Source: Futiania mangrovi
GTDB lineage: Bacteria > Pseudomonadota > Alphaproteobacteria > Futianiales > Futianiaceae
DNA: 64,000 nt
Direction of reading: 5' to 3'
Assembly (NCBI RefSeq): GCF_024158125.1
Contig: NZ_JAMZFT010000001.1
Coordinates: forward strand, 1,302,001-1,366,000
Part shown: in pieces, positions 1 through 64,000 of the stretch
How positions within the stretch are numbered: position 1 is the stretch's first letter
How the letters are laid out: every line of letters begins with the position of its first letter
Notes under the pieces: model-generated
Database searches by the model: none
Seen by the model: the letters and a program-made list of their open reading frames with translations, nothing else
Told to the model about the DNA's origin: nothing
Translations under genes and position numbers: made by a program

Positions 1-33
1 TCCGGCGCGGACGAAAGCTGCCCGCGCGGTCCT

Positions 34-1788
34 TCAGCGCATGTCCTCCACCGGCGTCACGCCCATCAGGCCCAATCCCGCCGAAAGAACAACCGCCACC
101 GCCCGAATCAGTGCGAGCCGGGCAAGCGTCAGTGGCAGCTTATCAGACAGGATGAAGCGCAACGAGGGTTCCTCCTTGCCCCGGTTCCAGTGTGCGTGGA
201 ACGAGGCCGCGAGATCTTCCAGGTAGAAGGCGACGCGGTGCGGCTCGTGCGCGCGGGCCGCCTGCTCGACCATGCGCGGAAACTCGCCGAGCTTGCGGGC
301 AAGGCCAAGCTCGCCTTCGTCGGCCAGCAGTTTGAGGTCGGCTTCCGCCAGCGCCGCGTCGGCCAGGTCCTGGCCCGGAAGCTCGGCGGCCGCGTTGCGC
401 AGGACCGAGCAGACACGCGCATGCGCGTACTGAACGTAGAAGACCGGGTTGTCCTTGGATTGCTCCAGCACCTTGGCGAAGTCGAAGTCGAGCTGGGCGT
501 CGTTCTTGCGCGTCAGCATCATGAAGCGCACGACGTCCGGGCCCACCTCGTCCACCACGTCGCGCAGCGTCACGAAGGAGCCCGCGCGCTTCGACATGCG
601 CACCGGCTCGCCCGCGCGGAAAAGACGCACGATCTGGCAGAGCTTCACGTCGAGGTCGCCCTGCCCTTGCGTCAGCGCACGCACCGCCGCCTGCATCCGC
701 GTCACATAGCCGCCGTGGTCCGCCCCCCACACGTCGATGAGGGAGCGCGCGCCCCTGTCCACCTTGTCCTTGTGATAGGCGATGTCGGAGGCGAAATAGG
801 TGTAGCTGCCGTCCGACTTCTTCAGCGGGCGGTCCACGTCGTCACCGAAATCGGTCGCGCGGAATAGTAGCTGCGGGCGCGGCTCCCAGTCGTCCGGCGT
901 CTTGCCCTTCGGCGGCTCCAGCACGCCCTCGTAGATCAGCCCCCGGGATTCGAGATCGGCGAGCGCGCGGTCGACCGCGCCGCTCTCCACCAGCCCGCGC
1001 TCGGACGTGAATACATCGTGCCGGATCGCCAGCACGTCGAGGTCGTCGCGGATCATCGCCATCATCATGTCGACGGCGGTCTGGCGCGCGATGGGCAACC
1101 ACGCCTCCTCGTCCATGTCGAGGAGCGCGCGCCCGTGCGCGTCCGCCAGCGCCACGCCGACGGGCTTCAGGTAATCGCCGGGATAGAGGCCTTCCGGGAT
1201 CTCGCCGATGTCCTCGCCCAGCGCCTCGCGGTAGCGCAGGAAGGCAGACCGGCCCAGCACGTCGACCTGCGCGCCGGCGTCGTTGATGTAGTATTCCTTC
1301 ACCACCTCGAAGCCCGCGAACTGCAGCAGGCGGGCCAGCGCGTCGCCGAACACCGCGCCACGGCAGTGGCCGACGTGCAGCGGCCCCGTCGGGTTGGCGG
1401 AGACATACTCCACGTTCACAAGCTCCCCCGCGCCGGTCTGCGAGCGGCCATAGTCCGTCCCGCGCGACAGGATCGTGGCCACTTCCCGCTGCCAGCGGGC
1501 CGGGGAGAGACGCAGGTTGATGAACCCCGGCCCCGCGATATCGACCGCGACGACGCCCTCGGCCTCGCGCAGACCCCCGGCAATCTTCTCCGCCAGGTCG
1601 CGCGGCTTCATGCCCGCCTTCTTCGCCAGCACCATCGCTGCATTGGTCGCGAGGTCGCCGTGCGACGGATCGCGCGGCGGCTCCACCGTGACAGGGCCGC
1701 GGTCGATGCCGTCCGGCAGCACGCCTTCCGAGACAAGCCGGTCCAGAACGGCCTCAAGCTCGGCCGAGATGTCGCTGAAAACGCTCAT
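34..1788 (-). CDS. argS: Arginyl-tRNA synthetase
   Basis: Class I aminoacyl-tRNA synthetase that charges tRNA-Arg in the cytoplasm; 584 residues is the usual family length. The N-terminal Add-1 domain (about 1-100) is followed by the Rossmann core with the HIGH-type motif PTGPLHVGH at residues 133-141. A KMSKS-type motif (VRMSKRAG) lies later, and the C-terminal helical anticodon-binding domain starts near FYVQYAHAR. The ATG overlaps the TGA of the upstream dGTPase-like gene as ATGA, so the two are co-transcribed and probably translationally coupled. This dgt-argS pairing is common in Alphaproteobacteria. Identification is by motifs and overall length and is secure. Confidence 0.98.
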
Positions 1789-2948
1789 AGATCCCCTGAC
1801 GTCAGATCGAACAGCCGGCGATGTTCCTCGATCGCGAAACGGTCGGTCATTCCGGCGATGAAATCGGCGACGAGCGCCGCGCGGGCCGCCTCGTCCGCCT
1901 CTTCCGCGCTCCGCCGCCAGCCGTCGGGCAGGATGCCCGGCTCCGCCATGTAGAGCGCGAAGAGGTCGGTCACGATCCGCCGTGCCTTGCTCATCATGCG
2001 GTTGACCTTGTAGTGGCGATACATGTGGCCATGCAAGAACGCCTTGAGCGCCTTGTCATGGCCTGCCATCGCCGCCGAGAAGCCCGCGAGCGCGCGGCCC
2101 GCGCCCCGCACATCCTCCACCGAGCGCGGGCGCGCCTCGGCCACCCGGGCGCGCGTCTCCGCCACCACGTCGTCGACCATGTCGCCTATCAGGCGGCGCA
2201 CCGCTTCGTGAATGAGGCGCGAGGGGTCGATACCGGGATAGCGTTCCTCCACCTCGCGGAACATCTCCCCGAAGAAGGGCACGGCCGCCAGGTCCTCCAC
2301 GGTGAACAGCCCGGCCCGCAGCCCGTCGTCGATGTCGTGGTTGTCATAGGCGATGTCGTCGGCGATCGCGGCGACCTGTGCCTCCAGCGACGGCCAGGTG
2401 GCGATCTCCAGGTCGTGGCGCGCGACATAGTCCGCGATGGCGCGCGGCACGGGCCGGTCCATGGGGCCGTTGTGCTTCACGAGGCCCTCGAGCGTTTCCC
2501 ACGTCAGGTTCAGCCCGTCGAAGTCGGCGTATTTCTGCTCCAGCCTCGTGACGATCCGCAGCGTCTGCGCATTGTGGTCGAAGCCGCCCCAGGGCTTCAT
2601 GCAGGCGTCCAGCGCATCCTCGCCCGCGTGGCCGAAGGGCGTGTGGCCGAAGTCGTGGGCGAGCGCCAGTGCCTCCGCCAGGTCCTCGTCGAGGCCCAGC
2701 GTCCGCGCGATGGCGCGCGCGATCTGCGCGACCTCCAGGCTGTGCGTCAGGCGGGTGCGGAAATGGTCACCCTCGTGATAGACGAACACCTGCGTCTTGT
2801 GCTTCAGCCTGCGGAAGGCGGTCGAATGGATGATGCGGTCGCGGTCGCGCTGGAAGGCGCTCCGGTTGGTCGCTTCCGGCTCGGCGATCAGGCGTCCCCG
2901 GGACCGTCCCGGATCGCAGGCAAAGGCCGCGCGCTCGCCCATGGGCAT
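1785..2948 (-). CDS. dgt: Deoxyguanosinetriphosphate triphosphohydrolase-like protein
   Basis: HD-domain nucleotide hydrolase of the dGTPase family, which removes triphosphate from dNTPs; 387 residues from the chosen start. The metal-binding HD motif is visible as [13 protein letters not shown] at about residue 95, preceded by [16 protein letters not shown], the family signature. The ATG at 2948 is chosen because GAGGAG stands 4 bases upstream; the reading frame stays open further upstream but that extension is arginine-rich and unlike the family. The stop overlaps the argS start (ATGA). The exact substrate of these alphaproteobacterial members is not settled by sequence. Confidence 0.94.
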
Positions 2949-3081
2949 GGCTCTCCTCAACCGCTGTGCGCGCGTCTCGCACCGCGCGCGCCGCACCGTC
3001 CGCCTTATAGACGCACGCCCCACACTTTGAAATGCCCGCCCGCGCGATTAGATTAGGCACGACAGAGCAGGAGCGAGTTTC

Positions 3082-3423
3082 ATGAGCGACGTTCTCGACG
3101 CCCCGATTCGCGTGAGCGACAGTGCCGCGGCCCGGATCGCCGAAATCCTGAAGGAGGAGCCCGCGGGCACGATGCTGCGGCTCGCCGTGAACGGCGGCGG
3201 CTGTTCCGGCTTCCAGTATGCTTTCACGCTCGACACCGAGACGACCGGCGACGACATCGTGATCGAGAAGCACGGCGCGACAGTCGTGGTCGATTCCATG
3301 TCGACGCCCTTCCTCGCGGGGTCCGTCCTGGACTTCGTGGACGACCTTGTCGGCGCGGCCTTCAAGGTGGTGAACCCGAACGCGACCGCGTCTTGCGGCT
3401 GCGGCACCAGCTTTTCCGTCTGA
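3082..3423 (+). CDS. erpA: Iron-sulfur cluster insertion protein ErpA (A-type carrier)
   Basis: A-type Fe-S carrier (HesB/IscA/ErpA family), 113 residues, which hands 4Fe-4S clusters to target enzymes in the cytoplasm. The three conserved cluster cysteines are present: one in NGGGCSGFQY (about residue 46) and two in the C-terminal CGCG (about residue 107). The family hallmark LRLAVNGGGCSGF is intact. It is divergently transcribed from the dgt-argS operon across about 130 bases that must hold both promoters. The name erpA rather than iscA rests on its stand-alone position outside an isc/suf operon, so the subfamily is inferred. Confidence 0.93.
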   Translation: MSDVLDAPIRVSDSAAARIAEILKEEPAGTMLRLAVNGGGCSGFQYAFTLDTETTGDDIVIEKHGATVVVDSMSTPFLAGSVLDFVDDLVGAAFKVVNPNATASCGCGTSFSV

Positions 3424-3469
3424 CGCCCGCCCCACCCGCTCCGCCGCCTGAACGGAGGCCCGTGCCGCC

Positions 3470-4285
3470 TTGTCCGCACCGTCCGCGCTGACCGTCGCCA
3501 CCTGGAACGTCAATTCGATCAAGGCGCGGCTGGAGAATGTGCTCGCCTGGTTCGACGAGGCGAAACCGGACGTTGCCTGCCTCCAGGAGCTGAAGTGCGT
3601 CGACGAGGCGTTTCCGCGCGAGGCGTTCGAGGAGCGGGGCTACACGGTAGAGACGCACGGCCAGAAGACCTACAACGGCGTCGCCCTGCTCTCGCGCTTC
3701 CCGCTCGAAGACGTGGTGAGGGGCCTGCCGGGGTTCCAGGACGAGCAGGCGCGCTATATCGAGGCACTGGTGGCGCCCAAGGGCATGGCGCCTGTTCGCG
3801 TCGCCGGCGCCTACATGCCGAACGGCAATCCCGTTGGGACGGAGAAGTTCACCTACAAGCTCGCGTGGCTTTCCGCGTTCGAGGCGCATGTGAAGAACCT
3901 CCTCGCGCAGGAGGAGGCATGCGTCTTCGCGGGCGACTACAACATCATCCCCGAGCCGCGCGACTGCCACGACCCGAAGGCGTGGGAGGGCGATGCGCTT
4001 TTCCAGCCCGAATCGCGCGCTGCCTACCGCCGCCTCCTGAACCTCGGCCTGACCGACGCCGTGCGTGCCTGCGACCTGTCGGACGGGCTCTATACATTCT
4101 GGGACTACCAGGGCGGCGCCTGGCAGAAGAACCGCGGCATCCGCATCGACCACCTCCTGCTCAGCCCGCAGGCCGCCGACCGGCTCGACAGCGTTGCAAT
4201 CCACAAGACCGCCCGGGGGCGTGAAAAGCCTTCAGATCATGTGCCCGTGACTGCAATGTTTCATTATGAAACCTGCATACACTAG
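3470..4285 (+). CDS. xthA: Exodeoxyribonuclease III
   Basis: AP endonuclease/3'-5' exonuclease of base-excision repair, 271 residues. Catalytic landmarks of the exonuclease-endonuclease-phosphatase fold are all visible: TWNVNSIKAR at the N-terminus, the metal-binding Glu in CLQELKC, GDYNIIP in the middle, and the terminal SDHVPV with the Asp-His pair. No ATG fits; translation most likely starts at the TTG at 3470 with GGAGG about 11 bases upstream. It follows erpA by 46 bases on the same strand and could be transcribed with it. Confidence 0.95.
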   Translation: MSAPSALTVATWNVNSIKARLENVLAWFDEAKPDVACLQELKCVDEAFPREAFEERGYTVETHGQKTYNGVALLSRFPLEDVVRGLPGFQDEQARYIEALVAPKGMAPVRVAGAYMPNGNPVGTEKFTYKLAWLSAFEAHVKNLLAQEEACVFAGDYNIIPEPRDCHDPKAWEGDALFQPESRAAYRRLLNLGLTDAVRACDLSDGLYTFWDYQGGAWQKNRGIRIDHLLLSPQAADRLDSVAIHKTARGREKPSDHVPVTAMFHYETCIH

Positions 4286-4365
4286 TATTTACGGCGAGCG
4301 ATCGGAGAATAAACGCACCCCTATGCAATCCACTTCGGGATTGAGCTAAATTTTACACGACACAT

Positions 4366-4419
4366 TATCCTTTCAGTAAGCGGTACGCCCTATCCTTTCT
4401 ACTCAGCGGAACATTATCC
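4366..4419 (+). repeat. Three spaced TATCC direct repeats upstream of a histidine kinase gene
   Basis: In the AT-richer gap before the kinase gene, TATCC occurs at 4366, 4391 and 4415, that is every 24-25 bases. The first two share a longer imperfect core (TATCCTTTC followed by a G/C-rich CGG a few bases later). Regularly phased direct repeats at about two helical turns plus are typical of regulator binding sites. No promoter core is obvious. Confidence 0.35.
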
Positions 4420-4444
4420 AGGCGAATCGGCCGTAGTTGAGTAG

Positions 4445-5587
4445 ATGGTCAGGTCAGAGCACACATCCACCGCACGCACGCTCGTGCGCCCAATCCTCGC
4501 CGCTGCAGGGCTCCTTGCGCTGTCCGCTGCGGCAGGCGGGTGGCTGGCAGGTGCACCAGGCGCAGGGTTTGCGGCCGTAGTGGCCGGGGCGGCGATGGCC
4601 GCGGCGGCTGGGGTGCGCTACCGCTTCTCCCGCACGCTCGAGGCCATCGCAGCGGCAGCGCGCGAGGTCGCAGAGGGCAACGACCGTGTCCAGGTGAACC
4701 TCGGCCCCGGCGTCACCTGCCCGGCGGCCATGGACCTTCAGGATGCCTTCAACGGGATGGTTGCGCATGTGGCGCAGAACCGGCGGCTGCTGACCTCGCT
4801 TGCGGAGGACGCACGTGCCGCCAACAAGGCCAAGAGCGCATTTCTCGCCAACATGAGCCACGAGTTGCGCACCCCGCTCAACGCGATTATCGGCTTTTCG
4901 GAAGTGATGAAGACGGAAATCTTCGGCCCCATGGGGTCGGAGCGGTACCGGGCCTACGCCGGCGACGTCCACGAAAGCGGGCGGCACCTGCTCAACATCG
5001 TGAACGACCTTCTCGACCTCTCCAAGATCGAGGCGGGCGAGTTCGCGGTGGAGAAGGACCCCTTCTCTCCCTTCGACGCGGTGGAAACCGTGGTCTCGAT
5101 CATCGAACCCATCGCGGCCGAACGGAAGCTCTCCTTCGTGCATGCCTGCGAGGTGGGCCGCAACATCAAGCTGATGGCGAGTGCCATCCGCATGCGTCAG
5201 GTTCTGCTCAACCTGCTGTCGAACGCGACCAAATACACCCCGCCCGGCGGCCGTGTGAGCCTGGAGTGCCTGCTGGAGAACGACGAGACCCTGGTCTTCC
5301 GCATCACCGACACGGGCATCGGCATGAACGCGGAGGAGCTGAAGACCGCGCTCAAGCCCTTCGGCCAGGTGGAAAACAGCTACAACCGCTCGCGCGTCGG
5401 CACCGGCCTCGGCCTGCCGCTCACCAAGCAACTCATCGAGGTGCAGGGCGGAACCATGCGCATAGACAGCGCACCGGGCAAGGGCACGACGGTCAGCGTG
5501 ACCTTCCAGCGCGACTGCCTGCTCGGCCTGACGGCGCGGCTCGGCGCGGACGAGGCGAGCCGCCCGTCCGGGCGCGCGGCAGCCTGA
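4445..5587 (+). CDS. Membrane sensor histidine kinase
   Basis: Two-component sensor kinase of 380 residues. Two hydrophobic N-terminal segments (about 15-55) separated by a very short loop imply an inner-membrane anchor with almost no periplasmic sensor. A HAMP-like linker (about 60-110) follows. The HisKA dimerisation domain carries the phospho-accepting H-box FLANMSHELRTPLNAIIGFS at about residues 137-155. The HATPase_c domain shows the N box LLNLLSNATKYTP, the G1 box DTGIGM and the G2 box GTGLGLP. It resembles the PleC/DivJ-type kinases of Alphaproteobacteria in its H-box, but no response regulator lies beside it, so its partner is unknown. Its stop is 12 bases from the convergent ATP-grasp gene. 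Confidence 0.93.
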   Translation: MVRSEHTSTARTLVRPILAAAGLLALSAAAGGWLAGAPGAGFAAVVAGAAMAAAAGVRYRFSRTLEAIAAAAREVAEGNDRVQVNLGPGVTCPAAMDLQDAFNGMVAHVAQNRRLLTSLAEDARAANKAKSAFLANMSHELRTPLNAIIGFSEVMKTEIFGPMGSERYRAYAGDVHESGRHLLNIVNDLLDLSKIEAGEFAVEKDPFSPFDAVETVVSIIEPIAAERKLSFVHACEVGRNIKLMASAIRMRQVLLNLLSNATKYTPPGGRVSLECLLENDETLVFRITDTGIGMNAEELKTALKPFGQVENSYNRSRVGTGLGLPLTKQLIEVQGGTMRIDSAPGKGTTVSVTFQRDCLLGLTARLGADEASRPSGRAAA

Positions 5588-5599
5588 GCCCGCAGCACC

Positions 5600-7063
5600 T
5601 CACCGCCGTTCGAGGCGGACGAGGAACCAGTCCAGCAGCCGGTTCCACACCGCGTCCTTCGCCACCGCGTCCTCGACGCCATGGACGAGGTTCGGGTTGT
5701 CGTTGATCTCGATGACGAAGACGCCCTTCTCGTTCTGCTTCAGGTCCACGCCGTAGAGCCCCCGCCCCATCAGGCGCGCAGCCTTGGTCGCGATCTCCAC
5801 GACCTCTGCGGGGGCGTCTTCCACTGCGAACGTCCGGAAACCACCTTCGTGCGCCTTGCCGTCCGGATCGTGGCGGACGATCTGCCAATGCTTCTTGGCC
5901 ATCAGGTACTGGCAGACGAACAGCGGCTCGCCGTCGAGCACGCCCACCCGCCAGTCGAACTCGGTCGGCATGAACTCCTGCACGAGGATCAGGTCGCTGT
6001 CCTCCAGCATCTGGGCGAGCAGCGCCTGCAATTCCTCCCGCGTCGACGCCTTCTTCACCCCTCGGCTGAACGAGCCATCGGGGATCTTGACCACGACGGG
6101 ATAGGCAAGCTCGGCCTCGATGCGCGCGATGTCCTTGGCGTCGTCGACGATCAAGGTGCGCGGCGTGGGGATCTTGCGCGCGCGCAGCACCTCCGCGAGG
6201 TAGACCTTGTTCGCGCAGCGCGTGATCGAGACCGGATCGTCGATGACCGGCATCCCCTCCTGCACGGCGCGGCGCGCGAAGCGATAGGTGTGGTTGTCGA
6301 TCGAGGTCGTCTCGCGGATGAACAGCGCGTCGTACTCGGCAAGCCGCGTCAGGTCGCGCTTCGTGATCGGCTCGACCTCCACCCCGCGCTTCTCCGCCAA
6401 CCGTGCGAAATGCTTGAGCGTCCGGGTATCCGAGGGCGGCAGCGCCTCCTGCGGGTCATGCAGCACGGCGAGCGACCATTTCGCCGGCGTCCGCGCCTTG
6501 GGCGAGCGCCACTGTCCGCGCGTGTGCGCTGTGAGCCGCTCGCGCAGGAAGGCCGCCTCCTCCGGTGTCAGGGCTGTCAGGGGCATCAGGCGGATGCGCT
6601 TGATCGTGACCCATTTCCCGACGCTTGCCGTCACCTCGACCACGGGCGCCCGGTACCAGTCGAAGAGGAGCCGGGCGAAGTCGCCATAGCCCGGCCGGTC
6701 CGCCGCCCCGAAACAGACGAGCAGGCGCAGCGTGCCCGCCGGTTTCTCCGGCAGTTTCTCCACGCAGCGGTTGAGCGCCGCCTCGATCTCGGGCACGGCA
6801 GTGCGGTAGAGGCTCGCCCTCGACAGGTCGAGGATGGTCTCGACCGACGGCAGCACGCGATGTCCCCGCGCCTCCGCCAGCAACGAGCAATAGTATCCGG
6901 CCCCCTGGTACGCGAAGCTGCGCGCCAGGTTGATGATCTTGGGGCGCTGTTCGGCAAACAGTTGCGGACGCGACAGGTAATCCCGCGCCGTGATGACCTT
7001 GTGAGGCGTATCGGCGTTCGGGAAGTCCTTAAGCCGGTCGACGACGATGACCCAGGTACTCAT
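5600..7063 (-). CDS. RimK-like ATP-grasp ligase with N-terminal RLAN-type domain
   Basis: Predicted ATP-dependent amide ligase, 487 residues, longer than RimK itself (about 300) because of an N-terminal domain of about 200 residues. That N-terminus (VVDRLKDFPNADTPHKVI, then KIINLARSFAYQGAGYYCSLLAEARGH) matches what is known of the RLAN domain that precedes RimK-type ATP-grasp modules. The ATP-grasp half shows VVKIPDGSFSRGVKK as the nucleotide-binding lysine loop and VFVIEINDNPNLVHGVED as the metal-binding Glu/Asn strand. A GNAT gene lies immediately upstream on the same strand (33-base gap), as in other amidoligase operons. Such systems are thought to ligate amino acids onto peptides or proteins; the substrate here is unknown. 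Confidence 0.85.
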   Translation of the reverse strand: MSTWVIVVDRLKDFPNADTPHKVITARDYLSRPQLFAEQRPKIINLARSFAYQGAGYYCSLLAEARGHRVLPSVETILDLSRASLYRTAVPEIEAALNRCVEKLPEKPAGTLRLLVCFGAADRPGYGDFARLLFDWYRAPVVEVTASVGKWVTIKRIRLMPLTALTPEEAAFLRERLTAHTRGQWRSPKARTPAKWSLAVLHDPQEALPPSDTRTLKHFARLAEKRGVEVEPITKRDLTRLAEYDALFIRETTSIDNHTYRFARRAVQEGMPVIDDPVSITRCANKVYLAEVLRARKIPTPRTLIVDDAKDIARIEAELAYPVVVKIPDGSFSRGVKKASTREELQALLAQMLEDSDLILVQEFMPTEFDWRVGVLDGEPLFVCQYLMAKKHWQIVRHDPDGKAHEGGFRTFAVEDAPAEVVEIATKAARLMGRGLYGVDLKQNEKGVFVIEINDNPNLVHGVEDAVAKDAVWNRLLDWFLVRLERR

Positions 7064-7096
7064 GCGCGGGAGCGATCTCCATGTGCGTCCGGCGCC

Positions 7097-7591
7097 TCAG
7101 CCGAGACGCTTCTCGAAACGTAGTGCATCCATGCCGTCCTCGTAATAGGCGGCCCGCAGGCCGAGCGGCCGGAACCCCCGCCGCCGGTACCAGTCGGCGG
7201 CGACGGCGTTGTCGGCACGCACCTCCAGCCGCATCCGCACACACCCGCGGCCCACCGCGTCTGCCTCGGCCGCCGCAAGAAGCGCGTCGCCGTGCCCGAG
7301 GCCCCGCACCGCGGCGGCGGTAGCGATGGAGTAGAGCCGGGCGACACCGGTCCCCTGTCGGTAGAAGACGATGGCCGCCGCGCCGAGCCCGCCGGGCCCC
7401 GCCCCGGGTGTGACGAGAACGCGCACGCTGGGACTGGCGATGGCGCGCGCGAGCGCCCTGCGGCTCATAAGGTCGCCGGGGAAGCTCGCCTGCTCCAGCG
7501 CGCACAAGTCATCGAGGTCCGCGCGGGTTGCCGCGCGGACCGCGATTGTCCGTCCGCTGGCCTCAGATGTCGGCGTAGCAGGAACTCTCAC
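7097..7591 (-). CDS. GNAT-family N-acetyltransferase partnered with the ATP-grasp ligase
   Basis: Single GNAT domain of 164 residues. The acetyl-CoA binding loop is [15 protein letters not shown] (about 92-106), the pyrophosphate-binding R/Q-x-x-G-x-G/A variant, followed by the beta-4/beta-5 region [23 protein letters not shown] start at 7591 lies inside the end of ilvD (29-base overlap); no ATG or GTG is found between the ilvD stop and the domain, so the overlap is probably real. In related operons the acetyltransferase is often fused to a C39-type peptidase domain; that domain is absent here. Expected to work with the downstream ligase; substrate unknown. Confidence 0.82.
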
Positions 7592-9296
7592 CCTTCGCGC
7601 CCGGCTGGGTCACCGCGCCGTTGCGCGCGCTGCCCACCGTCTGCGCATACTTCCAGATCACGCCGGACGTGATCTCCGGCGTGCGCGGGGCCCAGTCCTT
7701 CGCCCGCGCCGCCAGTTCCTCGTCCGACAGTTCGACGTCGAGGCGCCCGTTCTCCGCGTCAATGACGATGATGTCGCCGTCGCGCAGCAGGCCGATCGGT
7801 CCGCCGACCGCGGCTTCGGGGCCGACGTGGCCGATGCAGAAGCCGCGCGTCGCGCCCGAGAAGCGCCCGTCCGTGATCAGCGCCACCTTGTCGCCCATGC
7901 CCTGGCCGTAGAGCGCCGCCGTGGTCGCCAGCATCTCGCGCATGCCGGGGCCGCCCTTGGGGCCCTCGTAGCGGATGACGAGCACCTCGCCCTCCTTGTA
8001 CTCCTTGCGCTCCACCGCGGCGAAGGCGTCCTCCTCACAGTCGAAGCAACGGGCGGGGCCGCGGAACTTCAGGTTGGACATGCCCGCGACCTTCACGATG
8101 GCGCCGTCGGGGGCGAGGTTGCCCTTCAGACCCGTCACGCCGCCCGTGGGGGACAGCGGATCCTTCGGCGGATAGAAGACCTTGCGGTCGGCCACCGCCT
8201 TCACATCCTTCAGGTTCTCCTCGACCGTCTTGCCGGTGACGGTCATGCAGTCGCCGTGGATGTGGCCCGCCTCCATCAGGAGCTTGAGCAGGATCGGCAT
8301 GCCGCCAGCTTCGTACATGTCCTTGGCGACATATTTGCCGCCGGGCTTGAGGTCGGTCATGTAGGGCGTGCGCTTGAAGACCTCCGCCACGTCGAACAGG
8401 TCGAAGTCGATGCCGCACTCGTTCGCGATGGCGGGCAGGTGCAGCGCCGCATTGGTCGAGCCGCCGGTGGCCGCGACGACGACGGCCGCGTTCTCCAGCG
8501 CCTTGCGCGTCACGATCTCGCGCGGGCGCAGATTGTCGGCGATGAGGCGCATGACCGCGCGGCCAGACGCCTCGGCATACTGGTCCCGGTCCTCGTAGGG
8601 AGCGGGCGCCGCGGACGAGAGCGGCAGGGCGAGGCCCAGCGCCTCCGACACGCAGGCCATGGTGTTCGCCGTGAACTGGCCGCCGCATGCGCCTGCCGAC
8701 GGGCACGCCACGCATTCCAGCGCGTGCAGGTCTTCGTCGGACATGTTGCCGGCCGAATGCTGGCCCACCGCCTCAAACACGTCCTGGACGGTCACGTCGC
8801 GGTCCTGGAAGCGGCCCGGCAGGATCGAGCCGCCGTAGAGGAACACGCTCGGCACGTTGAGGCGCACCATCGCCATCATCATGCCCGGCAGCGACTTGTC
8901 GCAGCCAGCGAGGCCGACGAGCGCATCGTAGCAATGCCCGCGCATGGTGAGTTCGACCGAATCCGCGATCACCTCGCGGCTGACCAGCGAGGACTTCATG
9001 CCCTGGTGGCCCATGGCGATGCCGTCGGTGACGGTGATCGTGCAGAACTCCCGCGGCGTTCCCTGCGCCGCCCAGACGCCGCGCTTGGCCGCCTGCGCCT
9101 GGCGCATGAGCGCGATGTTGCAGGGCGCGGCCTCGTTCCAGCAGGACGCGACGCCGACGAGAGGCTGGTGGATCTGCTCCTCCGTCAGGCCCATCGCGTA
9201 ATAATATGACCGGTGCGGCGCGCGCTCCGGCCCCTCGGTCACATGGCGGCTGGGCAGTTTCGACTTGTCGAAGGGCTTGGCGTCCATCCTGGGCAT
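7563..9296 (-). CDS. ilvD: Dihydroxy-acid dehydratase
   Basis: Fe-S dehydratase of branched-chain amino acid synthesis, converting 2,3-dihydroxy-isovalerate and -methylvalerate to the 2-keto acids. 577 residues, full length. Family signatures include [12 protein letters not shown] (cluster cysteine), [18 protein letters not shown], and the C-terminal [19 protein letters not shown]. The N-terminus [18 protein letters not shown] fits well; a second ATG lies three codons in. It reads away from the PEP-CTERM gene across a 384-base gap. The GNAT and ATP-grasp genes follow on the same strand and start inside it, so they probably share its transcript. Confidence 0.97.
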
Positions 9297-9423
9297 TTCC
9301 TCACTGGCAGGCGGGTTCGTTTCGGCGCGGGAGTTTAGGCGGGAAGCCCCCCTCGCGACAACAGGCGAGCGTGCGCGCCCGCGCCGGAAGAGGAATGCAC
9401 AAAGGGACGGTGCGTGCCGCGTG

Positions 9424-9474
9424 ATTCGCGCTTAGGGAGATTTTCTTATACTGGTATTCGACCTAAACGCGAAT
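9424..9474. promoter_or_regulatory. 13-bp inverted repeat, candidate operator or upstream activating site
   Basis: ATTCGCGCTTAGG at 9424-9436 is matched by CCTAAACGCGAAT at 9462-9474, 12 of 13 positions complementary, with a 25-base spacer. It lies between ilvD and the sigma-54 promoter, outside the predicted PEP-CTERM transcript. Either gene could be its target. Confidence 0.5.
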
Positions 9475-9512
9475 GTATTTACAACCCACGGCTCGCCTCG
9501 TGTAAAAACATT
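9472..9512. promoter_or_regulatory. 12-bp inverted repeat with TGTAAA core, candidate enhancer site
   Basis: AATGTATTTACA at 9472-9483 faces TGTAAAAACATT at 9501-9512 with 11 of 12 complementary positions and a 17-base spacer. Its centre is about 120 bases upstream of the sigma-54 promoter, a usual distance for a bacterial enhancer-binding protein. A TTTACA sequence also flanks the dyad at 10450-10489 upstream of the second sigma-54 promoter. Confidence 0.5.
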
Positions 9513-9601
9513 GAGACAGGATTCCCCCAAAACATTCCTGTTTTTGCCAGCAACAGAGCGATCCATTCATTTAGATTACTGACTCTCTTGGGACTTTTTT
9601 T

Positions 9602-9618
9602 TGGCACGCTTCCTGCTT
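9602..9618 (+). promoter_or_regulatory. Sigma-54 (RpoN) -24/-12 promoter of the PEP-CTERM gene
   Basis: TGGCACG-N4-CTGCT with GG at 9603-9604 and GC at 9615-9616, the invariant GG-N10-GC spacing. Transcription would begin near 9628, giving a leader of about 50 bases to the ATG at 9681. PEP-CTERM genes in other bacteria are known to be driven by RpoN with the PrsK/PrsR two-component system. Confidence 0.85.
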
Positions 9619-9680
9619 CGATGTCGGACACCAACCTAGCCGTACGTATGAGTTCGGCGCATGGGAGAAGGAAGCAGATT

Positions 9681-10334
9681 ATGAAGAAGCTGATTACCTC
9701 GACCGCCTTTGCCGCCGCTATGGTGGTTGGCGTCGCAGGCACGGCGTCTGCGGGCATTATTGTCCACGACACCGAGGCCGAGTTCACGATCACGAACAAC
9801 CAGGCTGGGGGCGTTGCCGCCAACCGCTCGATCCTCGGCAACATGTTCGACAACGACACGACGACCATGTTCTCGCTGGGCCTCGGAGGGAACATCGCGC
9901 TTGAGATCGTCCCCTCCACCAACGCCATCACGGACGGCACGGTGGTCGAATTGACGAACCTCGGCTCGAACCACGCTGAATCGGCAATTCTGTCGCTGTT
10001 CGACGTGGGCACCGCGACGTGGATCGACATCGCCGAACTGTTCAACAACGCGGCCCCCGGCGGAACCCAGGCGGTCGACGCCGGCTCCGGCGTTGCGACG
10101 GTGGTCGGTGTCGTTGCCGGCGCCACGTCTAACTTCACGCTGACGGTGCTGAGCGGCACCTTCAATGCGATGCGGCTGACCGACACGTCGTCCAACATCG
10201 TGGGTACCGGGTCCACGGACGGTTTCGACATCGCCGAGCTTTCGGTGACCTCTGTGCCCGAGCCGGGCATGCTCGGCCTGATGGGCGTCGGCCTGCTGGG
10301 CCTGGGCTTTGCGGCGGCGCGCCGCCGGGCCTGA
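9681..10334 (+). CDS. PEP-CTERM sorting domain protein
   Basis: Secreted protein of 217 residues. A Sec signal peptide (MKKLITSTAFAAAMVVGVAG, cleavage after TASA at about 24) is followed by a beta-rich region without a named domain. At the C-terminus stands the tripartite PEP-CTERM signal: VPEPG at about 191, a hydrophobic helix (LGLMGVGLLGLGFAAA) and the terminal RRRA. Such proteins are anchored and cleaved by exosortase and usually belong to exopolysaccharide or floc matrices; no exosortase gene lies in this window. The ATG at 9681 is chosen over upstream starts because it gives the signal peptide and has GGAGAAGGAAG before it. Preceded by a sigma-54 promoter and followed by a strong terminator, so it is monocistronic. 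Confidence 0.92.
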   Translation: MKKLITSTAFAAAMVVGVAGTASAGIIVHDTEAEFTITNNQAGGVAANRSILGNMFDNDTTTMFSLGLGGNIALEIVPSTNAITDGTVVELTNLGSNHAESAILSLFDVGTATWIDIAELFNNAAPGGTQAVDAGSGVATVVGVVAGATSNFTLTVLSGTFNAMRLTDTSSNIVGTGSTDGFDIAELSVTSVPEPGMLGLMGVGLLGLGFAAARRRA

Positions 10335-10379
10335 TCCGCTCGTTACCGGCTTCGACAGCCGGAAAGCATGGCAGAATGG

Positions 10380-10412
10380 AACGCCTCTCCGCCCCCCGCG
10401 GAGGGGCGTTTC
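10380..10412 (+). terminator. Rho-independent terminator of the PEP-CTERM gene
   Basis: A 13-bp stem (AACGCCTCTCCGC with GCGGAGGGGCGTT, one U-G pair) closing a short C loop and followed by TTTC. It starts 45 bases after the stop codon. The terminator at 10740 has nearly the same outer stem. Confidence 0.85.
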
Positions 10413-10449
10413 TGCTGAACAAGCACACGTCCCGCAAAAAAACGTAAAG

Positions 10450-10489
10450 AAAGGTTAACACCAGAAAACGACGATTTCTGTTAACCTTT
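10450..10489. promoter_or_regulatory. Perfect 11-bp inverted repeat upstream of the second sigma-54 promoter
   Basis: AAAGGTTAACA (10450-10460) and TGTTAACCTTT (10479-10489) are exactly complementary with an 18-base spacer; flanking GTAAAG and TTTACA extend the symmetry imperfectly. The centre is about 90 bases upstream of the -12 element, fitting an enhancer-binding protein site. Confidence 0.6.
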
Positions 10490-10543
10490 ACAAACCCCTC
10501 AATTCAAACACCGCAAATAACTGAATTTACGTCATTTCTGTCT

Positions 10544-10560
10544 TGGCACGCATCCTGCTA
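10544..10560 (+). promoter_or_regulatory. Second sigma-54 -24/-12 promoter
   Basis: TGGCACG-N4-CTGCT, with GG at 10545-10546 and GC at 10557-10558 and exact N10 spacing. It differs from the PEP-CTERM promoter at a single base inside this block. Predicted start near 10570. No protein gene follows before the terminator at 10740. Confidence 0.8.
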
Positions 10561-10569
10561 TTAACTAAT

Positions 10570-10770
10570 TAACCACGACGCACCTCTCGAGCCGGGTCCT
10601 CCAGCCGGGCAGGGAGGGGGCGGGTCCGGCACGAGTATAGCCGGGCATCCGGCCAGCGGCGCGGTTCGCGGGCGCAGGTCCCGATCCCGTGCGGATCTGC
10701 GGCGCTTCAGTTTGCGTTTACATGTCTTCCAACCAGTGGAACGCCTCCCGGCCCGGGCCGGGGGGCGTTT
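10570..10770 (+). ncRNA. Candidate sigma-54-dependent short RNA (or relic of a PEP-CTERM gene)
   Basis: A transcript from the sigma-54 promoter to the terminator would be about 200 bases. Within it no start codon with a ribosome-binding site opens a frame that ends before the terminator, and no signal peptide or PEP motif is seen in any frame. The two possibilities are a regulated small RNA or the remains of a deleted PEP-CTERM gene whose promoter and terminator survive. Confidence 0.4.
10740..10770 (+). terminator. Rho-independent terminator, similar to the PEP-CTERM one
   Basis: AACGCCTCCCGGC pairs with GCCGGGGGGCGTT (one U-G pair) around a short loop, followed by TTTC. Its outer stem and the preceding GTGGAACGCC resemble the terminator at 10380 (ATGGAACGCC), suggesting a shared origin. 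It lies just beyond the stop of the convergent LysR gene. Confidence 0.75.
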
Positions 10771-10783
10771 CACGTTTGCGGCA

Positions 10784-11689
10784 TCACCCGCGCTCCCAGG
10801 GCGGGCGGGGTGTGAACTTCTCAACGATGAAATCCACGAAGGCGCGGGTTCGGGCCGAAAGGTGGCGCGCGGAAGGATAGACCGCATAGATCGCCACACC
10901 GGGGTTGACCCGGTAGTCGGGCAGAAGGCGCACGAGGGCACCCGAGCGCAGGTCGCGGTCGACGTCCCAGCTCGACTTCATGGCGATGCCGAGGCCCGAC
11001 AGCGCCGCGTCCCGTACCACGTCGCCATTGTTGGTCGTGAACCGGCCTGCGACCTTCACGATCTCCTGCCCCTGCGGCCCCTCGAAGCGCCAGTGATCCT
11101 GGCCATGCAGGACGATGCAGTCGAAGTCGGCCAGGTCACGCGGGGTTTCCGGAACGCCGTGCTTCTCGACATACTCGGGCGCGGCGACGATCTCGCGCTT
11201 GTTGTCGGCGAGCTTGCGGGCGACGAGGGTCGAATCCTTCAACTCCGCGATCCTGAGGGCAACGTCTATCCCCTCCCCCACGATGTCGGAGAGCGAATCC
11301 GTCAACATCGCGTCGAGCTGCACGCGGGGATGGCGTTTAAGGAACTCCGGCAGGAGCGGCGAGATGTGCAGCCGCCCGAAGCCCGCCGGCATCGTCACCT
11401 TCAGAAGCCCGTGCGGATCGGCCGAGGATTGCGTGGCGGCCGCTTCGGCCTCCTGCACGTCGGTGACGATCCTGACCGCACGCTCGTAGAAGGCATGCCC
11501 CTCGTCCGTCGGGCTCACCCTCCGCGTCGTACGGTTGAGGAGGCGCACGCCCAGCGTCTCCTCCAGCCGCGCGAGGCGCTTCGACACGCTGGCCGGGCTG
11601 AACCCCAGCTCGCGTCCTGCATCCGACAGACTGCCGCGTTCCACAACTCGCGTAAAAAGAACAAGGTCGGAGATATGCTCAACCGGCAT
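10784..11689 (-). CDS. LysR-family transcriptional regulator
   Basis: 301 residues, standard LysR layout. The N-terminal winged helix-turn-helix (about 3-62) includes FTRVVERGSLSDAGRELGFS and ASVSKRLARLEETLGVRLL. A linker helix and the periplasmic-binding-protein-like effector domain (about 92-295) follow. The sequence is close to the CrgA/DsdC-like subgroup often annotated as LysR substrate-binding regulators of aromatic or stress genes. The divergent neighbour is only the small protein at 11821, so the target is unclear; LysR regulators often control the adjacent divergent gene. Confidence 0.93.
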   Translation of the reverse strand: MPVEHISDLVLFTRVVERGSLSDAGRELGFSPASVSKRLARLEETLGVRLLNRTTRRVSPTDEGHAFYERAVRIVTDVQEAEAAATQSSADPHGLLKVTMPAGFGRLHISPLLPEFLKRHPRVQLDAMLTDSLSDIVGEGIDVALRIAELKDSTLVARKLADNKREIVAAPEYVEKHGVPETPRDLADFDCIVLHGQDHWRFEGPQGQEIVKVAGRFTTNNGDVVRDAALSGLGIAMKSSWDVDRDLRSGALVRLLPDYRVNPGVAIYAVYPSARHLSARTRAFVDFIVEKFTPRPPWERG

Positions 11690-11820
11690 GGCTGACTCTC
11701 TTTCCCGATCCGAAAGTCAGCTATGCGTATCAGCGCCATTTTCTCACGACAAGCGAAAGCCTATGTTGCGCCGCAGTCACGGGGAGGTTGTTTGTTTTGC
11801 AACCGCGAAAGGAATTGGCC

Positions 11821-12018
11821 ATGAGCCCGATCAAGACCGAAGAGACCGGCACCCCTCTGCTCGAGGACCTGACGCCCGCGCGCATCGACGCGCTGGTGCG
11901 CGAAGGCCGCGCCCTGCAGGGAGAGGCCGTGCGCAAGTCGCTGAGCAATCTGTGGACGGGGCTGAAGTTCACCGGCCGCAAGGACTATGTGACCGGCGCG
12001 ACGACGAAGGCTGCGTAA
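11821..12018 (+). CDS. Small hypothetical protein
   Basis: 65 residues from the ATG at 11821, which has AAAGGAA about 6 bases upstream; an in-frame start 33 bases earlier lacks a good site. The protein is predicted helical: LLEDLTPARIDALVREGRAL followed by QGEAVRKSLSNLWTGLKF, similar in style to short basic alphaproteobacterial proteins of unknown role. It is divergent from the LysR gene and ends just before a strong bidirectional terminator, which supports its being a real transcribed gene. Confidence 0.6.
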   Translation: MSPIKTEETGTPLLEDLTPARIDALVREGRALQGEAVRKSLSNLWTGLKFTGRKDYVTGATTKAA

Positions 12019-12046
12019 GGGTCGCGCCGGACGTATCCGGCGCCAC

Positions 12047-12087
12047 GAAAAAGGGCCGCGGGGGCAATCCTCCGCGGCCCTTTTCGT
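12047..12087. terminator. Bidirectional Rho-independent terminator
   Basis: AAAAAGGGCCGCGG and CCGCGGCCCTTTT form a long G/C stem around a short loop, with A and T runs on either side, so it can stop both the small gene at 11821 and valS. Confidence 0.88.
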
Positions 12088-12105
12088 TTCTCGCCGGCAG
12101 ACGCC

Positions 12106-14805
12106 CTAGCCCGCTGCCGCAAGCTGCGCGATCGCGTCGGCGAGCTTGGCCTTGCGCGCTTCCGCTTCCGCCTTGCGCTCCCGGTTCTCCTCGACGACCT
12201 CTTCGGGCGCGTTGGCCAGGAATTTCTCGTTGGAGAGCTTGGCGTCGAGGCCCCTGATCTCGCCGTCCAGCTTCTTCAGGTCCTTCTCCAGCCGCGCGCG
12301 TTCCGCCTTCAGGTCCACGACGTCGCCGATGGGCAGCAGCACGGTCGCCTCGTCATGGACGAAGCGCACCGCGCCCGGCGTATCCTCCTCCGACACCTCG
12401 GCGCTTTCGAGGCGCGCAAGCCGCAGGATCAGGTCGCGGTGACGGTCGAGGCGGGCTGCAGCCTCCGCGCCGGCCCCCTTGAGCGTCAGCGGGATCTTCG
12501 CGCCTGCGGGCACGTTCATCTCGGCGCGGACCGAGCGCACGCCCTCGATCAGGCGGATCACCCAGCCGATCTCCGCATCCGCGTCCTTGTCGCCGAGGCC
12601 CTTGTCCTCGGGCCAGGCGGCGTGGACAAGCCAGCCCTCGGCCTGCGTGCCGCCGGTGAGGCCCCAGATCTCCTCCGTCACGAAGGGCATGATCGGGTGC
12701 GCCATGCGGCAGATGCGGTCGATCACCCAGGCCGCCGTCGCGCGCGTTTCCGCCTGCGCGGCCTCGTCCGCGCCGGAGAAGACGGGCTTGGCGAACTCCA
12801 GGAACCAGTCGCAGAACACGTTCCAGACGAAGCGGTAGATCGCGCCCGCCGCCTCGTTGAAGCGGTAGGCGTCGAGCGCCTGCGTGACCGCGTCGGCCGT
12901 GCGCGCCGTCTCGCCGACGATCCAGCGGTTGAGCGTGCCCTCCACCTTCGCCGGGTCGAAGCCAGGATCGCGCGCGCAGCCGTTCATCTCGGCGAAGCGC
13001 ACCGCGTTCCACAGCTTGGTCGTGAAGTTGCGGTAGCCCTCCACGCGCCCCGTCGACAGCTTGATGTCGCGGCCCTGCGCCGCCATCGCCGTCAGCGTGA
13101 AGCGCAGCGCGTCCGCGCCGTACTGGTCGATCAGCGTCAGGGGATCGATCACGTTCCCCTTCGACTTCGACATCTTCTGGCCCTTCTCGTCGCGGACCAG
13201 CGCGTGGATATAGACCGTGTGGAAAGGCACTTCGGGGACGTTCTTGTCATCCTTCATGAAGTGCATGCCGAACATCATCATCCGGGCGACCCAGAAGAAG
13301 ATGATGTCGAAGCCGGTGATCAGCACGTCCGTCTTGTAGTAGCGGGCAAGCTCCGGCGTCTCCTCCGGCCAGCCCAGCGTCGAGAACGGCCAGAGCGCGG
13401 ACGAGAACCAGGTGTCGAGCACGTCGGGATCGCGCTTCAGCTCGACCGGCTTGCCGAAATGCACCTCGGCGGCGGCGCGCGCCTCGGCCTCCGTCTCCTC
13501 GACGAAGATGTGCCCGTCCGACGCATACCATGCCGGGATCTGGTGGCCCCACCAGAGCTGGCGCGAGATGCACCAGGGCTGGATGTTGCGCATCCACTCG
13601 AAATAGGTCTTCTCCCAGGTCTTCGGGACGAAGGCCGTCTCGCCCGTCTCGACCGCCGCGATGGCGGGTTTCGCGAGCGTGGCCGCATCGACATACCACT
13701 GGTCGGTCAGCCACGGCTCGATGACGACGTTGGAGCGGTCGCCATAGGGCAGCATCAGCGTGTGGTCGTCGACCTTCTCCAGCAGGCCCGCTTCCTCGAA
13801 CCAGGCGACGATCTTCTTGCGCGCCTCGAACCGGTCCAGACCCTGCAACTCACTCGGGATTCCAGCCAATTGTGCATCGCGTCCGGCGATGATCTTCGCG
13901 TACTGGTCGAACACGTTGATCTGCGGCAGGTCGTGGCGCTTGCCGACCTCGAAGTCGTTGAAGTCGTGCGCCGGCGTGATCTTCACCGCGCCCGAGCCCG
14001 TCTCCGGGTCCGCGTGCTCGTCGGCGACGACCGGGATGCGGCGGTTGACGATGGGCAGGAGCAGGTGCTTGCCGATCAGGTCCTTGTAGCGTTCGTCCTC
14101 GGGGTGCACCGCGACCGCCGTGTCGCCCAGCATCGTCTCGGGCCGGGTCGTCGCCACGGTCAGGTAGCGGCCCTCCTGCCCCTCGACGGGATAGCGGAAG
14201 TGCCACAGGTGGCCCTTCGTCTCGACCTGCTGCACCTCGAGGTCGGAGATCGCCGTCAACAGCTTCGGGTCCCAGTTCACAAGGCGCTTGTCCTTGTAGA
14301 TCAGGCCCTCCTTGTAAAGCTGCACGAAGACCTTCAGAACCGCCGCCGAAAGCCCCTCGTCCATGGTGAAGCGTTCCCGGCTCCAATCGCAGGACGCGCC
14401 CAGCCGCTTCAGCTGGTTGATGATCGCGCCGCCCGACTGCGCCTTCCACTGCCAGATCCGCTCGACGAAGGCGTCGCGGCCCATGTCCCAGCGCGTGGGC
14501 TCGCCCCGCTCGGCAAGCTGGCGCTCCACCACCATCTGCGTGGCAATGCCCGCGTGGTCGGTGCCCGGCTGCCACAGCACGTCGAGGCCCTGCATCCGCT
14601 TGAAGCGGATCAGGATGTCCTGCAGCGTGTTGTTGAGCGCGTGGCCCATGTGCAGGTTTCCGGTCACGTTTGGCGGCGGGATCACGATGCAGAACGTCTC
14701 CGCGCCGGGCTTCGCGCCCGCGCCGGCCTTGAAGGCCCCGCCCTGTTCCCAGGCCTCGTAGATGCGCCGCTCGACCGCGGCCGGATCGTAATGCTTGTCG
14801 AGCAT
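12106..14805 (-). CDS. valS: Valyl-tRNA synthetase
   Basis: Class I synthetase charging tRNA-Val, with an editing domain; 899 residues. The HIGH motif is in [15 protein letters not shown] (about 43-57) and the KMSKS motif in [14 protein letters not shown] (about 545). The zinc-less bacterial form is followed by the anticodon-binding domain and a C-terminal coiled coil (about 830-899, [18 protein letters not shown]), typical of ValRS. It is followed at the other end by popZ upstream on the same strand, the usual alphaproteobacterial order. Confidence 0.98.
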
Positions 14806-14973
14806 GGGTCGCCCGCTCTCTTCTTCAGGAATGGGTGCGAAATCGCGTGTCGGGGACGGGTTTTAGCGCCGGGACGCGCGCGAGGCTACCCGCGAAACCG
14901 TGAAAATCCGACTGACCGTCCCGATGGCCGATCGGCACGCAGCCCCCGCGCGCAGCAGTGGCGGCAAGAAGGA

Positions 14974-15999
14974 TCAGGGACGGCGGCGCAATTCCTCGCG
15001 CACGATCCGCTCGACGATCCCCTCCAGGTTCTCGTCCATCCATTGCCGCAGCATGGGCTTGAGCAGCCGGAGCATGGCGCGCTCCAGCGCGTCGCCTGCC
15101 AGCGCCTCCTCGTCGGTCTCGGGCCGCGGCGCCCGCTCGCGGTAGAGCGGTTGCTCGCGCCGCGGGGCCGCCACGTCTTCCAGGTCGGGTTCCGCGCTTG
15201 CCAGCGTGACCTTGGCCCGCGCAGCCGTCGTCGCATCGGCGACCGCAGCGGGAAGACCTTCCGCCACACGCCCGCCGCGGGTATCGGCAACGGTACCGTC
15301 GGGCATCACGATCTGAGTCAGCTCCAGCACGTCGGCGCCGGCATCGCGGAACACGACCTCGTCGGGTTGGGACTGGGGTTCCGGGCGCGGCTGGACCGCC
15401 TTGGCTGGCGACTTCTCCCCGTCACCGGATGCGCCGGACGGCACCGGCCGTGTCAGATCGAGGGGCGCCGCTTCGGGCACCACTGCTTCTGCTTCTGCTT
15501 CTGCTTCTGCTTCTGCTTCCGCCGCCGCTTCCGGCTGCGCCGGGGGAGCCTTGGCCGCAGGCACGGCAGACTTCGCCGCGGAGTCCTGCTGCGCCACGAT
15601 CCGCGTGAGGCCGGACGCCACCATCGCGCCGATCTCATCGAGCGCCTTCTCGGTCGCAGCCTGCGTCTGGCGGCCAACGGGCGAGAGCGCTTGCGAGGGC
15701 CGCGGCATGGGCGCCGGCCTCGCCGGGTGCGCAGCGGACTGCGCGGGCGCAGGAGAGGCAGCCTTCTGGGCGCCAGGCTTATCTGCGGCAGGCACTTCAG
15801 GAGAGGGGCTGGGCGTTACCGCCTTGGGTGCTTCCGCCCCGGGTGCTTCCGCCTTGGGGGTGGTGTCACCAGTTCGGGCAGCCTGCGGCTTGCCTGCCTT
15901 TGCGCTGCCATCCTCGTCAGCGATGATTCGACGGATGGACGAGAGAATCTCCTCCATCGTCGGTTCGCCTGTGTCCGTTGGACGCCCCATGCCGCTCAT
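14974..15999 (-). CDS. popZ: Cell pole-organizing protein PopZ (DUF2497)
   Basis: Polar scaffold protein of Alphaproteobacteria that anchors the ParB/origin complex and recruits cell-cycle kinases. 341 residues, longer than Caulobacter PopZ (about 177). The conserved N-terminal helix TMEEILSSIRRIIADE (about 14-29) is the client-binding segment. A long proline-, alanine- and glutamate-rich disordered region (30-250) includes an Ala-Glu tract encoded by six TGCTTC hexamers. The C-terminal oligomerisation helices end in MLRLLKPMLRQWMDENLE. ATG at 15999 is chosen; a GTG directly before it and an ATG at 15990 are alternatives. It sits between tolC and valS on one strand. Confidence 0.93.
   Translation of the reverse strand: MSGMGRPTDTGEPTMEEILSSIRRIIADEDGSAKAGKPQAARTGDTTPKAEAPGAEAPKAVTPSPSPEVPAADKPGAQKAASPAPAQSAAHPARPAPMPRPSQALSPVGRQTQAATEKALDEIGAMVASGLTRIVAQQDSAAKSAVPAAKAPPAQPEAAAEAEAEAEAEAEAVVPEAAPLDLTRPVPSGASGDGEKSPAKAVQPRPEPQSQPDEVVFRDAGADVLELTQIVMPDGTVADTRGGRVAEGLPAAVADATTAARAKVTLASAEPDLEDVAAPRREQPLYRERAPRPETDEEALAGDALERAMLRLLKPMLRQWMDENLEGIVERIVREELRRRP
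15484..15519. repeat. Hexanucleotide microsatellite inside popZ
   Basis: Six perfect tandem copies of TGCTTC on the plus strand. In popZ this encodes alternating Glu-Ala. Gain or loss of a unit keeps the frame and would change the length of the disordered acidic linker. Confidence 0.9.
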
Positions 16000-16058
16000 C
16001 ACTACGCCGCCCGCTTCACACGCGGCGGCACCCCCGACTCAGATGCGATCGTTAAAGT

Positions 16059-17459
16059 TTACTGCATCGCCTCGTCGTACCCGAACCATTTGTTCCGGAC
16101 GCGGTCGTAGTAGGTGGTGGGATCGTATGCCGCGACGGGCAGCGACAGCGTGTCGACATTGAGCAGGCCGACAGCCGACAGCACCTGGAAGGCCGCGACA
16201 TACTCGTCGCGCACCGCTGTCACGAGGGACACGCGGGAGTTCAGAAGCTCCTGCTCCGCGTCGAGCACATCGAGCGTTGTGCGCGCGCCGACCAGCAATT
16301 CCTGGCGCACGCCCTCGAGCGCGATTTCGTTCGCGCGCACCTGCTGCTGCGCCGACTCGATCGTGGCCCGCGCGGCCAGCAGGTTGGACCAGGCAGAGGC
16401 CACCTGCTCCTCGACATTGCGGGTGGCGCTCACGATCTCGATCCGCCGCTGCGACTTCAGCGCCTGCGCCTGCCGGACCTGGCTGAACACGCGGCCCGAC
16501 TGGTAGAGCGGCACGTTGAGCCGCGCCGCGATCTGCGCCTGCGTGGATTCGGTCGCGCCCGCCACCGTGTCCCGTCCGTATCCGACCGATCCCGTGACCG
16601 AGACGGAGGGGTTGAGGTCGCTCTTGGCCCGGCGGACGTCGGCACTCGCCGCCTCGTCGGCGAAACGTGCCGCCTGCAGCGTCGGGTTCCGGTCGAACGC
16701 GGTGTTCAGCGCCTCGTCCTCGGACGTCGGGAGCATCGGCAGCGAGGGCGGCTGCTCCAGCGTGCCCGGCATCCGGCCGACGATGCGCGCATAGGCCGCG
16801 CGGCTGGAGGTCAGCTGCGCCTCCGACTGGAGCAGGACCGACTGCGAACCGGCGAGACGGGCCTGCGACTGCGCAACGTCGGTCCGCGTGGCCTCGCCCA
16901 CCTCGAACCGGTCGCGCGAGGCGTCGAGCTGGGCGCGCAGCACGTCGACGTTGTTGCGGTTCAGCTCCACGACCTTCAGGTCGCGCAAGACGTTCATGTA
17001 TGCCGTAACGGCGGACAGCAGCACATCCTGCTCGACCGCCGCGAGCGAGGCACGTCCCTGCCGGACCCGCGCTTCCGCCGCATCGACGCTGTTCTGCACG
17101 CGCCCGCCCGTATAGACGGGCTGCGTCACCGAGACCTCGGCGGAAAGAGGGCTGGTGGTGCCCTCCGGCCCGCTGGCGATGTCACGGTGCGACTTGCCGT
17201 AGGAGGCGTTCGCCTGCACGTTCGGGCGCCAGCCGGAGAGCGCCTGGGGCACCCCCTCGTCCGTCGCCCGCTGTCCGGCACGCTGAGCCTCCAGCTGCGG
17301 ATTGTTGAGATAGGCGGCCATGAGCGCATCCTGCAGCGTCTCGGCCGACGCCGGTGCACCGGAAAGCGCGCCGAGGGCGACGCAGGCTGCGAGAACCCGC
17401 CTGCCGAGCCTTGCCGTTCTTGCCGCAGCCCTGGTGTCCGCAGACTTGCTCATGATCAT
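16059..17459 (-). CDS. tolC: TolC-family outer membrane channel
   Basis: Outer membrane efflux/type I secretion channel, 466 residues from the ATG at 17459 (a second ATG at 17453 is possible). Signal peptide ends in APASA at about 40. Two OEP repeats follow, each with long periplasmic coiled coils: about 45-245 (LQDALMAAYLNNPQLEAQRA, VTQPVYTGGRVQNSVDAAEA) and about 265-455 (LNVPLYQSGRVFSQVRQAQA, ELLVGARTTLDVLDAEQELL). It belongs to the TIGR01844-type TolC subfamily. It lies between pcm and popZ on one strand; pcm-tolC-popZ-valS order is common in the class. A -35/-10 pair and an inverted repeat sit just upstream. Confidence 0.95.
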   Translation of the reverse strand: MIMSKSADTRAAARTARLGRRVLAACVALGALSGAPASAETLQDALMAAYLNNPQLEAQRAGQRATDEGVPQALSGWRPNVQANASYGKSHRDIASGPEGTTSPLSAEVSVTQPVYTGGRVQNSVDAAEARVRQGRASLAAVEQDVLLSAVTAYMNVLRDLKVVELNRNNVDVLRAQLDASRDRFEVGEATRTDVAQSQARLAGSQSVLLQSEAQLTSSRAAYARIVGRMPGTLEQPPSLPMLPTSEDEALNTAFDRNPTLQAARFADEAASADVRRAKSDLNPSVSVTGSVGYGRDTVAGATESTQAQIAARLNVPLYQSGRVFSQVRQAQALKSQRRIEIVSATRNVEEQVASAWSNLLAARATIESAQQQVRANEIALEGVRQELLVGARTTLDVLDAEQELLNSRVSLVTAVRDEYVAAFQVLSAVGLLNVDTLSLPVAAYDPTTYYDRVRNKWFGYDEAMQ

Positions 17460-17533
17460 CCCCGCCGAAAGCGCATCCCGCCCGATTCGTGACGGCGGGC
17501 AGCCAGTGCCGCGCGCCGCCCTGATTTGGCAAC

Positions 17534-17562
17534 AGTGTATCCTAGCCGCAAACGCTTGACAA
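17534..17562 (-). promoter_or_regulatory. Putative sigma-70 promoter of tolC
   Basis: On the minus strand TTGTCA (-35, 17562-17557) and TACACT (-10, 17539-17534) are separated by 17 bases, about 75 bases before the tolC start. The -35 hexamer is inside the inverted repeat at 17555-17579. Confidence 0.5.
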
Positions 17563-17579
17563 AACGAACACTTGTCAAG
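17555..17579. promoter_or_regulatory. Perfect inverted repeat overlapping the tolC -35 element
   Basis: CTTGACAA (17555-17562) and TTGTCAAG (17572-17579) are exact complements with a 9-base spacer. The position over the -35 suggests a repressor or activator site for a dimeric regulator controlling tolC. Confidence 0.5.
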
Positions 17580-17624
17580 GAACACCCGTCGCGGATGCAT
17601 ACGGCTGCACGGTCGGCCGCTGCG

Positions 17625-18278
17625 TCAGAAGCTGAAGCTCTCTGCACGAGCGAAGGCGGCAAGCCGCGGCGCACTGGTATCGAACAGGTCACGGCGCGCG
17701 GCATCCCCGCCCGTTTTCAGCCAAAGCGCCCCTCGCGGCGCCGCCTGGCCGGTGTGCACGGCCACGAGGCGCCCGCCGTCCTTGAGCTGCGCAATCAACG
17801 TCTCCGGCACGTCGTCCACCCCGCCCTCGATGACGATGACGTCGTAAGGGCCCTGGTCCGGCCGCCCGGCCGCGAGGTCGCCTTCGAGGGCGACCGCATT
17901 CTCGATCCCCAGTTCCGAAAGATTGGCCGACGCCTGTTCCACGAGGCTCGTGTCGCTCTCCACGCCCGCAACGCCCGCCGCCAGATGCGACAGGACCGCG
18001 GTGGAATAACCGCTCGCGCAGCCCACATCGAGCACCACGTCGCCCGCCCGGATCTCCGCGGCGTCGACCAGCTTGGCAAACACCATCGGGTCGAGCAGGA
18101 AGCGCCCGCCGGGAAGCGGCAGGTGTTCGCCCGCATAGGCGACGCCGCGCAGCGTGCGCGGCACGAACAGCTCCCGCGGGACCGCAAGCATCGCTGCCAC
18201 GACGTCCGGGTCGGTCACCCCGCAGGGACGGACCTGGCTGTCCACCATCGCCTTCCGGGCGGCTGCGAAATCGATCAT
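17625..18278 (-). CDS. pcm: Protein-L-isoaspartate O-methyltransferase
   Basis: SAM-dependent methyltransferase that repairs or marks isoaspartyl residues; 217 residues. The family N-terminus MVDSQVRPCGVTDPDVVAAM, the RFLLDPMVFAKLVDAAEI segment and the SAM-binding loop VLDVGCASGYSTAVLSHLAAG (about 80-100) are present. In alphaproteobacterial members upstream of tolC, the isoaspartyl active-site region is diverged, so activity on isoaspartate is not certain. It is first of the pcm-tolC-popZ-valS run, although tolC seems to have its own promoter. Confidence 0.9.
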   Translation of the reverse strand: MIDFAAARKAMVDSQVRPCGVTDPDVVAAMLAVPRELFVPRTLRGVAYAGEHLPLPGGRFLLDPMVFAKLVDAAEIRAGDVVLDVGCASGYSTAVLSHLAAGVAGVESDTSLVEQASANLSELGIENAVALEGDLAAGRPDQGPYDVIVIEGGVDDVPETLIAQLKDGGRLVAVHTGQAAPRGALWLKTGGDAARRDLFDTSAPRLAAFARAESFSF

Positions 18279-18449
18279 GGCTGATTACCCCCGAGGTGAA
18301 ACGCCCGCACCCGGAGCGGGATCGCTCCCGGATGCCGTTCGACCTGCCTTATAAAGGGCGGGGAAAGCGGAAACAATGGCGCAGCGCGCTCGGTAAGGCC
18401 AATCGCTGCGGTGCAGACGGACCCCGCCTTGCCCTCCCTGGGAAAGGTC

Positions 18450-18479
18450 TTGCGAACGGCTGCGAAAAGACGCTAGACG
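18450..18479 (+). promoter_or_regulatory. Possible promoter of tRNA-Cys
   Basis: TTGCGA and TAGACG separated by 18 bases, about 60 bases before the tRNA. Weak match; the rest of the 260-base gap between pcm and the tRNA shows nothing I can identify. Confidence 0.3.
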
Positions 18480-18537
18480 AAGGGCGCACGATCGCGGACG
18501 GCCAAGCTGGCCGAACGCGGCAGATGCGACTTCAGGT

Positions 18538-18611
18538 GGCGCCGTGGCGGAGTGGTTACGCAGCGGACTGCAAATCCGTATACCCCGGTTCGATTCCGGG
18601 CGGCGCCTCCA
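18538..18611 (+). tRNA. tRNA-Cys (GCA)
   Basis: Cloverleaf with acceptor GGCGCCG/CGGCGCC, anticodon loop CTGCAAA (anticodon GCA), T-arm GGTTCGATTCC, and encoded CCA at 18609-18611. Confidence 0.97.
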
Positions 18612-18625
18612 CCTCTCACCGCTCC

Positions 18626-18913
18626 TCAGTCCTTTTTCCGCCCCCTGTGGTGCGCCGCGCGGCGTGCGCGTGCTTCCCTTCGCCGGCGATCGAGCCTGCG
18701 GCCGATTTTCACCTCCAGCCTGCGCCTCCAGCGCCGGATGAGGCGGGAGTCGACCGACAGGACCAGGAGACCCAACGGGATCATCCAGAAGCCGAGAACC
18801 GGCAGGAACCCCAAGGTGCCCCCCAGGACCAGCGCAACGCCGAGCACCATCCGCGCAAGCGGCGATCCGGGAACGCGAAGGGATTTTCCGGCGATGCGAA
18901 CGGTACGGGACAT
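18626..18913 (-). CDS. Small membrane protein (PGPGW-like)
   Basis: 95 residues from the ATG at 18913; upstream in-frame codons are not convincing. One or two hydrophobic segments (ARMVLGVALVLGGTLGFLPV, about 20-40, and LGFWMIPLGLLVLS, about 40-55) with the LGFLPVLGFWMIPLGLLVL pattern recall the putative PGPGW transmembrane family. The C-terminus is very basic (RRWRRRLEVKIGRRLDRRRR), so it probably lies in the cytoplasm near nucleic acid or lipid head groups. It sits convergently between tRNA-Cys and tRNA-Asn. No function is known. Confidence 0.7.
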   Translation of the reverse strand: MSRTVRIAGKSLRVPGSPLARMVLGVALVLGGTLGFLPVLGFWMIPLGLLVLSVDSRLIRRWRRRLEVKIGRRLDRRRREARARRAAHHRGRKKD

Positions 18914-19043
18914 GACGCACCGATACATGGCCGATCGCGGGCCCGGTTCCAAGAGCGCAAACGCTCCCTCGCACGGAAGGAAAGAGGTGTGCAAAGGGGC
19001 TTGGCAAGCCCCACCCCCTTTGCTATGACGCCGCCCACACTGA

Positions 19044-19119
19044 TCCCCGGTAGCTCAGTTGGTAGAGCAAGCGGCTGTTAACCGCTGGGTCGCTGGTTCG
19101 AGTCCGGCCCGGGGAGCCA
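19044..19119 (+). tRNA. tRNA-Asn (GTT)
   Basis: Acceptor TCCCCGG/CCGGGGA, anticodon loop CTGTTAA (anticodon GTT), T-arm GGTTCGAGTCC, discriminator G and encoded CCA. Confidence 0.97.
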
Positions 19120-19128
19120 ATTCGGAAG

Positions 19129-19161
19129 AGAGGCTGGACCGCCGCGGTCCGGCCTCTTTTT
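19129..19161 (+). terminator. Rho-independent terminator after tRNA-Asn
   Basis: AGAGGC-T-GGACC pairs with GGTCC-G-GCCTCT around a short loop and is followed by TTTTT, ten bases beyond the tRNA. Confidence 0.88.
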
Positions 19162-19437
19162 CATTCAGCCGGGATCTCTCCGCAAAATCCCTTGCCGCGT
19201 GCCGGGAATAAGTCCGCGCGTCCGCCCGTCCATCCCATGAAAGATCGGCCACCTGCCCTGGCCGATGGACGGACCGGCCGGCGTGACTACCTGCCCCCCT
19301 CACCGCGCCGGCCGGTCCCGTCCAATTCTCGAACCGCGTGTCCGGGGCTGGCGGACGGGCAGACGGCGTGGCATCGAGGAGGCGCGGCTCGGCGCGACCA
19401 TCGGGGCAAACGGCCGCAGAGCATGTTAAAGGGCAGG
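19162..19437. other. Gap before the ECF sigma factor gene
   Basis: Together with the tRNA-Asn terminator this makes a gene-free stretch of 318 bases. The sigma frame is open through much of it but without a ribosome-binding site. A GGGAATAA motif at about 19204 could be part of an ECF-type promoter serving autoregulation; I cannot confirm a matching -10. Otherwise nothing is seen. Confidence 0.4.
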
Positions 19438-19956
19438 ATGGCAGACAGTATCGAGATGGACCTGTTGCGGCATGTGTCGGCATTGCGCCGCTATGCGCGG
19501 GCGCTGACGGGAAGCGAGCACGATGCCGACGACCTGGTGCAGGAGTGCCTCGCCCGTGCGCTGGCCCGCATCGGGCTGTTCCGCGGTGTGACCAACATCC
19601 GCGCCTATCTCTTCTCGATGCTGCACAATGCACACGTCGATCGCATGAAGGCCGCGCGCAGGCGCGGGGGCATGGTGGCGATCGACGGCTGCGCGGGAGA
19701 GCTTGCACAGGCGCCCGAACAGCCGGGCGCGAGCGAGTTGCGCGACGTGGCACGCGCCATGCAGGACCTTCCGCAGGAACAGCGCGAGGTGCTGCTGCTC
19801 GTGGGACTGGAAGGTATGAGCTACAAGGAAACCTCGCAGATCCTGGACGTGCCGATCGGCACCGTGATGTCGCGCCTGTCGCGCGGGCGCGAGGCGCTGC
19901 GCCAGCGTCTCGCCGCGCCTGCCGCGCCCCGCGCCGCCTTGCGAAGGGTGAAATGA
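19438..19956 (+). CDS. ECF-type RNA polymerase sigma factor
   Basis: 172 residues, typical for an extracytoplasmic-function sigma factor. Region 2 (about 8-75) includes HVSALRRYARALTGSEHDAD and DLVQECLARALARI, and region 4 (about 105-160) shows LPQEQREVLLLVGLEGMSYK followed by the helix-turn-helix IGTVMSRLSRGREAL. ATG at 19438 is preferred (AAGGG upstream); an ATG at 19423 is possible. One base separates its stop from the start of the anti-sigma gene, so they form an operon in which the membrane protein holds the sigma factor inactive until a signal releases it. Confidence 0.92.
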   Translation: MADSIEMDLLRHVSALRRYARALTGSEHDADDLVQECLARALARIGLFRGVTNIRAYLFSMLHNAHVDRMKAARRRGGMVAIDGCAGELAQAPEQPGASELRDVARAMQDLPQEQREVLLLVGLEGMSYKETSQILDVPIGTVMSRLSRGREALRQRLAAPAAPRAALRRVK

Positions 19957-19957
19957 G

Positions 19958-21010
19958 ATGACGTACCGCCCCCTCTCCAGCCCGCTCACCGACGAGGACC
20001 TCCATCTCTATGTCGACGGCCAGCTCGCGCCCGAGCGGCAGGCCGAGGTCGAGGCCGTGCTCGCCACCATGCCCGAACTGCGCCGCCGCGTGGACGGCTA
20101 CCGCGAGCAGAACATCGCCCTGCACCAGCTTTACGACGCGCCCCTGCCCGCCATGCCGGCGGAGATGCGCGCCCAGGTCGACCGGCTGCGCCACGCCGTC
20201 GACCGCCGCCGCCGGGTTCGTCATGGCTTCGGGTTGGCCGCAGGCATCGCGCTGTGCGTCGTTGCAGGCGCGGCCGCGCACCGCGCCATCGAGTCGGTGG
20301 AGACGCGCGCAGACCAGATCGCGGCCTTCACCAGCCGGGCGGCGACCGCGCACTCGCTCTACGCCGACGACCGGGCCGCGGTCGCCCGCATGAAGGTCGG
20401 CGAGGACAAGGGCGCCGCACTTGCCGCCGCGCTCTCCAACCTGACCGGTGCGACCCCCATGCAGGCGCCTGACCTGGAGGCGCTGGGCTTCCGCCTGATC
20501 GGCGGCCAGCTTGTCCCCGCGCAGGGCAAGGCCGCACTCCATTACCTCTATGAGGACGGCGCGGGCGCGCGCGTTTCCCTCTACGCGGGACGCACGTCGC
20601 AGGACGGCGCAGTGGATTTCACCTTCGCCAGCCGGGACGGCATGTCGGCCTTCTTCTGGCGGCAAGGAACGACGGCCTTCACGCTGATCGGTCCGCTGTC
20701 GCAGGACGAACTGCTCGCCATGGCGCGCGCGGTGGGGCCGCAACTCGCCCCCCGGCCGCCCGCGAACCAGCCGAAGGTCGACGACGTCGCCGCGGGTCAA
20801 GCGGCTACCGCCCAGCCCGCTCTCGCGCCTGCGCCCGCCCCTGCCCCTGCAGCATCGCCGGCAGAGCACCAGACCCGCGCACCGGCCACCGCGGCAGACA
20901 ATGCCGCGGAGGCGCCGGTTGCGGCAGAGCCCGCTGCAAAAGGCGAGATCACACCGTCGCCGAAGGGCGTTCCCGTCGACGCGGGCGGCACCAAGCAGAC
21001 CAACACCTGA
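19958..21010 (+). CDS. Transmembrane anti-sigma factor
   Basis: 350 residues. The N-terminal cytoplasmic part (about 8-75: LTDEDLHLYVDGQLAPERQA, MPELRRRVDGYREQNIALHQ) matches the anti-sigma family that lacks the zinc-binding HxxxCxxC motif. A single membrane helix (GFGLAAGIALCVVAGAAAH, about 88-106) is followed by a periplasmic domain (about 115-265) and a long Ala/Pro-rich tail (about 270-350, unusual and probably disordered). It is paired with the ECF gene immediately upstream. The signal sensed by the periplasmic domain is unknown. Confidence 0.87.
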   Translation: MTYRPLSSPLTDEDLHLYVDGQLAPERQAEVEAVLATMPELRRRVDGYREQNIALHQLYDAPLPAMPAEMRAQVDRLRHAVDRRRRVRHGFGLAAGIALCVVAGAAAHRAIESVETRADQIAAFTSRAATAHSLYADDRAAVARMKVGEDKGAALAAALSNLTGATPMQAPDLEALGFRLIGGQLVPAQGKAALHYLYEDGAGARVSLYAGRTSQDGAVDFTFASRDGMSAFFWRQGTTAFTLIGPLSQDELLAMARAVGPQLAPRPPANQPKVDDVAAGQAATAQPALAPAPAPAPAASPAEHQTRAPATAADNAAEAPVAAEPAAKGEITPSPKGVPVDAGGTKQTNT

Positions 21011-21121
21011 CCCGCGCCGGGCAGCGTCCCACCCATTCTCCCGCCGCGCCCCCTGTCAGGCGCCGCGCACGGGCTATATCCCCGCACCGTTAGCGTTTTC
21101 GGTTCCGGCCAGGAGGCAGGC

Positions 21122-22576
21122 ATGGGTGCGACGATCGTATGGTTCCGGCAGGATCTGCGGCTTGAGGACAATCCGGCACTCACCGCCGCGGCGCAGCGCG
21201 GCGCGCCCGTCATCCCCCTCTTCATCCGGGACGAGACCATCCCCGCCGACGAGGCAATGGGCGCGGCCTCGCACTGGTGGCTGCATGGATCCCTTGCAGC
21301 CCTCGCCGCCGGCCTCGAGACACGCTACGGCCAGCGCCTGATCCTGCGCCGGGGCGCGCCGGGAGAAATTCTCGAGGCGCTGGCGGCGGAGACGACGGCC
21401 GATACGGTCCTGTGGAACCGCTGTTACGAGCCGCACGCCGTCACCCGCGACCGGGAGATCAAGGCGGAACTGAAGGAGTGCGGCCTCGCGGTCGAAAGCC
21501 ACAACGCCGCCCTCATCGCCGAGCCGTGGGAGGTGCGTACCGGCGCGGGCGAGCCCTACAAGGTCTTCACCCCGTTCTGGAAGGCCGTGCGCGCGCAGAT
21601 CGTGCCGCCGCAGCCGCTTCCCGCCCCCGATGCTCTGCCCTGCCCCGCGACATGGCCCGGGAGCGACGCACTCGACGACTGGGCCCTGCTGCCGAGCCGC
21701 CCCGACTGGGCGGGCGGCCTGCGGGAGGTGTGGACGCCGGGGGAGAACGCCGCGCGCTCCCGCCTCCACGCCTTTCTGCGCCATCGTCTCGACGGCTACG
21801 CGGACGCGCGCGACCTGCCGGGCACGCACGGCACCTCGCGCCTGTCGCCGCATCTCCACTGGGGCGAGATCGGGCCGCGCCAGGTCTGGCACGCGACGCA
21901 CGCCCACACGGCTGCGCACGGGCAGGCGAAAACCGAGAAGGCCGCGGCAAAGTTCCTCGCCGAGGTCGGCTGGCGGGAGTTCTCCTATCACCTGCTCTTC
22001 AACTTCCCGCAGATCGTGCGGGACAATTTCCGGCCGGAGTTCGACGGCTATCCGTGGGCGAGCGACCCGGCGGCACTCGCCCGCTGGCAGCGCGGCCAGA
22101 CCGGCTACCCCATCGTGGACGCGGGCATGCGGGAGCTTTGGGCGACCGGCTGGATGCACAACCGCGTGCGCATGATCGTGGGGTCCTTCCTCATCAAGGA
22201 TCTGCTGATCCACTGGAAGGAGGGCGAGCGCTGGTTCGCCGACACGCTCGTCGACGCCGACCTCGCCAGCAATTGCGCAAGCTGGCAGTGGGTCGCGGGA
22301 TCGGGCGCCGACGCTGCACCCTATTTCCGCATCTTCAACCCGGTCTCGCAGGCCGCGAAGTTCGACGCGGACGGCACCTACATCCGCAAATGGGTGCCGG
22401 AGATCGCGCGGCTGCCCGACGACTTCATCGCGCAGCCGTGGGCGGCGCCCGCACTGGTGCTGAAGGCGGCGGACATCGAACTGGGCAACACCTACCCCCG
22501 CCCCATTGTCGACCATGCGCAGGCCCGCGACCGCGCAATGGCCGGCTACCGCGAGATGCGGGGCGAGGCGGGCTGA
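21122..22576 (+). CDS. phrB: Deoxyribodipyrimidine photolyase
   Basis: Blue-light-driven repair of cyclobutane pyrimidine dimers, 484 residues. N-terminal antenna-binding alpha/beta domain begins VWFRQDLRLEDNPAL; the C-terminal FAD-binding helical domain shows LSPHLHWGEIGPRQVW, REFSYHLLFNFP, DAGMRELWATGWMHNRVRM, DLASNCASWQWVAGSGAD and the terminal PYFRIFNP. All class I CPD photolyase landmarks are intact. It follows the ECF/anti-sigma operon by 111 bases and precedes cfa; in other Alphaproteobacteria photolyase and cfa genes lie near ECF sigma genes of light or singlet-oxygen responses, so common control is possible but inferred. Confidence 0.95.
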   Translation: MGATIVWFRQDLRLEDNPALTAAAQRGAPVIPLFIRDETIPADEAMGAASHWWLHGSLAALAAGLETRYGQRLILRRGAPGEILEALAAETTADTVLWNRCYEPHAVTRDREIKAELKECGLAVESHNAALIAEPWEVRTGAGEPYKVFTPFWKAVRAQIVPPQPLPAPDALPCPATWPGSDALDDWALLPSRPDWAGGLREVWTPGENAARSRLHAFLRHRLDGYADARDLPGTHGTSRLSPHLHWGEIGPRQVWHATHAHTAAHGQAKTEKAAAKFLAEVGWREFSYHLLFNFPQIVRDNFRPEFDGYPWASDPAALARWQRGQTGYPIVDAGMRELWATGWMHNRVRMIVGSFLIKDLLIHWKEGERWFADTLVDADLASNCASWQWVAGSGADAAPYFRIFNPVSQAAKFDADGTYIRKWVPEIARLPDDFIAQPWAAPALVLKAADIELGNTYPRPIVDHAQARDRAMAGYREMRGEAG

Positions 22577-22663
22577 AGGCCGGCCACCGCCCCCCCGGAT
22601 GCATCCGATGGTGACAGAGTGCACGTATTGATTTCAGAATAAGACCGGTCCAGCAGGGGAAGG

Positions 22664-23947
22664 ATGGACATGACCGCAGCGACGAACCCGGAAACAGGGC
22701 GCATGGCGGTGACGGACGCCGGAGGGCACGGGACGGTGCACCTCACCCGCGCCGCACTGCCGCGTATCGCGGGCCTCGACATGTGGGCGCGGATCGCGCT
22801 CGGCCACCTCTCGAACATCGCGGCGGGCCGGTACCGCATCGTGCTGCCCGACGGGCGCACCATCGTGGCGGAGGGGAGCGAACCGGGGCCGGAGGGCACG
22901 ATCCTGATCCGCGACCCGCGCCTTTGGCGACGTGTCGTACTGGGCGGCGACATCGGCCTCGCCGAGGCCTACATCGACGGCTGGTGGGACAGCCCCGACC
23001 TCGCCGCGGTGATCGAAGTTGGCGCGCGCAACATGGCGGCCTTCGGGATGAAGTTTGCAGGAAGCCCGCTGCACAAGGCGATGCGGCGCGTGGGCCACCT
23101 GCTGCGCCCCAACTCCCGCTCGGGCTCGCGCAAGAACATCATGGCCCACTACGACCTCGGCAACAGCTTCTACCAGGCGTGGCTCGACGAGACGATGACC
23201 TACTCCTCCGCGCTGTTCCGCGCGGGCGACGAGCCCCTGCCGCAGGCCCAGCGCAACAAGTACGCCGCGATCGCGCAGGCGATGAACCTCACCCCCGGCC
23301 AGAAGGTGCTGGAGATCGGCGCCGGCTGGGGCGGCTTTGCGGAGTTCGCGGCGGGCGAGGTCGGCGCACACGTGACCGGCATCACGATCAGCCCCAGCCA
23401 GTACGATTTCGCGAAGAAGCGCATCTTCGAAAAGGGCCTGGCCGAGAAGGTCGACATCCGGCTGCAGGACTACCGCGAGGTCGAGGGCCGCTTCGACCGC
23501 ATCGCCTCCATCGAGATGTTCGAGGCGGTGGGCGAGCGCTACTGGCCGCAATTCTTCGGCAAGGTGCGCGACTGCCTCGCGCCCGGCGGGCACGCGGCGC
23601 TCCAGATCATCACCATCCGGGAGGAGTTCTACGACAGCTACCGCTCGGGTGCGGATTTCATCCAGCGCTACATCTTCCCCGGGGGCATGCTGCCCTCGCC
23701 CACCGCGCTCAAGCAGGAGGTGGCGAAGGCGGGGCTTGCCTGGCGCGGCGCGGTCGAGTTCGGGCAGGACTATGCCCGCACGCTCGGCCTCTGGCACCGG
23801 CAGTTCCTCGAGGCATGGCCGTCGCTGACGTCGCAGGGGTTCGACGACCGCTTCCGCAGGCTGTGGCAGTATTATCTCTGCTATTGCGAGGGCGGGTTCC
23901 GCGCCGGGAACATCGACGTCGCGCAAATCTCGCTCGCGAAGGCCTAG
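22664..23947 (+). CDS. cfa: Cyclopropane-fatty-acyl-phospholipid synthase
   Basis: SAM-dependent enzyme adding a methylene across the double bond of membrane phospholipid acyl chains; 427 residues. Signature sequences are NIMAHYDLGNSFYQAWLDE, MTYSSALF, the SAM-binding loop VLEIGAGWGGFAEFAA (about 211-226), ITISPSQYDFAKKR and SIEMFEAVGERYWPQFF. The N-terminal substrate-binding region covers about 30-130. It ends in a TAG whose CTAG is shared with the convergent DUF4864 gene. Its position behind an ECF sigma factor and photolyase suggests a photo-oxidative or membrane stress group. Confidence 0.95.
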   Translation: MDMTAATNPETGRMAVTDAGGHGTVHLTRAALPRIAGLDMWARIALGHLSNIAAGRYRIVLPDGRTIVAEGSEPGPEGTILIRDPRLWRRVVLGGDIGLAEAYIDGWWDSPDLAAVIEVGARNMAAFGMKFAGSPLHKAMRRVGHLLRPNSRSGSRKNIMAHYDLGNSFYQAWLDETMTYSSALFRAGDEPLPQAQRNKYAAIAQAMNLTPGQKVLEIGAGWGGFAEFAAGEVGAHVTGITISPSQYDFAKKRIFEKGLAEKVDIRLQDYREVEGRFDRIASIEMFEAVGERYWPQFFGKVRDCLAPGGHAALQIITIREEFYDSYRSGADFIQRYIFPGGMLPSPTALKQEVAKAGLAWRGAVEFGQDYARTLGLWHRQFLEAWPSLTSQGFDDRFRRLWQYYLCYCEGGFRAGNIDVAQISLAKA

Positions 23948-24372
23948 GTCACGAGGTCCTTCGCGTCCCGCAGCACCACACCGTTGATCCGCCAGGTGCC
24001 GTCGGATTGCTGCTGCATGAAGTAGCGCGCGATGACGGGCTTGCCGTCCGCACCGACGATGTAGACGTCCTGCTCCGGTCCGCGGCGTCCGTAGCGGATT
24101 TCGAGAAATTCGGTCGCGGTGGCCCGGTAGACCGGTGCATAACCCGTCCGCACCATGTCCATGAAGGTTCCGGGATCGCGGAACTGGTTCCGGATCGCGG
24201 GGCTCGCATAGGAGAAGGCGCGCACCGCATCGCCCGCGCGGAAGGCGTCGATCTGCTCCGAAATCACGCCGCGAATGGCGCCGACATCCGCGTCGGACAC
24301 CTGCGCGCGCGCAGGCGCGATGGCGATGAGCATGACGAAAACGCAACCGAGGATGGTTCGGACGATCCGCAT
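23944..24372 (-). CDS. Secreted DUF4864 protein
   Basis: 142 residues with a Sec signal peptide (MRIVRTILGCVFVMLIAIAP, cleavage after ARA, about 23). The mature part (ISEQIDAFRAGDAVRAFSYA, FMDMVRTGYAPVYR, YFMQQQSDGTWRINGVVL) fits DUF4864, a small periplasmic NTF2-like family without assigned function. It is convergent with cfa, and both stop codons lie within the same CTAG. Confidence 0.85.
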   Translation of the reverse strand: MRIVRTILGCVFVMLIAIAPARAQVSDADVGAIRGVISEQIDAFRAGDAVRAFSYASPAIRNQFRDPGTFMDMVRTGYAPVYRATATEFLEIRYGRRGPEQDVYIVGADGKPVIARYFMQQQSDGTWRINGVVLRDAKDLVT

Positions 24373-24497
24373 TGGCTTCCCTCCCGGTCCGGGCGGCGGC
24401 CGCGCCGCTCACCCCTGCATACGAAACATCTTGATCGGCGGATGCCTTTGCCCCAAGTGCGATAGCTCTGTGATCCGGCTTGCGGAGGATTCCTGCC

Positions 24498-25049
24498 ATG
24501 CCGAAGACCCCCGCCCCCGCCGCCCATCCGGAGCGGATGTTCTTCTTCGGCTCGCTGCGCGATCTCGACCTGCTGGAGATCGTGATCGGGCGCACGCCGC
24601 ACGGGCTGGCACTCGCGGACGGCCACCTCGATCATCATGCCGTCCATTGCGTCGCGGGCGAGCCCTTCCCGATGCTGGTCGCCCGCGACGGCGCACGCGC
24701 CCATGGTCTGCTGGTCGAGGGGCTCGGCCCGCACGAGGTCGACCGCATCAGCTTCTACGAGGACGTGGACTACACGCTTTCACCTGTCGCCGTGCATGCG
24801 GACGGCGCGCGGGTGGAGGCACATGCCTATCTCGCGCTGGAGACACTCACCGATTCCGGCACCCCCTGGGACCTCGCGCGCTGGCAGGCGGAGGAGAAGG
24901 CCTTCATGCTGCTCTGCGCCGAGGAAATGATGCGCTTTCACGGGGTGCTGACCCATGCCGAGGTCGACGCCCGCTGGCCTGCGATCAAGGCGCGCGCGGC
25001 GGCCCGGCTCGAAGCGGCCACACGGCCGCACCGCCAGGCAACCCGCTAG
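24498..25049 (+). CDS. Gamma-glutamylcyclotransferase-like (AIG2) protein
   Basis: 183 residues from the ATG at 24498, chosen for GGAGGA 8 bases upstream. The N-terminal MFFFGSLRDLDLLEIVIGR corresponds to the YGSL ligand-binding loop of the GGCT/AIG2 fold, with Phe replacing the usual Tyr. The acidic pair in LGPHEVDRISFYEDVDY lies where the catalytic Glu is found. The C-terminal third is helical and characteristic of the alphaproteobacterial subfamily often placed near NUDIX or cysteine-metabolism genes; here cysK follows. Substrate is not known; a glutathione or gamma-glutamyl amine link is plausible only by family. Confidence 0.8.
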   Translation: MPKTPAPAAHPERMFFFGSLRDLDLLEIVIGRTPHGLALADGHLDHHAVHCVAGEPFPMLVARDGARAHGLLVEGLGPHEVDRISFYEDVDYTLSPVAVHADGARVEAHAYLALETLTDSGTPWDLARWQAEEKAFMLLCAEEMMRFHGVLTHAEVDARWPAIKARAAARLEAATRPHRQATR

Positions 25050-25154
25050 CGTTCCAGCCCACCCTCACCGAAACATTCCGGTTGATGCTTGCGTCTGCCG
25101 GAACGCGCCCCTATTTTCCACATCGGAAACGCACCCCGAAGGGAATTACACGCC

Positions 25155-26192
25155 ATGAACGTGAAACAGGATGTCCTCGAGGCGATCGGCAACACGCCGC
25201 TCGTCAAGCTGCGCCGGGCGAGCGAGATGACCGGCTGCACCATCCTGGGCAAGGCGGAGTTCATGAACCCCGGCCAGTCGGTGAAGGACCGGGCGGCGCT
25301 GGGCATCGTGACGGAGGCCGTGCAGACCGGACGCCTGCAGAAGGGCGGCATCATCGTGGAGGGGACGGCGGGCAACACCGGCATCGGGCTTGCGCTGGTG
25401 GCGCGCGCCATGGGCTTTCGCACCGTCATCGTGATCCCGGAGACGCAGAGCCAGGAGAAGAAGGACACGCTGCGCCTCATGGGGGCGGAGTTGGTGGAGG
25501 TGCCGGCCGTTCCCTACCGTAATCCGAACAACTACGTGAAGTATTCCGGCCGCCTCGCCGCCGAGCTTGCATCGACCCATCCACAAGGCGCCATCTGGGC
25601 CAACCAGTTCGACAATGTGGCGAACCGCGACGCCCATGTGCGCACGACGGGGCCTGAGATCTGGGAGCAGACGGGGGGCAAGGTCGACGGCTTCATCTGC
25701 GCGGTCGGCTCCGGCGGCACGCTGGCGGGTGTCGCGCACGCGCTGAAGGAGAAGAACCGCGACGTGAAGATCGGCCTTGCCGACCCGATGGGCGCGGCGC
25801 TGCACAGCTTCTACACCACGGGGGAGTTCAAGGCGGAGGGCGGCTCGATCACCGAGGGGATCGGCCAGGGCCGCGTCACCGCGAACCTCGACGGCTTCCG
25901 GCCCGACATGTCCTTCCAGATCCCAGACGCGGAGGCTGTGCCCATCGTCTTCGACCTGCTGGAGCACGAGGGGCTGTGCCTCGGCGGTTCATCCGGCATC
26001 AATGTCGCGGGCGCGATCCGCATGGCGCGCGAGATGGGGCCCGGCCACACCATCGTGACGATCCTTTGCGACTATGGCACGCGCTACCAGTCGAAGCTCT
26101 TCAACCCGGCGTTCCTGAAGGAAAAGGGCCTGCCGGTGCCGGAGTGGCTGACCCGCGCGCCCGACCTGCCGCAGGTGTTCGAGGCCGCCTGA
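25155..26192 (+). CDS. cysK: Cysteine synthase A (O-acetylserine sulfhydrylase)
   Basis: PLP enzyme making cysteine from O-acetylserine and sulfide; 345 residues. The lysine that binds PLP is in NPGQSVKDRAAL (about residue 45), the phosphate-binding loop is EGTAGNTGIGLA (canonical form GGTSGNTGIGLA) and the glycine-rich CAVGSGGTLAGVAHAL follows. The length, about 30 residues more than E. coli CysK, and the Glu-Gly-Thr-Ala loop are typical of the alphaproteobacterial long form. Start at 25155 matches MNVKQDVLEAIGNTPLVKL; an upstream extension lacks similarity. Confidence 0.94.
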   Translation: MNVKQDVLEAIGNTPLVKLRRASEMTGCTILGKAEFMNPGQSVKDRAALGIVTEAVQTGRLQKGGIIVEGTAGNTGIGLALVARAMGFRTVIVIPETQSQEKKDTLRLMGAELVEVPAVPYRNPNNYVKYSGRLAAELASTHPQGAIWANQFDNVANRDAHVRTTGPEIWEQTGGKVDGFICAVGSGGTLAGVAHALKEKNRDVKIGLADPMGAALHSFYTTGEFKAEGGSITEGIGQGRVTANLDGFRPDMSFQIPDAEAVPIVFDLLEHEGLCLGGSSGINVAGAIRMAREMGPGHTIVTILCDYGTRYQSKLFNPAFLKEKGLPVPEWLTRAPDLPQVFEAA

Positions 26193-26197
26193 AGCCC

Positions 26198-26818
26198 CTA
26201 TCGCACACTATTGCCATGCGCCCAGCCGACGAGGCTGTGGCGCACCCCGTGCGTCACCGGGGTCACGCGGTGGGTCAGGAAGCTCGCGAACACGATCGCC
26301 GTGCCCATGGCGCGGGGCGCGCGCCAGGTGCGGCCGTCGCCGATCACCTCCAGGTGCCCGCCGCGATACTCGACCGTGGAGGAAAGCTGCACCGAGACCG
26401 AGAGCTTGCGCCGCCGGGCGAGCGTCCCCGCCCCGCGGTCGGAATGCCAGTCGAAGCCGTCGCGGTGCTCCGCCCCGTAGCGCGCGATCTGCAAGCGCTC
26501 TTCCAGCGCCTCGATTTCCAGCCCCGTGATGCGTTGGGCCTCCGCCATCAGGCGGGCCATGCGCGCCTCGACCCAGTGCCATTCGGGCGTTTCCGGGATC
26601 CAGGCGATGGTGGACCGGCGCACGCCGTCCGCCTCCCGCCCGCCGACGAGGCCGGCGCGGTACCCGTCCCCGCCGAGGTCGACCAGATCGCGCAGGGCGA
26701 GGCACTCCCGCTCGGAAAATACTTCCCCGATCACCGCCGCGAATTCCGGCGGCGGCGCCTCCTGCCTGACCTCCCCTTTGCCTGGGCGCGTCAGCGCCCG
26801 CGGGCCAGACCTTTTCAT
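26198..26818 (-). CDS. 2-oxoglutarate/Fe(II)-dependent dioxygenase
   Basis: 206 residues, double-stranded beta-helix fold of the prolyl-4-hydroxylase/PiuC-like group. The iron ligands are His and Asp in FDWHSDRG and the distal His in FLTHRVTPVT; Arg in GVRHSLVGW binds the 2-oxoglutarate carboxylate. The ATG at 26818 is chosen; upstream only a TTG is in frame. It converges on cysK with a 5-base gap. Substrate cannot be told from sequence; PiuC-like members are linked to iron uptake, others hydroxylate proteins. Confidence 0.87.
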   Translation of the reverse strand: MKRSGPRALTRPGKGEVRQEAPPPEFAAVIGEVFSERECLALRDLVDLGGDGYRAGLVGGREADGVRRSTIAWIPETPEWHWVEARMARLMAEAQRITGLEIEALEERLQIARYGAEHRDGFDWHSDRGAGTLARRRKLSVSVQLSSTVEYRGGHLEVIGDGRTWRAPRAMGTAIVFASFLTHRVTPVTHGVRHSLVGWAHGNSVR

Positions 26819-27021
26819 CCTGTGCGAACACGCGCTCCAGACCGCCCGCGCCAAGCCGCGGGGCCGCGGCCCGATGCGTCATGTAGCGTCTGCGGCGCCA
26901 TTGCGCCAGTGGCAGGGCGCACGCGCGACGCTTGGGACCTGACAAACGGCGCGAGACTTTCTAGGCTCTCCCGCAACCGGGAAAACGACCCGCAAGGACA
27001 CCCGAAGGAGATGCCGCGCCG

Positions 27022-27735
27022 ATGACCGAAGCCCTGTTCCGCGACGACGCCTATCTGAAGACCTGCGAGGCGATCGTGACCGCCGTGAACGAGCGCGGCG
27101 GCATCGTGCTCGACCGCACGATCTTCTACCCCACGGGCGGCGGGCAGCCGGGCGATTCGGGCGAGATGCGCACCGCGGGTGGGCGTACGCTGCGCATCGT
27201 CACGACGGTGAAGGGCGAGACCGCGGACGAGATCGTCCACGTGCCGGCGGAGGGCGAGGCCCCGCCTGCCGTGGGGGAGACCGTGACGCTGACGCTCGAC
27301 TGGGACCGGCGCTACGCGCACATGCGGATGCACACCTGCCTGCACCTGCTGTCCGCCGTGCTGCCCTTCCCCGTCACTGGCGGGAATGTCGGGGCGGAGA
27401 AGTCGCGCCTCGACTTCGACATGGAGGAGAGCCCGGACAAGGACGACGTGACGGAGAAGCTGAACGCGCTCATTGCCGAGGATCACCCCGTCAGCTTCGA
27501 TTGGATCACCGACGAGGAGCTTGCCGCCAGGCCCGACCTCGTGAAGACCATGTCGGTCAAGCCGCCGTCGGGCGCGGGCCGCGTCCGCCTGATCCGGGTG
27601 GAGGATTGCGACCTGCAGCCCTGCGGCGGCACACATGTCACGCGCACGTCCGAGATCGGCCGCGTCGCCGTCACCAAGATCGAGAAGAAGGGCCGCATGA
27701 ACCGCCGCGTGGCGATCCAGTTCGCCGACGGCTAG
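27022..27735 (+). CDS. alaX: Alanyl-tRNA editing protein AlaX
   Basis: Stand-alone editing domain that hydrolyses Ser- or Gly-tRNA-Ala; 237 residues, AlaX-M size. The second additional domain of AlaRS is visible: HMRMHTCLHLL supplies the HxxxH zinc ligands and DCDLQPCGGTHV the CxxxH ligands. The N-terminal beta-barrel part (FYPTGGGQPGDSGEM) is also present, as in AlaX-M/L. GAAGGAG precedes the ATG. It is followed on the same strand by sseA and a GNAT gene. Confidence 0.92.
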   Translation: MTEALFRDDAYLKTCEAIVTAVNERGGIVLDRTIFYPTGGGQPGDSGEMRTAGGRTLRIVTTVKGETADEIVHVPAEGEAPPAVGETVTLTLDWDRRYAHMRMHTCLHLLSAVLPFPVTGGNVGAEKSRLDFDMEESPDKDDVTEKLNALIAEDHPVSFDWITDEELAARPDLVKTMSVKPPSGAGRVRLIRVEDCDLQPCGGTHVTRTSEIGRVAVTKIEKKGRMNRRVAIQFADG

Positions 27736-27786
27736 GCTCGCCCTGCCCCGCATCCATCAAGACCGTCTCTTGCCGAGGACCCGTCC

Positions 27787-28638
27787 ATGCCCACGTCCGA
27801 CCCCCGCAATCTCGTCTCGACCGAATGGCTCGCGCAGCACCTGGACGCGCCCGACGTGCGCGTCGTCGATGCCTCCTGGTACCTCCCGGGCGTGCCGCGC
27901 GACCCGAAGGCCGAATATGCCGAGCGGCATATCCCGGGCGCGGTGTTCTTCGACATCGACGAGATCAGCGATACGACCTCGCCCTATCCGCACATGCTTC
28001 CCGCGCCGGAAAAATTCTCCGCCCGCGTGCGCAAGCTGGGCCTCGGCGACGGCAACCGCATCGTGGTCTACGACGGCACCGGCGTCTATTCGGCGCCGCG
28101 CGTTTGGTGGATGTTCCGCGTCTTCGGGCACAAGGACGTGGCCGTGCTCGACGGCGGCCTGCCGAAGTGGATCGCCGAGGGCCGCCCCGTCACCGACCGG
28201 GAGCCGATGCCGCGCGAACGCCACTTCACCGCGCGCTTCGACAATTCCGCCGTTCGCACCGTCGAGGACATGGTGGAGATCGTGCGCACCCGCTCGGCCC
28301 AGATCCTCGATGCGCGCACGCCCGGCCGGTTTGCGGGCCGCGAGGCGGAACCGCGCCCGGGCCTTCGCGCCGGCCACATACCGGGCTCGACGAGCCTGCC
28401 GTGGCAGGGTCTGGTCAACGAGGACGGCACGCTGAAGGACGCAGCCGGCCTGAAGGCCGCGTTCAAAGGCGCGGGCGTCGACACCTCCAAGCCCATCGCG
28501 ACGACCTGCGGCTCGGGCATCTCGGCGGCGATCCTGGCGCTCGGTCTCGACGTGATCGGCGCGCGGCGCGTCGGCGTCTACGACGGCTCCTGGGCGGAAT
28601 GGGGCGCGCGCAAGGACCTGCCCATCGAACAGGGCTGA
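27787..28638 (+). CDS. sseA: 3-mercaptopyruvate sulfurtransferase
   Basis: Two rhodanese domains (about 5-125 and 150-280), 283 residues. The active-site loop in the second domain is CGSGISA (Cys at about 239), which is the mercaptopyruvate-type CG(S/T)GxxA and not the thiosulfate-type CRxGxx loop. It transfers sulfur from mercaptopyruvate to thiols or cyanide. Probably cotranscribed with the GNAT gene 12 bases downstream. Confidence 0.93.
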   Translation: MPTSDPRNLVSTEWLAQHLDAPDVRVVDASWYLPGVPRDPKAEYAERHIPGAVFFDIDEISDTTSPYPHMLPAPEKFSARVRKLGLGDGNRIVVYDGTGVYSAPRVWWMFRVFGHKDVAVLDGGLPKWIAEGRPVTDREPMPRERHFTARFDNSAVRTVEDMVEIVRTRSAQILDARTPGRFAGREAEPRPGLRAGHIPGSTSLPWQGLVNEDGTLKDAAGLKAAFKGAGVDTSKPIATTCGSGISAAILALGLDVIGARRVGVYDGSWAEWGARKDLPIEQG

Positions 28639-28650
28639 GGGTCGCCAGGC

Positions 28651-29169
28651 ATGCCCCGGACGCTCGACACCGTCGTCACCTATCTGGAGATGACGGACGA
28701 CCCCGGCCGCAGCCCGCGCGCGCCTTCCCTGCCCGGGCTCGCGCTTCTGAAGGTCGAGGACATCCCCCTCCACTACTACCGCTATCTCTACGACGCGGTG
28801 GGCCGCGACTGGCACTGGGTCGACCGCAAGAAACTGAGCGACGAAGACCTTGCGGCCGCCCTGCACCGCGACACCGTCGACATCTATGTCGCCCATGTGA
28901 AGGGTGCGCCAGCGGGCTACTTCGAGCTTGAGCGCGACCTCCCGGGCCGCGTGCTGCTCGCCTATTTCGGGCTGATACCCGACTTCATCGGCCTGCGGCT
29001 CGGCGGATGGCTGCTCGACACCGCGATTGCGACCGCATGGAGCCATGCCCCGGCGCGCGTCGAGGTCGAGACCTGCACGCTGGATCATCCGCGCGCACTC
29101 GGTCTCTATCAGAAGAAGGGTTTCCGGCCCGTGAAGCGCGTCGAGAAGACGATGACGCTGCTGGACTGA
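28651..29169 (+). CDS. GNAT-family N-acetyltransferase
   Basis: 172 residues. Core GNAT strands ADIYVAHVKGAPAGYFELER-like (about 75-95) and the C-terminal VETCTLDHPRALGLYQKKGF (about 133-152) are clear; the CoA loop LIPDFIGLRLGGWLLDTAIA lacks the classical R/QxxGxG/A form and has GLRLGG. It immediately follows sseA and ends 15 bases before the terminator hairpin of the convergent RNA element. Substrate unknown. Confidence 0.85.
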   Translation: MPRTLDTVVTYLEMTDDPGRSPRAPSLPGLALLKVEDIPLHYYRYLYDAVGRDWHWVDRKKLSDEDLAAALHRDTVDIYVAHVKGAPAGYFELERDLPGRVLLAYFGLIPDFIGLRLGGWLLDTAIATAWSHAPARVEVETCTLDHPRALGLYQKKGFRPVKRVEKTMTLLD

Positions 29170-29183
29170 GAGATACAGTGGAA

Positions 29184-29282
29184 CAAAAAAATGCCGGGAC
29201 AGCACAAGGGCGCTATATACGCCCAGGCCAGTCCCGGCAAGTTTAGCGCTTGGACGGAGGGATGCGGCCGCCCACGCGCGCG
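29184..29282 (-). ncRNA. Structured RNA element, copy A (conserved hairpin plus terminator)
   Basis: Read on the minus strand, it begins with an 8-base CG repeat, then hairpin 1 (GGGCGG with CCGUCC, loop CCGCAUCCCU), a linker containing AAACU, and hairpin 2, whose 8-bp base GCCGGGAC/GUCCCGGC encloses an inner GGGCG/CGCCC stem and is followed by seven U. Its first 60 bases match copy B at 34789-34848 in 52 positions without gaps. It lies beyond the ArgE-type deacylase gene, at the end of the peptide-transporter operon, and also terminates the convergent gene's neighbourhood. I do not recognise it as a named RNA family. The final hairpin is an intrinsic terminator. Confidence 0.7.
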
Positions 29283-29462
29283 AAACACAACGACTGCTGC
29301 ACTACTTTATTCTACTTTTGTATGCAAGCGCAAAAACGCTCAAAACGATACAAAAGCATACTCTGGCCCAGTCTTTTCCCCGATCGGGACACTGGCAATC
29401 GTGTTTATACTTATACCCCGCCTCCGCGAGAAAGCTCCCGCGGAACCTCGGCAAGATGCGCC
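29283..29462. other. AT-rich gap with a hairpin between the deacylase gene and RNA element A
   Basis: No gene is seen. CTTTTGTAT (29315-29323) and ATACAAAAG (29348-29356) are exact complements, and AGCG/CGCT nests inside (29327-29340). On the minus strand this sits 30-70 bases upstream of element A and could be a promoter/operator for an independent small RNA or a further 3' UTR hairpin. Confidence 0.4.
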
Positions 29463-30644
29463 TTACCCGCGCTCCAGCATCACAGCCAAGCGATGCATGA
29501 ACGCCTCGCACGCCGCGATCTGGGAGACGTCGCAGAATTCGTTCGGCTTGTGCGCCTGCTCGATGCTGCCCGGACCGCAGATGACGGTCGGGATCTGACC
29601 GGACTTCTGGAAGATCCCTGCCTCGGTCCCGTAAGCAACACGCGATGTGGCGTTCTGCTGCGCCAGCGACTTGACGGCTACGACCGCCTCGTCCCCCTCG
29701 CCCATGTCGAGCCCCGGGAAGGTAAAGATCGGCTCCCAGGAAAAGCCGGTCTCCCCCGCCCGCGCCTTCATCTCCGGCTCGAGAACGTCGTGCGCATAGG
29801 CCTGCACCTCGCGCAGCAGCACCGCCGGATCGTCGATGGGCAGATGCCGGAACTCGAACTCGAACGACGCCGCATCCGGCACGATGTTCAGCGCGGTTCC
29901 GCCCTTGATGCGACCGGTGTGAACCGTCGTGTGCGGCACGTCGAAGGAGGTGTCGAAGGGGCCCGTTTCCGCCTTGTGCCGCGCCATCTGCCGCAGCTTT
30001 ACGATCACCTCGGCGGCATACTCCACCGCGTTCACGCCATGGGGTGCCAGTGAAGAGTGGCAGGCATGCCCGTGCACATTGCACCGCATCGCAAGCTTGC
30101 CCTTGTGCCCGATGACCACCTGCATGCTGGTGGGTTCCCCGACCACGCACATGCGCGGGCGGACCGGCAGCGTGTTCAGATGATCGACGAGCGAATGGAC
30201 GCCCAGGCAGCCCACCTCCTCGTCATAGGAGAGGCAATAGTGGATGGGCGCCTTCAGATTCGCGCGCTTGAACGCCGGTGCATGCGCCAGCGCGACGGCC
30301 AGGAAGCCCTTCATGTCGCACGTGCCGCGCCCCCAGAACCGGCCATCCTTCTCGACAAGTTCGAACGGATCCGTCGCCCAGTCCTGCCCGTCGACCGGCA
30401 CGACATCCGTGTGCCCCGAAAGAACGACCCCCGGCTTGTCGGCGGGTCCGATCGTGGCAAAGAGATTCGCCTTGCGCCCATCCTCCGAACGCACCAGCGT
30501 GCTCTCGACCCCGAGGTCGCGGAGGTAGTCCTGCACGAACTCGATCAACGCCATGTTGGAGTTGCGGCTGGTCGTGTCGAACCCGATCAGACGGCGGAGC
30601 ATCTCGGCGGAGTCGACGGCCGCCAACGGCTTGGTCATGAGCAT
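29463..30644 (-). CDS. argE: Acetylornithine deacetylase-type M20 peptidase
   Basis: Zinc amidohydrolase of the ArgE/DapE/M20 family, 393 residues. Metal ligands: His in VVLSGHTDVVPVDG (about 79), Asp in RFWGRGTCDMKGF (about 110), Glu-Glu in SYDEEVGCLG (about 143) and His in the C-terminal EQAHKPNEF (about 365). The dimerisation lid domain spans about 175-290. GGAAGGAG precedes ATG 30644. It is last in the peptide ABC transporter operon, which suggests it deacylates or cleaves the imported substrate instead of, or besides, acting in arginine synthesis. The name argE follows the closest subfamily and is not proof of substrate. Confidence 0.82.
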   Translation of the reverse strand: MLMTKPLAAVDSAEMLRRLIGFDTTSRNSNMALIEFVQDYLRDLGVESTLVRSEDGRKANLFATIGPADKPGVVLSGHTDVVPVDGQDWATDPFELVEKDGRFWGRGTCDMKGFLAVALAHAPAFKRANLKAPIHYCLSYDEEVGCLGVHSLVDHLNTLPVRPRMCVVGEPTSMQVVIGHKGKLAMRCNVHGHACHSSLAPHGVNAVEYAAEVIVKLRQMARHKAETGPFDTSFDVPHTTVHTGRIKGGTALNIVPDAASFEFEFRHLPIDDPAVLLREVQAYAHDVLEPEMKARAGETGFSWEPIFTFPGLDMGEGDEAVVAVKSLAQQNATSRVAYGTEAGIFQKSGQIPTVICGPGSIEQAHKPNEFCDVSQIAACEAFMHRLAVMLERG

Positions 30645-30662
30645 ATCGGACTCCTTCCCCCG

Positions 30663-31736
30663 TCAGACGGACGGCTGATCATTCAGGTGGCACGCGGCAT
30701 GCCTTCCCGGCGCGATCTCGCGCAGGACCGGACGCTCGACCTTGCAACGGTCGAACGCGTGCGGGCACCGCGGGTGGAAATGACAGCCCTTCGGCGGATC
30801 GAGCGGCGACGGGATCTCTCCCTTGATCGCTACGAACGTCTTGTGCCGTTCGTCGATACGCGGCACCTCCGCAAGCAGGGCCTGCGCATAGGGATGGTTG
30901 GGCTTCCGGAACAGCTCCTCGGTCGGCGCTGACTCCACCACCCGCCCAAGGTACATGATCACTACGCGGTCGGAGATGTGCTCGACCACCGAGAGATCGT
31001 GGCTGATGAACAGGTAGGTCAGGTCCAGCTGCTCGCGAAGATCCATGAACAGGTTGATGACCTGCGCCTGGATCGACACGTCGAGCGCGGCGATGGCCTC
31101 GTCGCACACCAGGAACTCGGGCTTCACGGCAAGGGCGCGCGCGATACCGATCCGCTGGCGCTGGCCGCCGGAGAACTGGTGCGGGAACCGCCGCTTGAGG
31201 GTCGGGTCGAGACCGACGCGGTTCAGCACGTCGTCGACATAGTCATTGTATCCGGCACGGTCGACCAGCCCATGGTAGAGCGGCGCCTCGCCGACGATTT
31301 CGCTGACGCGCATCCGCGGGTTCAGCGAGGCAAACGGGTCCTGAAAGATCATCTGGACGGCGAGGGTTGCCTTCGCCCGCTCCGCGGCGTTCATGCTCCC
31401 CACGTCCTGCCCGCGATAGAACACCTGCCCCTCGGTCGCAGGGTGGATACCGGCGACGACCCGTCCGAAGGTGGACTTGCCACAGCCCGACTCGCCGACG
31501 AGGCCGACAACCTCGCCCGCCGGAATGGCGAGGGAGACGCCATCGACCGCATGGACAACCTCCTCGCGCAGGTTCGCGCCCATGCGGGCGGCCAGGCGGC
31601 CCGCCATATCCAGGCGCTTCACGAAGCGCTTGCTGACATTGCGCGCTTCAAGCAGCGCAGTTGCCGGCGCGCCGGTCGTGACACCGTGCGGCTGATCCAT
31701 GAAATGCTCCTCCACCTTCTTCGCGACCGCCGTCAT
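30663..31736 (-). CDS. Peptide ABC transporter ATP-binding protein (OppF/DppF type)
   Basis: 357 residues. Walker A GESGCGKST, signature FSGGQRQR, Walker B LVCDEAIAALD (the usual Pro of DEP is Ala here), and the C-terminal oligopeptide/dipeptide domain with CHFHPRCPHAFDRC, likely a cysteine cluster binding an Fe-S centre as in other OppF proteins. Its ATG overlaps the TGA of the preceding ATPase gene as ATGA, which excludes the longer upstream frame. An ordinary OppF starts at the ABC domain; this one has about 40 extra N-terminal residues. It powers import with the partner ATPase. Confidence 0.93.
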   Translation of the reverse strand: MTAVAKKVEEHFMDQPHGVTTGAPATALLEARNVSKRFVKRLDMAGRLAARMGANLREEVVHAVDGVSLAIPAGEVVGLVGESGCGKSTFGRVVAGIHPATEGQVFYRGQDVGSMNAAERAKATLAVQMIFQDPFASLNPRMRVSEIVGEAPLYHGLVDRAGYNDYVDDVLNRVGLDPTLKRRFPHQFSGGQRQRIGIARALAVKPEFLVCDEAIAALDVSIQAQVINLFMDLREQLDLTYLFISHDLSVVEHISDRVVIMYLGRVVESAPTEELFRKPNHPYAQALLAEVPRIDERHKTFVAIKGEIPSPLDPPKGCHFHPRCPHAFDRCKVERPVLREIAPGRHAACHLNDQPSV

Positions 31737-32716
31737 GCTGCCACCTCCACACCAACGTGCGGATGCACGCACCGCACCTCGCGCCCCGGAACGGGAGTGG
31801 TGATGGTCTGCTCCGCCAGGCAGGCGGCGTCGGCACGCGGACAGCGCGTGCGGAACGCGCAGCCCTGCGGCAGGCTCAGCAGCGACGGCGTCATGCCCGG
31901 GATCTGGCTCAGCCGCTGGCCGCGCCGGTTCGCACTCGGCACCGAGCCAAGAAGCCCGACCGTGTAAGGATGCGCGGGCCGGTCGATCACCGTATCCAGC
32001 GTCCCCTGCTCCACGATCCGGCCCGCGTACATGACCGCGATCTTGTCGGCGAGACCGGCGATGACGGCGAGGTCGTGGGTGATCCAGATCATCGCCGTTC
32101 CGGTGCGCGCGCACAGCTGCTGCGCCTCGTGGAGGATCTGCGCCTGGATCGTCACGTCGAGCGCCGTGGTCGGCTCGTCGGCGATGATCAGGTCCGGCTC
32201 GTTCAGGAAGGCGATGGCAATCGCCACGCGCTGGCGCATCCCGCCCGAGAGCTGGTGCGGATAGTTCTTCAGGCGCTGCTTCGCCGCCGGAATCCCGACC
32301 ATCTCGAGCGCCTCGAGGGCACGGGCGCGTGCCTCTTCCTTGCTGACCTTCCTATGGGCCCGCACGGCCTCGATCATCTGCGTGTCGATGCGCAGCACCG
32401 GGTTGAGGGTCATCATCGGGTCCTGGAAGATCATCGCGATCTTGCTGCCCCGCAGCGTCTGAAGCCGCGCTTCCGACGCCTGCGCCAGGTCCTCGCCCTT
32501 GAAGAGCACGCGGCCGCTGACAATCCGGCCAGGCTGATCGACGAGGCCGAGGATCGAGAAGCCTGTGATCGACTTGCCCGATCCGCTCTCGCCCACCAGG
32601 CCGAGGATCTGGCCGGGTTCCACGGTGAAGCTCACGTCGTCGACGGCCTTCACCACTCCCGCCTTTGTGAAGAAGTGGGTCTTGAGGTTCTCGACCTTCA
32701 GCGTCGGTTCGGTCAT
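31733..32716 (-). CDS. Peptide ABC transporter ATP-binding protein (OppD/DppD type)
   Basis: 327 residues. Walker A GESGSGKS (about 41-48), signature LSGGMRQR, Walker [13 protein letters not shown], switch His in WITHDLAV, and C-terminal cysteines [14 protein letters not shown]. It overlaps the permease gene upstream and the OppF-type gene downstream by 4 bases each, a tightly coupled cluster. Together with the partner ATPase it drives the two permeases encoded just upstream. Confidence 0.94.
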
Positions 32717-33660
32717 CGGCGCAGCCTCGGATTCAGGACGTCGCGGAGCTGATCGCCGACGAGGTTGATGGCGACGATCGTGATGAGCAGGGCAAGCCCG
32801 GGGAAGATGCTAATCCAGTAGCTTCCCGAGAGCATGTACTGGAAGCCGTTGGCGATCAGGAGGCCAAGGGATGGTTCGGTCGGCGGAAGCCCAAGCCCGA
32901 GGAAGGACAGCGTCGCCTCCAGCGAGATCGCGTGTGCGGTCTGCACGGTGGCAACGACGATCAGGGGCGCGAGGCAGTTCGGAAGGATATGCCGGAACAC
33001 GACGCGGCGATGCGGCAGGCCGAGACACTGCGCGGCCTCCACATACTCCTTCCGACGCTCGACCAGCGCGTTGCCGCGCACCGTCCGGGCGTAATAGGCC
33101 CACTGCACGATGATCAGCGCGATGATGATCTTGTCGATGCCCTTGCCGAGAATGGCGACCAGCATGAGCGCCACCAGAACGGCAGGGAAGGAGAGCTGCA
33201 GGTCGACGATACGCATGATGACGCTCTCGACACGGCCGCCCGAATAGGCCGCGATCAGGCCGATCGCCATTCCGACCGTCATCGCGAGGATGCCGCTGAA
33301 GACGCCGACCGCGAGGGAGATGCGCAGGCCGTAAAGAATGGCCGAGAACATGTCGCGGCCCGCGCCGTCCGTGCCGAGCAGGAAGGTATATCCCTCCATG
33401 CTGACCTCGCCCGGCGGGAGGCGGCTGTCCAGAATGCTCACCTGCGCCAGGTCGTAGGGGTTCTGCGGCGCGATCCAGGGGGCCAGCAGTGCAACCGCCA
33501 CGATGGCGAGAAACACGATGAACGCCACCACGGCCAGCGGGCTCTCGGCATAATCCGAAACGAACCGCTTGAGCGGCGTCTCGACCCGGACCGGTGCCGG
33601 GACCGCTGCCCCGGCTGCGGCGCCGCCGGTTGTCCCGGCGTCAGGTGCTTGAACAGACAT
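32713..33660 (-). CDS. Peptide ABC transporter permease (OppC/DppC type)
   Basis: 315 residues. N-terminal OppC_N region with the first membrane helix (LAVVAFIVFLAIVAVALLAP, about 38-57), followed by the binding-protein-dependent transport domain with five more helices. The EAA coupling motif is seen as EAAQCLGLPHRRVVFRHILP (about 200-219). GAGGAAAG precedes ATG 33660. It forms the inner-membrane channel with the OppB-type protein. Confidence 0.93.
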   Translation of the reverse strand: MSVQAPDAGTTGGAAAGAAVPAPVRVETPLKRFVSDYAESPLAVVAFIVFLAIVAVALLAPWIAPQNPYDLAQVSILDSRLPPGEVSMEGYTFLLGTDGAGRDMFSAILYGLRISLAVGVFSGILAMTVGMAIGLIAAYSGGRVESVIMRIVDLQLSFPAVLVALMLVAILGKGIDKIIIALIIVQWAYYARTVRGNALVERRKEYVEAAQCLGLPHRRVVFRHILPNCLAPLIVVATVQTAHAISLEATLSFLGLGLPPTEPSLGLLIANGFQYMLSGSYWISIFPGLALLITIVAINLVGDQLRDVLNPRLRR

Positions 33661-33710
33661 CAGCTTTCCTCAACAGAACCAATGCACGGATGCGCCCGCC
33701 TCCAGCGCCG

Positions 33711-34688
33711 TCAGGCGCCGCGGTCGGCCAGGCGCACGCGGGGATCCAAGATCGAGTAGAGAACGTCGACAATCAGGTTGATGATCACGAACATGACCGT
33801 GATCAGCAGCAGGTAACCGACGATCACCGGCCGATCGAGCGTCTGGATCGACCCGATCAGCAGCTTGCCCATCCCCGGCCAAGCGAAGATCGTCTCGGTC
33901 ACGACCGAGAATGCCACCAGGTTCCCGAACTCGAGCCCGAGGACGGTCACAACCGGGATCATGATGTTCTTCAGGACATGCACGAAGACGATCCGGCGGT
34001 TGCCCAGCCCCTTGGCGCGGGCGAACTTGATGTAGTCCTGGTGCCAGACTTCGAGCGTCCCGGCCCGCGCAAGGCGGATCACGAGGGAAATCTTGAGGAG
34101 AGCGAGGTTGAACGCCGGAAGGAAGAGGTGCGTCAGGCCGTCCCAGGTCAGGAAGCTGACAGGCACACCCAGCAGATTAACCGTCTCCCCGCGTCCCGTC
34201 GACGGGAGCCAGCCCAGGATCACGGCGAAGATCATGATCAGCATGATGCCGACCCAGAAGGTCGGAAGGCTGAACCCCAGGATGGAGCTGCCCATGATCA
34301 CCTTGGAGATGGCCGAGCGCGGCTTCAGGCCGGCGTAGACGCCCAGCGGAATTCCCAACACCACGGCCATGAGAACGGCAGCGAGCGCCAGCTCGAGCGT
34401 CGCGGGCATGCGCTCAATGATGAGCTTCAGTGCCGGCTCGGCGAAGATGAAGGAGTTGCCGAGATCGCCCTGCAGCGCATTCTTCACGAACAGGAAGTAC
34501 TGCTCCCAGATCGGCCGGTCGAAGCCGAACTGCTTGATGGTGGCCTCGATCTCCGCCTGCGGCATGTCCGGGCTGATCAGCATGTAGACGGGATCGCCCA
34601 CCACGCTGACCCCGAAGAACACCAGCAGCGACATCACGATCACCGCCACCGCGCTCTGGAAGAGCCGCCTTAGAATGAATGCCGACAT
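33711..34688 (-). CDS. Peptide ABC transporter permease (OppB/DppB type)
   Basis: 325 residues with six predicted membrane helices; the first, RRLFQSAVAVIVMSLLVFFG, directly follows the start as in all OppB proteins. The coupling loop is in YIKFARAKGLGNRRIVFVHV (about 210-230). The 180 bases separating it from the binding-protein gene hold RNA element B and its terminator, so expression of this and the downstream genes depends on readthrough or another promoter. Confidence 0.93.
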   Translation of the reverse strand: MSAFILRRLFQSAVAVIVMSLLVFFGVSVVGDPVYMLISPDMPQAEIEATIKQFGFDRPIWEQYFLFVKNALQGDLGNSFIFAEPALKLIIERMPATLELALAAVLMAVVLGIPLGVYAGLKPRSAISKVIMGSSILGFSLPTFWVGIMLIMIFAVILGWLPSTGRGETVNLLGVPVSFLTWDGLTHLFLPAFNLALLKISLVIRLARAGTLEVWHQDYIKFARAKGLGNRRIVFVHVLKNIMIPVVTVLGLEFGNLVAFSVVTETIFAWPGMGKLLIGSIQTLDRPVIVGYLLLITVMFVIINLIVDVLYSILDPRVRLADRGA

Positions 34689-34743
34689 GCGTCCTCACCC
34701 TGCCCGAAATCCGGGCACCAAAAGAAATCGGTCAACAAAGGGA

Positions 34744-34848
34744 CAAAAGAGCCGGGAATGGCGCACCGTGTCCGTTACGGGACCGACGCCAGACCACTCC
34801 CGGCGAGTTTGGCACATGGGCGGAGGGATGCGACCGCCCACGCGCGCG
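34744..34848 (-). ncRNA. Structured RNA element, copy B (conserved hairpin plus terminator)
   Basis: Minus-strand transcript starting 20 bases after the binding-protein stop. CG octamer, hairpin 1 (GGGCGG/CCGCCC, loop UCGCAUCCCU), linker with AAACU, then hairpin 2 (base GCCGGGAG with UUCCCGGC, inner UGGCG/CGCCA and GUCC/GGAC stems) and UCUUUU. The stems match those of copy A although the inner loops differ in sequence, and the C of CCGCCC is U in copy A, keeping a G-U pair only on the minus strand. This indicates selection on the minus-strand RNA. It probably makes most transcripts stop after the binding-protein gene. Confidence 0.72.
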
Positions 34849-34868
34849 TCAATTCATGGAACCGCCGA

Positions 34869-36443
34869 TCACTTCACGACGACGTCGCGGACGAGCGTGT
34901 ACTCGTCGGTACGCGGCGTGTAGGACAGGCCCTTGCGGGTCGCCCAGGTGTTGACCTGGAAGTGCACGGGCACGATCCCGATCTCGCTCATCGAGATCTC
35001 GGTCGCCTTGGCCAGAAGCGCTTCGCGCTTGGCGTCGTCGACCGTCGAAAGCGCCTGCGCCAGAAGGGCGTCGACTTCCGCGTTGGAGTAGCGGCCGCGG
35101 TTGGAGGCGCCGAGGCCCTTGCCCTTGTCGAAGGTCGCGATCAGCGACTTCAGCGGCGAGGACGCTTCACCCGTGGCCGAACCCCAGCCGACGAGACCCA
35201 TGGTGAACTCCGGCTCGCCGTCGAGGCCCGTGGAGGCCCGCTTGAAGTAGACCGACCGCGGCAGCGTCTCGACGCTCGCCTCGATGCCGACACGGTTCAG
35301 CATCTGCGCCACCGCCTCGACGATCTTGGCATCGTTGAGGTAGCGGTCGTTCGGGCCGTGCACGACCATCTTGAAGCCGTTCGAATAGCCGGCCTCGCCC
35401 AGCAGCATGACCGCTTTCGTCGGATCGTAGGCAGGCGCCGAGATCTTCGGGCTGGTGCCGAAGAAGCCGTCGGGCAGCAGCTGACCGGCAGGCAGGGAGG
35501 CCCCTTCCATCACGCGGTCGGCGATGGCCTGGCGGTTGATCGCGTAGGAGACCGCCTGACGCACGCGCAGGTCGAGGAACGGGTTGCGGATGGCAGAGCC
35601 GTCCTTCGCCGTCACCTGGGGCGTGCTCTCGCGGTACTGGTCGAGATAGAAGTAGATCACGCGATTGGAGACGCCCGACGACAGCGTCACCTTGCCGTCG
35701 GCCTTGAGGCGCGCGATGTCGGTGGTCGGCACCGCCTCGATCATGTCGACGTCGCCGGCGAGCAGCGCGGCCACGCGGGCGGGATCGGACTTGATCGGCT
35801 TGAACGTCACCTTGTCGAAGCCGGCCTTCGCGCCCCAGTAGGCGTCGTTCCTGGCGACGACGATGCGGTCACCCGGCACGTACTCAACGAACTTGTACTG
35901 ACCTGTGCCGACCGCAGCCTTGCCCGAGTTGTAATCCTCGGTCGTCGCGCCCGACGTCTCGTTCGACACGATGAAGATCGTCGAAACGTCGTTGGGCATG
36001 AGCGGATAGGGCTTCTCGGTCATGAAGTGGACCGTGTAGTCGTCCACCTTCTTGACCGTCTTGCCGCCCGTGTACGTCTTGAAGGACGAGGGGCTGTTCG
36101 GAACGTTCGGCGCGCGCTCGAACGAGAAGACGACATCGTCCGCATTGAACGCAGAACCGTCGTGGAAGGTCACCCCCTCACGGAGCTTGAATTCCCACGT
36201 CGTGTCGCTGATCGGGCGCCAGGAGACCGCAAGCGCCGGCTGGTGACGCTGCTGCGCGTCCTGGGCGATCAGCGGCTCGAAGACGTGGGTGAGCAGCGAG
36301 TTGTTGGGCGACAGATTGTGGAAATGCGGATCGATCGATGTCGGCTCGGCCGCGAGACCGACCGTGAGCGTGTTTGCGTGCGCTGCACCGCCGAGCACAC
36401 CGAGTGCGAGCGCACCCGCAACGACTGAAACATAAGGTCTCAT
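34869..36443 (-). CDS. Peptide ABC transporter substrate-binding protein (SBP family 5)
   Basis: 524 residues. Signal peptide MRPYVSVVAGALALGVLGGA ending AHA (about 23). SBP_bac_5 landmarks: LTVGLAAEPTSIDPHFHN, WEFKLREGVTFHDGSAFNADDVVFS split over about 85-110, and RVRQAVSYAINRQAI (about 290). No lipobox, so it is free in the periplasm. GGGAGGG four bases before ATG 36443 is the ribosome-binding site; its GGAGGG is complementary to CCCUCC in hairpin 1 of the two RNA elements. First gene of the operon, divergent from an IclR regulator. Confidence 0.94.
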   Translation of the reverse strand: MRPYVSVVAGALALGVLGGAAHANTLTVGLAAEPTSIDPHFHNLSPNNSLLTHVFEPLIAQDAQQRHQPALAVSWRPISDTTWEFKLREGVTFHDGSAFNADDVVFSFERAPNVPNSPSSFKTYTGGKTVKKVDDYTVHFMTEKPYPLMPNDVSTIFIVSNETSGATTEDYNSGKAAVGTGQYKFVEYVPGDRIVVARNDAYWGAKAGFDKVTFKPIKSDPARVAALLAGDVDMIEAVPTTDIARLKADGKVTLSSGVSNRVIYFYLDQYRESTPQVTAKDGSAIRNPFLDLRVRQAVSYAINRQAIADRVMEGASLPAGQLLPDGFFGTSPKISAPAYDPTKAVMLLGEAGYSNGFKMVVHGPNDRYLNDAKIVEAVAQMLNRVGIEASVETLPRSVYFKRASTGLDGEPEFTMGLVGWGSATGEASSPLKSLIATFDKGKGLGASNRGRYSNAEVDALLAQALSTVDDAKREALLAKATEISMSEIGIVPVHFQVNTWATRKGLSYTPRTDEYTLVRDVVVK

Positions 36444-36515
36444 CAGACCCTCCCTGGCTCCAAGACGTGACGCAGAGGCACAGCGGGCCCGCGCCGCTTA
36501 CTCCCGCCCCCGTTG

Positions 36516-36532
36516 TTATCGCATTGCGATAA
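36516..36532. promoter_or_regulatory. Palindromic operator candidate between the peptide transporter operon and iclR-type gene
   Basis: TTATCGCA-T-TGCGATAA, a perfect 8-bp inverted repeat with one central base, in the AT-rich 189-base divergent region. Size and symmetry fit IclR-family operators. A TTGACT/AACAAT pair with 17-base spacing on the minus strand just upstream may be the operon promoter. Confidence 0.6.
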
Positions 36533-36632
36533 TGTTTTTGCGGACATTGATAATTGTTTTTCTCTTTTATGATAGAGTCAATCGCAAAAGTCGGTATGAT
36601 GCTATCTCACGGGTGGAAAAGGAATAATCGCG

Positions 36633-37520
36633 ATGACAACCACAGGTCGAGCGCAACCCTTACGCGCAGACACCCGCGGATCACGCGAAACGGGCGCCGT
36701 TTCAAGGCATGAGCGCGAGTCGCCGGAGACCGGGAGTGACACCTCGCGCGACCCACTGTTCATCGCCTCGCTCGCCAAGGGGTTGAGCGTGATGACCTGC
36801 TTCGGCGACGGGTGGGACGCTCTCAGCCTGAGCGAGATCGCCCAGCAGACCGGGCTCAGCACCGGTGGGGCGCAGCGCATCACGCACACGCTCACGCAGC
36901 TGGGCTACCTGCGGAAGGACGCCCGCACACGGCGCTACCGGCCGAGCCCCAGGATGCTGGAGTTCACCTATCAGTTCATGCGGGCAAGCCCGCTGTACGA
37001 GGTTGCGATCCCGGTGGTCATCGGCCTGCGTGACGAAACGCAGGAGACGGTAAACGTATCGCTTCTCGACCAGACGGACGCGGTCGTCCTCATCCGGATG
37101 CCGAGCCAGCGGCGCATCAATCCGTCCTCCGTCATCGGCCGGCGCATCCCGGCGTGGGCCGTCTCGACCGGCCGGGCGATCCTGTCCAGGCTGTCCGAGG
37201 AAGAGGCGCGTGCGATCATCGACGCCGCCGACCTCGAGGTCCTGACACCGCGCACGGAGACCGACCCCGACAGGCTGCTCGACCTGATTGCGGAAGCACG
37301 TGCGGAGGGCTTTGCACTTGTCGAGGAGCAATCGGTGCTCGGCGAGATTTCGCTGGCCGCGCCCATCATCGACGGCGCCGGACGGCCGATCGCGGCCCTC
37401 GGCATCACGACGTCCACTGCCTACTGGACGCCCGACAGCCTCCGCGAACGGCTCGCACCGCTTGTCATGCGGGCAGCGAACACGGTCTCCCGCTCGCTGC
37501 AGGGCTGGAAGGAGTTCTAG
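36633..37520 (+). CDS. IclR-family transcriptional regulator
   Basis: 295 residues. Winged helix-turn-helix about 40-100 (SLAKGLSVMTCFGD, LSLSEIAQQTGLSTGGAQRI, LGYLRKDARTRRYRP), then the GAF-like IclR effector domain (about 115-290, with VSTGRAILSRLSEEEARAII and GISLAAPI-like EISLAAPIIDG). It is divergently transcribed from the peptide ABC operon, with a palindrome between them, so it very likely controls that operon and itself. The first 40 residues are a poorly conserved extension; a later start is possible. Confidence 0.93.
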   Translation: MTTTGRAQPLRADTRGSRETGAVSRHERESPETGSDTSRDPLFIASLAKGLSVMTCFGDGWDALSLSEIAQQTGLSTGGAQRITHTLTQLGYLRKDARTRRYRPSPRMLEFTYQFMRASPLYEVAIPVVIGLRDETQETVNVSLLDQTDAVVLIRMPSQRRINPSSVIGRRIPAWAVSTGRAILSRLSEEEARAIIDAADLEVLTPRTETDPDRLLDLIAEARAEGFALVEEQSVLGEISLAAPIIDGAGRPIAALGITTSTAYWTPDSLRERLAPLVMRAANTVSRSLQGWKEF

Positions 37521-37576
37521 ACCCGGACAGTGCCGCCGACAGATGCTCGCCCGGAAGAGGCCACGCGCATGCAAAC

Positions 37577-37604
37577 GCCGCGCCCGGTTCAGCCGGTGCG
37601 CGGC
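37577..37604. terminator. G/C-rich hairpin between iclR-type gene and the acidic orphan gene
   Basis: GCCGCGC/GCGCGGC with an inner CCGG/CCGG stem lies between two convergent genes. There is no U-run, so it is a weak terminator candidate. Confidence 0.4.
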
Positions 37605-37651
37605 GAAAGCAGTCGAACGGACAAGCTGTCCGCGGTGGCGAGGTTCCCGCC

Positions 37652-38125
37652 TCAGGCCAGCGAGAGCGCCAACTCGGGCTCGTACTGGTCGCCATCCAGG
37701 CCGACGTCCTCAGGCGACGGACCGCCCGACAGAGACAGAACACCACCCTCTTCAAAGTCGGGATCGCCCAGGCCGGGAGGAGCCGCGTAGTCAGGCTCGT
37801 CATACTCGACGGCACCGCTCTCCACCGCGAGCGCACTCACCAGCGACGGGGGCAGCGGCTCGTCGAACCCAGGCGGCACATCCGCGTCGCTGCCTGCGGG
37901 CGCATCGGGCTCCGCCGTATCGGCGATTGCGGGATTCTGCATCGGAAGCAGTACGTCGAGCGTGCTGCCCGGACGCGCGGCCGAAGGGGTGGCAAGCGGC
38001 GTCTCTGCAGGCGGTGCGTCCGCACGCGGCCCGCTATCCGGCAGGCTGAACTCGGACCCCGCCCCGGAAACGTCCGGTGATTCCCACCGACCGATCAGCT
38101 GATCTACGGTTGGCCAGTTACTCAT
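37652..38125 (-). CDS. Acidic hypothetical protein
   Basis: 157 residues, not recognised. It has a short ordered N-terminus (MSNWPTVDQLIGRW), then a Pro/Ala/Asp/Glu-rich, presumably disordered chain with few basic residues, so strongly acidic. No signal peptide or membrane helix. GGGG lies upstream of the ATG and a GGTAC-N4-GTACC dyad (38157-38170) in its leader. It stands alone between the iclR-type gene and the aap operon, on the aap strand but about 110 bases beyond it. The codon choice (third-position G/C) is that of a real gene. Function unknown. Confidence 0.6.
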   Translation of the reverse strand: MSNWPTVDQLIGRWESPDVSGAGSEFSLPDSGPRADAPPAETPLATPSAARPGSTLDVLLPMQNPAIADTAEPDAPAGSDADVPPGFDEPLPPSLVSALAVESGAVEYDEPDYAAPPGLGDPDFEEGGVLSLSGGPSPEDVGLDGDQYEPELALSLA

Positions 38126-38232
38126 CGCTCTACCCCAGCGAGAAACTCAACATGTCGGTACACTAGTACCAAAACGGGAAAACCGCAAGCCGAGTCGCAC
38201 ACCCAGACACGGGAAAAACCGCCTCGCCCGCC

Positions 38233-39024
38233 TCAATGGCCGAGAATCTGGCTGAGGAACAGCTTGGTCCGGTCGCTCTTCGGATTGGTGAAGAACTCCT
38301 CCGGCTCGTTCTGCTCGACGATCTGGCCGCCGTCCATGAAGATCACGCGGTTGGCGACCTTGCGGGCGAATCCCATCTCGTGCGTCACGCAGATCATGGT
38401 CATCCCCTCCTCCGCGAGGTCGACCATGACGTCCAGCACTTCCTTGATCATCTCCGGGTCGAGGGCCGAGGTCGGCTCGTCGAACAGCATGATCTTCGGG
38501 TTCATGCACAGCGCGCGGGCGATTGCCACGCGCTGCTGCTGGCCGCCGGACAGCTGGCCCGGATACTTGTGCGCCTGCTCCGGGATCTTCACCCGCTCCA
38601 GGTAGCGCATGGCCTGCGCCTCCGCCTCGGCCTTGGGCATCTTGCGCACCCAGATCGGGGCGAGCGTGCAGTTCTCGAGGATCGTCAGGTGAGGAAAGAG
38701 GTTGAAGTGCTGGAACACCATGCCGACCTCGCGCCGGATCTCGTCGACCTTGCGCACGTCATTCGTCAGTTCCACCCCGTCGACCACGATGGAGCCGCGC
38801 TGATGCTCCTCCAGCCGGTTGATGCAGCGGATCAGCGTCGATTTGCCCGAACCCGAAGGTCCGCACACCACGATCCGCTCCCCGCCATAGACCGTCAGGT
38901 TGATGTCCTTCAGCACGTGGAACTCGCCGTACCACTTGTTGAGGCCGTTGATCTCGATCGCGACCTGGTCGGAGACCTGCATCCCCGCCCCTGCCTGCGC
39001 CGCGGCGCCCGTATCCGTCGTCAT
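38233..39024 (-). CDS. aapP: General L-amino acid ABC transporter ATP-binding protein
   Basis: 263 residues from the ATG at 39024 (GAGGGGG upstream; the open frame continues upstream without similarity). Polar amino acid ATPase: Walker [11 protein letters not shown]-loop [16 protein letters not shown], signature LSGGQQQR, Walker [15 protein letters not shown], switch THEMGFAR. Last gene of aapJQMP, 13 bases after aapM. It energises uptake through AapQ/AapM. Confidence 0.96.
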
Positions 39025-39037
39025 GGGTGCATCCCCC

Positions 39038-40216
39038 TCAGTTTCGCCGGCCGGTGTCGAGCTTGCGCTCCATGTAGATGGAGTAGCGCGACATGCCGAA
39101 GCAGAAGATCCAGAAGCCGAAGCCGGCAAAGATGTAGCCCGTGGTCGCCGTGACCGGCGTCGACCAGTTGGGATCCGTCAGACCCTGCTGCACCGCCCCC
39201 AGCAGGTCGAACAGGCCGATGATCAGCACCAGCGTCGTGTCCTTGAAGAGACCGATGAACGTATTGACGATCCCGGGGATCACGAGCTTGAGCGCCTGCG
39301 GCAGGATGATGAGGCGCATCCGCTTCCAGTACCCGAGGCCGAGCGCCATCGCCGCCTCGTACTGGCCCTTCGGGATCGCCTGCAAGCCGCCGCGGACGAC
39401 CTCCGCCATGTAGGCCGAGGCGAACAGCGCCACGCCGATCAGGCACCGCAGCAGCTTGTCGAAGTTCACCCCCTCGGGCAGGAACAGCGGCAGCATGACC
39501 GACGCCATGAACAGCACGGTAATCAGCGGGATGCCCCGCCAGAACTCGATGAAGGCGATGCAGACCATGCGCACCAGCGGCATGTCCGAGCGCCGCCCGA
39601 GCGCCAGCAGGATGCCGATGGGCAGCGAGGCCACGATGCCGGAGACGGCCACGACCAGCGTGACGAGAAGCCCGCCCCACTGCGCCGTCTCCACGACCGG
39701 GAGGCCGAAACTTCCGCCCGTCAGCAGGAAGAACGTGACGAGCGGATAGGCCGTCAGCATCAGCACGCCGATCACGCGCTTGGCCGGCACCGCAGGGATC
39801 ACGAGCGCGGCGATGCCAAGCGCCCCCAGAAGGAAGACCAGGTTGACGCGCCAGACCTCCTCGTTCGGGTAGAACCCGTACATGAACTGGTTGAAGCGCG
39901 CCCAGACGAACGGCCAGCAGGCGCCCACCTCGGGTCCCAGACACGCCTCGCGGTTGGCACCGGTCCAGACGGCATTGATCACCGTGAACTCGATAAAGGG
40001 GGGAACGATCAGCCAGATCAGGTAGAGGCCGAGAAGCGTCAAACTGGTATTGAACCAGCCGGAGAACAGGTTCTCCCTGATCCATCCCAGCACGCCGGTC
40101 GTGCTGACCGGCGGCGGCAGGCTCGGCAATTGCTCGTTCGTGTGAAAGCCCGCGAGATGCGCCGTGCGCCGCTTGCCGGCCTCGCCTGCCTCACGGTCGA
40201 GGAATGCGTCCGTCAT
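39038..40216 (-). CDS. aapM: General L-amino acid ABC transporter permease AapM
   Basis: 392 residues, much longer than typical His/Glu permeases because AapQ and AapM carry an extra N-terminal part. First helix [20 protein letters not shown], a periplasmic loop containing [20 protein letters not shown], then the transport domain with coupling motif [20 protein letters not shown] (about 290-310). It sits 3 bases after aapQ and precedes aapP. Confidence 0.95.
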
Positions 40217-40219
40217 GGC

Positions 40220-41419
40220 TCAGCGCTCCTTCAGCGCGATGCGCGCATTGTACCAGTTCATGAACACCGAGGTGGCGATGGAGAGCGTGAGATACGTCAG
40301 CATCGTCATCAGCAGCACCTCGACCGCCTGTCCCGTCTGGTTCAGCACGGTGCCCGCGAACACCGAGACGAGATCCGGATAGGCGATGGCTACCGCGAGC
40401 GAAGAGTTCTTGGTGAGGTTCAGATACTGGCTGGTGAGCGGCGGGATGATCACGCGCAGCGCCTGCGGGATGATGATGAGGCGCAGGGTGCTCCCCGGCC
40501 GCATGCCGAGTGCGTAGGACGCCTCCGTCTGGCCGTGGCTGACCGACAGGATGCCTGCCCGCACGATCTCCGCGATGAAGGAGGCGGTGTAGATCGCCAG
40601 CGCCAGGACGAGCGAGATCAGCTCCGGAATGACGACGAAGCCGCCCTTGAAGTTGAAACCGGCCAGCGCCGGCATGTCCCAGGTCACGGGGAAGCCAGTG
40701 GCGAGTCCGGCGATCAGCGGCAGCCCGACGATCAGGCCGAGAGCGGTGAGGAACACCGGGAACTGCTGGCCCGTCGCCTCCTGCCGCTTGCGGGCCCAGC
40801 GCCTGATGCCGAAGCTCAGCACGAGGCCGATAAGCAGCGCGACCGGCATGGCGGCAAAGCCTTCGCCGTAGATCGGCGACGGGGCGATGATGCCCCGGTT
40901 GTTGATGAAGACCGCGTCGCCGATGTTCACGCTGTCGCGCGGTCCCGGCAGCGCCCGAAGCACCGCGAAGTACCAGAAGAAGATCTGCAGCAGCAGCGGC
41001 AGGTTGCGCACGACCTCGACGTAAACGGTCGCGATCCGCGCGACCAGCCAGTTCCTCGACAGCCGCATGATGCCGACGACGAACCCGAGGATGGTCGCAA
41101 AGAAGATCCCGACGATCGCGACGAGCAGCGTGTTCAGCAGACCGACGACATAAACCCGTCCGTAGCTCGATTCCTCGGAAAACGGGACCAGTGTCTGGAT
41201 GATGGAAAAGCCGGCCGTCGAGTCGAGGAAACCGAAGCCGGAGGCGATGTTGCGCTCGCTCAGGTTGGTGACCGTGTTGTCCACGATCGACCAGAACAGC
41301 CAGATCACCGCCAGAAGCAGCGCGGCCTGGAAAAAGAGCCCTCGCCATCGCGGATCGTTGATGAGGGAGACCTTTGCCCCCTCCCCGTGACCGTCCACAC
41401 CGGTCGTCATCTCGGACAT
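40220..41419 (-). CDS. aapQ: General L-amino acid ABC transporter permease AapQ
   Basis: 399 residues. Eight or so predicted membrane helices; long periplasmic insertion with RALPGPRDSVNIGDAVFINN, a region usual in AapQ. Transport motif EASYALGMRPGSTLRLIIIP (about 305-325) and EIVRAGILSVSHGQT. GGGGGATG-type leader: GGGGGA stands before ATG 41419. It is separated from aapJ by about 200 bases with a strong hairpin. Confidence 0.95.
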   Translation of the reverse strand: MSEMTTGVDGHGEGAKVSLINDPRWRGLFFQAALLLAVIWLFWSIVDNTVTNLSERNIASGFGFLDSTAGFSIIQTLVPFSEESSYGRVYVVGLLNTLLVAIVGIFFATILGFVVGIMRLSRNWLVARIATVYVEVVRNLPLLLQIFFWYFAVLRALPGPRDSVNIGDAVFINNRGIIAPSPIYGEGFAAMPVALLIGLVLSFGIRRWARKRQEATGQQFPVFLTALGLIVGLPLIAGLATGFPVTWDMPALAGFNFKGGFVVIPELISLVLALAIYTASFIAEIVRAGILSVSHGQTEASYALGMRPGSTLRLIIIPQALRVIIPPLTSQYLNLTKNSSLAVAIAYPDLVSVFAGTVLNQTGQAVEVLLMTMLTYLTLSIATSVFMNWYNARIALKER

Positions 41420-41447
41420 CCCCCCTTCGAACAGACACGCATCACGT

Positions 41448-41472
41448 GCCGGCCATGGTCATGCTGGCCGGC
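41448..41472. repeat. Intercistronic hairpin between aapJ and aapQ
   Basis: GCCGGCCA (41448-41455) and TGGCCGGC (41465-41472) are exact complements with a 9-base loop and no U-run. Such structures protect the binding-protein message from 3' decay and lower expression of the permeases. The rest of the 202-base gap shows further G/C pairing but no gene. Confidence 0.6.
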
Positions 41473-41621
41473 TGCGCGGCGTCTGGACGCCCCCTTGTCA
41501 TGTCCAGGAAGTCCGGCCAGGCCGCTTCCATCGGCACGCAGGCCAGGCCCTGCAACGGCCGGACGGCATTGCGGAGATCCGCACACGCCGCCCGGCCGCA
41601 ATCAGGCAGACCCGGCAGCGG

Positions 41622-42635
41622 TCAGCGGACCGGCGGCGCGTACTGGATGCCGCCGTCCGTCCAGAGCGCGTTCAGACCGCGCGAGATGCCGAGCGGCGTG
41701 TCCGGGCCGACGTTGCGGTCGAACACCTCGCCGTAGTTGCCGACCTGGGCGATGATGTTCACCGCCCAGTCATTCGACAGGCCGAGGCCCTGGCCGAACT
41801 CGCCCTCGATCCCCAGAAGACGGCGGATCGACGGGTTGTCGGTGCCCTTCATCTGCTCGACGTTCTCGGAATCGACGCCAAGTTCCTCGGCGTTCAGCAT
41901 GGCGAAGTGGGTCCACTTCACGATGTTGAACCACTGGTCGTCGCCCTGGCGCACAACCGGGCCGAGCGGCTCCTTCGAGATGATCTCCGGCAGAACCATG
42001 TGCTCGTCCGGGTTCGTCAGCTTCAGGCGCTGCGCGTAGAGGCCCGAGGCGTCCGTCGTGTAGACGTCGCAGCGGCCGGAGTCGTAGGCCGCGACCACCT
42101 CGTCCGCCTTCTCGAAGGCGACGAGCGTGTAGTCCATGCTGTTCTTGCGGAAGAAGTCGGCCGCGTTCAGCTCGGTCGTCGTGCCGGTGTTGGTGCAGAC
42201 GCTCGCGCCGCCGAGCTCCAGGGCGGATGCGATGCCCAGCGACTTGCGGATCATGAAGCCCTGGCCGTCATAATAGTTCACGCCGGCGAAGTTCAGGCCG
42301 AGCGAGGTGTCCCGCGTCATGGTCCAGGTCGTGTTGCGCGACAGGATGTCGATTTCGCTGGACTGCAGCGCCGTGAACCGCTCCTTCGCCGAGAGCGGCG
42401 TGTACTTGACCTTCGACGCATCCCCGAAGACGGCAGCCGCGACCGCGCGGCAGAGGTCGACGTCGAGGCCGGTCCACTTGCCCGCGTCATCGGTGTTGGA
42501 GAAGCCGGGCAGGCCCTGGCTGACGCCGCACTGGATGAAGCCCTTGGCCTTCACGTTGTCGAGCGTCGAAGCCGAAGCGGCCGACGCCGCCAGAGCGGCA
42601 CTGGCGACCGCACCAAGAAGCACAGACTGTTTCAT
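41622..42635 (-). CDS. aapJ: General L-amino acid ABC transporter substrate-binding protein
   Basis: 337 residues from ATG 42635, chosen because it gives the signal peptide (MKQSVLLGAVASAALAASAA, cleavage near SAASA, about 22). SBP_bac_3 fold: VKAKGFIQCGVSQGLPGFSN, WTGLDVDLCRAVAAAVFG, VKYTPLSAKERFTALQSSEI and CDVYTTDASGLYAQR. Cysteine pairs are those of AapJ/BztA. GGAAGAGG stands upstream. First gene of aapJQMP, importing a broad range of L-amino acids. Confidence 0.96.
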   Translation of the reverse strand: MKQSVLLGAVASAALAASAASASTLDNVKAKGFIQCGVSQGLPGFSNTDDAGKWTGLDVDLCRAVAAAVFGDASKVKYTPLSAKERFTALQSSEIDILSRNTTWTMTRDTSLGLNFAGVNYYDGQGFMIRKSLGIASALELGGASVCTNTGTTTELNAADFFRKNSMDYTLVAFEKADEVVAAYDSGRCDVYTTDASGLYAQRLKLTNPDEHMVLPEIISKEPLGPVVRQGDDQWFNIVKWTHFAMLNAEELGVDSENVEQMKGTDNPSIRRLLGIEGEFGQGLGLSNDWAVNIIAQVGNYGEVFDRNVGPDTPLGISRGLNALWTDGGIQYAPPVR

Positions 42636-42864
42636 GATTATCCTCTTCCCTGTACAGAACCCTTCGGCTTCGGTTCCTGACCGGCCGATTATTCGATGCC
42701 CTGCCCGTGCGGCACATCGCCCTCCCGGGTGAGCACCTATGGTGAGGTAGCATGACCGCCATGCGCGGGCAAATGCAAGTGCGAGCTTGAAACCGTCACG
42801 ATTTGACGCCTGTACGGAGACCGGCGGCAGGGCATCCGCAACAGAACAAGGGAACGGAGGAAGA

Positions 42865-44043
42865 ATGGGCAGCAATGGCTCGGAGCGTACGCGGATCGTC
42901 CACGCAGGCCGCAATCCGGAACGTCAGTCAGGCGCGGTGAACCCGCCCGTCTATCATGCCTCCACCATTCTCTTTCCGACTGTCGCGGACTTGCTCGCCC
43001 CGCCCTCGCACCCACTGGAAACGGTGCGCTACGGCCGCCGCGGCACGCCGTCGACCTTCGCCTTCCAGGAGGCCGTGGCGGAGCTTGAAGGCGGCGACCG
43101 CTGCCTCAGCTACCCTTCGGGCCTCGCGGCCATCACGGGCACCTTTCTCGGATTCCTGAAAACCGGGGACCACGCGCTGATCGCGGACACTGTCTACGGA
43201 CCGACGCGGGGGGTGGCGAACGGGCTGCTGGCCCGCATGGGTGTCGAGACGACCTTCTACGACCCCGCCATCGGGAGCGGGATCGCGGACCTGATCCGCC
43301 CGGAGACGAAGCTCGTCTTCACCGAGGCGCCGGGCTCCCTCACGTTCGAGATGATGGACATTCCGGCGGTCGCGCAGGCGGCGCACGCCCGCGGCGTGAC
43401 CGTGGTGATGGACAACACCTGGGCGTCGCCGCACTTCTTCAAGCCGTTCGAGCACGGCGTCGATATCGCGATCCAGGCGGCGACCAAGTACATCGTCGGC
43501 CATTCCGACGCGATGCTCGGCACGGTGACCGTAAAGGACAGCCATTTCGAGCCGCTTTACAAGGCGTGGGAGCAACTGGGCTATGCTGCCGCGCCCGACG
43601 ACATCTATCTCGCGCAGAGGGGCCTGCGCACGCTTGCCGTGCGGCTCGACCAGCACCAGAAGACCGCGCTAGAGCTTGCGCACTGGTTCCAGTCCCGGCC
43701 CGAGGTCGAGCGCGTACTCTACCCCGCGCTGGAGACCGATCCGGGACACGCGCTCTGGAAGCGCGATTTTCTCGGCGCATCCGGCCTGTTCGGCGTGGTG
43801 CTGAAGCCTGTCTCCCGGGACGCCTTGGCCGCCATGCTCGACAACATGGCCTATTTCGGCATGGGGTATTCCTGGGGCGGCTACGAAAGCCTGTTGATCC
43901 CCGCCTTCCCGGAGAAGATCCGGACGGCGACCCATTGGGCTGCCGAGGGGCCGCTGCTGCGCGTCCATGCGGGCCTGGAGGACGCAGCCGACCTGATCGC
44001 CGATCTCGACGAGGGCTTCGCACGCCTCGCCGCGGCCGGTTGA
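42865..44043 (+). CDS. metC: Cystathionine beta-lyase
   Basis: PLP enzyme cleaving cystathionine to homocysteine; 392 residues from the ATG with GGAGGAAGA directly upstream (the frame extends 26 codons further without a site). Fold-type I Cys/Met signatures: VRYGRRGTPSTFAFQEAVAE, YPSGLAAITGTFLGFLK, DNTWASPHFFKPFEHG and the PLP-lysine in QAATKYIVGHSDAMLG (about 212). GYSWGGYESL is typical of MetC. It is divergent from aapJ across about 230 bases in which I see no riboswitch. Confidence 0.93.
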   Translation: MGSNGSERTRIVHAGRNPERQSGAVNPPVYHASTILFPTVADLLAPPSHPLETVRYGRRGTPSTFAFQEAVAELEGGDRCLSYPSGLAAITGTFLGFLKTGDHALIADTVYGPTRGVANGLLARMGVETTFYDPAIGSGIADLIRPETKLVFTEAPGSLTFEMMDIPAVAQAAHARGVTVVMDNTWASPHFFKPFEHGVDIAIQAATKYIVGHSDAMLGTVTVKDSHFEPLYKAWEQLGYAAAPDDIYLAQRGLRTLAVRLDQHQKTALELAHWFQSRPEVERVLYPALETDPGHALWKRDFLGASGLFGVVLKPVSRDALAAMLDNMAYFGMGYSWGGYESLLIPAFPEKIRTATHWAAEGPLLRVHAGLEDAADLIADLDEGFARLAAAG

Positions 44044-44184
44044 ACACACGCAACCGCGGGAAATCGGGGGTTCACAGCCCCGCCACAATAGGGTCAGATT
44101 GCGACAGCCGGAGCCTTCGGAAGGGACCGGCGGCGCCTGAACGCCGTCGGGAACGCTTGCGGGTCGCTCCTGCCTGACAGGGAA

Positions 44185-44206
44185 GGCGGCCTGTCGACGG
44201 GCCGCC
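44185..44206. repeat. G/C hairpin upstream of the TRAP binding-protein gene
   Basis: GGCGGCC and GGCCGCC are exact complements with an 8-base loop, 27 bases before the start codon. The 189-base gap after metC otherwise shows only G/C-rich sequence and a TTGCGACA at 44098 that may be a -35. Confidence 0.4.
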
Positions 44207-44232
44207 AAAGGGAATCATTTTGCAAGAAAGGG

Positions 44233-45207
44233 ATGACGATGAGGAACATCGTGATCGGGGCCGCGTCCGCGTTGGCGATTCTCGGTCTCGCGGGAACCGC
44301 GACCGCAGCCGAGCAGCAGTTCATTTCCATCGGTACGGGCGGCGTCACGGGCGTCTACTACCCGACCGGCGGCGCGATCTGCCGACTGGTGAACAAGGAC
44401 CGCAAGGAGCACGGCATCCGCTGCTCGGTGGAGTCCACCGGCGGCTCGGTCTACAACATCAACACGGTGCGCTCCGGCGAGCTGGAGTTCGGCGTGGCCC
44501 AGTCCGACTGGCAGTACCATGCCTACAACGGCACTTCGAAATTCGAGGAAGCCGGCGCATTCGAAGGGCTGCGCGCGGTCTTCTCCGTGCATCCCGAGCC
44601 GTTCACGCTGATCGTGCGTGCCGATTCCGGCATCACCTCGTTCGAGGGCCTGAAGGGTAAGCGCGTCAACGTCGGCAACCCCGGTTCGGGTCAGCGCGCG
44701 ACGATGGAAGTCGTCATGGACGCCTTCGGCATGAAGATGGACGACTTCTCGCTGGCTGCCGAACTCAAGGGTTCGGAAATGGCCGCCGCCCTCTGCGACA
44801 ACAAGATCGACGCGATGATCTACACGATCGGCCACCCGGCCGCGGCGATCAAGGAGGCGACGACCGCCTGCGACGCCAAGCTGATCTCCGTCACCGGCGC
44901 GCCGATCGACAAGCTGGTGTCCGAGAACCCCTACTACCGCGTCGCCACCATCCCCGCCGGCATGTACCGCGGCACGGATGAGGACGTGACCACCTTCGGC
45001 GTCGGCGCGACCTTCGTTTCCTCCTCCGACGTGTCGGAAGAGGTTGTCTATGTCGTGACCAAGGCGGTGTTCGAGAACATCGACGACTTCCGCCGCCTGC
45101 ATCCCGCCTTCGCGAACCTCGATCCGAAGGAAATGATCAGCGACGGCCTGTCCGCGCCGATCCACGACGGGGCGATGAAGTACTACAAGGAGAAGGGCTG
45201 GAAGTAA
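44233..45207 (+). CDS. TAXI-family TRAP transporter solute-binding protein
   Basis: 324 residues. Signal peptide ending TATAA (about 26), then the TAXI signature [20 protein letters not shown]. Later landmarks are [40 protein letters not shown] and the C-terminal [20 protein letters not shown]. It delivers a carboxylate or amino-acid-like solute to the fused permease encoded next. Two conserved cysteines (ICRLV and RCSV) probably form a disulfide. AAGAAAGGG precedes the start. Substrate unknown; TAXI proteins have been linked to glutamate. Confidence 0.94.
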
Positions 45208-45324
45208 GTCAGCCCGGAGGTGGCGCGGCTCCGGAAAGGGGCCGCGCCATTTTCCCATAAGGCTCCCCGATCGAACGGGGACATGACCGCTTCAGCATTC
45301 CGACAGCACAAGGGGGGACTGGGG

Positions 45325-47931
45325 ATGAGCGATCGTGCAGCCGGAACCGGCGCGGTCTCAGCGGGCGACCTCGTTGCCGAAACGGATACCGGCGCGCGCC
45401 AGCCGCCAGGTGCCATGGGCACGGTCATCGCGGCCACGGCCTTCATCTGGTCGCTGTTCCAGCTCTACATCTCCTCGCCCCTGCCCTTCATCCTGACGCG
45501 GATAACGGGCCTCAACCTCGTCTTCAACACGGACGAGGCGCGCGCGATCCACCTCGCCTTCGGGTTCGGGCTCGCCGCGCTGGCCTACCCGCTCTTCAAG
45601 TCGAGCCCGCGCGACCGGATCCCCCTCTACGACTGGCTCCTGGTGATCCTGGGCGTCGGCGCGTGTCTCTATCTCGTGGTGTTCGCCGACTCCATTTCGA
45701 CGCGGCCCGGCCTGCCGACCGCGACGGACCTCGTCGTCTCCTCCGTGGGCCTCGTGGTTCTGCTGATCTCCGCCTACCGGGCGCTCGGGCTGCCGCTCGT
45801 GATCGTGGCGTCGGTGTTCCTGCTTTACGTGTTCTTCGGCCACAACCCGGTGCTGCCGGACGCGATCCAGTGGAAGGGCGCGTCCTACGGCAAGGCGATG
45901 TGGCATTTCTGGATGCAGACCGAGGGTGTGTTCGGCGTCGCGCTGGGCGTCTCGGCCTCCATGATCTTCCTGTTCGTGCTGTTCGGCGCGCTGCTCGACA
46001 AGGCGGGGGCCGGCAACTATTTCATCCAGGTCGCCTACTCGCTGCTCGGCCATTTGCGCGGCGGGCCGGCGAAGGCGGCGGTCCTGTCGTCGGCCATGAC
46101 CGGCATGATCTCGGGCTCGTCCATCGCCAACACTGTGACGACGGGCACCTTCACCATCCCGCTGATGAAGCGCACGGGTTTTCCCGCGGAGAAGGCAGGC
46201 GCGGTCGAGGTCGCGTCGTCGACCAACGGCCAGCTGACCCCGCCCGTCATGGGCGCGGCGGCGTTCCTGATGGTCGAATATGTCGGCATCTCCTACCTGG
46301 AGGTGGTGCGGCATGCCTTCCTGCCGGCGGTGATTTCCTACATCGCGCTGCTCTACATCGTGCATCTCGAGGCCCTGAAACTCGGCCTCAAGGGCATGGA
46401 GCGGTCGGGGCCTGCCCGCACCGCGCTGGAGCGCCTGTTCGGCGTGGCGACCGGGTTCGTCGGGGTGATCGTGCTCGCGGCCGCGCTCTACTACGGGCTC
46501 GGGTGGACGAAGGACATCTTCGGGGATGCGACCTTCTACGCCGTCGGGGTCATCTTCGTCGTGGCCTATCTCGCGCTTCTGAAGCTGGCTGCGAGCTATC
46601 CCGACCTGAAGGCCGACGATCCCGAAGCCGATATCACCGAGATTCCCGATCCGAAGCGCACAGCCGTCACCGGCCTGCATTTCCTGCTGCCGATCGTCGT
46701 GCTGGTCTGGTGCCTGATGATCGAGCGGCTGTCGCCCGCGCTGTCGGCCTATTGGGCGACCGTCTGCATGGTCTTCATCGTGCTGACGCAACACCCCATC
46801 AAAGCCTTCTTCCGGGGTGAGACGGGCTATGGAGACCGGCTGCGCCGGGGCGTGGCGGAGTTCGTCGCCGGCATGATCTCGGGCGCGCGCAACATGATCG
46901 GCATCGCGGTGGCGACGGGCGCGGCGGGCGTCATCGTCGGCACGATCTCGCTGACCGGCGCGCACCAGGTGATGGGCGAGTTCGTTGAGTTCCTCTCCGG
47001 CGGCAGCCTGATGCTGATGCTGTTCTTCGTCGCGGTACTCAGCCTGATCCTCGGCATGGGGCTGCCGACGACGGCGAACTACATCGTCGTCTCCTCGCTG
47101 ATGGCGCCGGTGATCGTGTCGCTCGGCGCTGCCAACGGGCTGATCGTGCCGCTGATCGCGGTGCACATGTTCGTCTTCTACTTCGGCATCCTCGCCGACG
47201 ACACGCCTCCGGTGGGGCTTGCGGCGTTCGCAGCCGCCGCGATCAGCCGGGGCGACCCGATCATGACCGGCGTGCAGGGCTTCATGTACGACATCCGCAC
47301 GGCCCTCCTGCCCTTCCTGTTCATCTTCAACACCGACCTGCTGCTGATCAACGTGACCTTCGTGCAGGGCATCTTCGTCTTCATCGTCGCGCTGGTCGCC
47401 ATGTTGCTGTTCGCGGCGGCGACACAAGGCTATTTCCTCGCCCGCAGCCGGCTTTGGGAGACGGCGGCGCTGCTGCTGATCGCCTTCACGCTGTTCCGCC
47501 CGGGCTACTGGCTCGACCAGATCGCCGACCCTTATGTCGAGGTTCAGGCCACGCAGATCTTCGAGGCGGCGGAGGCCAAGCCGTCGGGCGACACGCTGCG
47601 CGTCCTGGTCGAGGGCGAGGAGCTTGGTACCGGCCAGATCGTGTCGAAGGCCGTGCGCCTGCCGCTGGGCGAGGCGGGGCCGTCCGGCGCGGAGCGGTTG
47701 CTGGCGAACGCGGGTCTGGAGTTCCGCGTCGACGGCGACCGCGTGTTCGTCGACAACCTCGAATTCGGCGGCTTTGCCGAGCAGAACGGCATCGACTTCG
47801 ACTGGGAGGTGCTGAAGGTCGAGGTGGCGGCGGAGCGGATGCCGAAGGAGGTGTTCTACCTCCCTGCCCTGGCGCTTCTGGCCGTGGTGGTGCTGTTCCA
47901 GCGCCGCCGCCAGACCGTCCCGGCCTTCTGA
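45325..47931 (+). CDS. TRAP transporter fused permease (TAXI type) with DUF3394 tail
   Basis: 868 residues from ATG 45325 (GGGGGG upstream; earlier in-frame starts exist). It fuses the small (DctQ-like) and large (DctM-like) membrane subunits, with about 16-18 helices. DctM landmarks: HFWMQTEGVFGVALGVSASM, SGSSIANTVTTGTFTIPLMK, EVASSTNGQLTPPVMGAAAF and GMGLPTTANYIVVSSLMAP. After about residue 690 a periplasmic segment (LRVLVEGEELGTGQ to FDWEVLKVEVAAERMPK) and a final helix match DUF3394, a tail known in this subgroup. Sodium-dependent secondary import with the adjacent binding protein. Confidence 0.93.
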   Translation: MSDRAAGTGAVSAGDLVAETDTGARQPPGAMGTVIAATAFIWSLFQLYISSPLPFILTRITGLNLVFNTDEARAIHLAFGFGLAALAYPLFKSSPRDRIPLYDWLLVILGVGACLYLVVFADSISTRPGLPTATDLVVSSVGLVVLLISAYRALGLPLVIVASVFLLYVFFGHNPVLPDAIQWKGASYGKAMWHFWMQTEGVFGVALGVSASMIFLFVLFGALLDKAGAGNYFIQVAYSLLGHLRGGPAKAAVLSSAMTGMISGSSIANTVTTGTFTIPLMKRTGFPAEKAGAVEVASSTNGQLTPPVMGAAAFLMVEYVGISYLEVVRHAFLPAVISYIALLYIVHLEALKLGLKGMERSGPARTALERLFGVATGFVGVIVLAAALYYGLGWTKDIFGDATFYAVGVIFVVAYLALLKLAASYPDLKADDPEADITEIPDPKRTAVTGLHFLLPIVVLVWCLMIERLSPALSAYWATVCMVFIVLTQHPIKAFFRGETGYGDRLRRGVAEFVAGMISGARNMIGIAVATGAAGVIVGTISLTGAHQVMGEFVEFLSGGSLMLMLFFVAVLSLILGMGLPTTANYIVVSSLMAPVIVSLGAANGLIVPLIAVHMFVFYFGILADDTPPVGLAAFAAAAISRGDPIMTGVQGFMYDIRTALLPFLFIFNTDLLLINVTFVQGIFVFIVALVAMLLFAAATQGYFLARSRLWETAALLLIAFTLFRPGYWLDQIADPYVEVQATQIFEAAEAKPSGDTLRVLVEGEELGTGQIVSKAVRLPLGEAGPSGAERLLANAGLEFRVDGDRVFVDNLEFGGFAEQNGIDFDWEVLKVEVAAERMPKEVFYLPALALLAVVVLFQRRRQTVPAF

Positions 47932-47946
47932 GGGGGAGAGACGCCC

Positions 47947-48375
47947 ATGTACCGCGACATCCTGCTGCCGGTGGACCTCGCCCACACCGGCCACGACAGG
48001 CCGGCCATCGGCCAGGCGCTGAAACTGGCGGAGACGTTCGGGGCAAAGCTGCACGTGATGACCGTACTGCCCGACTACGGCATGAGCATCGTCGGCTCCT
48101 ACTTCCCGCCCGACTTCGAGAAGAAGGGGCTGAAGAAGGCGGATGAGGAGTTGCACGCCTTCGTCAAGCGCACGGTGCCGGAGGGCATGCCCGTCCAGCA
48201 CATCGTGGCGCACGGCACGGTCTACAAGGAGATCGTGAAGGCGGCGAAGGAGACGGGCTGCGACCTGATCGTGATGACGCCCGGCCGCTCGGCGTTCGAG
48301 GACTTCCTGATCGGCCCGAACGCCGCCCGCGTCATGCGCCACGCCCCCTGCTCCGTCCTGCTGGTGAGGGAGTGA
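47947..48375 (+). CDS. Universal stress protein UspA family
   Basis: 142 residues, single Usp domain. N-terminal ILLPVDLAHTG strand and C-terminal LIVMTPGRSAFEDFLIGPNA, the nucleotide-binding loop in which the usual GS is replaced by GPN, then RVMRHAPCSVLLVRE. It begins 15 bases after the TRAP permease; Usp proteins are known companions and regulators of TRAP transporters (as TeaD for TeaABC). Likely a regulator of this transporter. Confidence 0.93.
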   Translation: MYRDILLPVDLAHTGHDRPAIGQALKLAETFGAKLHVMTVLPDYGMSIVGSYFPPDFEKKGLKKADEELHAFVKRTVPEGMPVQHIVAHGTVYKEIVKAAKETGCDLIVMTPGRSAFEDFLIGPNAARVMRHAPCSVLLVRE

Positions 48376-48395
48376 GAGACGGCGCGGGCGGAAAC

Positions 48396-48472
<77 letters not shown>

Positions 48473-48590
48473 CCTTGGGCGATGACTCGCGCGGAAAGAT
48501 AGCGCAAAGGCGCGGCGCACGCACGCAGACAGAGCGGGCGCGCGACGAAACACGGGCACGGGGCGGACGTCCGATACGGGCGGGTCTGCC

Positions 48591-48899
48591 TCAGTGCGAC
48601 CACTGCTCCCGCCGGTTGAAGGCGAAATTGGCCGAATAGGACTTGGTCGCGCGCGCCATCTCGTGCGGCTCGACCAGGCGGAAGGCGATGCCGTGGCGCT
48701 TCGCGTAGTCGATTGCGCCTTCCTTCGTCTCGAAGCGCAACTTGACCTGCGTCGCCTGCGTGTCGCCCGAGCCGGTCCAGCCCATCAGCGGATCGACGCG
48801 CTTCTTCTCCTCCGGCTCGAACTCCAGCACCCATTTGCGGGTGTTGGCCTTGCCGGACTGCATGGCGGTCTTCGCGGGCTTGTAGATGCGGGCGACCAT
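48591..48899 (-). CDS. NADH dehydrogenase accessory subunit (NDUFS4-like ETC complex I)
   Basis: 102 residues from ATG 48899 (a GTG four codons upstream is less likely). ETC complex I conserved region: [73 protein letters not shown]. This is the bacterial counterpart of mitochondrial NDUFS4, found only in Alphaproteobacteria and mitochondria, so it supports the taxonomic assignment. It stands alone between two tRNA genes. Confidence 0.93.
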
Positions 48900-48964
48900 C
48901 GCGTTCTGCACCTTCTACGTTGCGGCGGGCGCGCGCGGCATCCGCCCGCCCTGCCGGAGTTGTC

Positions 48965-49041
48965 TGGTCGGGGCGGCGTGATTCGAACACGCGACCCTCT
49001 GCTCCCAAAGCAGATGCGCTACCAGGCTGCGCTACGCCCCG
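48965..49041 (-). tRNA. tRNA-Pro (TGG)
   Basis: 77 bases on the minus strand: acceptor CGGGGCG/CGCCCCG, anticodon loop TTTGGGA (anticodon TGG), T-arm TGTTCGAATCA, discriminator A and encoded CCA. Confidence 0.97.
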
Positions 49042-49122
49042 ATTTGCCACGGGGAATTACACCATGCCACGGGGGCAAACAAGTTCGGAAGCCCCCGCGC
49101 GGGCGGCGTTCGCGCGTCCGCC

Positions 49123-49620
49123 CTACTCCCGGCTTGGCAGGATCACGCGGTCTCCGGGCTCCGCCCCGATCTCGCGCGCGCGTCCGCCCGCGATCTCGAG
49201 CACCGCGGTCACCGGCTCCCCCGCCGATATGGTCTCCAGCGAGAGGGGTCGCGCGTTGCGCGCGATGCGGGCGACGGTCCCGTCGGCGCGGATGAACAGC
49301 ATGTCGAGCGGGATGAGCGTGTTCTTCATCCACATGGTGACGACCTGCGGCCGGTCGTAGAAGAAGATCATGCCCGCGTCGTCCGCCAGATGCTCCCGAT
49401 GCATCAGGCCGGTCGCGCGCGCCTCGGGCGTGTCGGCGATCTCGACCGCGAAGACATGGGCGCCGGTCGCCGTCTCCACCGTCACCTGCGCCTCGCCCTC
49501 GCAGCCCGCCAGAAGCAGGGCGAGCGCGGCAAGGGCTGCCAGCAGCCCCGCCCTGAGCGCACTTGCAGGCCGCCGCCCGTCCCCTATAACCGAACCGATG
49601 CGCAGCGCCGGAGCCGTCAT
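49123..49620 (-). CDS. DUF192 lipoprotein
   Basis: 165 residues. Lipobox LLLAGC (Cys at about 40) after a hydrophobic stretch predicts a lipoprotein. DUF192 core: [67 protein letters not shown] lies upstream of the ATG at 49620, which overlaps the ATG of the divergent ABC gene (CATG). Function of DUF192 is unknown. Confidence 0.9.
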
Positions 49621-50398
49621 GCCTTCACCCTCGCCGTTCCCGACTTCGCCGGAGCGCGCGCCCGCAATCGCGGTCGCGGGGCTGACGCTGCTCTATGGCG
49701 GCACCCCGCTTTATGACGGGTTCTCGGCGGAGTTTCCAGCGGGCCGGACGACCGCGCTGCTGGGCCGGTCGGGCGTCGGCAAGTCGACGTTGCTCAAGGC
49801 CATCGCGGGACTCGCACCCGCGCAAGCCGGGCGCGTGACGGACGGCGGCGGCGCGGACCTCACAGGCCGCGTCGCCTACATGGACCAGAAGCCGCTGCTG
49901 ATGCCCTGGCTCAGCGTGCTGGAGAACGTGACCCTGGGCGCGCGGCTGCGGGGGGAGCGCGCAGATACCGCCCGCGCCCGCGCGATACTCGCCGAAGTGG
50001 GGCTTGCGGGCCGCGAGCGCGACCGGCCCGCGGCGCTGTCCGGCGGCATGCGCCAGCGCGCGGCGCTCGCCCGCACGCTGATGGAGGACAAGTCCGCGGT
50101 GCTGATGGACGAGCCCTTCTCCGCCGTAGACGCCATCACGCGGCTGGAGTTGCAGGCGCTGGCGGTCCGGATGCTCGCGGGCCGCACCTGCCTGCTCGTC
50201 ACGCACGACCCGCTGGAGGCGCTGGTGCTCGCCGACCGCATCCACGTGCTGGAGGGCGCGCCGGTGCGCCTGTCCCCGGCGCTGGAGCCCGATGCGGAAG
50301 GCGCAGGCGCGCCCCCGCGGGCGCCCGCCGACGCCGCCGTGCGCCCCCTGCTCGACCGGCTGATCGGCAGCCTGCGCGGTGCGGAGACGGTCCCATGA
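49619..50398 (+). CDS. ABC transporter ATP-binding protein (nitrate/taurine/HMP type)
   Basis: 259 residues from ATG 49619 (GGAG five bases upstream; ATG 49598 is an alternative). Walker A GRSGVGKST, Q-loop MDQKPLLMPWLSVLENV, signature LSGGMRQR, Walker B AVLMDEPFSAVD, switch THDPLEAL. It resembles the ATPases of SsuB/TauB/ThiZ importers. The start codon overlaps the divergent DUF192 start. It is followed by a permease with a 4-base overlap; no substrate-binding protein is encoded nearby, so the solute is unknown. A pyrimidine precursor is one candidate. Confidence 0.9.
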   Translation: MPSPSPFPTSPERAPAIAVAGLTLLYGGTPLYDGFSAEFPAGRTTALLGRSGVGKSTLLKAIAGLAPAQAGRVTDGGGADLTGRVAYMDQKPLLMPWLSVLENVTLGARLRGERADTARARAILAEVGLAGRERDRPAALSGGMRQRAALARTLMEDKSAVLMDEPFSAVDAITRLELQALAVRMLAGRTCLLVTHDPLEALVLADRIHVLEGAPVRLSPALEPDAEGAGAPPRAPADAAVRPLLDRLIGSLRGAETVP

Positions 50399-51156
50399 TC
50401 CGCGGAGCCGTCACTGCCGCGGGGCTCCTCGCGCTCTGGTGGCTCGTGACGGTCGCGACGGCCGTGCCCGCCTACATCCTGCCGGGGCCGGACCGCGTGC
50501 TTGCAGCGCTCTGGACCCATCGCGCGGTGCTGGCGGAAAACGCGGGCGTGACGCTGCTGGAGATCGTGCTGGGGCTGGCGCTCGGTCTCGCGCTTGGCGT
50601 CGGGGCGGCGCTGGGCATGGCGATGTCTGCGCGCGCGGAACGCTGGGTGAAGCCTGTCATCGTGATCAGCCAGGCGCTGCCGGTCTTCGCGCTCGCGCCC
50701 ATTCTCGTGCTCTGGCTGGGGTTCGGGCTCGCCTCCAAGGTGGCGATGGCGGCGCTGATCATCTTCTTTCCGGTGGCGGCCGCCTTCCACGACGGGCTCG
50801 CGCGGACCGAGCCCGGCTGGATCGACCTTGCACGCACGCTGAGGGCGCGGCCCGGCGCCCGCGTCCGCGCGGGCGACCTGCGCATCCTCTGGCATATCCG
50901 GATGCCCGCAGCGCTGCCGGCGCTGGCGTCGGGCGCGCGCGTCGCGGCAGCGGTTGCCCCCATCGGCGCGGTCGTGGGCGAATGGGTGGGATCGAGCGCG
51001 GGCCTCGGCCGCCTGATGCTGCACGCCAACGCGCGGCTTCAGGTCGATCTCATGTTCGCTGCCCTGCTGGTGCTCGCGGTCATGGCGCTGGCCGTGTGGG
51101 CGCTCGTGGATACCAGCTTCCGCCGCCTGGTGCGCTGGAACGCCACCGACAGCTGA
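50395..51156 (+). CDS. ABC transporter permease (SsuC/ThiX type)
   Basis: 253 residues, six predicted helices (first AAGLLALWWLVTVATAVPAY). SsuC/TauC-like landmarks are ALPVFALAPILVLWLGFGLA and the coupling loop RILWHIRMPAALPALASGAR followed by GAVVGEWVGSSAGLGRLM. The ATG overlaps the TGA of the ATPase gene. Orphan importer: binding protein missing from the neighbourhood. Confidence 0.9.
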   Translation: MIRGAVTAAGLLALWWLVTVATAVPAYILPGPDRVLAALWTHRAVLAENAGVTLLEIVLGLALGLALGVGAALGMAMSARAERWVKPVIVISQALPVFALAPILVLWLGFGLASKVAMAALIIFFPVAAAFHDGLARTEPGWIDLARTLRARPGARVRAGDLRILWHIRMPAALPALASGARVAAAVAPIGAVVGEWVGSSAGLGRLMLHANARLQVDLMFAALLVLAVMALAVWALVDTSFRRLVRWNATDS

Positions 51157-51174
51157 CCGGCGGACCGAGGTTCG

Positions 51175-51726
51175 TCAGCCCTCGCGCACCTCGATGTAGA
51201 TGGCGGACCGGCCCTTGCCTCCCATCTCGAAGGCGACACGCACGGACTGCCCTTCCTCGAGGTGCAGAAGGCCGCTGCGGCGCAGGGTCTCCATGTGCAC
51301 GAAGATGTCGCCGCCGTCGGCGGTCCCGTCCACGAGGAAGCCGTAGCCCTTGACCCGGTTGAACCATTTGACCGTTGCATCGATCAGTTCGTCCTCGGGC
51401 GGGCGCTCGGTCTGGACCTCGCGCATCTGGCCGTTCAGCATCTGCGCGCGCTGCTGCAGGACATCGGCCTCCGGCATCGCGATCTCGAAGACCTGAACGG
51501 CCTGAAGCCCGCGTTTGCCCTCGACCACGTCGCAGGCAATCGTCATTCCCTCGGTCAGCGTCGTCCGGCTGTAGGGACCGAGCGCGGAATGGTGCAGAAG
51601 CACATCCCCCGTGCCCTCGTCGGGCACGATGAATCCGTAGCCCTTGACCGGATCGAACCACTTTAACGTTCCACGCAACCGGAACACTTCCGGCTCCTTG
51701 CGCGAGGCACCTACATCCCCAGACAT
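51175..51726 (-). CDS. Protein with two cold-shock domains
   Basis: 183 residues from ATG 51726 (GGTGGGGG upstream). Two CSD OB-folds: about 17-80 ([29 protein letters not shown]) and about 113-178 ([29 protein letters not shown]). RNP1 (KGYGFI/L) is intact in both; RNP2 is VFVH-like in the second and VLLHH in the first. Double-CSD proteins are an alphaproteobacterial feature (Caulobacter CspC/CspD type) and serve as RNA chaperones in cold or stationary phase. It is convergent with the ABC permease and divergent from the mrp operon. Confidence 0.92.
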
Positions 51727-51858
51727 GACCCCCACCCCAATGAGAAGCTACTTTAGCCTTCGATTATGAGGCCTACAGTTTAAACAAAAGACAAGAGACT
51801 CTCCAAACCCATTGAAAGAAAACACCAATTAGGATGTATGAGCCTACCGGCCTCACAC

Positions 51859-51886
51859 GTGCCGCGTGTGCAGCGGCACATTTTTT
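51859..51886 (+). terminator. Intrinsic terminator-like hairpin in the leader region of the mrp operon
   Basis: GTGCCGC/GCGGCAC stem with a 7-base loop followed by ATTTTTT, 114 bases before mrpE. There is no gene on the plus strand upstream to end, so it is either an attenuator of the mrp transcript or the end of a small RNA starting in the AT-rich 51770-51850 stretch, which also contains the palindrome GTTTAAAC. Confidence 0.6.
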
Positions 51887-52000
51887 GACTTCCGGAACCT
51901 TGCGGGCGGCATCCGGACGCGCTACTTGCGACGGAACGTCAAGAACGACCGCGCACATGGCGCGGCGGCAGGCAGGGCACGAGGGGGAGTAACGGGGGTC

Positions 52001-52477
52001 ATGCTGCATTCCGTGACGCTGGGTCTCGGTCTGGCGGTCCTGTGGCTGGCGTTGTCCGGCTATTATGACAAGCCCCTGCTTCTGGGACTTGGCGTATTTT
52101 CCGTGCTGCTCGTGACCTGGATCGCGCGCCGCATGGACGTGGTCGACGGCGAAGCCGTGCCGCTTCAGATGCGCTCCGCCATCTTCGGGTACTGGCCCTG
52201 GCTCGGCAAGGAAATCACCAAGTCCGCCATCGCCGTGTGCAAGCTTGCGCTCGGCCCGAAATCCGCGCTGTCGCCGACGCTCGTGCGGGTCAAGGCATCG
52301 CAGAGGACGGATCTGGGCCGTGTGACCTATGCCAACTCCATCACGCTGACGCCGGGAACGGTCACGGTCGACATCGACGAGGACGTCCTTCTCGTCCACG
52401 GCCTGACGCGGGCCATGGCCGCGGATGTCGAGGCGGGCGAGATCGACCGGCGCGTCACCGCGGCAGAGGGGCGGTAG
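52001..52477 (+). CDS. mrpE: Cation/proton antiporter subunit E
   Basis: 158 residues from ATG 52001 (AACGGGGG upstream). MrpE/MnhE family: two N-terminal helices (VTLGLGLAVLWLALSGYYDK and GLGVFSVLLVTWIARR), then LKSALSPTLVRVK-type and YANSITLTPGTVTVDIDEDV, which is diagnostic. First gene of the mrp-type operon, tightly followed by mrpF. Part of the membrane complex exchanging sodium for protons. Confidence 0.95.
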   Translation: MLHSVTLGLGLAVLWLALSGYYDKPLLLGLGVFSVLLVTWIARRMDVVDGEAVPLQMRSAIFGYWPWLGKEITKSAIAVCKLALGPKSALSPTLVRVKASQRTDLGRVTYANSITLTPGTVTVDIDEDVLLVHGLTRAMAADVEAGEIDRRVTAAEGR

Positions 52478-52481
52478 CGCG

Positions 52482-52808
52482 ATGTTCCTCGCCGCCACAA
52501 TTGCCGTCCTGGTCGCGCTGGCGCTGACGCTGGTGCGCCTGTTCGCGGGGCCGTCGCTCTACGACCGCGTGCTCGCGCTCAATTCTGTCGGCACCAAGAC
52601 CGTGCTGCTGATCGGTCTCGTCGGCTTCCTGACGGAACGGCCGGAGTTCCTCGACATTGCGCTTCTCTACGCGCTGATCAATTTCGCAGGCACGTTCGTG
52701 ATCCTGAAGTTCTTCCGGTACCGTGCCGTCGGCGACATGGCGCACCAGAGCATGGACACGCTCAGCGCCGACACGCCGCGCGATCCGCGTGGGGAGGACC
52801 GGCGATGA
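52482..52808 (+). CDS. mrpF: Cation/proton antiporter subunit F
   Basis: 108 residues, three helices, MrpF signature RLFAGPSLYDRVLALNSVGT and LDIALLYALINFAGTFVILK. The ATG at 52482 lies 4 bases after mrpE. The end overlaps mrpG by 4 bases. Small membrane subunit that supports assembly of the complex. Confidence 0.95.
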   Translation: MFLAATIAVLVALALTLVRLFAGPSLYDRVLALNSVGTKTVLLIGLVGFLTERPEFLDIALLYALINFAGTFVILKFFRYRAVGDMAHQSMDTLSADTPRDPRGEDRR

Positions 52809-53170
52809 GTGCGAGCGAACTCCTCGCCCTCGCGCTCGACGCGGCAAGCTGGGCACTGCTGGTGACCGGCGGGCTGATGCTGGTGATCGGCGCCATAGGC
52901 CTTCTGCGGTTTCCCGACTTCTACACGCGCCTGCACGCGGGCGGCGTGATCGACACGCTGGGCGCCGACCTGATGCTGCTCGGCATGGCGCTGCAGGCGG
53001 GTTTCTCGCTGGTGACCGTGAAACTGCTGCTGATCGGGCTGTTCCTGTTCTTCACCAGCCCGACGTCGACGCATGCCACGGCCAATGCCGCCTATTTCGC
53101 CGGCCTCCGCCCGGTTACGGCGGATGACGGGGACAAGGACGGCGGCCCCAAGCCGGGGGAGCCCGCCTGA
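52805..53170 (+). CDS. mrpG: Cation/proton antiporter subunit G
   Basis: 121 residues. MrpG/MnhG signature: LMLVIGAIGLLRFPDFYTRLH then AGGVIDTLGADLMLLGMALQ, and FTSPTSTHATANAAYF near the C-terminus. It overlaps mrpF and shares its last base with the next start. Confidence 0.95.
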   Translation: MSASELLALALDAASWALLVTGGLMLVIGAIGLLRFPDFYTRLHAGGVIDTLGADLMLLGMALQAGFSLVTVKLLLIGLFLFFTSPTSTHATANAAYFAGLRPVTADDGDKDGGPKPGEPA

Positions 53171-53736
53171 TGGAGATCTACGTCAACGTCGTGCTGATGG
53201 GGATGCTCGCGATCATCGCGCTTGCCATCGTGCGCGTGCGGCATCTCTTTGCCGCGGTGATGCTGGCAGGCGTCTACAGCCTCGTTGCGGCCATCGTCTT
53301 CGTCTCGCTCGACGCGGTGGACGTGGCCTTTACCGAGGCGGCGGTCGGCGCGGGCGTGTCCACGCTGCTGTTCCTCGGGGCGCTGGCGCTCACGACGCGG
53401 CGCGAAAAGGTCGTGCAAGGGCGAAGCATCGTGCCGCTGGTCGTCGTGCTGGCGGTGGGCGCGGCCCTGGTCTACGGCACGCTGGACCTGCCGAAGTTCG
53501 GCGACCCCTCCGCGCCGGTGCAGACCCATGTCGCGCCCTTCTACATCCAGGACACCCGCGACACGATCCAGATCCCGAACATCGTGACGACCGTTCTGGC
53601 GAGTTATCGCGGCTTCGACACGCTGGGCGAGGTGGTCGTGGTCTTCACCGCGGGCATCGGCGTGATCCTGCTGATCGGGCGTGCGCACCTGAGCCAGCGC
53701 CGCCCCGATGACGACAAATCGGGGGAAGAGGCATGA
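53170..53736 (+). CDS. Stand-alone MrpA C-terminal module (MbhD/MbhE-like, DUF4040)
   Basis: 188 residues, about six helices. The first half is MbhD-like (VFVSLDAVDVAFTEAAVGAG, STLLFLGALALTT); the second contains SYRGFDTLGEVVVVFTAGIG, the hallmark of the MrpA C-terminus/MbhE. In canonical Mrp operons this region is fused to the large MrpA antiporter subunit; here it is a separate gene, as in Mbh-type and group 3 complexes. Overlaps mrpB by 4 bases. Confidence 0.88.
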   Translation: MEIYVNVVLMGMLAIIALAIVRVRHLFAAVMLAGVYSLVAAIVFVSLDAVDVAFTEAAVGAGVSTLLFLGALALTTRREKVVQGRSIVPLVVVLAVGAALVYGTLDLPKFGDPSAPVQTHVAPFYIQDTRDTIQIPNIVTTVLASYRGFDTLGEVVVVFTAGIGVILLIGRAHLSQRRPDDDKSGEEA

Positions 53737-54185
53737 AATACCGCCTCTCCGAACGTCACAAGCTTCTCCGCATCATCGCGAAGATGCTCGTGCCGCCGAT
53801 CATGCTGTTCGGCCTCTACGTCCAGTTCCACGGCGACTACGGCCCGGGCGGCGGTTTCCAGGCCGGGATCATCTTCGCCACCGGCATCGCGCTCTACGGC
53901 ATCGTGTTCGGCCTCGACAAGGCGAAGGCGGTCTTTCCGATGGGCTGGGCGCGCGCCCTCGTGGCTGGCGGCGTTCTGCTGTACGCCGGCACCGGCGTGT
54001 GGTCGATGCTGCGGGGCGCGCAGTTCCTGAACTACAACGTGCTCGCCCACGAGGTCGCACACGCCCAGCATTACGGCATCCTGCTCGTGGAGTTCGGCGT
54101 CGGCATGACGGTCGCGGGCGTGATCATCGCGATCTTCTACTCCTTCGCCGGCCGCCCGCCGCGCATGAGCGACGAGGACTGGTAG
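53733..54185 (+). CDS. mrpB: Cation/proton antiporter subunit B
   Basis: 150 residues, four helices. MnhB domain: ILRI-type start LLRIIAKMLVPPIMLFGLYV, QFHGDYGPGGGFQAGIIFAT (the strongest MrpB motif), and HYGILLVEFGVGMTVAGVII. Tightly packed between the MrpA-type module and mrpC. Confidence 0.95.
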   Translation: MKYRLSERHKLLRIIAKMLVPPIMLFGLYVQFHGDYGPGGGFQAGIIFATGIALYGIVFGLDKAKAVFPMGWARALVAGGVLLYAGTGVWSMLRGAQFLNYNVLAHEVAHAQHYGILLVEFGVGMTVAGVIIAIFYSFAGRPPRMSDEDW

Positions 54186-54186
54186 C

Positions 54187-54594
54187 ATGGCCGATTTCGA
54201 CCATCTGAGCGGGCTGGTTCTCGGCCTCTACAACTACTGGATCGTCATCGCGCTGATGATGACCGGTCTCTACATCGTCATGGCGTGCGGCAACCTGGTG
54301 AAGAAGATCGTCGGTCTGAACGTGTTCCAGACGTCGGTGTTCCTGTTCTACATCTCCATGGGCAAGGTCGAGGGCGGCACCGCGCCGATCCTGACCGGCG
54401 ACCCGGCGGAGGTGTTCTCCAACCCCCTGCCCCACGTGCTGATCCTGACCGCTATCGTCGTCGGCGTGGCGGGCACGGCGCTGGGCCTCGCACTCGCCGT
54501 CCGCATCCGCGAGAGCTACGGCACGATCGAGGAGGACGAGATCAACGAGGCCGACATCTCCGACGCGCGCCTTGGCAAGGGCAGCCGCGCATGA
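54187..54594 (+). CDS. mrpC: Cation/proton antiporter subunit C
   Basis: 135 residues, NuoK/MrpC-like, three helices. Motifs NYWIVIALMMTGLYIVMACG, NVFQTSVFLFYISMGKVEGG and DPLPH-type NPLPHVLILTAIVVGVAGTA. The stop overlaps the start of the next antiporter gene (ATGA). Confidence 0.94.
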   Translation: MADFDHLSGLVLGLYNYWIVIALMMTGLYIVMACGNLVKKIVGLNVFQTSVFLFYISMGKVEGGTAPILTGDPAEVFSNPLPHVLILTAIVVGVAGTALGLALAVRIRESYGTIEEDEINEADISDARLGKGSRA

Positions 54595-56111
54595 GCACGT
54601 CCAGCGGTCTCGCCATGGGCCTCGTCGCCCAGCTTCCCGCCTTGCAGGTCGTGGTGCCGCTTCTGGCCGCGCCGGTCTGCTCGCTGATGCGGGTGCGCCA
54701 TTTGCCGTGGGCCTTCACCCTTGCGGTGACGGCGGCGACCTTCCTCATCTCCCTCGCCCTGCTGCTCGAGGTGCTGGCGGGCGGCACCATCTCCTACCAC
54801 ATGGGCGGATGGCAGCCACCGTTCGGGATCGAGTACCGGATCGACGTCTTCAACGCCTTCGTGCTGCTTATCGTCTCGGCGCTGGCGCTGGTCGTCCTGC
54901 CCTTCGCCAAGCGGTCGGTGGAGCGCGAGGTTCCGGCCAGCACGCACGCCCTCTTCTACACCATGTGGCTCGCCTGTTTCGCGGGGCTGCTGGGTGTGGT
55001 GGCGACGGGCGACGCGTTCAACCTGTTCGTATTCATCGAGATCTCGTCGCTCGCCACCTATGTGCTGATCGCCAAGGGGTCGGGCAATGACCGGCGCGCG
55101 CTGACCGCGTCCTTCCACTACCTCATCATGGGGACGATCGGTGCGACGCTCTACCTGATCGGGCTCGGCTTCCTCTACATGCTCACGGGCACGCTCAACA
55201 TGGCGGACCTCGCCGAGCGCCTGCCGAGCGTGGAGGACAACCGCGCCGTCATCGTGGCCTTCGCCTTCATCACCATCGGCCTTGGCCTGAAGGCGGCGAT
55301 GTTCCCGCTGCACACCTGGCTGCCGAACGCCTATGCCTACGCGCCGTCCGCGGTTACCGCCTTCCTTGCATCGACGGCGACGAAGGTCGCGGTCTATGCG
55401 CTGATCCGGATGCTGTTCACGATCTTCGGCTTCGACGTCGGGTTCGAGGTCGAGATCCTGACCTACGTGTTCCTGCCGCTGGCGCTTGCCGCCATGTTCT
55501 CCGCCTCCATCGCGGCGATCCTGCAGGAGGACATGAAGCGCATGCTCGCCTATTCGAGCGTCGCGCAACTGGGCTACATCGTGCTCGGCCTGTCGCTGAG
55601 CCTGACGAGCGAAAGCGGGCTCACGGCGAGCCTCCTGCACCTCTTCAACCATGCGCTGATGAAGGGCGCGGCCTTCCTCGCGGTCGGCGCGATCTTCTAC
55701 CGGCTCGGCACGGTGAACCTCGCGGGCATCGCGGGGCTGGGGCGCCGCATGCCCTGGACGTTCGGGGTGTTCATCGTGGCGGGCCTCGCGCTGATCGGCG
55801 TGCCGGGTACCGCGGGCTTCGTCTCCAAATGGTACCTGGTGGGCGCCGCCATCCAGGCGGGCCTGTGGCCCATCGCGGCGCTGATCGTGATGAGTTCTCT
55901 GCTGGCCGTTCTCTACATCTGGCGCACGATCGAGGCGGCCTTCTTCCGCCCGCTGCCGGAGGATGCCGACGAAGTGCGCGAGGCGCCGCTGAGCCTCTTG
56001 CTGCCGGGCATCGTCCTGGCGGCAGCCTGCATCGTCTTCGGCATTCATGCCGCGCCCATCGTCGAGGTCGCGCAGACCGCGGCGGGCGCGCTGCTCGGCC
56101 AGGCGCAGTGA
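54591..56111 (+). CDS. mrpD: NuoL/M/N-like antiporter subunit, first copy (MrpD family)
   Basis: 506 residues, about 14 helices. Proton-pathway residues are visible: the Glu of helix 5 in FNLFVFIEISSLATYVLIAK, the Lys of helix 7 in IGLGLKAAMFPLHTWLPNAY, and Lys of helix 8 in ASTATKVAVYAL. PLHTWLPNAYAYAPSAVTAF is the family signature. It carries the ion-translocating channel. ATG 54591 overlaps mrpC. Confidence 0.94.
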   Translation: MSTSSGLAMGLVAQLPALQVVVPLLAAPVCSLMRVRHLPWAFTLAVTAATFLISLALLLEVLAGGTISYHMGGWQPPFGIEYRIDVFNAFVLLIVSALALVVLPFAKRSVEREVPASTHALFYTMWLACFAGLLGVVATGDAFNLFVFIEISSLATYVLIAKGSGNDRRALTASFHYLIMGTIGATLYLIGLGFLYMLTGTLNMADLAERLPSVEDNRAVIVAFAFITIGLGLKAAMFPLHTWLPNAYAYAPSAVTAFLASTATKVAVYALIRMLFTIFGFDVGFEVEILTYVFLPLALAAMFSASIAAILQEDMKRMLAYSSVAQLGYIVLGLSLSLTSESGLTASLLHLFNHALMKGAAFLAVGAIFYRLGTVNLAGIAGLGRRMPWTFGVFIVAGLALIGVPGTAGFVSKWYLVGAAIQAGLWPIAALIVMSSLLAVLYIWRTIEAAFFRPLPEDADEVREAPLSLLLPGIVLAAACIVFGIHAAPIVEVAQTAAGALLGQAQ

Positions 56112-56124
56112 GGGACACGGATCC

Positions 56125-57591
56125 ATGACCATGACCCTCGCCCTCTGGCTCGTCCTCATCATTCCGGTCGCTGCGACCGTGCTGATCCTGATGTCGGCGG
56201 GCAAGCCGAACCAGCGGGAGGCGGTGACGATCCTGTCCGCACTGGCGCTGTTTGCCAACGTCCTCTGGCTGACGGGAGAGGTGCTGTCCGGCACGCCGGG
56301 CGAGATCACCTTCCTGACGATGCTGCCGGGCCTCGACCTCGCCTTCCGGATCGAACCGCTGGGGCTGCTGTTCGGCCTCGTGGCGTCGGGCCTGTGGATC
56401 ATCAACTCGCTCTATTCGATCGGCTACATGCGCGGGAACCGGGAGAAGCACCAGACGCGCTTCTACGCCTGCTTCCCCATCGCCATCGGCGGCGCGCTGG
56501 GCATCGCCTATTCGGCGAACCTGGCGACCATGTTCCTGTTCTACGAGGTGCTCACGCTCTCGACCTGGCCCCTGGTCGCGCACAAGCAGAACGAGGACGC
56601 GAAGGCCGGCGCGCGGGTCTATCTCGGCGTGCTGATCGCCACCTCCATCGGCCTCTTCCTGCCCGCGATCATCTGGACGTGGACGCTGGCGGGCACGGTC
56701 GACTTCCGCCTCGGCGGCATTCTCGCGGGCCATGTCGAGGGGGTGGCGCTGATCGCGCTGCTGGCGCTCTTCATGTTCGGGATCGGCAAGGCGGCGCTGA
56801 TGCCGATGCACCGCTGGCTCCCCTCGGCCATGGTCGCGCCGACGCCGGTCTCGGCGCTGCTGCATGCCGTCGCGGTCGTGAAGGCGGGCGTGTTCTCCGT
56901 GCTGAAGGTCATGGTTTACATCTTCGGCACGGATTTCATGGCGGAAACGGGGGCGAGCGAGTGGCTCGTCTACGCCGCGGCGGGCAGCCTCACGCTCGCC
57001 TCGCTCATTGCCATGCGGAAGGACAACCTGAAGGCCCGGCTCGCCTATTCGACGGTCAGCCAGCTTTCCTACGTCACGCTGGGCGCAGCGCTTGCGACCA
57101 GTTTTGGCGTCGTGGGCGCGGCCCTGCAGATCGCCATGCACGCCATGGGCAAGATCACGCTCTTCTTCGGCGCGGGCGCGATCTACACCGCCCACCACAA
57201 GACCGAGATCAGCGAGATGGACGGCCTCGGCCGCCGGATGCCCTTCACCTATGGCGCGATGCTGATCGGCGCGTTGTCGATCATCGGCCTGCCGCCCCTG
57301 GGGGGCGTGTGGGCCAAATGGTACCTCATGTCCGGCGCGGTCGACGCGCAGATGCTGTGGGTCGTGGGCATCCTGATGCTGTCGTCGCTGCTGAACGTCG
57401 CCTATCTGCTGCCGATCATGGCGCGCGGCTTCTTCAAGCCGCCGGCGGAGGACGTCGCGGGCAAGGGCCTGGCGGAGGCTCCGGCCTTCTGCGTCGTGCC
57501 GCTGTGCCTGACCGCGCTGGGCTGCGTGGTGCTGTTCTTCATGGCGGGCGACATCATCGATCTCATCGCACCGATCGCGGGGATGCAATGA
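56125..57591 (+). CDS. NuoL/M/N-like antiporter subunit, second copy (MrpD/MrpA-N-like)
   Basis: 488 residues, about 14 helices. Conserved Glu in FLFYEVLTLSTWPLVAHKQN and Lys in GIGKAALMPMHRWLPSAMVA, followed by PTPVSALLHAVAVVKAGVFS, which is of the NuoL/MrpA type (two lysines, LLHAVAVVKAG). So this copy may take the role of the missing MrpA N-terminal part. The ATG at 56125 lies 13 bases after the first copy. Confidence 0.92.
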   Translation: MTMTLALWLVLIIPVAATVLILMSAGKPNQREAVTILSALALFANVLWLTGEVLSGTPGEITFLTMLPGLDLAFRIEPLGLLFGLVASGLWIINSLYSIGYMRGNREKHQTRFYACFPIAIGGALGIAYSANLATMFLFYEVLTLSTWPLVAHKQNEDAKAGARVYLGVLIATSIGLFLPAIIWTWTLAGTVDFRLGGILAGHVEGVALIALLALFMFGIGKAALMPMHRWLPSAMVAPTPVSALLHAVAVVKAGVFSVLKVMVYIFGTDFMAETGASEWLVYAAAGSLTLASLIAMRKDNLKARLAYSTVSQLSYVTLGAALATSFGVVGAALQIAMHAMGKITLFFGAGAIYTAHHKTEISEMDGLGRRMPFTYGAMLIGALSIIGLPPLGGVWAKWYLMSGAVDAQMLWVVGILMLSSLLNVAYLLPIMARGFFKPPAEDVAGKGLAEAPAFCVVPLCLTALGCVVLFFMAGDIIDLIAPIAGMQ

Positions 57592-57857
57592 CGGGGCAGC
57601 CGACAACCCACGAGACCGAAGAGACGCGCGGCGTACTGGAACGCGCACGCGGCATCGGATCGCTGGCCGTTATCTGCGCGGTGCTGGCGCTGGGCGGACT
57701 CGGCGCGCACCTCGACGCCTACGCCAAGCTCGATCTCGAGAAGATCCCCGCCGTCTATGGCATCGCGGGCGTGGCCGGGGTCTTCGCGGCAGGTATTCTG
57801 GCGCTTATCGGGCGCTGGGTGCTGGTGCGGCGGGAGGATCATTATGACCGCGGCTGA
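57588..57857 (+). CDS. Small two-helix membrane protein of the mrp operon
   Basis: 89 residues. ATG overlaps the TGA of the preceding antiporter gene and its end overlaps the start of the next by 14 bases, so it is embedded in the operon. Helices: GSLAVICAVLALGGLGAHLD (about 23-42) and YGIAGVAGVFAAGILALIGR (about 57-76). The N-terminus is polar. I recognise no family; its place suggests an assembly or structural subunit. Confidence 0.75.
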   Translation: MTGQPTTHETEETRGVLERARGIGSLAVICAVLALGGLGAHLDAYAKLDLEKIPAVYGIAGVAGVFAAGILALIGRWVLVRREDHYDRG

Positions 57858-59598
57858 CCTGATCCCCACCCTGCCCTCACTGCCCGCCGACGTGATGGCC
57901 GCGCTGTGGACGCCCGGCATCGTGCTGATGCTCGCGGGCCTCGTGGCCGCCGTGGGCAGCCAGACGATCCGCGCGGGCGCGCTGCTCCTCGGGCCGCTGC
58001 TCGCCTTCCTGGTGCTGCTCGGCACGCCGGTCGGCACGACGGTGACGCTCGAATGGCTGGGCTTCGAGTTGACACCCGTGCGCCACGACCGGCTGTCGCT
58101 CGTCTTCGTTCTCGTGTTCCTGCTCGCGGCGCTGCTCGCAGGGGTCTACGCGCTACATTCGAAAAGCCGGCTGGAGGTGTCCTCCGCCCTGATCTATGCC
58201 GGCGCGGCCGTCGGCGCGGTGATGGCGGGCGACCTCGTCACGCTCTTCATCTACTGGGAACTGACGGCCATCGCCTCTGTCTTCCTGATCTGGGTGAACG
58301 GCACCGACAGGGCGTACCGGGCGGGGATGCGCTACCTTCTGGTGCAGGTGGTCTCCGGCTTGCTGCTGATCGGCGGCGCAGTCGTGATCTGGCGCGAGAC
58401 GGGCACGCTCGCCTTCGACCGGATGGTGCTCGAAAGCCCGGCGACCTGGGCGATCTTCGTGGCGTTCGGCATCAAGGCGGCCTTCCCGCTGCTCAATGGC
58501 TGGATGCAGGACGGCTACCCGGAAGGCAGCGTCATCGGCACCGTGGTGCTATCCGCGTTCACGACGAAGCTTGCGATCTACGCGCTTGCCCGCGGGTTTC
58601 CGGGGACCGAACTGCTCATCCCCATCGGCGCGGCGATGGCCGTGTGGCCCGCGATCCCGGCGATCCTGGAGACGGACCTGCGCCGCGTGCTGGCCTATGC
58701 GCTCAACTGCCAGCTGGGCTTCATGGTCGTGGGCATCGGCGTCGGCACGGCGGAGGGGATCAACGGCGCGGTCGGCCACGCCTTCGCCAGCACGATCTAC
58801 CAGGGCCTGCTCTACATGGCGACGGGCGCGGTTCTGTTCCGCATGGGCACGGTGGAGGTGTCGCGCCTCGGCGGCCTTGCGCGCGCCATGCCGCTGACGG
58901 CGGCCTTCTGTATCGTGGGTGCAGCGGCGATGGCGGCGGCGCCGCTTTTCTCCTCCTATGTCGTGAAGTCGCTTACGCTGTCGGCGGCGGCCCACGAGGG
59001 GCACTACGCGGCCTACATCGCGCTCATCGTGGCGGGCGGCCTCGCGGTCGTGCATGGCGGGCTGAAGGTGCCCTATCTCGCTTTCTTCGCGCCGCGCCGC
59101 GGGCCTGCGCCGGCGGAGGAACCGCGGGAGGCGCCGGCGAACATGCTGATCGCCATGGCGCTGGCGGCGGGCGTGACGGTGGGGCTCGGCGTGTCGCCCA
59201 CCGCGTTCTACGCGCTCCTGCCCTTCCCCGTGGAGTATGCGCCCTACAAGACGGCGAGCGTGCTGACGCAGCTTCAGCTTCTGACCTTCGCCGCTCTCGC
59301 CTTCGCGCTCCTGCTGCGCTGGGGGCTCGTGATCCGCGACCGCAAGGTGGTCGTGCTGAACACCGACTGGCTCTACCGGGTGCCGGGCCGCTTCCTCGCG
59401 GTCGAGCTTTCGGACCAGGCGGCGCAGTTCCGCGCCGGCCTCGCGCGCATCGGGATGGGGCTTGCCCGCGACCTGGGCGGCTTCTTCCTGCGCACGCACG
59501 GCCCGGAGGGCGTGATGGCCCGGCCATGGCCCATCGGCCTGACTGTCATGTGGGTGGCGATCGTTCTCGTCTGCAGCCTGGTTCTGTATTACCTCTAG
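57844..59598 (+). CDS. NuoL/M/N-like antiporter subunit, third copy (diverged)
   Basis: 584 residues. Conserved Glu in TLFIYWELTAIASVFLIWVN and Lys in FGIKAAFPLLNGWMQDGYPE, where the usual His-Thr-Trp-Leu-Pro is replaced by NGWMQD, and Lys in AFTTKLAIYALARG. It has an extended C-terminus (VVVLNTDWLYRVPGR, then a final helix WPIGLTVMWVAIVLVCSLVL) like NuoL/MbhH proteins. The ATG at 57844 overlaps the small gene. Last gene of the operon. Confidence 0.92.
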   Translation: MTAADLIPTLPSLPADVMAALWTPGIVLMLAGLVAAVGSQTIRAGALLLGPLLAFLVLLGTPVGTTVTLEWLGFELTPVRHDRLSLVFVLVFLLAALLAGVYALHSKSRLEVSSALIYAGAAVGAVMAGDLVTLFIYWELTAIASVFLIWVNGTDRAYRAGMRYLLVQVVSGLLLIGGAVVIWRETGTLAFDRMVLESPATWAIFVAFGIKAAFPLLNGWMQDGYPEGSVIGTVVLSAFTTKLAIYALARGFPGTELLIPIGAAMAVWPAIPAILETDLRRVLAYALNCQLGFMVVGIGVGTAEGINGAVGHAFASTIYQGLLYMATGAVLFRMGTVEVSRLGGLARAMPLTAAFCIVGAAAMAAAPLFSSYVVKSLTLSAAAHEGHYAAYIALIVAGGLAVVHGGLKVPYLAFFAPRRGPAPAEEPREAPANMLIAMALAAGVTVGLGVSPTAFYALLPFPVEYAPYKTASVLTQLQLLTFAALAFALLLRWGLVIRDRKVVVLNTDWLYRVPGRFLAVELSDQAAQFRAGLARIGMGLARDLGGFFLRTHGPEGVMARPWPIGLTVMWVAIVLVCSLVLYYL

Positions 59599-59614
59599 GA
59601 CGATGAACAGGCGT

Positions 59615-59636
59615 CCGGCCCCCTCGAAGGGGCCGG
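59615..59636 (+). terminator. Hairpin after the mrp operon
   Basis: CCGGCCCC/GGGGCCGG stem (8 bp) with a short TCGAA-containing loop, 17 bases after the last antiporter gene. No U-run, so it may be a Rho-dependent or pause site. Confidence 0.5.
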
Positions 59637-59700
59637 CGCGACGCACCAACGGGGCCGGACGTGCCCCGCGCAACCACGTCACGAACGGGAGAACAGCCAC

Positions 59701-60324
59701 ATGAAACTCAGCGGCGAATACCGGATCCCCGCCCCGCGCGAGCAGGTGTGGGAGGCGCTGAACGACCCGGACGTGCTGAAGGAGTGCATTCCCGGCTGCG
59801 AGGAGGTGACGAAGACCTCCGACAATTCCTTCGAGGCGAAGGTGAAGGCGAAGGTCGGCCCCGTCTCCGCCAACTTCAAGGGCAATGTGGAGCTGACCGA
59901 CCTCAACCCGCCGGAAAGCTACACGATCACCGGCTCCGGCTCGGGCGGCGCCGCGGGTGGCGCAAAGGGCGCGGCGAAGGTGAAGCTGACGCCCGACGGA
60001 GACGAGACAATCCTCAGCTACGACGTGGACGCGACCGTCTCCGGCAAGCTTGCGCAGCTCGGACAGCGCATGATCGACCCGGTCGCGAAGAAGATGGCCA
60101 ACCAGTTCTTCGAAAGCTTCGCCGGGCGGCTGGGCGGCAGTGCGGTGCCCGCGCAGGAAACGGCGGAGGAAGAGGAAGCCGCTACCGCCGCGGGCAGCCC
60201 GGTGGGCGCTGGCGCCGTCGGCCCGACCGCGACGCCGTCGACCGCGGGCGGCATCCCGCAATGGGCATGGATCGCGGGCCTCGCGGCCATCGTCCTGATC
60301 CTCATCTACGTCTTCACCGGCTGA
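59701..60324 (+). CDS. coxG: CoxG-like SRPBCC protein
   Basis: 207 residues. The N-terminal SRPBCC (START-like) domain (about 1-145) begins MKLSGEYRIPAPREQVWEAL, with CIPGCEEVTK and ITGSGSGGAAGGAKGAAKVK, the CoxG signature. A Glu/Ala-rich linker and a C-terminal membrane helix (WAWIAGLAAIVLILIYVF) follow, so it is a tail-anchored inner membrane protein. CoxG recruits CO dehydrogenase to the membrane and delivers electrons to the quinone pool. First gene of the cox-type accessory run. Confidence 0.93.
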   Translation: MKLSGEYRIPAPREQVWEALNDPDVLKECIPGCEEVTKTSDNSFEAKVKAKVGPVSANFKGNVELTDLNPPESYTITGSGSGGAAGGAKGAAKVKLTPDGDETILSYDVDATVSGKLAQLGQRMIDPVAKKMANQFFESFAGRLGGSAVPAQETAEEEEAATAAGSPVGAGAVGPTATPSTAGGIPQWAWIAGLAAIVLILIYVFTG

Positions 60325-60412
60325 GGCCAAGGGCGCGCCCGCCCGCGACGAGCGTGAGGGCCGCGCCACCGCCTGCCGTCTATCTTCCCCAATCTGGACC
60401 TTGCGTGCTGCC

Positions 60413-61330
60413 GTGACCGAGACGCTTCCCACCTCCATCGACGCGACCGAGGCGCTTCTGACCGGCGGCGGCTATGTCGCCGACCGGGCGCTGTCGACCG
60501 CCCTCTTCCTGTCCCTGCGCATGGGCCGACCCCTGTTCCTCGAGGGCGAGGCCGGCGTCGGCAAGACCGAGATCGCGAAGGTGCTGAGCGCCACGCTCGG
60601 CCTGCCGCTCGTCCGCCTGCAGTGCTACGAGGGGCTCGACACCGCCGCGGCGGTCTACGAGTGGAACTACGCTGCCCAGATGATCGAGATCCGTCTCGCG
60701 GAGGCAGAGGGCATCCGCGACCGCGCCCAGCTCGGCACCGACATCTTTTCCGAGCGGTTCCTGATCCGCCGCCCGATCCTGCAGGCGCTGCAGCCCGCCG
60801 ACACGGGCCGCGCGATCCTGCTGATCGACGAGCTGGACCGCACCGACGAGCCGTTCGAGGCCTATCTGCTCGAGGTGCTCTCCGACTTCCAGGTGACCGT
60901 GCCGGAGATCGGGACGATCAGGGCCAAGGAGCCGCCCATCGTCATCATCACCTCCAACCGCACGCGCGAGATCCACGACGCGCTGAAGCGCCGCTGCCTC
61001 TATCACTGGGTCGACTACCCCGATGCCGCGCGCGAGCTTGAGATCCTGCACGCCAAGGTGCCGCACGCACCGGAGGCGCTCACCGCGGAGATCGTCGCCT
61101 TCGTGCAGGCGCTGCGCGAGGAGGACCTGTTCAAGCTGCCGGGCGTCGCGGAGACGATCGACTGGGCGACCGCGCTCGTGGAACTCGACCGCCTCTCGCT
61201 CGATCCGGAGACCATCAACGACACGCTGGGCGTCGTCCTGAAGTACCAGGACGACATCGAGAAGGTGCGCGGCGGCGAGGCGCGGCGCATTCTCGACAAG
61301 GTCAAGGCCGACCTCGCCGCGCGCGGCTGA
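60413..61330 (+). CDS. coxD: MoxR-type AAA+ ATPase CoxD
   Basis: 305 residues from GTG 60413 (a TTG at 60401 is possible). Walker A GEAGVGKTE (about 51-59), Walker B AILLIDELDRTDEPFEAYLL, sensor 1 PIVIITSNRTREIHD, and the C-terminal lid. CoxD works with CoxE to insert the sulfur or copper of the Mo-Cu active site of CO dehydrogenase-type enzymes. Confidence 0.93.
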   Translation: MTETLPTSIDATEALLTGGGYVADRALSTALFLSLRMGRPLFLEGEAGVGKTEIAKVLSATLGLPLVRLQCYEGLDTAAAVYEWNYAAQMIEIRLAEAEGIRDRAQLGTDIFSERFLIRRPILQALQPADTGRAILLIDELDRTDEPFEAYLLEVLSDFQVTVPEIGTIRAKEPPIVIITSNRTREIHDALKRRCLYHWVDYPDAARELEILHAKVPHAPEALTAEIVAFVQALREEDLFKLPGVAETIDWATALVELDRLSLDPETINDTLGVVLKYQDDIEKVRGGEARRILDKVKADLAARG

Positions 61331-61348
61331 CCGGGGAGGCCCCGCACG

Positions 61349-62563
61349 ATGCCCCAAATGCGCGAACGCGGCGATCCCGGCGCCCTGGCGGAAAACATCA
61401 TGCACTTCGCCCGCGTGCTGCGCGCCGCCGGCGTGCCCATCGGCCCGGCGACCGTGGTCGATGCGGTCGACGCCATGCGGTTCGGCGCCGTCCGCTCGCG
61501 CGAGGATTTCTACTGGGCGCTGCATGCCTTCTTCGTCCGCAAGCGGGAGCATCACGTCCTGTTCGACGAGGCGTTCCGCCTCTTCTGGCGCAATCCGCAG
61601 GTGCTGGAGCGGATGCTCGACACCATGCTGCCGACCATCGAGATGCCGCAGGACGCCCGCCAGAAGGACAGTGCGCGCCGCCGCGTGGCCGAAGCCTTCC
61701 TGCACGGTCTCGACCGCAAGTACGACGATCTGCCGCCGCCGAAGGTCGAACTCGACGCGACCTATGCCGCGTCGGGCGAGGAAGTGCTGAAAACCCGCGA
61801 TTTCGAGCAGATGAGCGCAGAGGAACTGGAGCGCGCGAAGGAAGCCATCGCGCGCCTGCGCCTGCCGCTGCACGAGGTGCGCACCCGGCGCACCCGGGCC
61901 GCACGCACCGGCCCTGCCGTCGATCTTCGCGCGAGCCTGCGTGCCGCGATGCGCACGGGCGGGGACGTTCTGGCGCTGAAGAAGCGCCGCCAGGTCGTCC
62001 GGCACCCGCCGCTGGTCGTGCTCTGCGACATTTCCGGCAGCATGAGCCGTTATGCCCGCATGGTGCTGCATTTCCTCCATGCCATCACCGGCGCGCGCGA
62101 CCGCGTGCACGTCTTCACCTTCGGCACGCGGCTCACCAACATCACGCGCGCGCTCGCACGCCGCGACGTCGACGACGCGCTGGCCGAGGTGGCGAAGGAG
62201 GTCAAGGACTGGTCGGGCGGCACCCGCATCGGGGAGGCGCTGCATGCCTTCAACCGCGACTGGTCGCGCCGCGTGCTGGGCCAGGGGGCGGTGGTGCTGC
62301 TGATCACCGACGGGCTCGACCGCGACGCGGGACGCGGGCTCGAACGGGAGGTGGAGCGGCTGCACATGTCCTGCCGCCGTCTCGTGTGGCTCAACCCCCT
62401 GCTGCGCTGGGACGGGTTCGAACCGAAGGCGCTGGGCGTGCGCGCAATCCTGCCGCACGTTGACGAATTCCGCCCGGTTCACAACATCGAAAGCCTGGAG
62501 GCGCTCGCCGCCGCGCTCAGCGATCCGCGCGTGGCCGAGCGGGGACGGAGGCTCGCCGCATGA
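61349..62563 (+). CDS. coxE: VWA-domain protein CoxE
   Basis: 404 residues. N-terminal helical part (about 12-200), then a von Willebrand A domain with the MIDAS motif VVLCDISGSMSRYARM (about 225-240), further GGTRIGEALHAFNRDW and LLITDGLDRDAGRGL. CoxE is the partner of the AAA+ ATPase encoded 18 bases upstream; together they act as a maturation chaperone of the molybdenum hydroxylase. The end overlaps the next gene by 4 bases. Confidence 0.93.
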   Translation: MPQMRERGDPGALAENIMHFARVLRAAGVPIGPATVVDAVDAMRFGAVRSREDFYWALHAFFVRKREHHVLFDEAFRLFWRNPQVLERMLDTMLPTIEMPQDARQKDSARRRVAEAFLHGLDRKYDDLPPPKVELDATYAASGEEVLKTRDFEQMSAEELERAKEAIARLRLPLHEVRTRRTRAARTGPAVDLRASLRAAMRTGGDVLALKKRRQVVRHPPLVVLCDISGSMSRYARMVLHFLHAITGARDRVHVFTFGTRLTNITRALARRDVDDALAEVAKEVKDWSGGTRIGEALHAFNRDWSRRVLGQGAVVLLITDGLDRDAGRGLEREVERLHMSCRRLVWLNPLLRWDGFEPKALGVRAILPHVDEFRPVHNIESLEALAAALSDPRVAERGRRLAA

Positions 62564-62916
62564 CAGACACGACGACAGATAACAATCCGACCGGCGGCAC
62601 CGCGCCCGCCGACGTGCTTGCGGAGGTCGCGCGCTGGCGTGAGGCCGGCAAGGACGCCGCCGTCGCAACCGTGATCCAGACGTGGGGCTCCGCGCCGCGG
62701 CAGGCGGGCTCCATGCTCGGTATCTCCAGCGAGGGGGAGCTTGCGGGCTCCGTCTCCGGCGGCTGCGTCGAGGGCGCCGTGCTGGAGGAGGCTCTCGAGA
62801 TCATGAAGACCGGCACGCCGAAGCTCCTGACCTTTGGCGTCTCCGACGACGAGGCGTGGACCGTAGGCCTCGCCTGTGGCGGCACGATCCGCGTCTTCGT
62901 GGAGAAGGTGGGCTGA
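62560..62916 (+). CDS. XdhC/CoxI N-terminal-domain protein (CoxF-like)
   Basis: 118 residues, the XdhC_CoxI domain alone: AEVARWREAGKDAAVATVIQ, TWGSAPRQAGSMLGISSEGE, LAGSVSGGCVEGAVLEEALE and a conserved Cys in LACGGTIRVFVE. XdhC-type proteins bind and protect the molybdenum cofactor and present it for sulfuration. Here the two halves of XdhC are encoded by separate adjacent genes, a common arrangement in cox clusters. Confidence 0.9.
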   Translation: MTDTTTDNNPTGGTAPADVLAEVARWREAGKDAAVATVIQTWGSAPRQAGSMLGISSEGELAGSVSGGCVEGAVLEEALEIMKTGTPKLLTFGVSDDEAWTVGLACGGTIRVFVEKVG

Positions 62917-62920
62917 GGCG

Positions 62921-63610
62921 ATGAAAAGCGAGACCCTCGACGAGATCCTGAAAGCGCGGGCCGAGGCGCGCGCCCTCGTCGTCGCCACGCGGCTTTCCGA
63001 CGGCGCACAGCGCATCGTGGCACCCGACGCGCAGGCGGGCGAGTCGACGCTCGAGCGCGCCGCGCACGCAGCCCTTCTGAGCGACAAGCCCCGCACCGTC
63101 GAGGCGGACGGCGAGGATTGGTTCCTCAACGTCTTCAACACGCCGCTGCGCCTCATCGTGGTGGGCGCGGTGCACATCGCGCAGGCGCTCGTCCCGGCGG
63201 CGCAGCTTGCGGGCTATGCGGTGACCGTGATCGACCCGCGCACCGCCTTCGCCACAGCCGACCGGTTTCCTGGCGTCGCGATCAGCCACGACTGGCCCGA
63301 CGAAGCGATGGAGGCGCTGAAGCCCGATCACCGCACCGCCCTCGTCACGCTGACGCACGACCCGAAGCTCGACGATCCGGCGTTGCACGTGGCCTTGCGC
63401 TCGCCCCTTTTCTACATCGGTGCGCTGGGGTCCACACGCACGCACGCAAAGCGTGTCGCACGGCTGACCGAGGCGGGCTTCACGGAGGCCGAGATCGCGC
63501 GCATCCATGCGCCCGTTGGCCTCTCCATCGCGGCCTCGACGCCCGCCGAGATTGCCATCGCCACGCTGGCCCAGATCACCAGCGTGCTGCGGGGAGGCAC
63601 GGTCCGGTGA
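62921..63610 (+). CDS. XdhC C-terminal Rossmann-domain protein
   Basis: 229 residues. XdhC_C Rossmann fold with LRLIVVGAVHIAQALVPAAQ (about 84-103), VTVIDPRTAFATADRFPGV, ALVTLTHDPKLDDPALHVAL, FYIGALGSTRTHAKRVARL and IHAPVGLSIAASTPAEIAIA. ATG 62921 is 4 bases after the CoxF-like stop. With its neighbour it makes up a whole XdhC for molybdenum cofactor insertion. Confidence 0.92.
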   Translation: MKSETLDEILKARAEARALVVATRLSDGAQRIVAPDAQAGESTLERAAHAALLSDKPRTVEADGEDWFLNVFNTPLRLIVVGAVHIAQALVPAAQLAGYAVTVIDPRTAFATADRFPGVAISHDWPDEAMEALKPDHRTALVTLTHDPKLDDPALHVALRSPLFYIGALGSTRTHAKRVARLTEAGFTEAEIARIHAPVGLSIAASTPAEIAIATLAQITSVLRGGTVR

Positions 63611-64000
63611 GGTTCGGCCCGGTCCCGCTGGACGAGGCGGAGGGCGCGGTCCTCGCCCACTCCCTGAAAGCGGGCGCGGTGCGCCTGAAGAAGGGCCGCG
63701 TGCTGACGGCGGACGATCTCGCCGCACTTTCCGCTGAGGGTGTGGGCGAGGTGATTGCTGCCCGTCTCGGCAACAACGACGTGGCCGAGGACGAAGCGGC
63801 AGACATCCTCGCCGCCGCCATCGCCGGCCCCGGCACGCGCGCGGCGCCCCCCTTCACAGGCCGCGCCAATCTCTATGCGGAACTTGCGGGCCTTCTCGCC
63901 GTCGACCGTGACCGGATCGACGCGGTGAACCTCGTTGACGAGGCGATCACGCTCGCGACTCTGACGCCGTACGAGGCGGTCGCGGAGAACGACATGCTGG
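63607..64000 (+). CDS. Molybdopterin-binding MoeA/MobA-like protein (cut by window end)
   Basis: At least 131 residues, truncated at the window's edge. It begins with GTG overlapping the previous TGA (GTGA). MRFGPVPLDEAEGAVLAHSL, KKGRVLTADDLAALSAEGVG and AARLGNNDVAEDEAADILAA match the N-terminus of the molybdopterin-binding/nucleotidyltransferase proteins usual at this position in cox accessory operons. It probably makes the CMP form of the cofactor; the nucleotidyltransferase part would lie beyond 64000. Confidence 0.8.
   Translation, partial: MRFGPVPLDEAEGAVLAHSLKAGAVRLKKGRVLTADDLAALSAEGVGEVIAARLGNNDVAEDEAADILAAAIAGPGTRAAPPFTGRANLYAELAGLLAVDRDRIDAVNLVDEAITLATLTPYEAVAENDML

Follow-up and report, generated by a model that had tools for sequence, protein, structure and literature searches.

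The window analysed here, a 64,000-nt (64-kb) stretch of the Futiania mangrovi genome, contains a gene for a 217-aa PEP-CTERM protein (positions 9681–10334, plus strand; PF07589, 30.8 bits; TIGR02595, 20.8 bits against a cut-off of 16). The genome holds 13 PF07589 matches, 12 of them above the curated cut-off. The gene is divergent from ilvD, encoding dihydroxy-acid dehydratase (7563–9296, minus strand; TIGR00110, 690.6 bits against a cut-off of 618). A σ54-type -24/-12 promoter, TTGGCACGCTTCCTGCT, lies at 9601–9617 on the plus strand, where an earlier sequence-only reading of this DNA had placed it, 63 nt before the ATG codon at 9681. It is one of six genome matches to a strict pattern and carries the -24 (GG) and -12 (GC) elements of the promoter class of Haft et al. 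(2006); transcription is predicted to start near 9628. Upstream of it, in the intergenic region common to both genes, lie three dyads, assigned to neither strand, at the positions reported in that reading. Recomputing arms and pairing gave a 13-bp dyad (9424–9474; arms 9424–9436 and 9462–9474, 12/13 paired, 25 nt between them) and a 12-bp dyad (9472–9512; arms 9472–9483 and 9501–9512, 11/12 paired, 17 nt between them) that have bases 9472–9474 in common, and a 6-bp dyad (9516–9541; ACAGGA at 9516–9521, TCCTGT at 9536–9541) was read directly from the sequence.

A second -24/-12 σ54-type promoter, TTGGCACGCATCCTGCT, was recognized at 10543–10559 on the plus strand from the sequence read and a strict pattern match. 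It is preceded by a PrsR-type box, CGTAAAGAAAGGTTAACA (10443–10460, score 12.9), one of three strict 18-bp matches in the genome, and by TGTTAACCTTTACA (10479–10492, score 15.6), composed of half-sites with a 2-bp spacer, neither of them assigned a strand. The TTTACA/TGTAAA core previously noticed here is indeed present, as TTTACA at 10487–10492 and CGTAAAG at 10443–10449, and an 11-bp dyad (10450–10460 with 10479–10489; P 0.003) lies within the half-sites. No evident gene follows this promoter, the plus-strand open reading frames of at least 20 aa over 10545–10785 starting only at 10689 and 10712. A strongly folding stretch (z -2.9) after the promoter terminates with a GC-rich hairpin ahead of a convergent LysR-like gene, and positions 10543–10775, which gave no Rfam match, could represent a σ54-dependent small RNA or a leader whose gene has been lost.

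The genome encodes XrtA (exosortase A), PrsK, PrsR and PrsT in a cluster, each above its curated cut-off, and PrsR reaches 662 bits against the NCBIfam cut-off of 502.6, which agrees with the earlier guess that PrsR is the regulator. The C-terminal helix-turn-helix of this PrsR (AAKLLGVSRPTIYNLI) closely resembles those of 15 PrsR proteins whose genomes carry canonical boxes, in an alignment from which L144 is missing and in which L155 lacks the C-terminus. In L155 (genome G299, which has canonical boxes) the PrsR match spans family positions 1–352 only and an in-frame TAG is present. The F. mangrovi genome has seven PF00158 matches, three weak (23–26 bits) and four strong (177–246 bits), the latter being PrsR, NtrC, NtrX and an AtoC/ZraR-like protein at C1:70980 that falls below every listed cut-off; for this protein and NtrC, part of the protein was scanned. 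A 17-bp PrsR-type box (L049, 7932–7948; G000:C1:1203931–1203947) is situated just upstream of prsK or in an over-long prsK start, with no plus-strand σ54 element after it, and autoregulation is possible.

Haft et al. (2006, PMC1569441) describe motif 1 as a 17-nt element that ends in TTTACA and lies 62.8 nt (SD 10.6, range 32–92) before the σ54 motif 2. Exploration of the 385 genomes of the class, probably Alphaproteobacteria, for TTTACA followed by a -24/-12 element at 45–75 nt yielded 46 matches, the window's own second promoter included, in 32 genomes, compared with 3 for the reversed pattern, and the box-to-promoter spacing was 61–64 nt in 17 of the 30 TTTACA-anchored loci read. At the 29 such loci outside this genome, a TGTCRG-like half was present at a 5-bp spacer in 14, at 6 bp in 2 and at other spacers in 3, and was lacking in 10. 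Anchoring on GTCRG in 22 genomes, picked largely for their TTTACA-anchored hits, gave 61 matches in 17 genomes versus 14 for the control; 30 of these sites were read, 23 had a fitting spacing, and 22 of the 23 carried a YTTACA-like half. The canonical PrsR box ("motif 1") deduced from these sites is therefore TGTCRG-N5-YTTACA, mostly 61–64 nt before TGGCA. One place was read twice via the overlapping loci L121 and L135.

A symmetric half-site matrix was then built from 26 boxes of other genomes, dropping the sites that lacked the other half (6/20 TTTACA-anchored and 1/23 GTCRG-anchored); it replaced an earlier matrix from TTTACA-anchored sites alone, whose hits were ambiguous. PrsR was found at E <= 1e-150 in 17 of the 22 genomes whose PEP-CTERM-type promoters supplied the half-sites. 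The five genomes picked for box-like hits that gave no PrsR at this threshold are G066, G136, G209, G011 and G223; G209 has several good boxes, so its regulator may be missing from the assembly or have diverged. An IHF-like site between the activator box and the promoter is a feature of classic σ54 promoters. In the other genomes, 15 of 23 box–promoter spacers score 8 or 9 of 9 for such a site (about 10% expected), and an IHF-like YAANNNNTTGAWW occurs on the plus strand 17–19 nt before TGGCA in 8 of these 15, or 8 of all 23 (loci L079–L108). At the PEP-CTERM promoter at 9601–9617 the IHF-like score is just 7 of 9, at another place.

To this genome the matrix was applied as a scan of 13 promoters of 230 nt each (the second promoter of the window and those of 12 of the 13 PEP-CTERM genes), with spacers of 0–11 bp, counting sites that scored at least 8 and comparing them with 1000 shuffles; a separate run with another shuffle gave identical observed counts. 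The -24/-12 elements were picked by hand, that of L036 after a possible box had been seen, and three rows were dropped: a PEP-CTERM gene with neither a convincing -24/-12 element nor a box (L043), a -24/-12 match for which the gene lacks a PF07589 hit (L045) and a DNA match only (L038). Spacer 6 gave 8 sites where 0.39 were expected (the largest count in 1000 shuffles being 3), spacer 5 gave 4 (0.37 expected, P 0.001), spacer 4 gave 2 (0.37 expected, P 0.044), and spacer 2 gave 4 (0.34 expected, P 0.001), an enrichment that a simple dimer model leaves unaccounted for. Spacers 9–11 had one site each and spacers 0, 1, 3, 7 and 8 none across the 13 promoters, and reversed sequences had 0 or 1 site per spacer. 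A site at spacer 5 or 6 was present in 9 of the 13 promoters, and 4 had none over the cut-off. The sequence-only reading had staked its proposal on a motif shared by the PEP-CTERM genes of this genome, and a shared upstream motif, a dimeric site, does occur at 9 of the 13 promoters examined.

Outside promoters the matrix alone is unspecific, because the whole window holds 18 sites with a 5- or 6-bp spacer, of which just two belong to its two promoters. The strict pattern YGTHAR-N6-YTDACR, composed after the sites had been seen, was found three times in 3.39 Mb, each time at a promoter of the set, against 2 for the reversed control; what is informative is the absence of a fourth place. The 17-bp form occurs at 6 places, as does its control: a single PEP-CTERM promoter accounts for two, prsK has one immediately upstream, and three lie elsewhere, one of the three having a weak σ54-like match at 127 nt and the other two none within 260 nt. 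At L166 (G000:C1:604075–604091), a box-like palindrome of 17 bp overlaps the region where a 504-aa open reading frame begins; judged by its first residues, the product looks like a polysaccharide flippase. A genome-wide search for the perfect palindrome TGTAAA-N5-TTTACA with up to two mismatches showed no enrichment (4 places versus 8 for the reversed form). Expectation maximization (EM) on the 13 promoters returned TGTAAAGGCGCCTTTACA as a palindromic 18-mer (log-likelihood 36.9, against 31.9 for the best of 12 shuffled sets); EM alone decides nothing, because the palindromic 17-mer, an AT-rich pattern, showed a similar excess (36.7 versus 30.3) and two non-palindromic runs were T-rich too. 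The ratio of 6-bp to 5-bp spacers is 8:4 here and 2:14 in the other genomes (Fisher p 0.005), with a matrix derived from 5-bp-spacer boxes. These counts suggest that the PrsR box of this genome is mostly an 18-bp palindrome, TGTNAR-N6-YTNACA, exceeding the published 17-nt motif 1 by 1 bp.

The positions of the sites were also analysed for helical phasing. For a helical repeat of 10.5 bp, the centres of the 12 sites have a common phase (Rayleigh p 0.0015; 0.003 without L036), with p 0.021 for one site per promoter (n=10) and p 0.052 when the five promoters of least certain -24/-12 are left out (n=7). Relative to the phase of the canonical box (median of 20 other-genome boxes, 69.5 nt) no significant agreement was found (V 0.20, p 0.16). 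Pairs of sites about two turns apart, both scoring at least 8, occur at three promoters (L041, L046, L040), and pairs with weaker members at two more (L036, L047). We tentatively propose, at rather less than even confidence, that in this lineage the PrsR box has a spacer of 6 rather than 5 bp and sits at several helical steps from the promoter instead of at one fixed distance, at some promoters in pairs about two turns apart, and that this system would also drive a non-coding transcript of about 200 nt from the promoter at 10543–10559.

At the PEP-CTERM promoter of the window, the best candidate PrsR box is TGTAAAAACATTGAGACA (9501–9518, not assigned to a strand), TGTAAA and GAGACA with a 6-bp spacer, which scores 8.1 with the other-genome half-site matrix. 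It consists of the right arm of the 12-bp dyad and the adjoining GAGACA (9513–9518), and its centre lies 91 nt before the promoter 17-mer, the same distance as for the box of the second promoter. The same TGTAAA (9501–9506) read with a 4-bp spacer (9501–9516) scores 12.2, above the 8.1 of the 6-bp form. TGTAAAAACATTGAGACA is the weakest site over the cut-off: an equal score arises anywhere in 8.2% of shuffles, in 1.4% when the site must fall no more than 0.2 turn from the canonical phase, and in 12.1% if spacers of 4–6 bp are allowed. Taken together, the 13 promoters are enriched in the variant box, which reaches P 0.08–0.12 at this promoter alone. The 17-bp matrix found nothing convincing at the promoter at 9601–9617, with a best score of 4.3 compared with 12.4–25.7 for the training sites, and therefore this promoter lacks motif 1 by the published definition. 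The lone plus-strand TTTACA lies 117 nt from the promoter 17-mer, beyond the range of 32–92 nt given by Haft et al., and the left TTTACA of the 12-bp dyad has no good partner half.

Two dyads of this quality are modestly unusual and exceed chance (P 0.003–0.014). Compared with 1000 dinucleotide shuffles, the best dyad had P 0.024 and a second-best as good P 0.003 in 9400–9600, and P 0.038 and P 0.014, respectively, in the whole intergenic region (9297–9600); the true surprise is smaller than these values, because the stretch was chosen for its striking look. Because both genes share this intergenic stretch and the 13-bp dyad lies at the greater distance from the PEP-CTERM promoter, the dyads, and the 13-bp one in particular, might be operators for ilvD unrelated to the PEP-CTERM gene. 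We consider this improbable, though the best placed of the alternatives: no promoter-like site for ilvD was found within 9300–10800, the RNA of 9297–9520 folds no better than shuffles (z -1.0), and an Rfam search gave no match at E <= 0.5.

Slightly less probable still is the proposal of the sequence-only reading itself, in which the two long dyads are the operators of PrsR or another activator. Their excess over chance, the TTTACA in the second dyad, which is the published 3' end of motif 1, and the long dyad at the second promoter as well all speak for it. However, the arms do not recur at any other PEP-CTERM promoter of the genome, where the best match is 9/13 or 9/12 bases, and PrsR-type boxes elsewhere span 17 bp with 6-bp half-sites, not arms of 12–13 bp set 17–25 nt apart. 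Rhodospirillaceae bacterium SYSU D60014 (L056), which carries the closest homologue found (51% identity), shows a canonical box 61 nt ahead of that homologue's promoter; the upstream region there resembles that of the F. mangrovi gene no better than shuffles do. L056 does contain AATCTATTTACA, an 11/12 match to one dyad arm, as part of a distal box-like palindrome. The 57 relatives searched, all from other families, gave DNA matches of 20–38 nt. The site that does fit takes just the right arm of the 12-bp dyad plus adjoining bases, and is itself weak. The 12-bp dyad is best understood as the by-product of a pair of inverted TTTACA half-sites, of which only the right one belongs to a plausible box, and the 13-bp dyad would be something else, perhaps for ilvD, or chance. 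The eye-catching dyads are real but not the likeliest operator of the PEP-CTERM promoter.

That the 17/18-bp sites belong to another σ54 activator, such as the AtoC/ZraR-like protein, is the least credible alternative. The four strong σ54 activator domains of the genome speak for it. Against it, the PEP-CTERM-type promoters that supplied the half-sites come from other genomes, most of which encode PrsR, and prsK has a 17-bp box immediately upstream, albeit with no plus-strand σ54 element following.

We consider it reasonably probable, and the best explanation, that this DNA serves as the upstream activating region for a σ54-dependent PEP-CTERM promoter of the PrsK/PrsR regulon, with PrsR acting at about 9501–9518; control via this site rather than via the dyads is likely. 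PrsK would phosphorylate PrsR, and the phosphorylated protein would bind as a dimer at about 9501–9518, some 118 bp before the predicted start. DNA looping from the bound PrsR would then trigger open-complex formation by the RpoN-polymerase at 9601–9617.

Some PEP-CTERM genes are involved in floc formation, and in the papers found, the basis for control of PEP-CTERM genes by PrsR consists of the motif prediction of 2006, one survey of binding in vitro and work with RpoN mutants. The PrsR-type boxes with a shifted spacer at most of the PEP-CTERM promoters examined offer a small, testable set of sites that ungapped motif searches may miss; if the 6-bp-spacer reading is true, most of the regulon would escape an ungapped 17-nt model.

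According to Haft et al. (2006, PMC1569441), motifs 1 and 2 occur together at 99 of 167 proteobacterial PEP-CTERM genes, and PrsR is proposed as the cognate activator of motif 1. The region described here resembles theirs in having a σ54 element before a PEP-CTERM gene with TTTACA-type half-sites upstream, in a genome that combines PrsK, PrsR, PrsT and an exosortase; it differs in having no acceptable 17-nt motif 1, the best site having a spacer of 6 or 4 bp and lying farther from the promoter. The PEP-CTERM gene pepA of Aquincola tertiaricarbonis likewise has a TGGCAC/CTGCTT -24/-12 promoter and a predicted enhancer upstream; according to that study (PMC9850573) it needs RpoN1, and its start site and RpoN dependence were measured, whereas here both are predicted. 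DVUA0057 of Desulfovibrio vulgaris is also a response regulator predicted to control PEP-CTERM genes, its five predicted targets of this kind being enriched in an in-vitro binding assay, and binding here is predicted from sequence; that survey (PMC3333781) states that no site motif was validated for this group of regulators. The literature searched, which takes in few subscription journals, yielded no description of the 18-bp box form. The kind of system is known, and the 18-bp form looks like a variant of the known PrsR box.

Follow-up and report, generated by a model that had tools for sequence, protein, structure and literature searches.

A sigma-54 promoter unit with no protein gene beside a PEP-CTERM gene of Futiania mangrovi: a candidate PrsR-controlled non-coding unit of possible duplication origin

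What does a bacterium transcribe from a consensus sigma-54 promoter that is followed by a terminator-like hairpin and by no protein gene? This question is raised by the genome of Futiania mangrovi FT118, the first representative of the alphaproteobacterial order UBA8317/Futianiales to be cultured (PMC9927469). The stretch of DNA analyzed here (64,000 nucleotides; referred to as the window) contains two consecutive sigma-54 units. The first (unit 1) consists of an activator region, a promoter, a gene for a protein with a PEP-CTERM sorting domain, and a terminator. The second (unit 2, positions 10444-10773) has the same outer parts and no gene between them (Table 1). A first-pass annotation of the window had proposed two alternatives for unit 2, either a small RNA that depends on sigma-54 and shares its regulation with a surface protein, or the shell left by a deleted paralogue.

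Table 1. Positions of the features of units 1 and 2 and of the adjoining convergent gene in the window
Feature	Position	Strand	Basis
Putative PrsR site of unit 1, GTCTCAATGTTTTTACA	9502..9518	-	About 83 nt before the unit 1 sigma-54 box
Sigma-54 promoter of the PEP-CTERM gene (unit 1)	9602..9617	+	TGGCACGCTTCCTGCT, exact pattern
PEP-CTERM sorting-domain protein gene, 217 aa (unit 1)	9681..10334	+	TIGR02595, 20.8 bits (cut-off, 16)
Terminator of unit 1	10377..10412	+	Stem pattern, terminator scan, stem comparison
Putative PrsR activator site of unit 2, copy 1, GTAAAGAAAGGTTAACA, dyad left arm	10444..10460	+	GTNA-N8-TNAC
Putative PrsR activator site of unit 2, copy 2, TTCTGTTAACCTTTACA, dyad right arm	10476..10492	+	17 nt, TTTACA end
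Sigma-54 promoter of orphan unit 2	10544..10559	+	TGGCACGCATCCTGCT, exact -24/-12 consensus
Predicted non-coding transcript body of unit 2	10570..10735	+	About 166 nt before the terminator
Terminator-like hairpin of unit 2	10736..10773	+	17-bp stem, homologous to the unit 1 terminator
Convergent LysR-type regulator gene, 301 aa	10784..11689	-	ORF with a LysR-like N-terminus

The sigma-54 box claimed at 10544 was confirmed in its coordinates and in its exact N10 spacing, with the GG at 10545-10546 and the GC at 10557-10558. Unit 2 has the -24(GG)/-12(GC) motif by which promoters of the PEP-box/PrsR-sigma-54 type are recognized, and the region upstream of the box is low in GC. The near-identity to the promoter of the PEP-CTERM gene also held, as the boxes TGGCACGCATCCTGCT and TGGCACGCTTCCTGCT agree at 15 of 16 positions. 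Exact matches to TGGCACGN4YTGCW are rare, numbering five in the 3.39-Mb FT118 genome. Besides the copies in units 1 and 2, one lies within coding DNA, one is ahead of another PEP-CTERM gene, and one is intergenic. When two mismatches were allowed, the 15 matches in the window did not exceed chance (24.5 expected).

The proteins that would control such a promoter are encoded in the FT118 genome. The genes prsK, prsR, and prsT are adjacent (TIGR02916, TIGR02915, and TIGR02917) and score 595, 662, and 535 bits, respectively, all over the curated cut-offs; an exosortase (194 bits) was also found. The genome has four strong sigma-54 activators, of which PrsR is the one that Haft et al. linked to PEP-CTERM genes in 2006 (PMC1569441), and RpoN dependence has been demonstrated for pepA of Aquincola (PMC9850573). 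A similar sigma-54 box lies upstream of most of the FT118 PEP-CTERM genes examined. In a class-wide scan, 43 composite PEP-box/sigma-54 sites were detected in 22 of 385 genomes, with zero control matches, and the activator consensus of the other genomes, taken from 15 promoters, was GTCGG-N5-YTTACA. The exact form of this consensus is absent from FT118, where the PEP-CTERM promoters L046, L047, L053, and L055 have GTNA-N8-TNAC instead. This site form suggests an altered PrsR specificity in this order. A low score of unit 2 with the GTCGG matrix was rejected as evidence against unit 2 alone, because the matrix fails on FT118 promoters generally.

The dyad that had been noticed upstream of the 10544 box was also verified. 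Its arms, AAAGGTTAACA (10450-10460) and TGTTAACCTTT (10479-10489), are complementary at 11 of 11 positions and lie within the two putative PrsR sites. Copy 2, TTCTGTTAACCTTTACA, ends 51 nt ahead of the sigma-54 box and fits the published PEP-box layout of 17 nt ending in TTTACA, sometimes repeated, with a spacer of 32 to 92 nt (PMC1569441). It scored 0.3 bits, and 140 of 500 shuffles were as good, with a matrix that was trained on other genomes and is poor on most FT118 promoters too. The GTNA-N8-TNAC pattern of copy 1, GTAAAGAAAGGTTAACA, has its single occurrence in the window at 10444, and it precedes 4 of 9 FT118 PEP-CTERM sigma-54 promoters (0.14 in shuffles). With a gap of 7 or 8 nt the count rises to 6 of 9 (0.3 in shuffles). 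Genome-wide, this looser pattern was found beside 7 of the 80 sigma-54-like sites inspected in FT118, belonging to four PEP-CTERM genes, to unit 2, to a locus at C3:39340, and to one position in coding DNA. Shuffles of the unit 2 region contained the GTNA pattern in 2.8% of cases. As GTNA-N8-TNAC was defined partly after unit 2 had been viewed, and is to that extent post hoc, the support that it lends to unit 2 as a putative PrsR target is moderate.

Taken as a promoter, unit 2 resembles published PEP-box promoters (PMC1569441; PMC9850573) in its exact -24/-12 box, in the TTTACA-ended site upstream of it, and in the second site-like copy. The context is similar as well, with prsK-prsR-prsT in the genome and a PEP-CTERM gene adjoining. 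However, no protein gene follows, and the FT118 site departs from the GTCGG-N5-YTTACA form that is common elsewhere in the class.

The absence of a start codon with a ribosome-binding site, claimed by the first-pass annotation, was borne out. The plus strand of unit 2 contains four start-like codons (GTG at 10689, TTG at 10712, ATG at 10722, and GTG at 10736), and no Shine-Dalgarno sequence was found before any of them. The codon-usage test agreed, as it gave no coding signal on the plus strand of 10569-10736, while pieces of the PEP-CTERM gene were clearly coding in the same test. Unit 2 accordingly shows the arrangement expected of a bacterial trans-acting small RNA, a promoter and a terminator with no ORF between them. 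The gene that bounds it, putatively of the LysR type by its N-terminus, is convergent; therefore, unit 2 cannot serve as a leader to any gene that follows.

The ends of the two units proved to be closely related. A terminator had been claimed about 170 bases into unit 2, and a 17-bp stem was indeed found there; however, its U-tail is weak (TTTC), and for this reason a simple terminator scan flagged the hairpin of unit 1 and missed that of unit 2. The outer stem does resemble that of the PEP-CTERM gene, as claimed. The first ten pairs of both stems are identical, down to two odd wobbles (G.T as pair 2, T.G as pair 9); beyond these ten pairs the stems differ by compensatory changes. In local alignment, the two terminators scored 45, compared to 19.9 (standard deviation, 3.3) in shuffles, a score reached by 0 of 300 (z of about 7.6). 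The stem pattern GGAACGCCN{6,24}GGCGTTTC, also written GGAACGCC..GGCGTTTC, has exactly two genomic occurrences, one following the PEP-CTERM gene and the other in unit 2, and the shorter AACGCC..GGCGTTT was found only at the same two places in the window (0.05 expected). Other FT118 PEP-CTERM genes have terminators unlike these. As the ten pairs are shared with both wobbles and the other terminators are different, common descent of the two terminators is the simplest reading.

Likewise, the activator region of unit 1 can be aligned colinearly with that of unit 2 (an alignment matched by 7 of 300 shuffles), and the unit 1 site GTCTCAATGTTTTTACA matches GTCAC-N6-TTTACA at 10 of 11 positions (3 of 400 shuffles as good). 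Unit 2 therefore has flanks homologous to a PEP-CTERM unit, as expected of a relic, in both its terminator and its activator region. A coding remnant was sought in the body by nucleotide and three-frame comparison with the unit 1 gene, and the result was no better than shuffles; the likeness of the C-terminal coding sequence GTGCCCGAGCCGGGCA to 10596-10611 was rejected as a gene remnant on the same grounds. Closely spaced pairs of PEP-CTERM genes elsewhere in FT118 (C1:324829/325713 and C1:891141/892495) are consistent with local duplication. In Rhodospirillaceae bacterium SYSU D60014, the unit 1 protein has a relative with 51% identity, which likewise stands behind a sigma-54 box. Among 40 class genomes, the order itself (represented by FT118), and plasmids, no DNA relative of unit 2 was found apart from a 33-nt GC-rich chance match.

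Both of the original alternatives thus stood in part. The homologous terminators and colinear activator regions fit a shell made by duplication, and the consensus promoter, the activator-like element, and the presence of prsK-prsR-prsT fit a live co-regulated non-coding unit. No coding remnant was detectable, and the body, taken apart from its terminator, resembles shuffled sequence in its folding. With slightly better than even confidence, we regard unit 2 as a working PrsR/sigma-54-controlled non-coding unit that derives from a duplicated PEP-CTERM unit. The neighboring PEP-CTERM unit would have been duplicated in tandem and the coding part lost or replaced, leaving activator sites, promoter, and terminator. 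Phosphorylated PrsR, the partner of the kinase PrsK, would bind the sites around 10444-10492 and contact sigma-54 RNA polymerase at 10544. The resulting RNA, with a predicted length of about 205 nt, would start near 10570 and end at the hairpin, and unit 2 would be induced at the same time as the PEP-CTERM surface proteins. A regulatory function of this RNA is no more than a possibility.

Alternatively, unit 2 may be dead; in this case, the coding region of a duplicated PEP-CTERM unit would have been deleted, promoter and terminator would be decaying, and any RNA would be inert. This possibility, which we consider rather unlikely, draws on the terminator homology that is unique in the genome and on the other close-set PEP-CTERM pairs. 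However, uniform decay would look different, as the promoter, the activator-like element, and the compensated 17-bp stem are intact, in contrast to a body that retains no similarity. Paired changes in the stem and a promoter that is still intact speak against plain decay; the hairpin could, however, have been retained instead as the end signal of the LysR-type gene.

At the other extreme, unit 2 may be a regulatory small RNA proper, under selection for base-pairing with transcripts that belong to the PrsR regulon or to competing envelope genes. The model for such a role would be the Qrr small RNAs of vibrios, which depend on LuxO and sigma-54 (PMC10162802). Like unit 2, they are short non-coding units behind a sigma-54 promoter with an NtrC-type response regulator (predicted in the case of unit 2); the regulator family is different, and unit 2 is without a known target, chaperone dependence, or conservation. 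Retention of promoter and terminator while all between them differs would agree with selection for an RNA, and the first predicted hairpin displays a CCUCC loop, a possible anti-Shine-Dalgarno sequence that might pair with ribosome-binding sites in trans. However, when the terminator is left out, the fold of the body is no better than that of shuffles (z of -0.6). The low energy of unit 2 folded as a whole (z of -3.2), first read as evidence for an RNA, is due to the terminator and vanishes without it. In addition, pairing of the unit 2 RNA with PEP-CTERM leaders was in general no better than in shuffles; by full-length duplex energy, a crude measure, only the leader L047 stood out (3 of 150). 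A search of Rfam with positions 9300-11000 returned no match. Xoo2 (RF02241) and sX13 (RF02232) are comparable in being short proteobacterial small RNAs with a terminator hairpin, and sX13 matched unit 2 only at an E value of 3.9, far under the gathering score. The literature searched yielded no description of a small RNA under PrsR control; a Desulfovibrio survey linked another response regulator to a small RNA and listed PEP-CTERM genes for the PrsR-like one (PMC3333781). On this evidence, we hold a selected base-pairing role to be possible and doubtful.

Orphan units do occur elsewhere. Downstream of the composite sites in other genomes are mostly PEP-CTERM genes and also units with no gene, among them those of family f104. 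In this family, a full PEP-box (spacer of 62 to 63 nt) together with a sigma-54 box heads the orphan units of four genomes (G299, G377, G209, and G393), whereas that of G390 has a near-match PEP-box and that of G386 has a sigma-54 box only. From promoter to conserved core the units measure 68 to 164 nt and have no ORF in common. Within the core, a hairpin whose loop, UUGACGCCAACCCCGGA (also given as GACGCCAACCCC), is invariant precedes a terminator. This RNA is conserved in three genera, and in seven sequences five pairs have changed on both sides, compared to 1.3 in shuffles (0 of 500 as many). It has no Rfam match above threshold (best, Xoo2 with 31.7 bits; cut-off, 45). The six orphan loci (L176-L181) and L182 represent a candidate new small-RNA family in f104.

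The f104 units and unit 2 are alike in having a PEP-box/sigma-54 promoter (with a putative PEP-box in unit 2), no ORF, and a terminator. Moreover, the f104 element of G209 is also found directly behind the stop codon of the PEP-CTERM reading frame L182, so that an orphan unit and a PEP-CTERM gene have a 3' end in common, as do units 1 and 2 of FT118. In contrast to unit 2, the f104 RNA has a conserved hairpin loop, and its model (R1) gave no match at 10560-10775 at E values up to 10, which counts against unit 2 as a regulatory RNA. The model also found no relatives outside f104 among the 385 class genomes. As it misses unit 2 and stays within f104, the likeness is one of parallel and not of homology. 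Weak matches of the model in FT118 (15.9 to 19.2 bits), at C3:39340 and downstream of the PEP-CTERM genes L050 and L046, were treated as hairpin-plus-terminator look-alikes. By analogy, the f104 RNA, with its three genera, invariant loop, and covarying stem, makes a working unit 2 RNA plausible, and PrsR-driven small RNAs, to which unit 2 may belong, are plausible as a class.

Several further loci came to light. At C3:39340 (L144:2841-3074; G000:C3:39340-39573), another FT118 sigma-54 box, TGGCACGCCTCCTGCA, is accompanied by a GTNA-N8-TNAC site and lies between an mscL-like gene and a gene for a secreted non-PEP-CTERM protein. Its leader of about 210 nt contains a strong terminator-like hairpin (fold z of -3.5) with the loop AGCGUAU, which is also present in the f104 RNA terminators. 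At L161, L162, and L163, PEP-box/sigma-54 promoters precede a conserved small membrane-like non-PEP-CTERM protein of 80 to 85 aa, possibly a member of the PrsR regulon that is not a surface protein. The PEP-box promoters at L149 and L164 stand ahead of ORFs of 37 aa and about 23 aa, respectively, and the latter, MFKMILGAGLLWLGWARRRRKVV, resembles a bare PEP-CTERM membrane tail.

It is improbable that unit 2 is a product of chance, with an unused sigma-54-like box and a hairpin that does no more than terminate the transcript of the convergent LysR-type gene. Of the five exact genomic boxes, one does fall in coding DNA, and the hairpin begins about 11 bases past the stop codon of the LysR-type gene. 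However, the box co-occurs with an activator-like element, a low-GC upstream region, and a neighboring promoter that is nearly identical, and the homologous terminator follows in the same order as in unit 1. A small-protein gene with an unusual start is very improbable, as very short ORFs do follow PEP-box promoters at L149 and apparently at L164, but the plus strand of 10569-10736 has neither a start codon backed by a ribosome-binding site nor a codon-usage signal.

More broadly, PrsR and sigma-54 may drive small RNAs too, and such RNAs may have arisen repeatedly from duplicated PEP-CTERM units that lost their coding part, with unit 2 and the f104 RNA as examples, giving exosortase bacteria a post-transcriptional arm; we put this forward as a tentative proposal. 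The PrsK/PrsR regulon has so far been described via surface-protein genes. A non-coding unit under PrsK/PrsR control would bring a post-transcriptional layer into the exosortase/exopolysaccharide program that governs flocs and biofilms, and it would clearly exemplify how an RNA gene can arise from a protein gene of which only the shell is left. Through the conserved f104 RNA, the idea becomes testable without Futiania.
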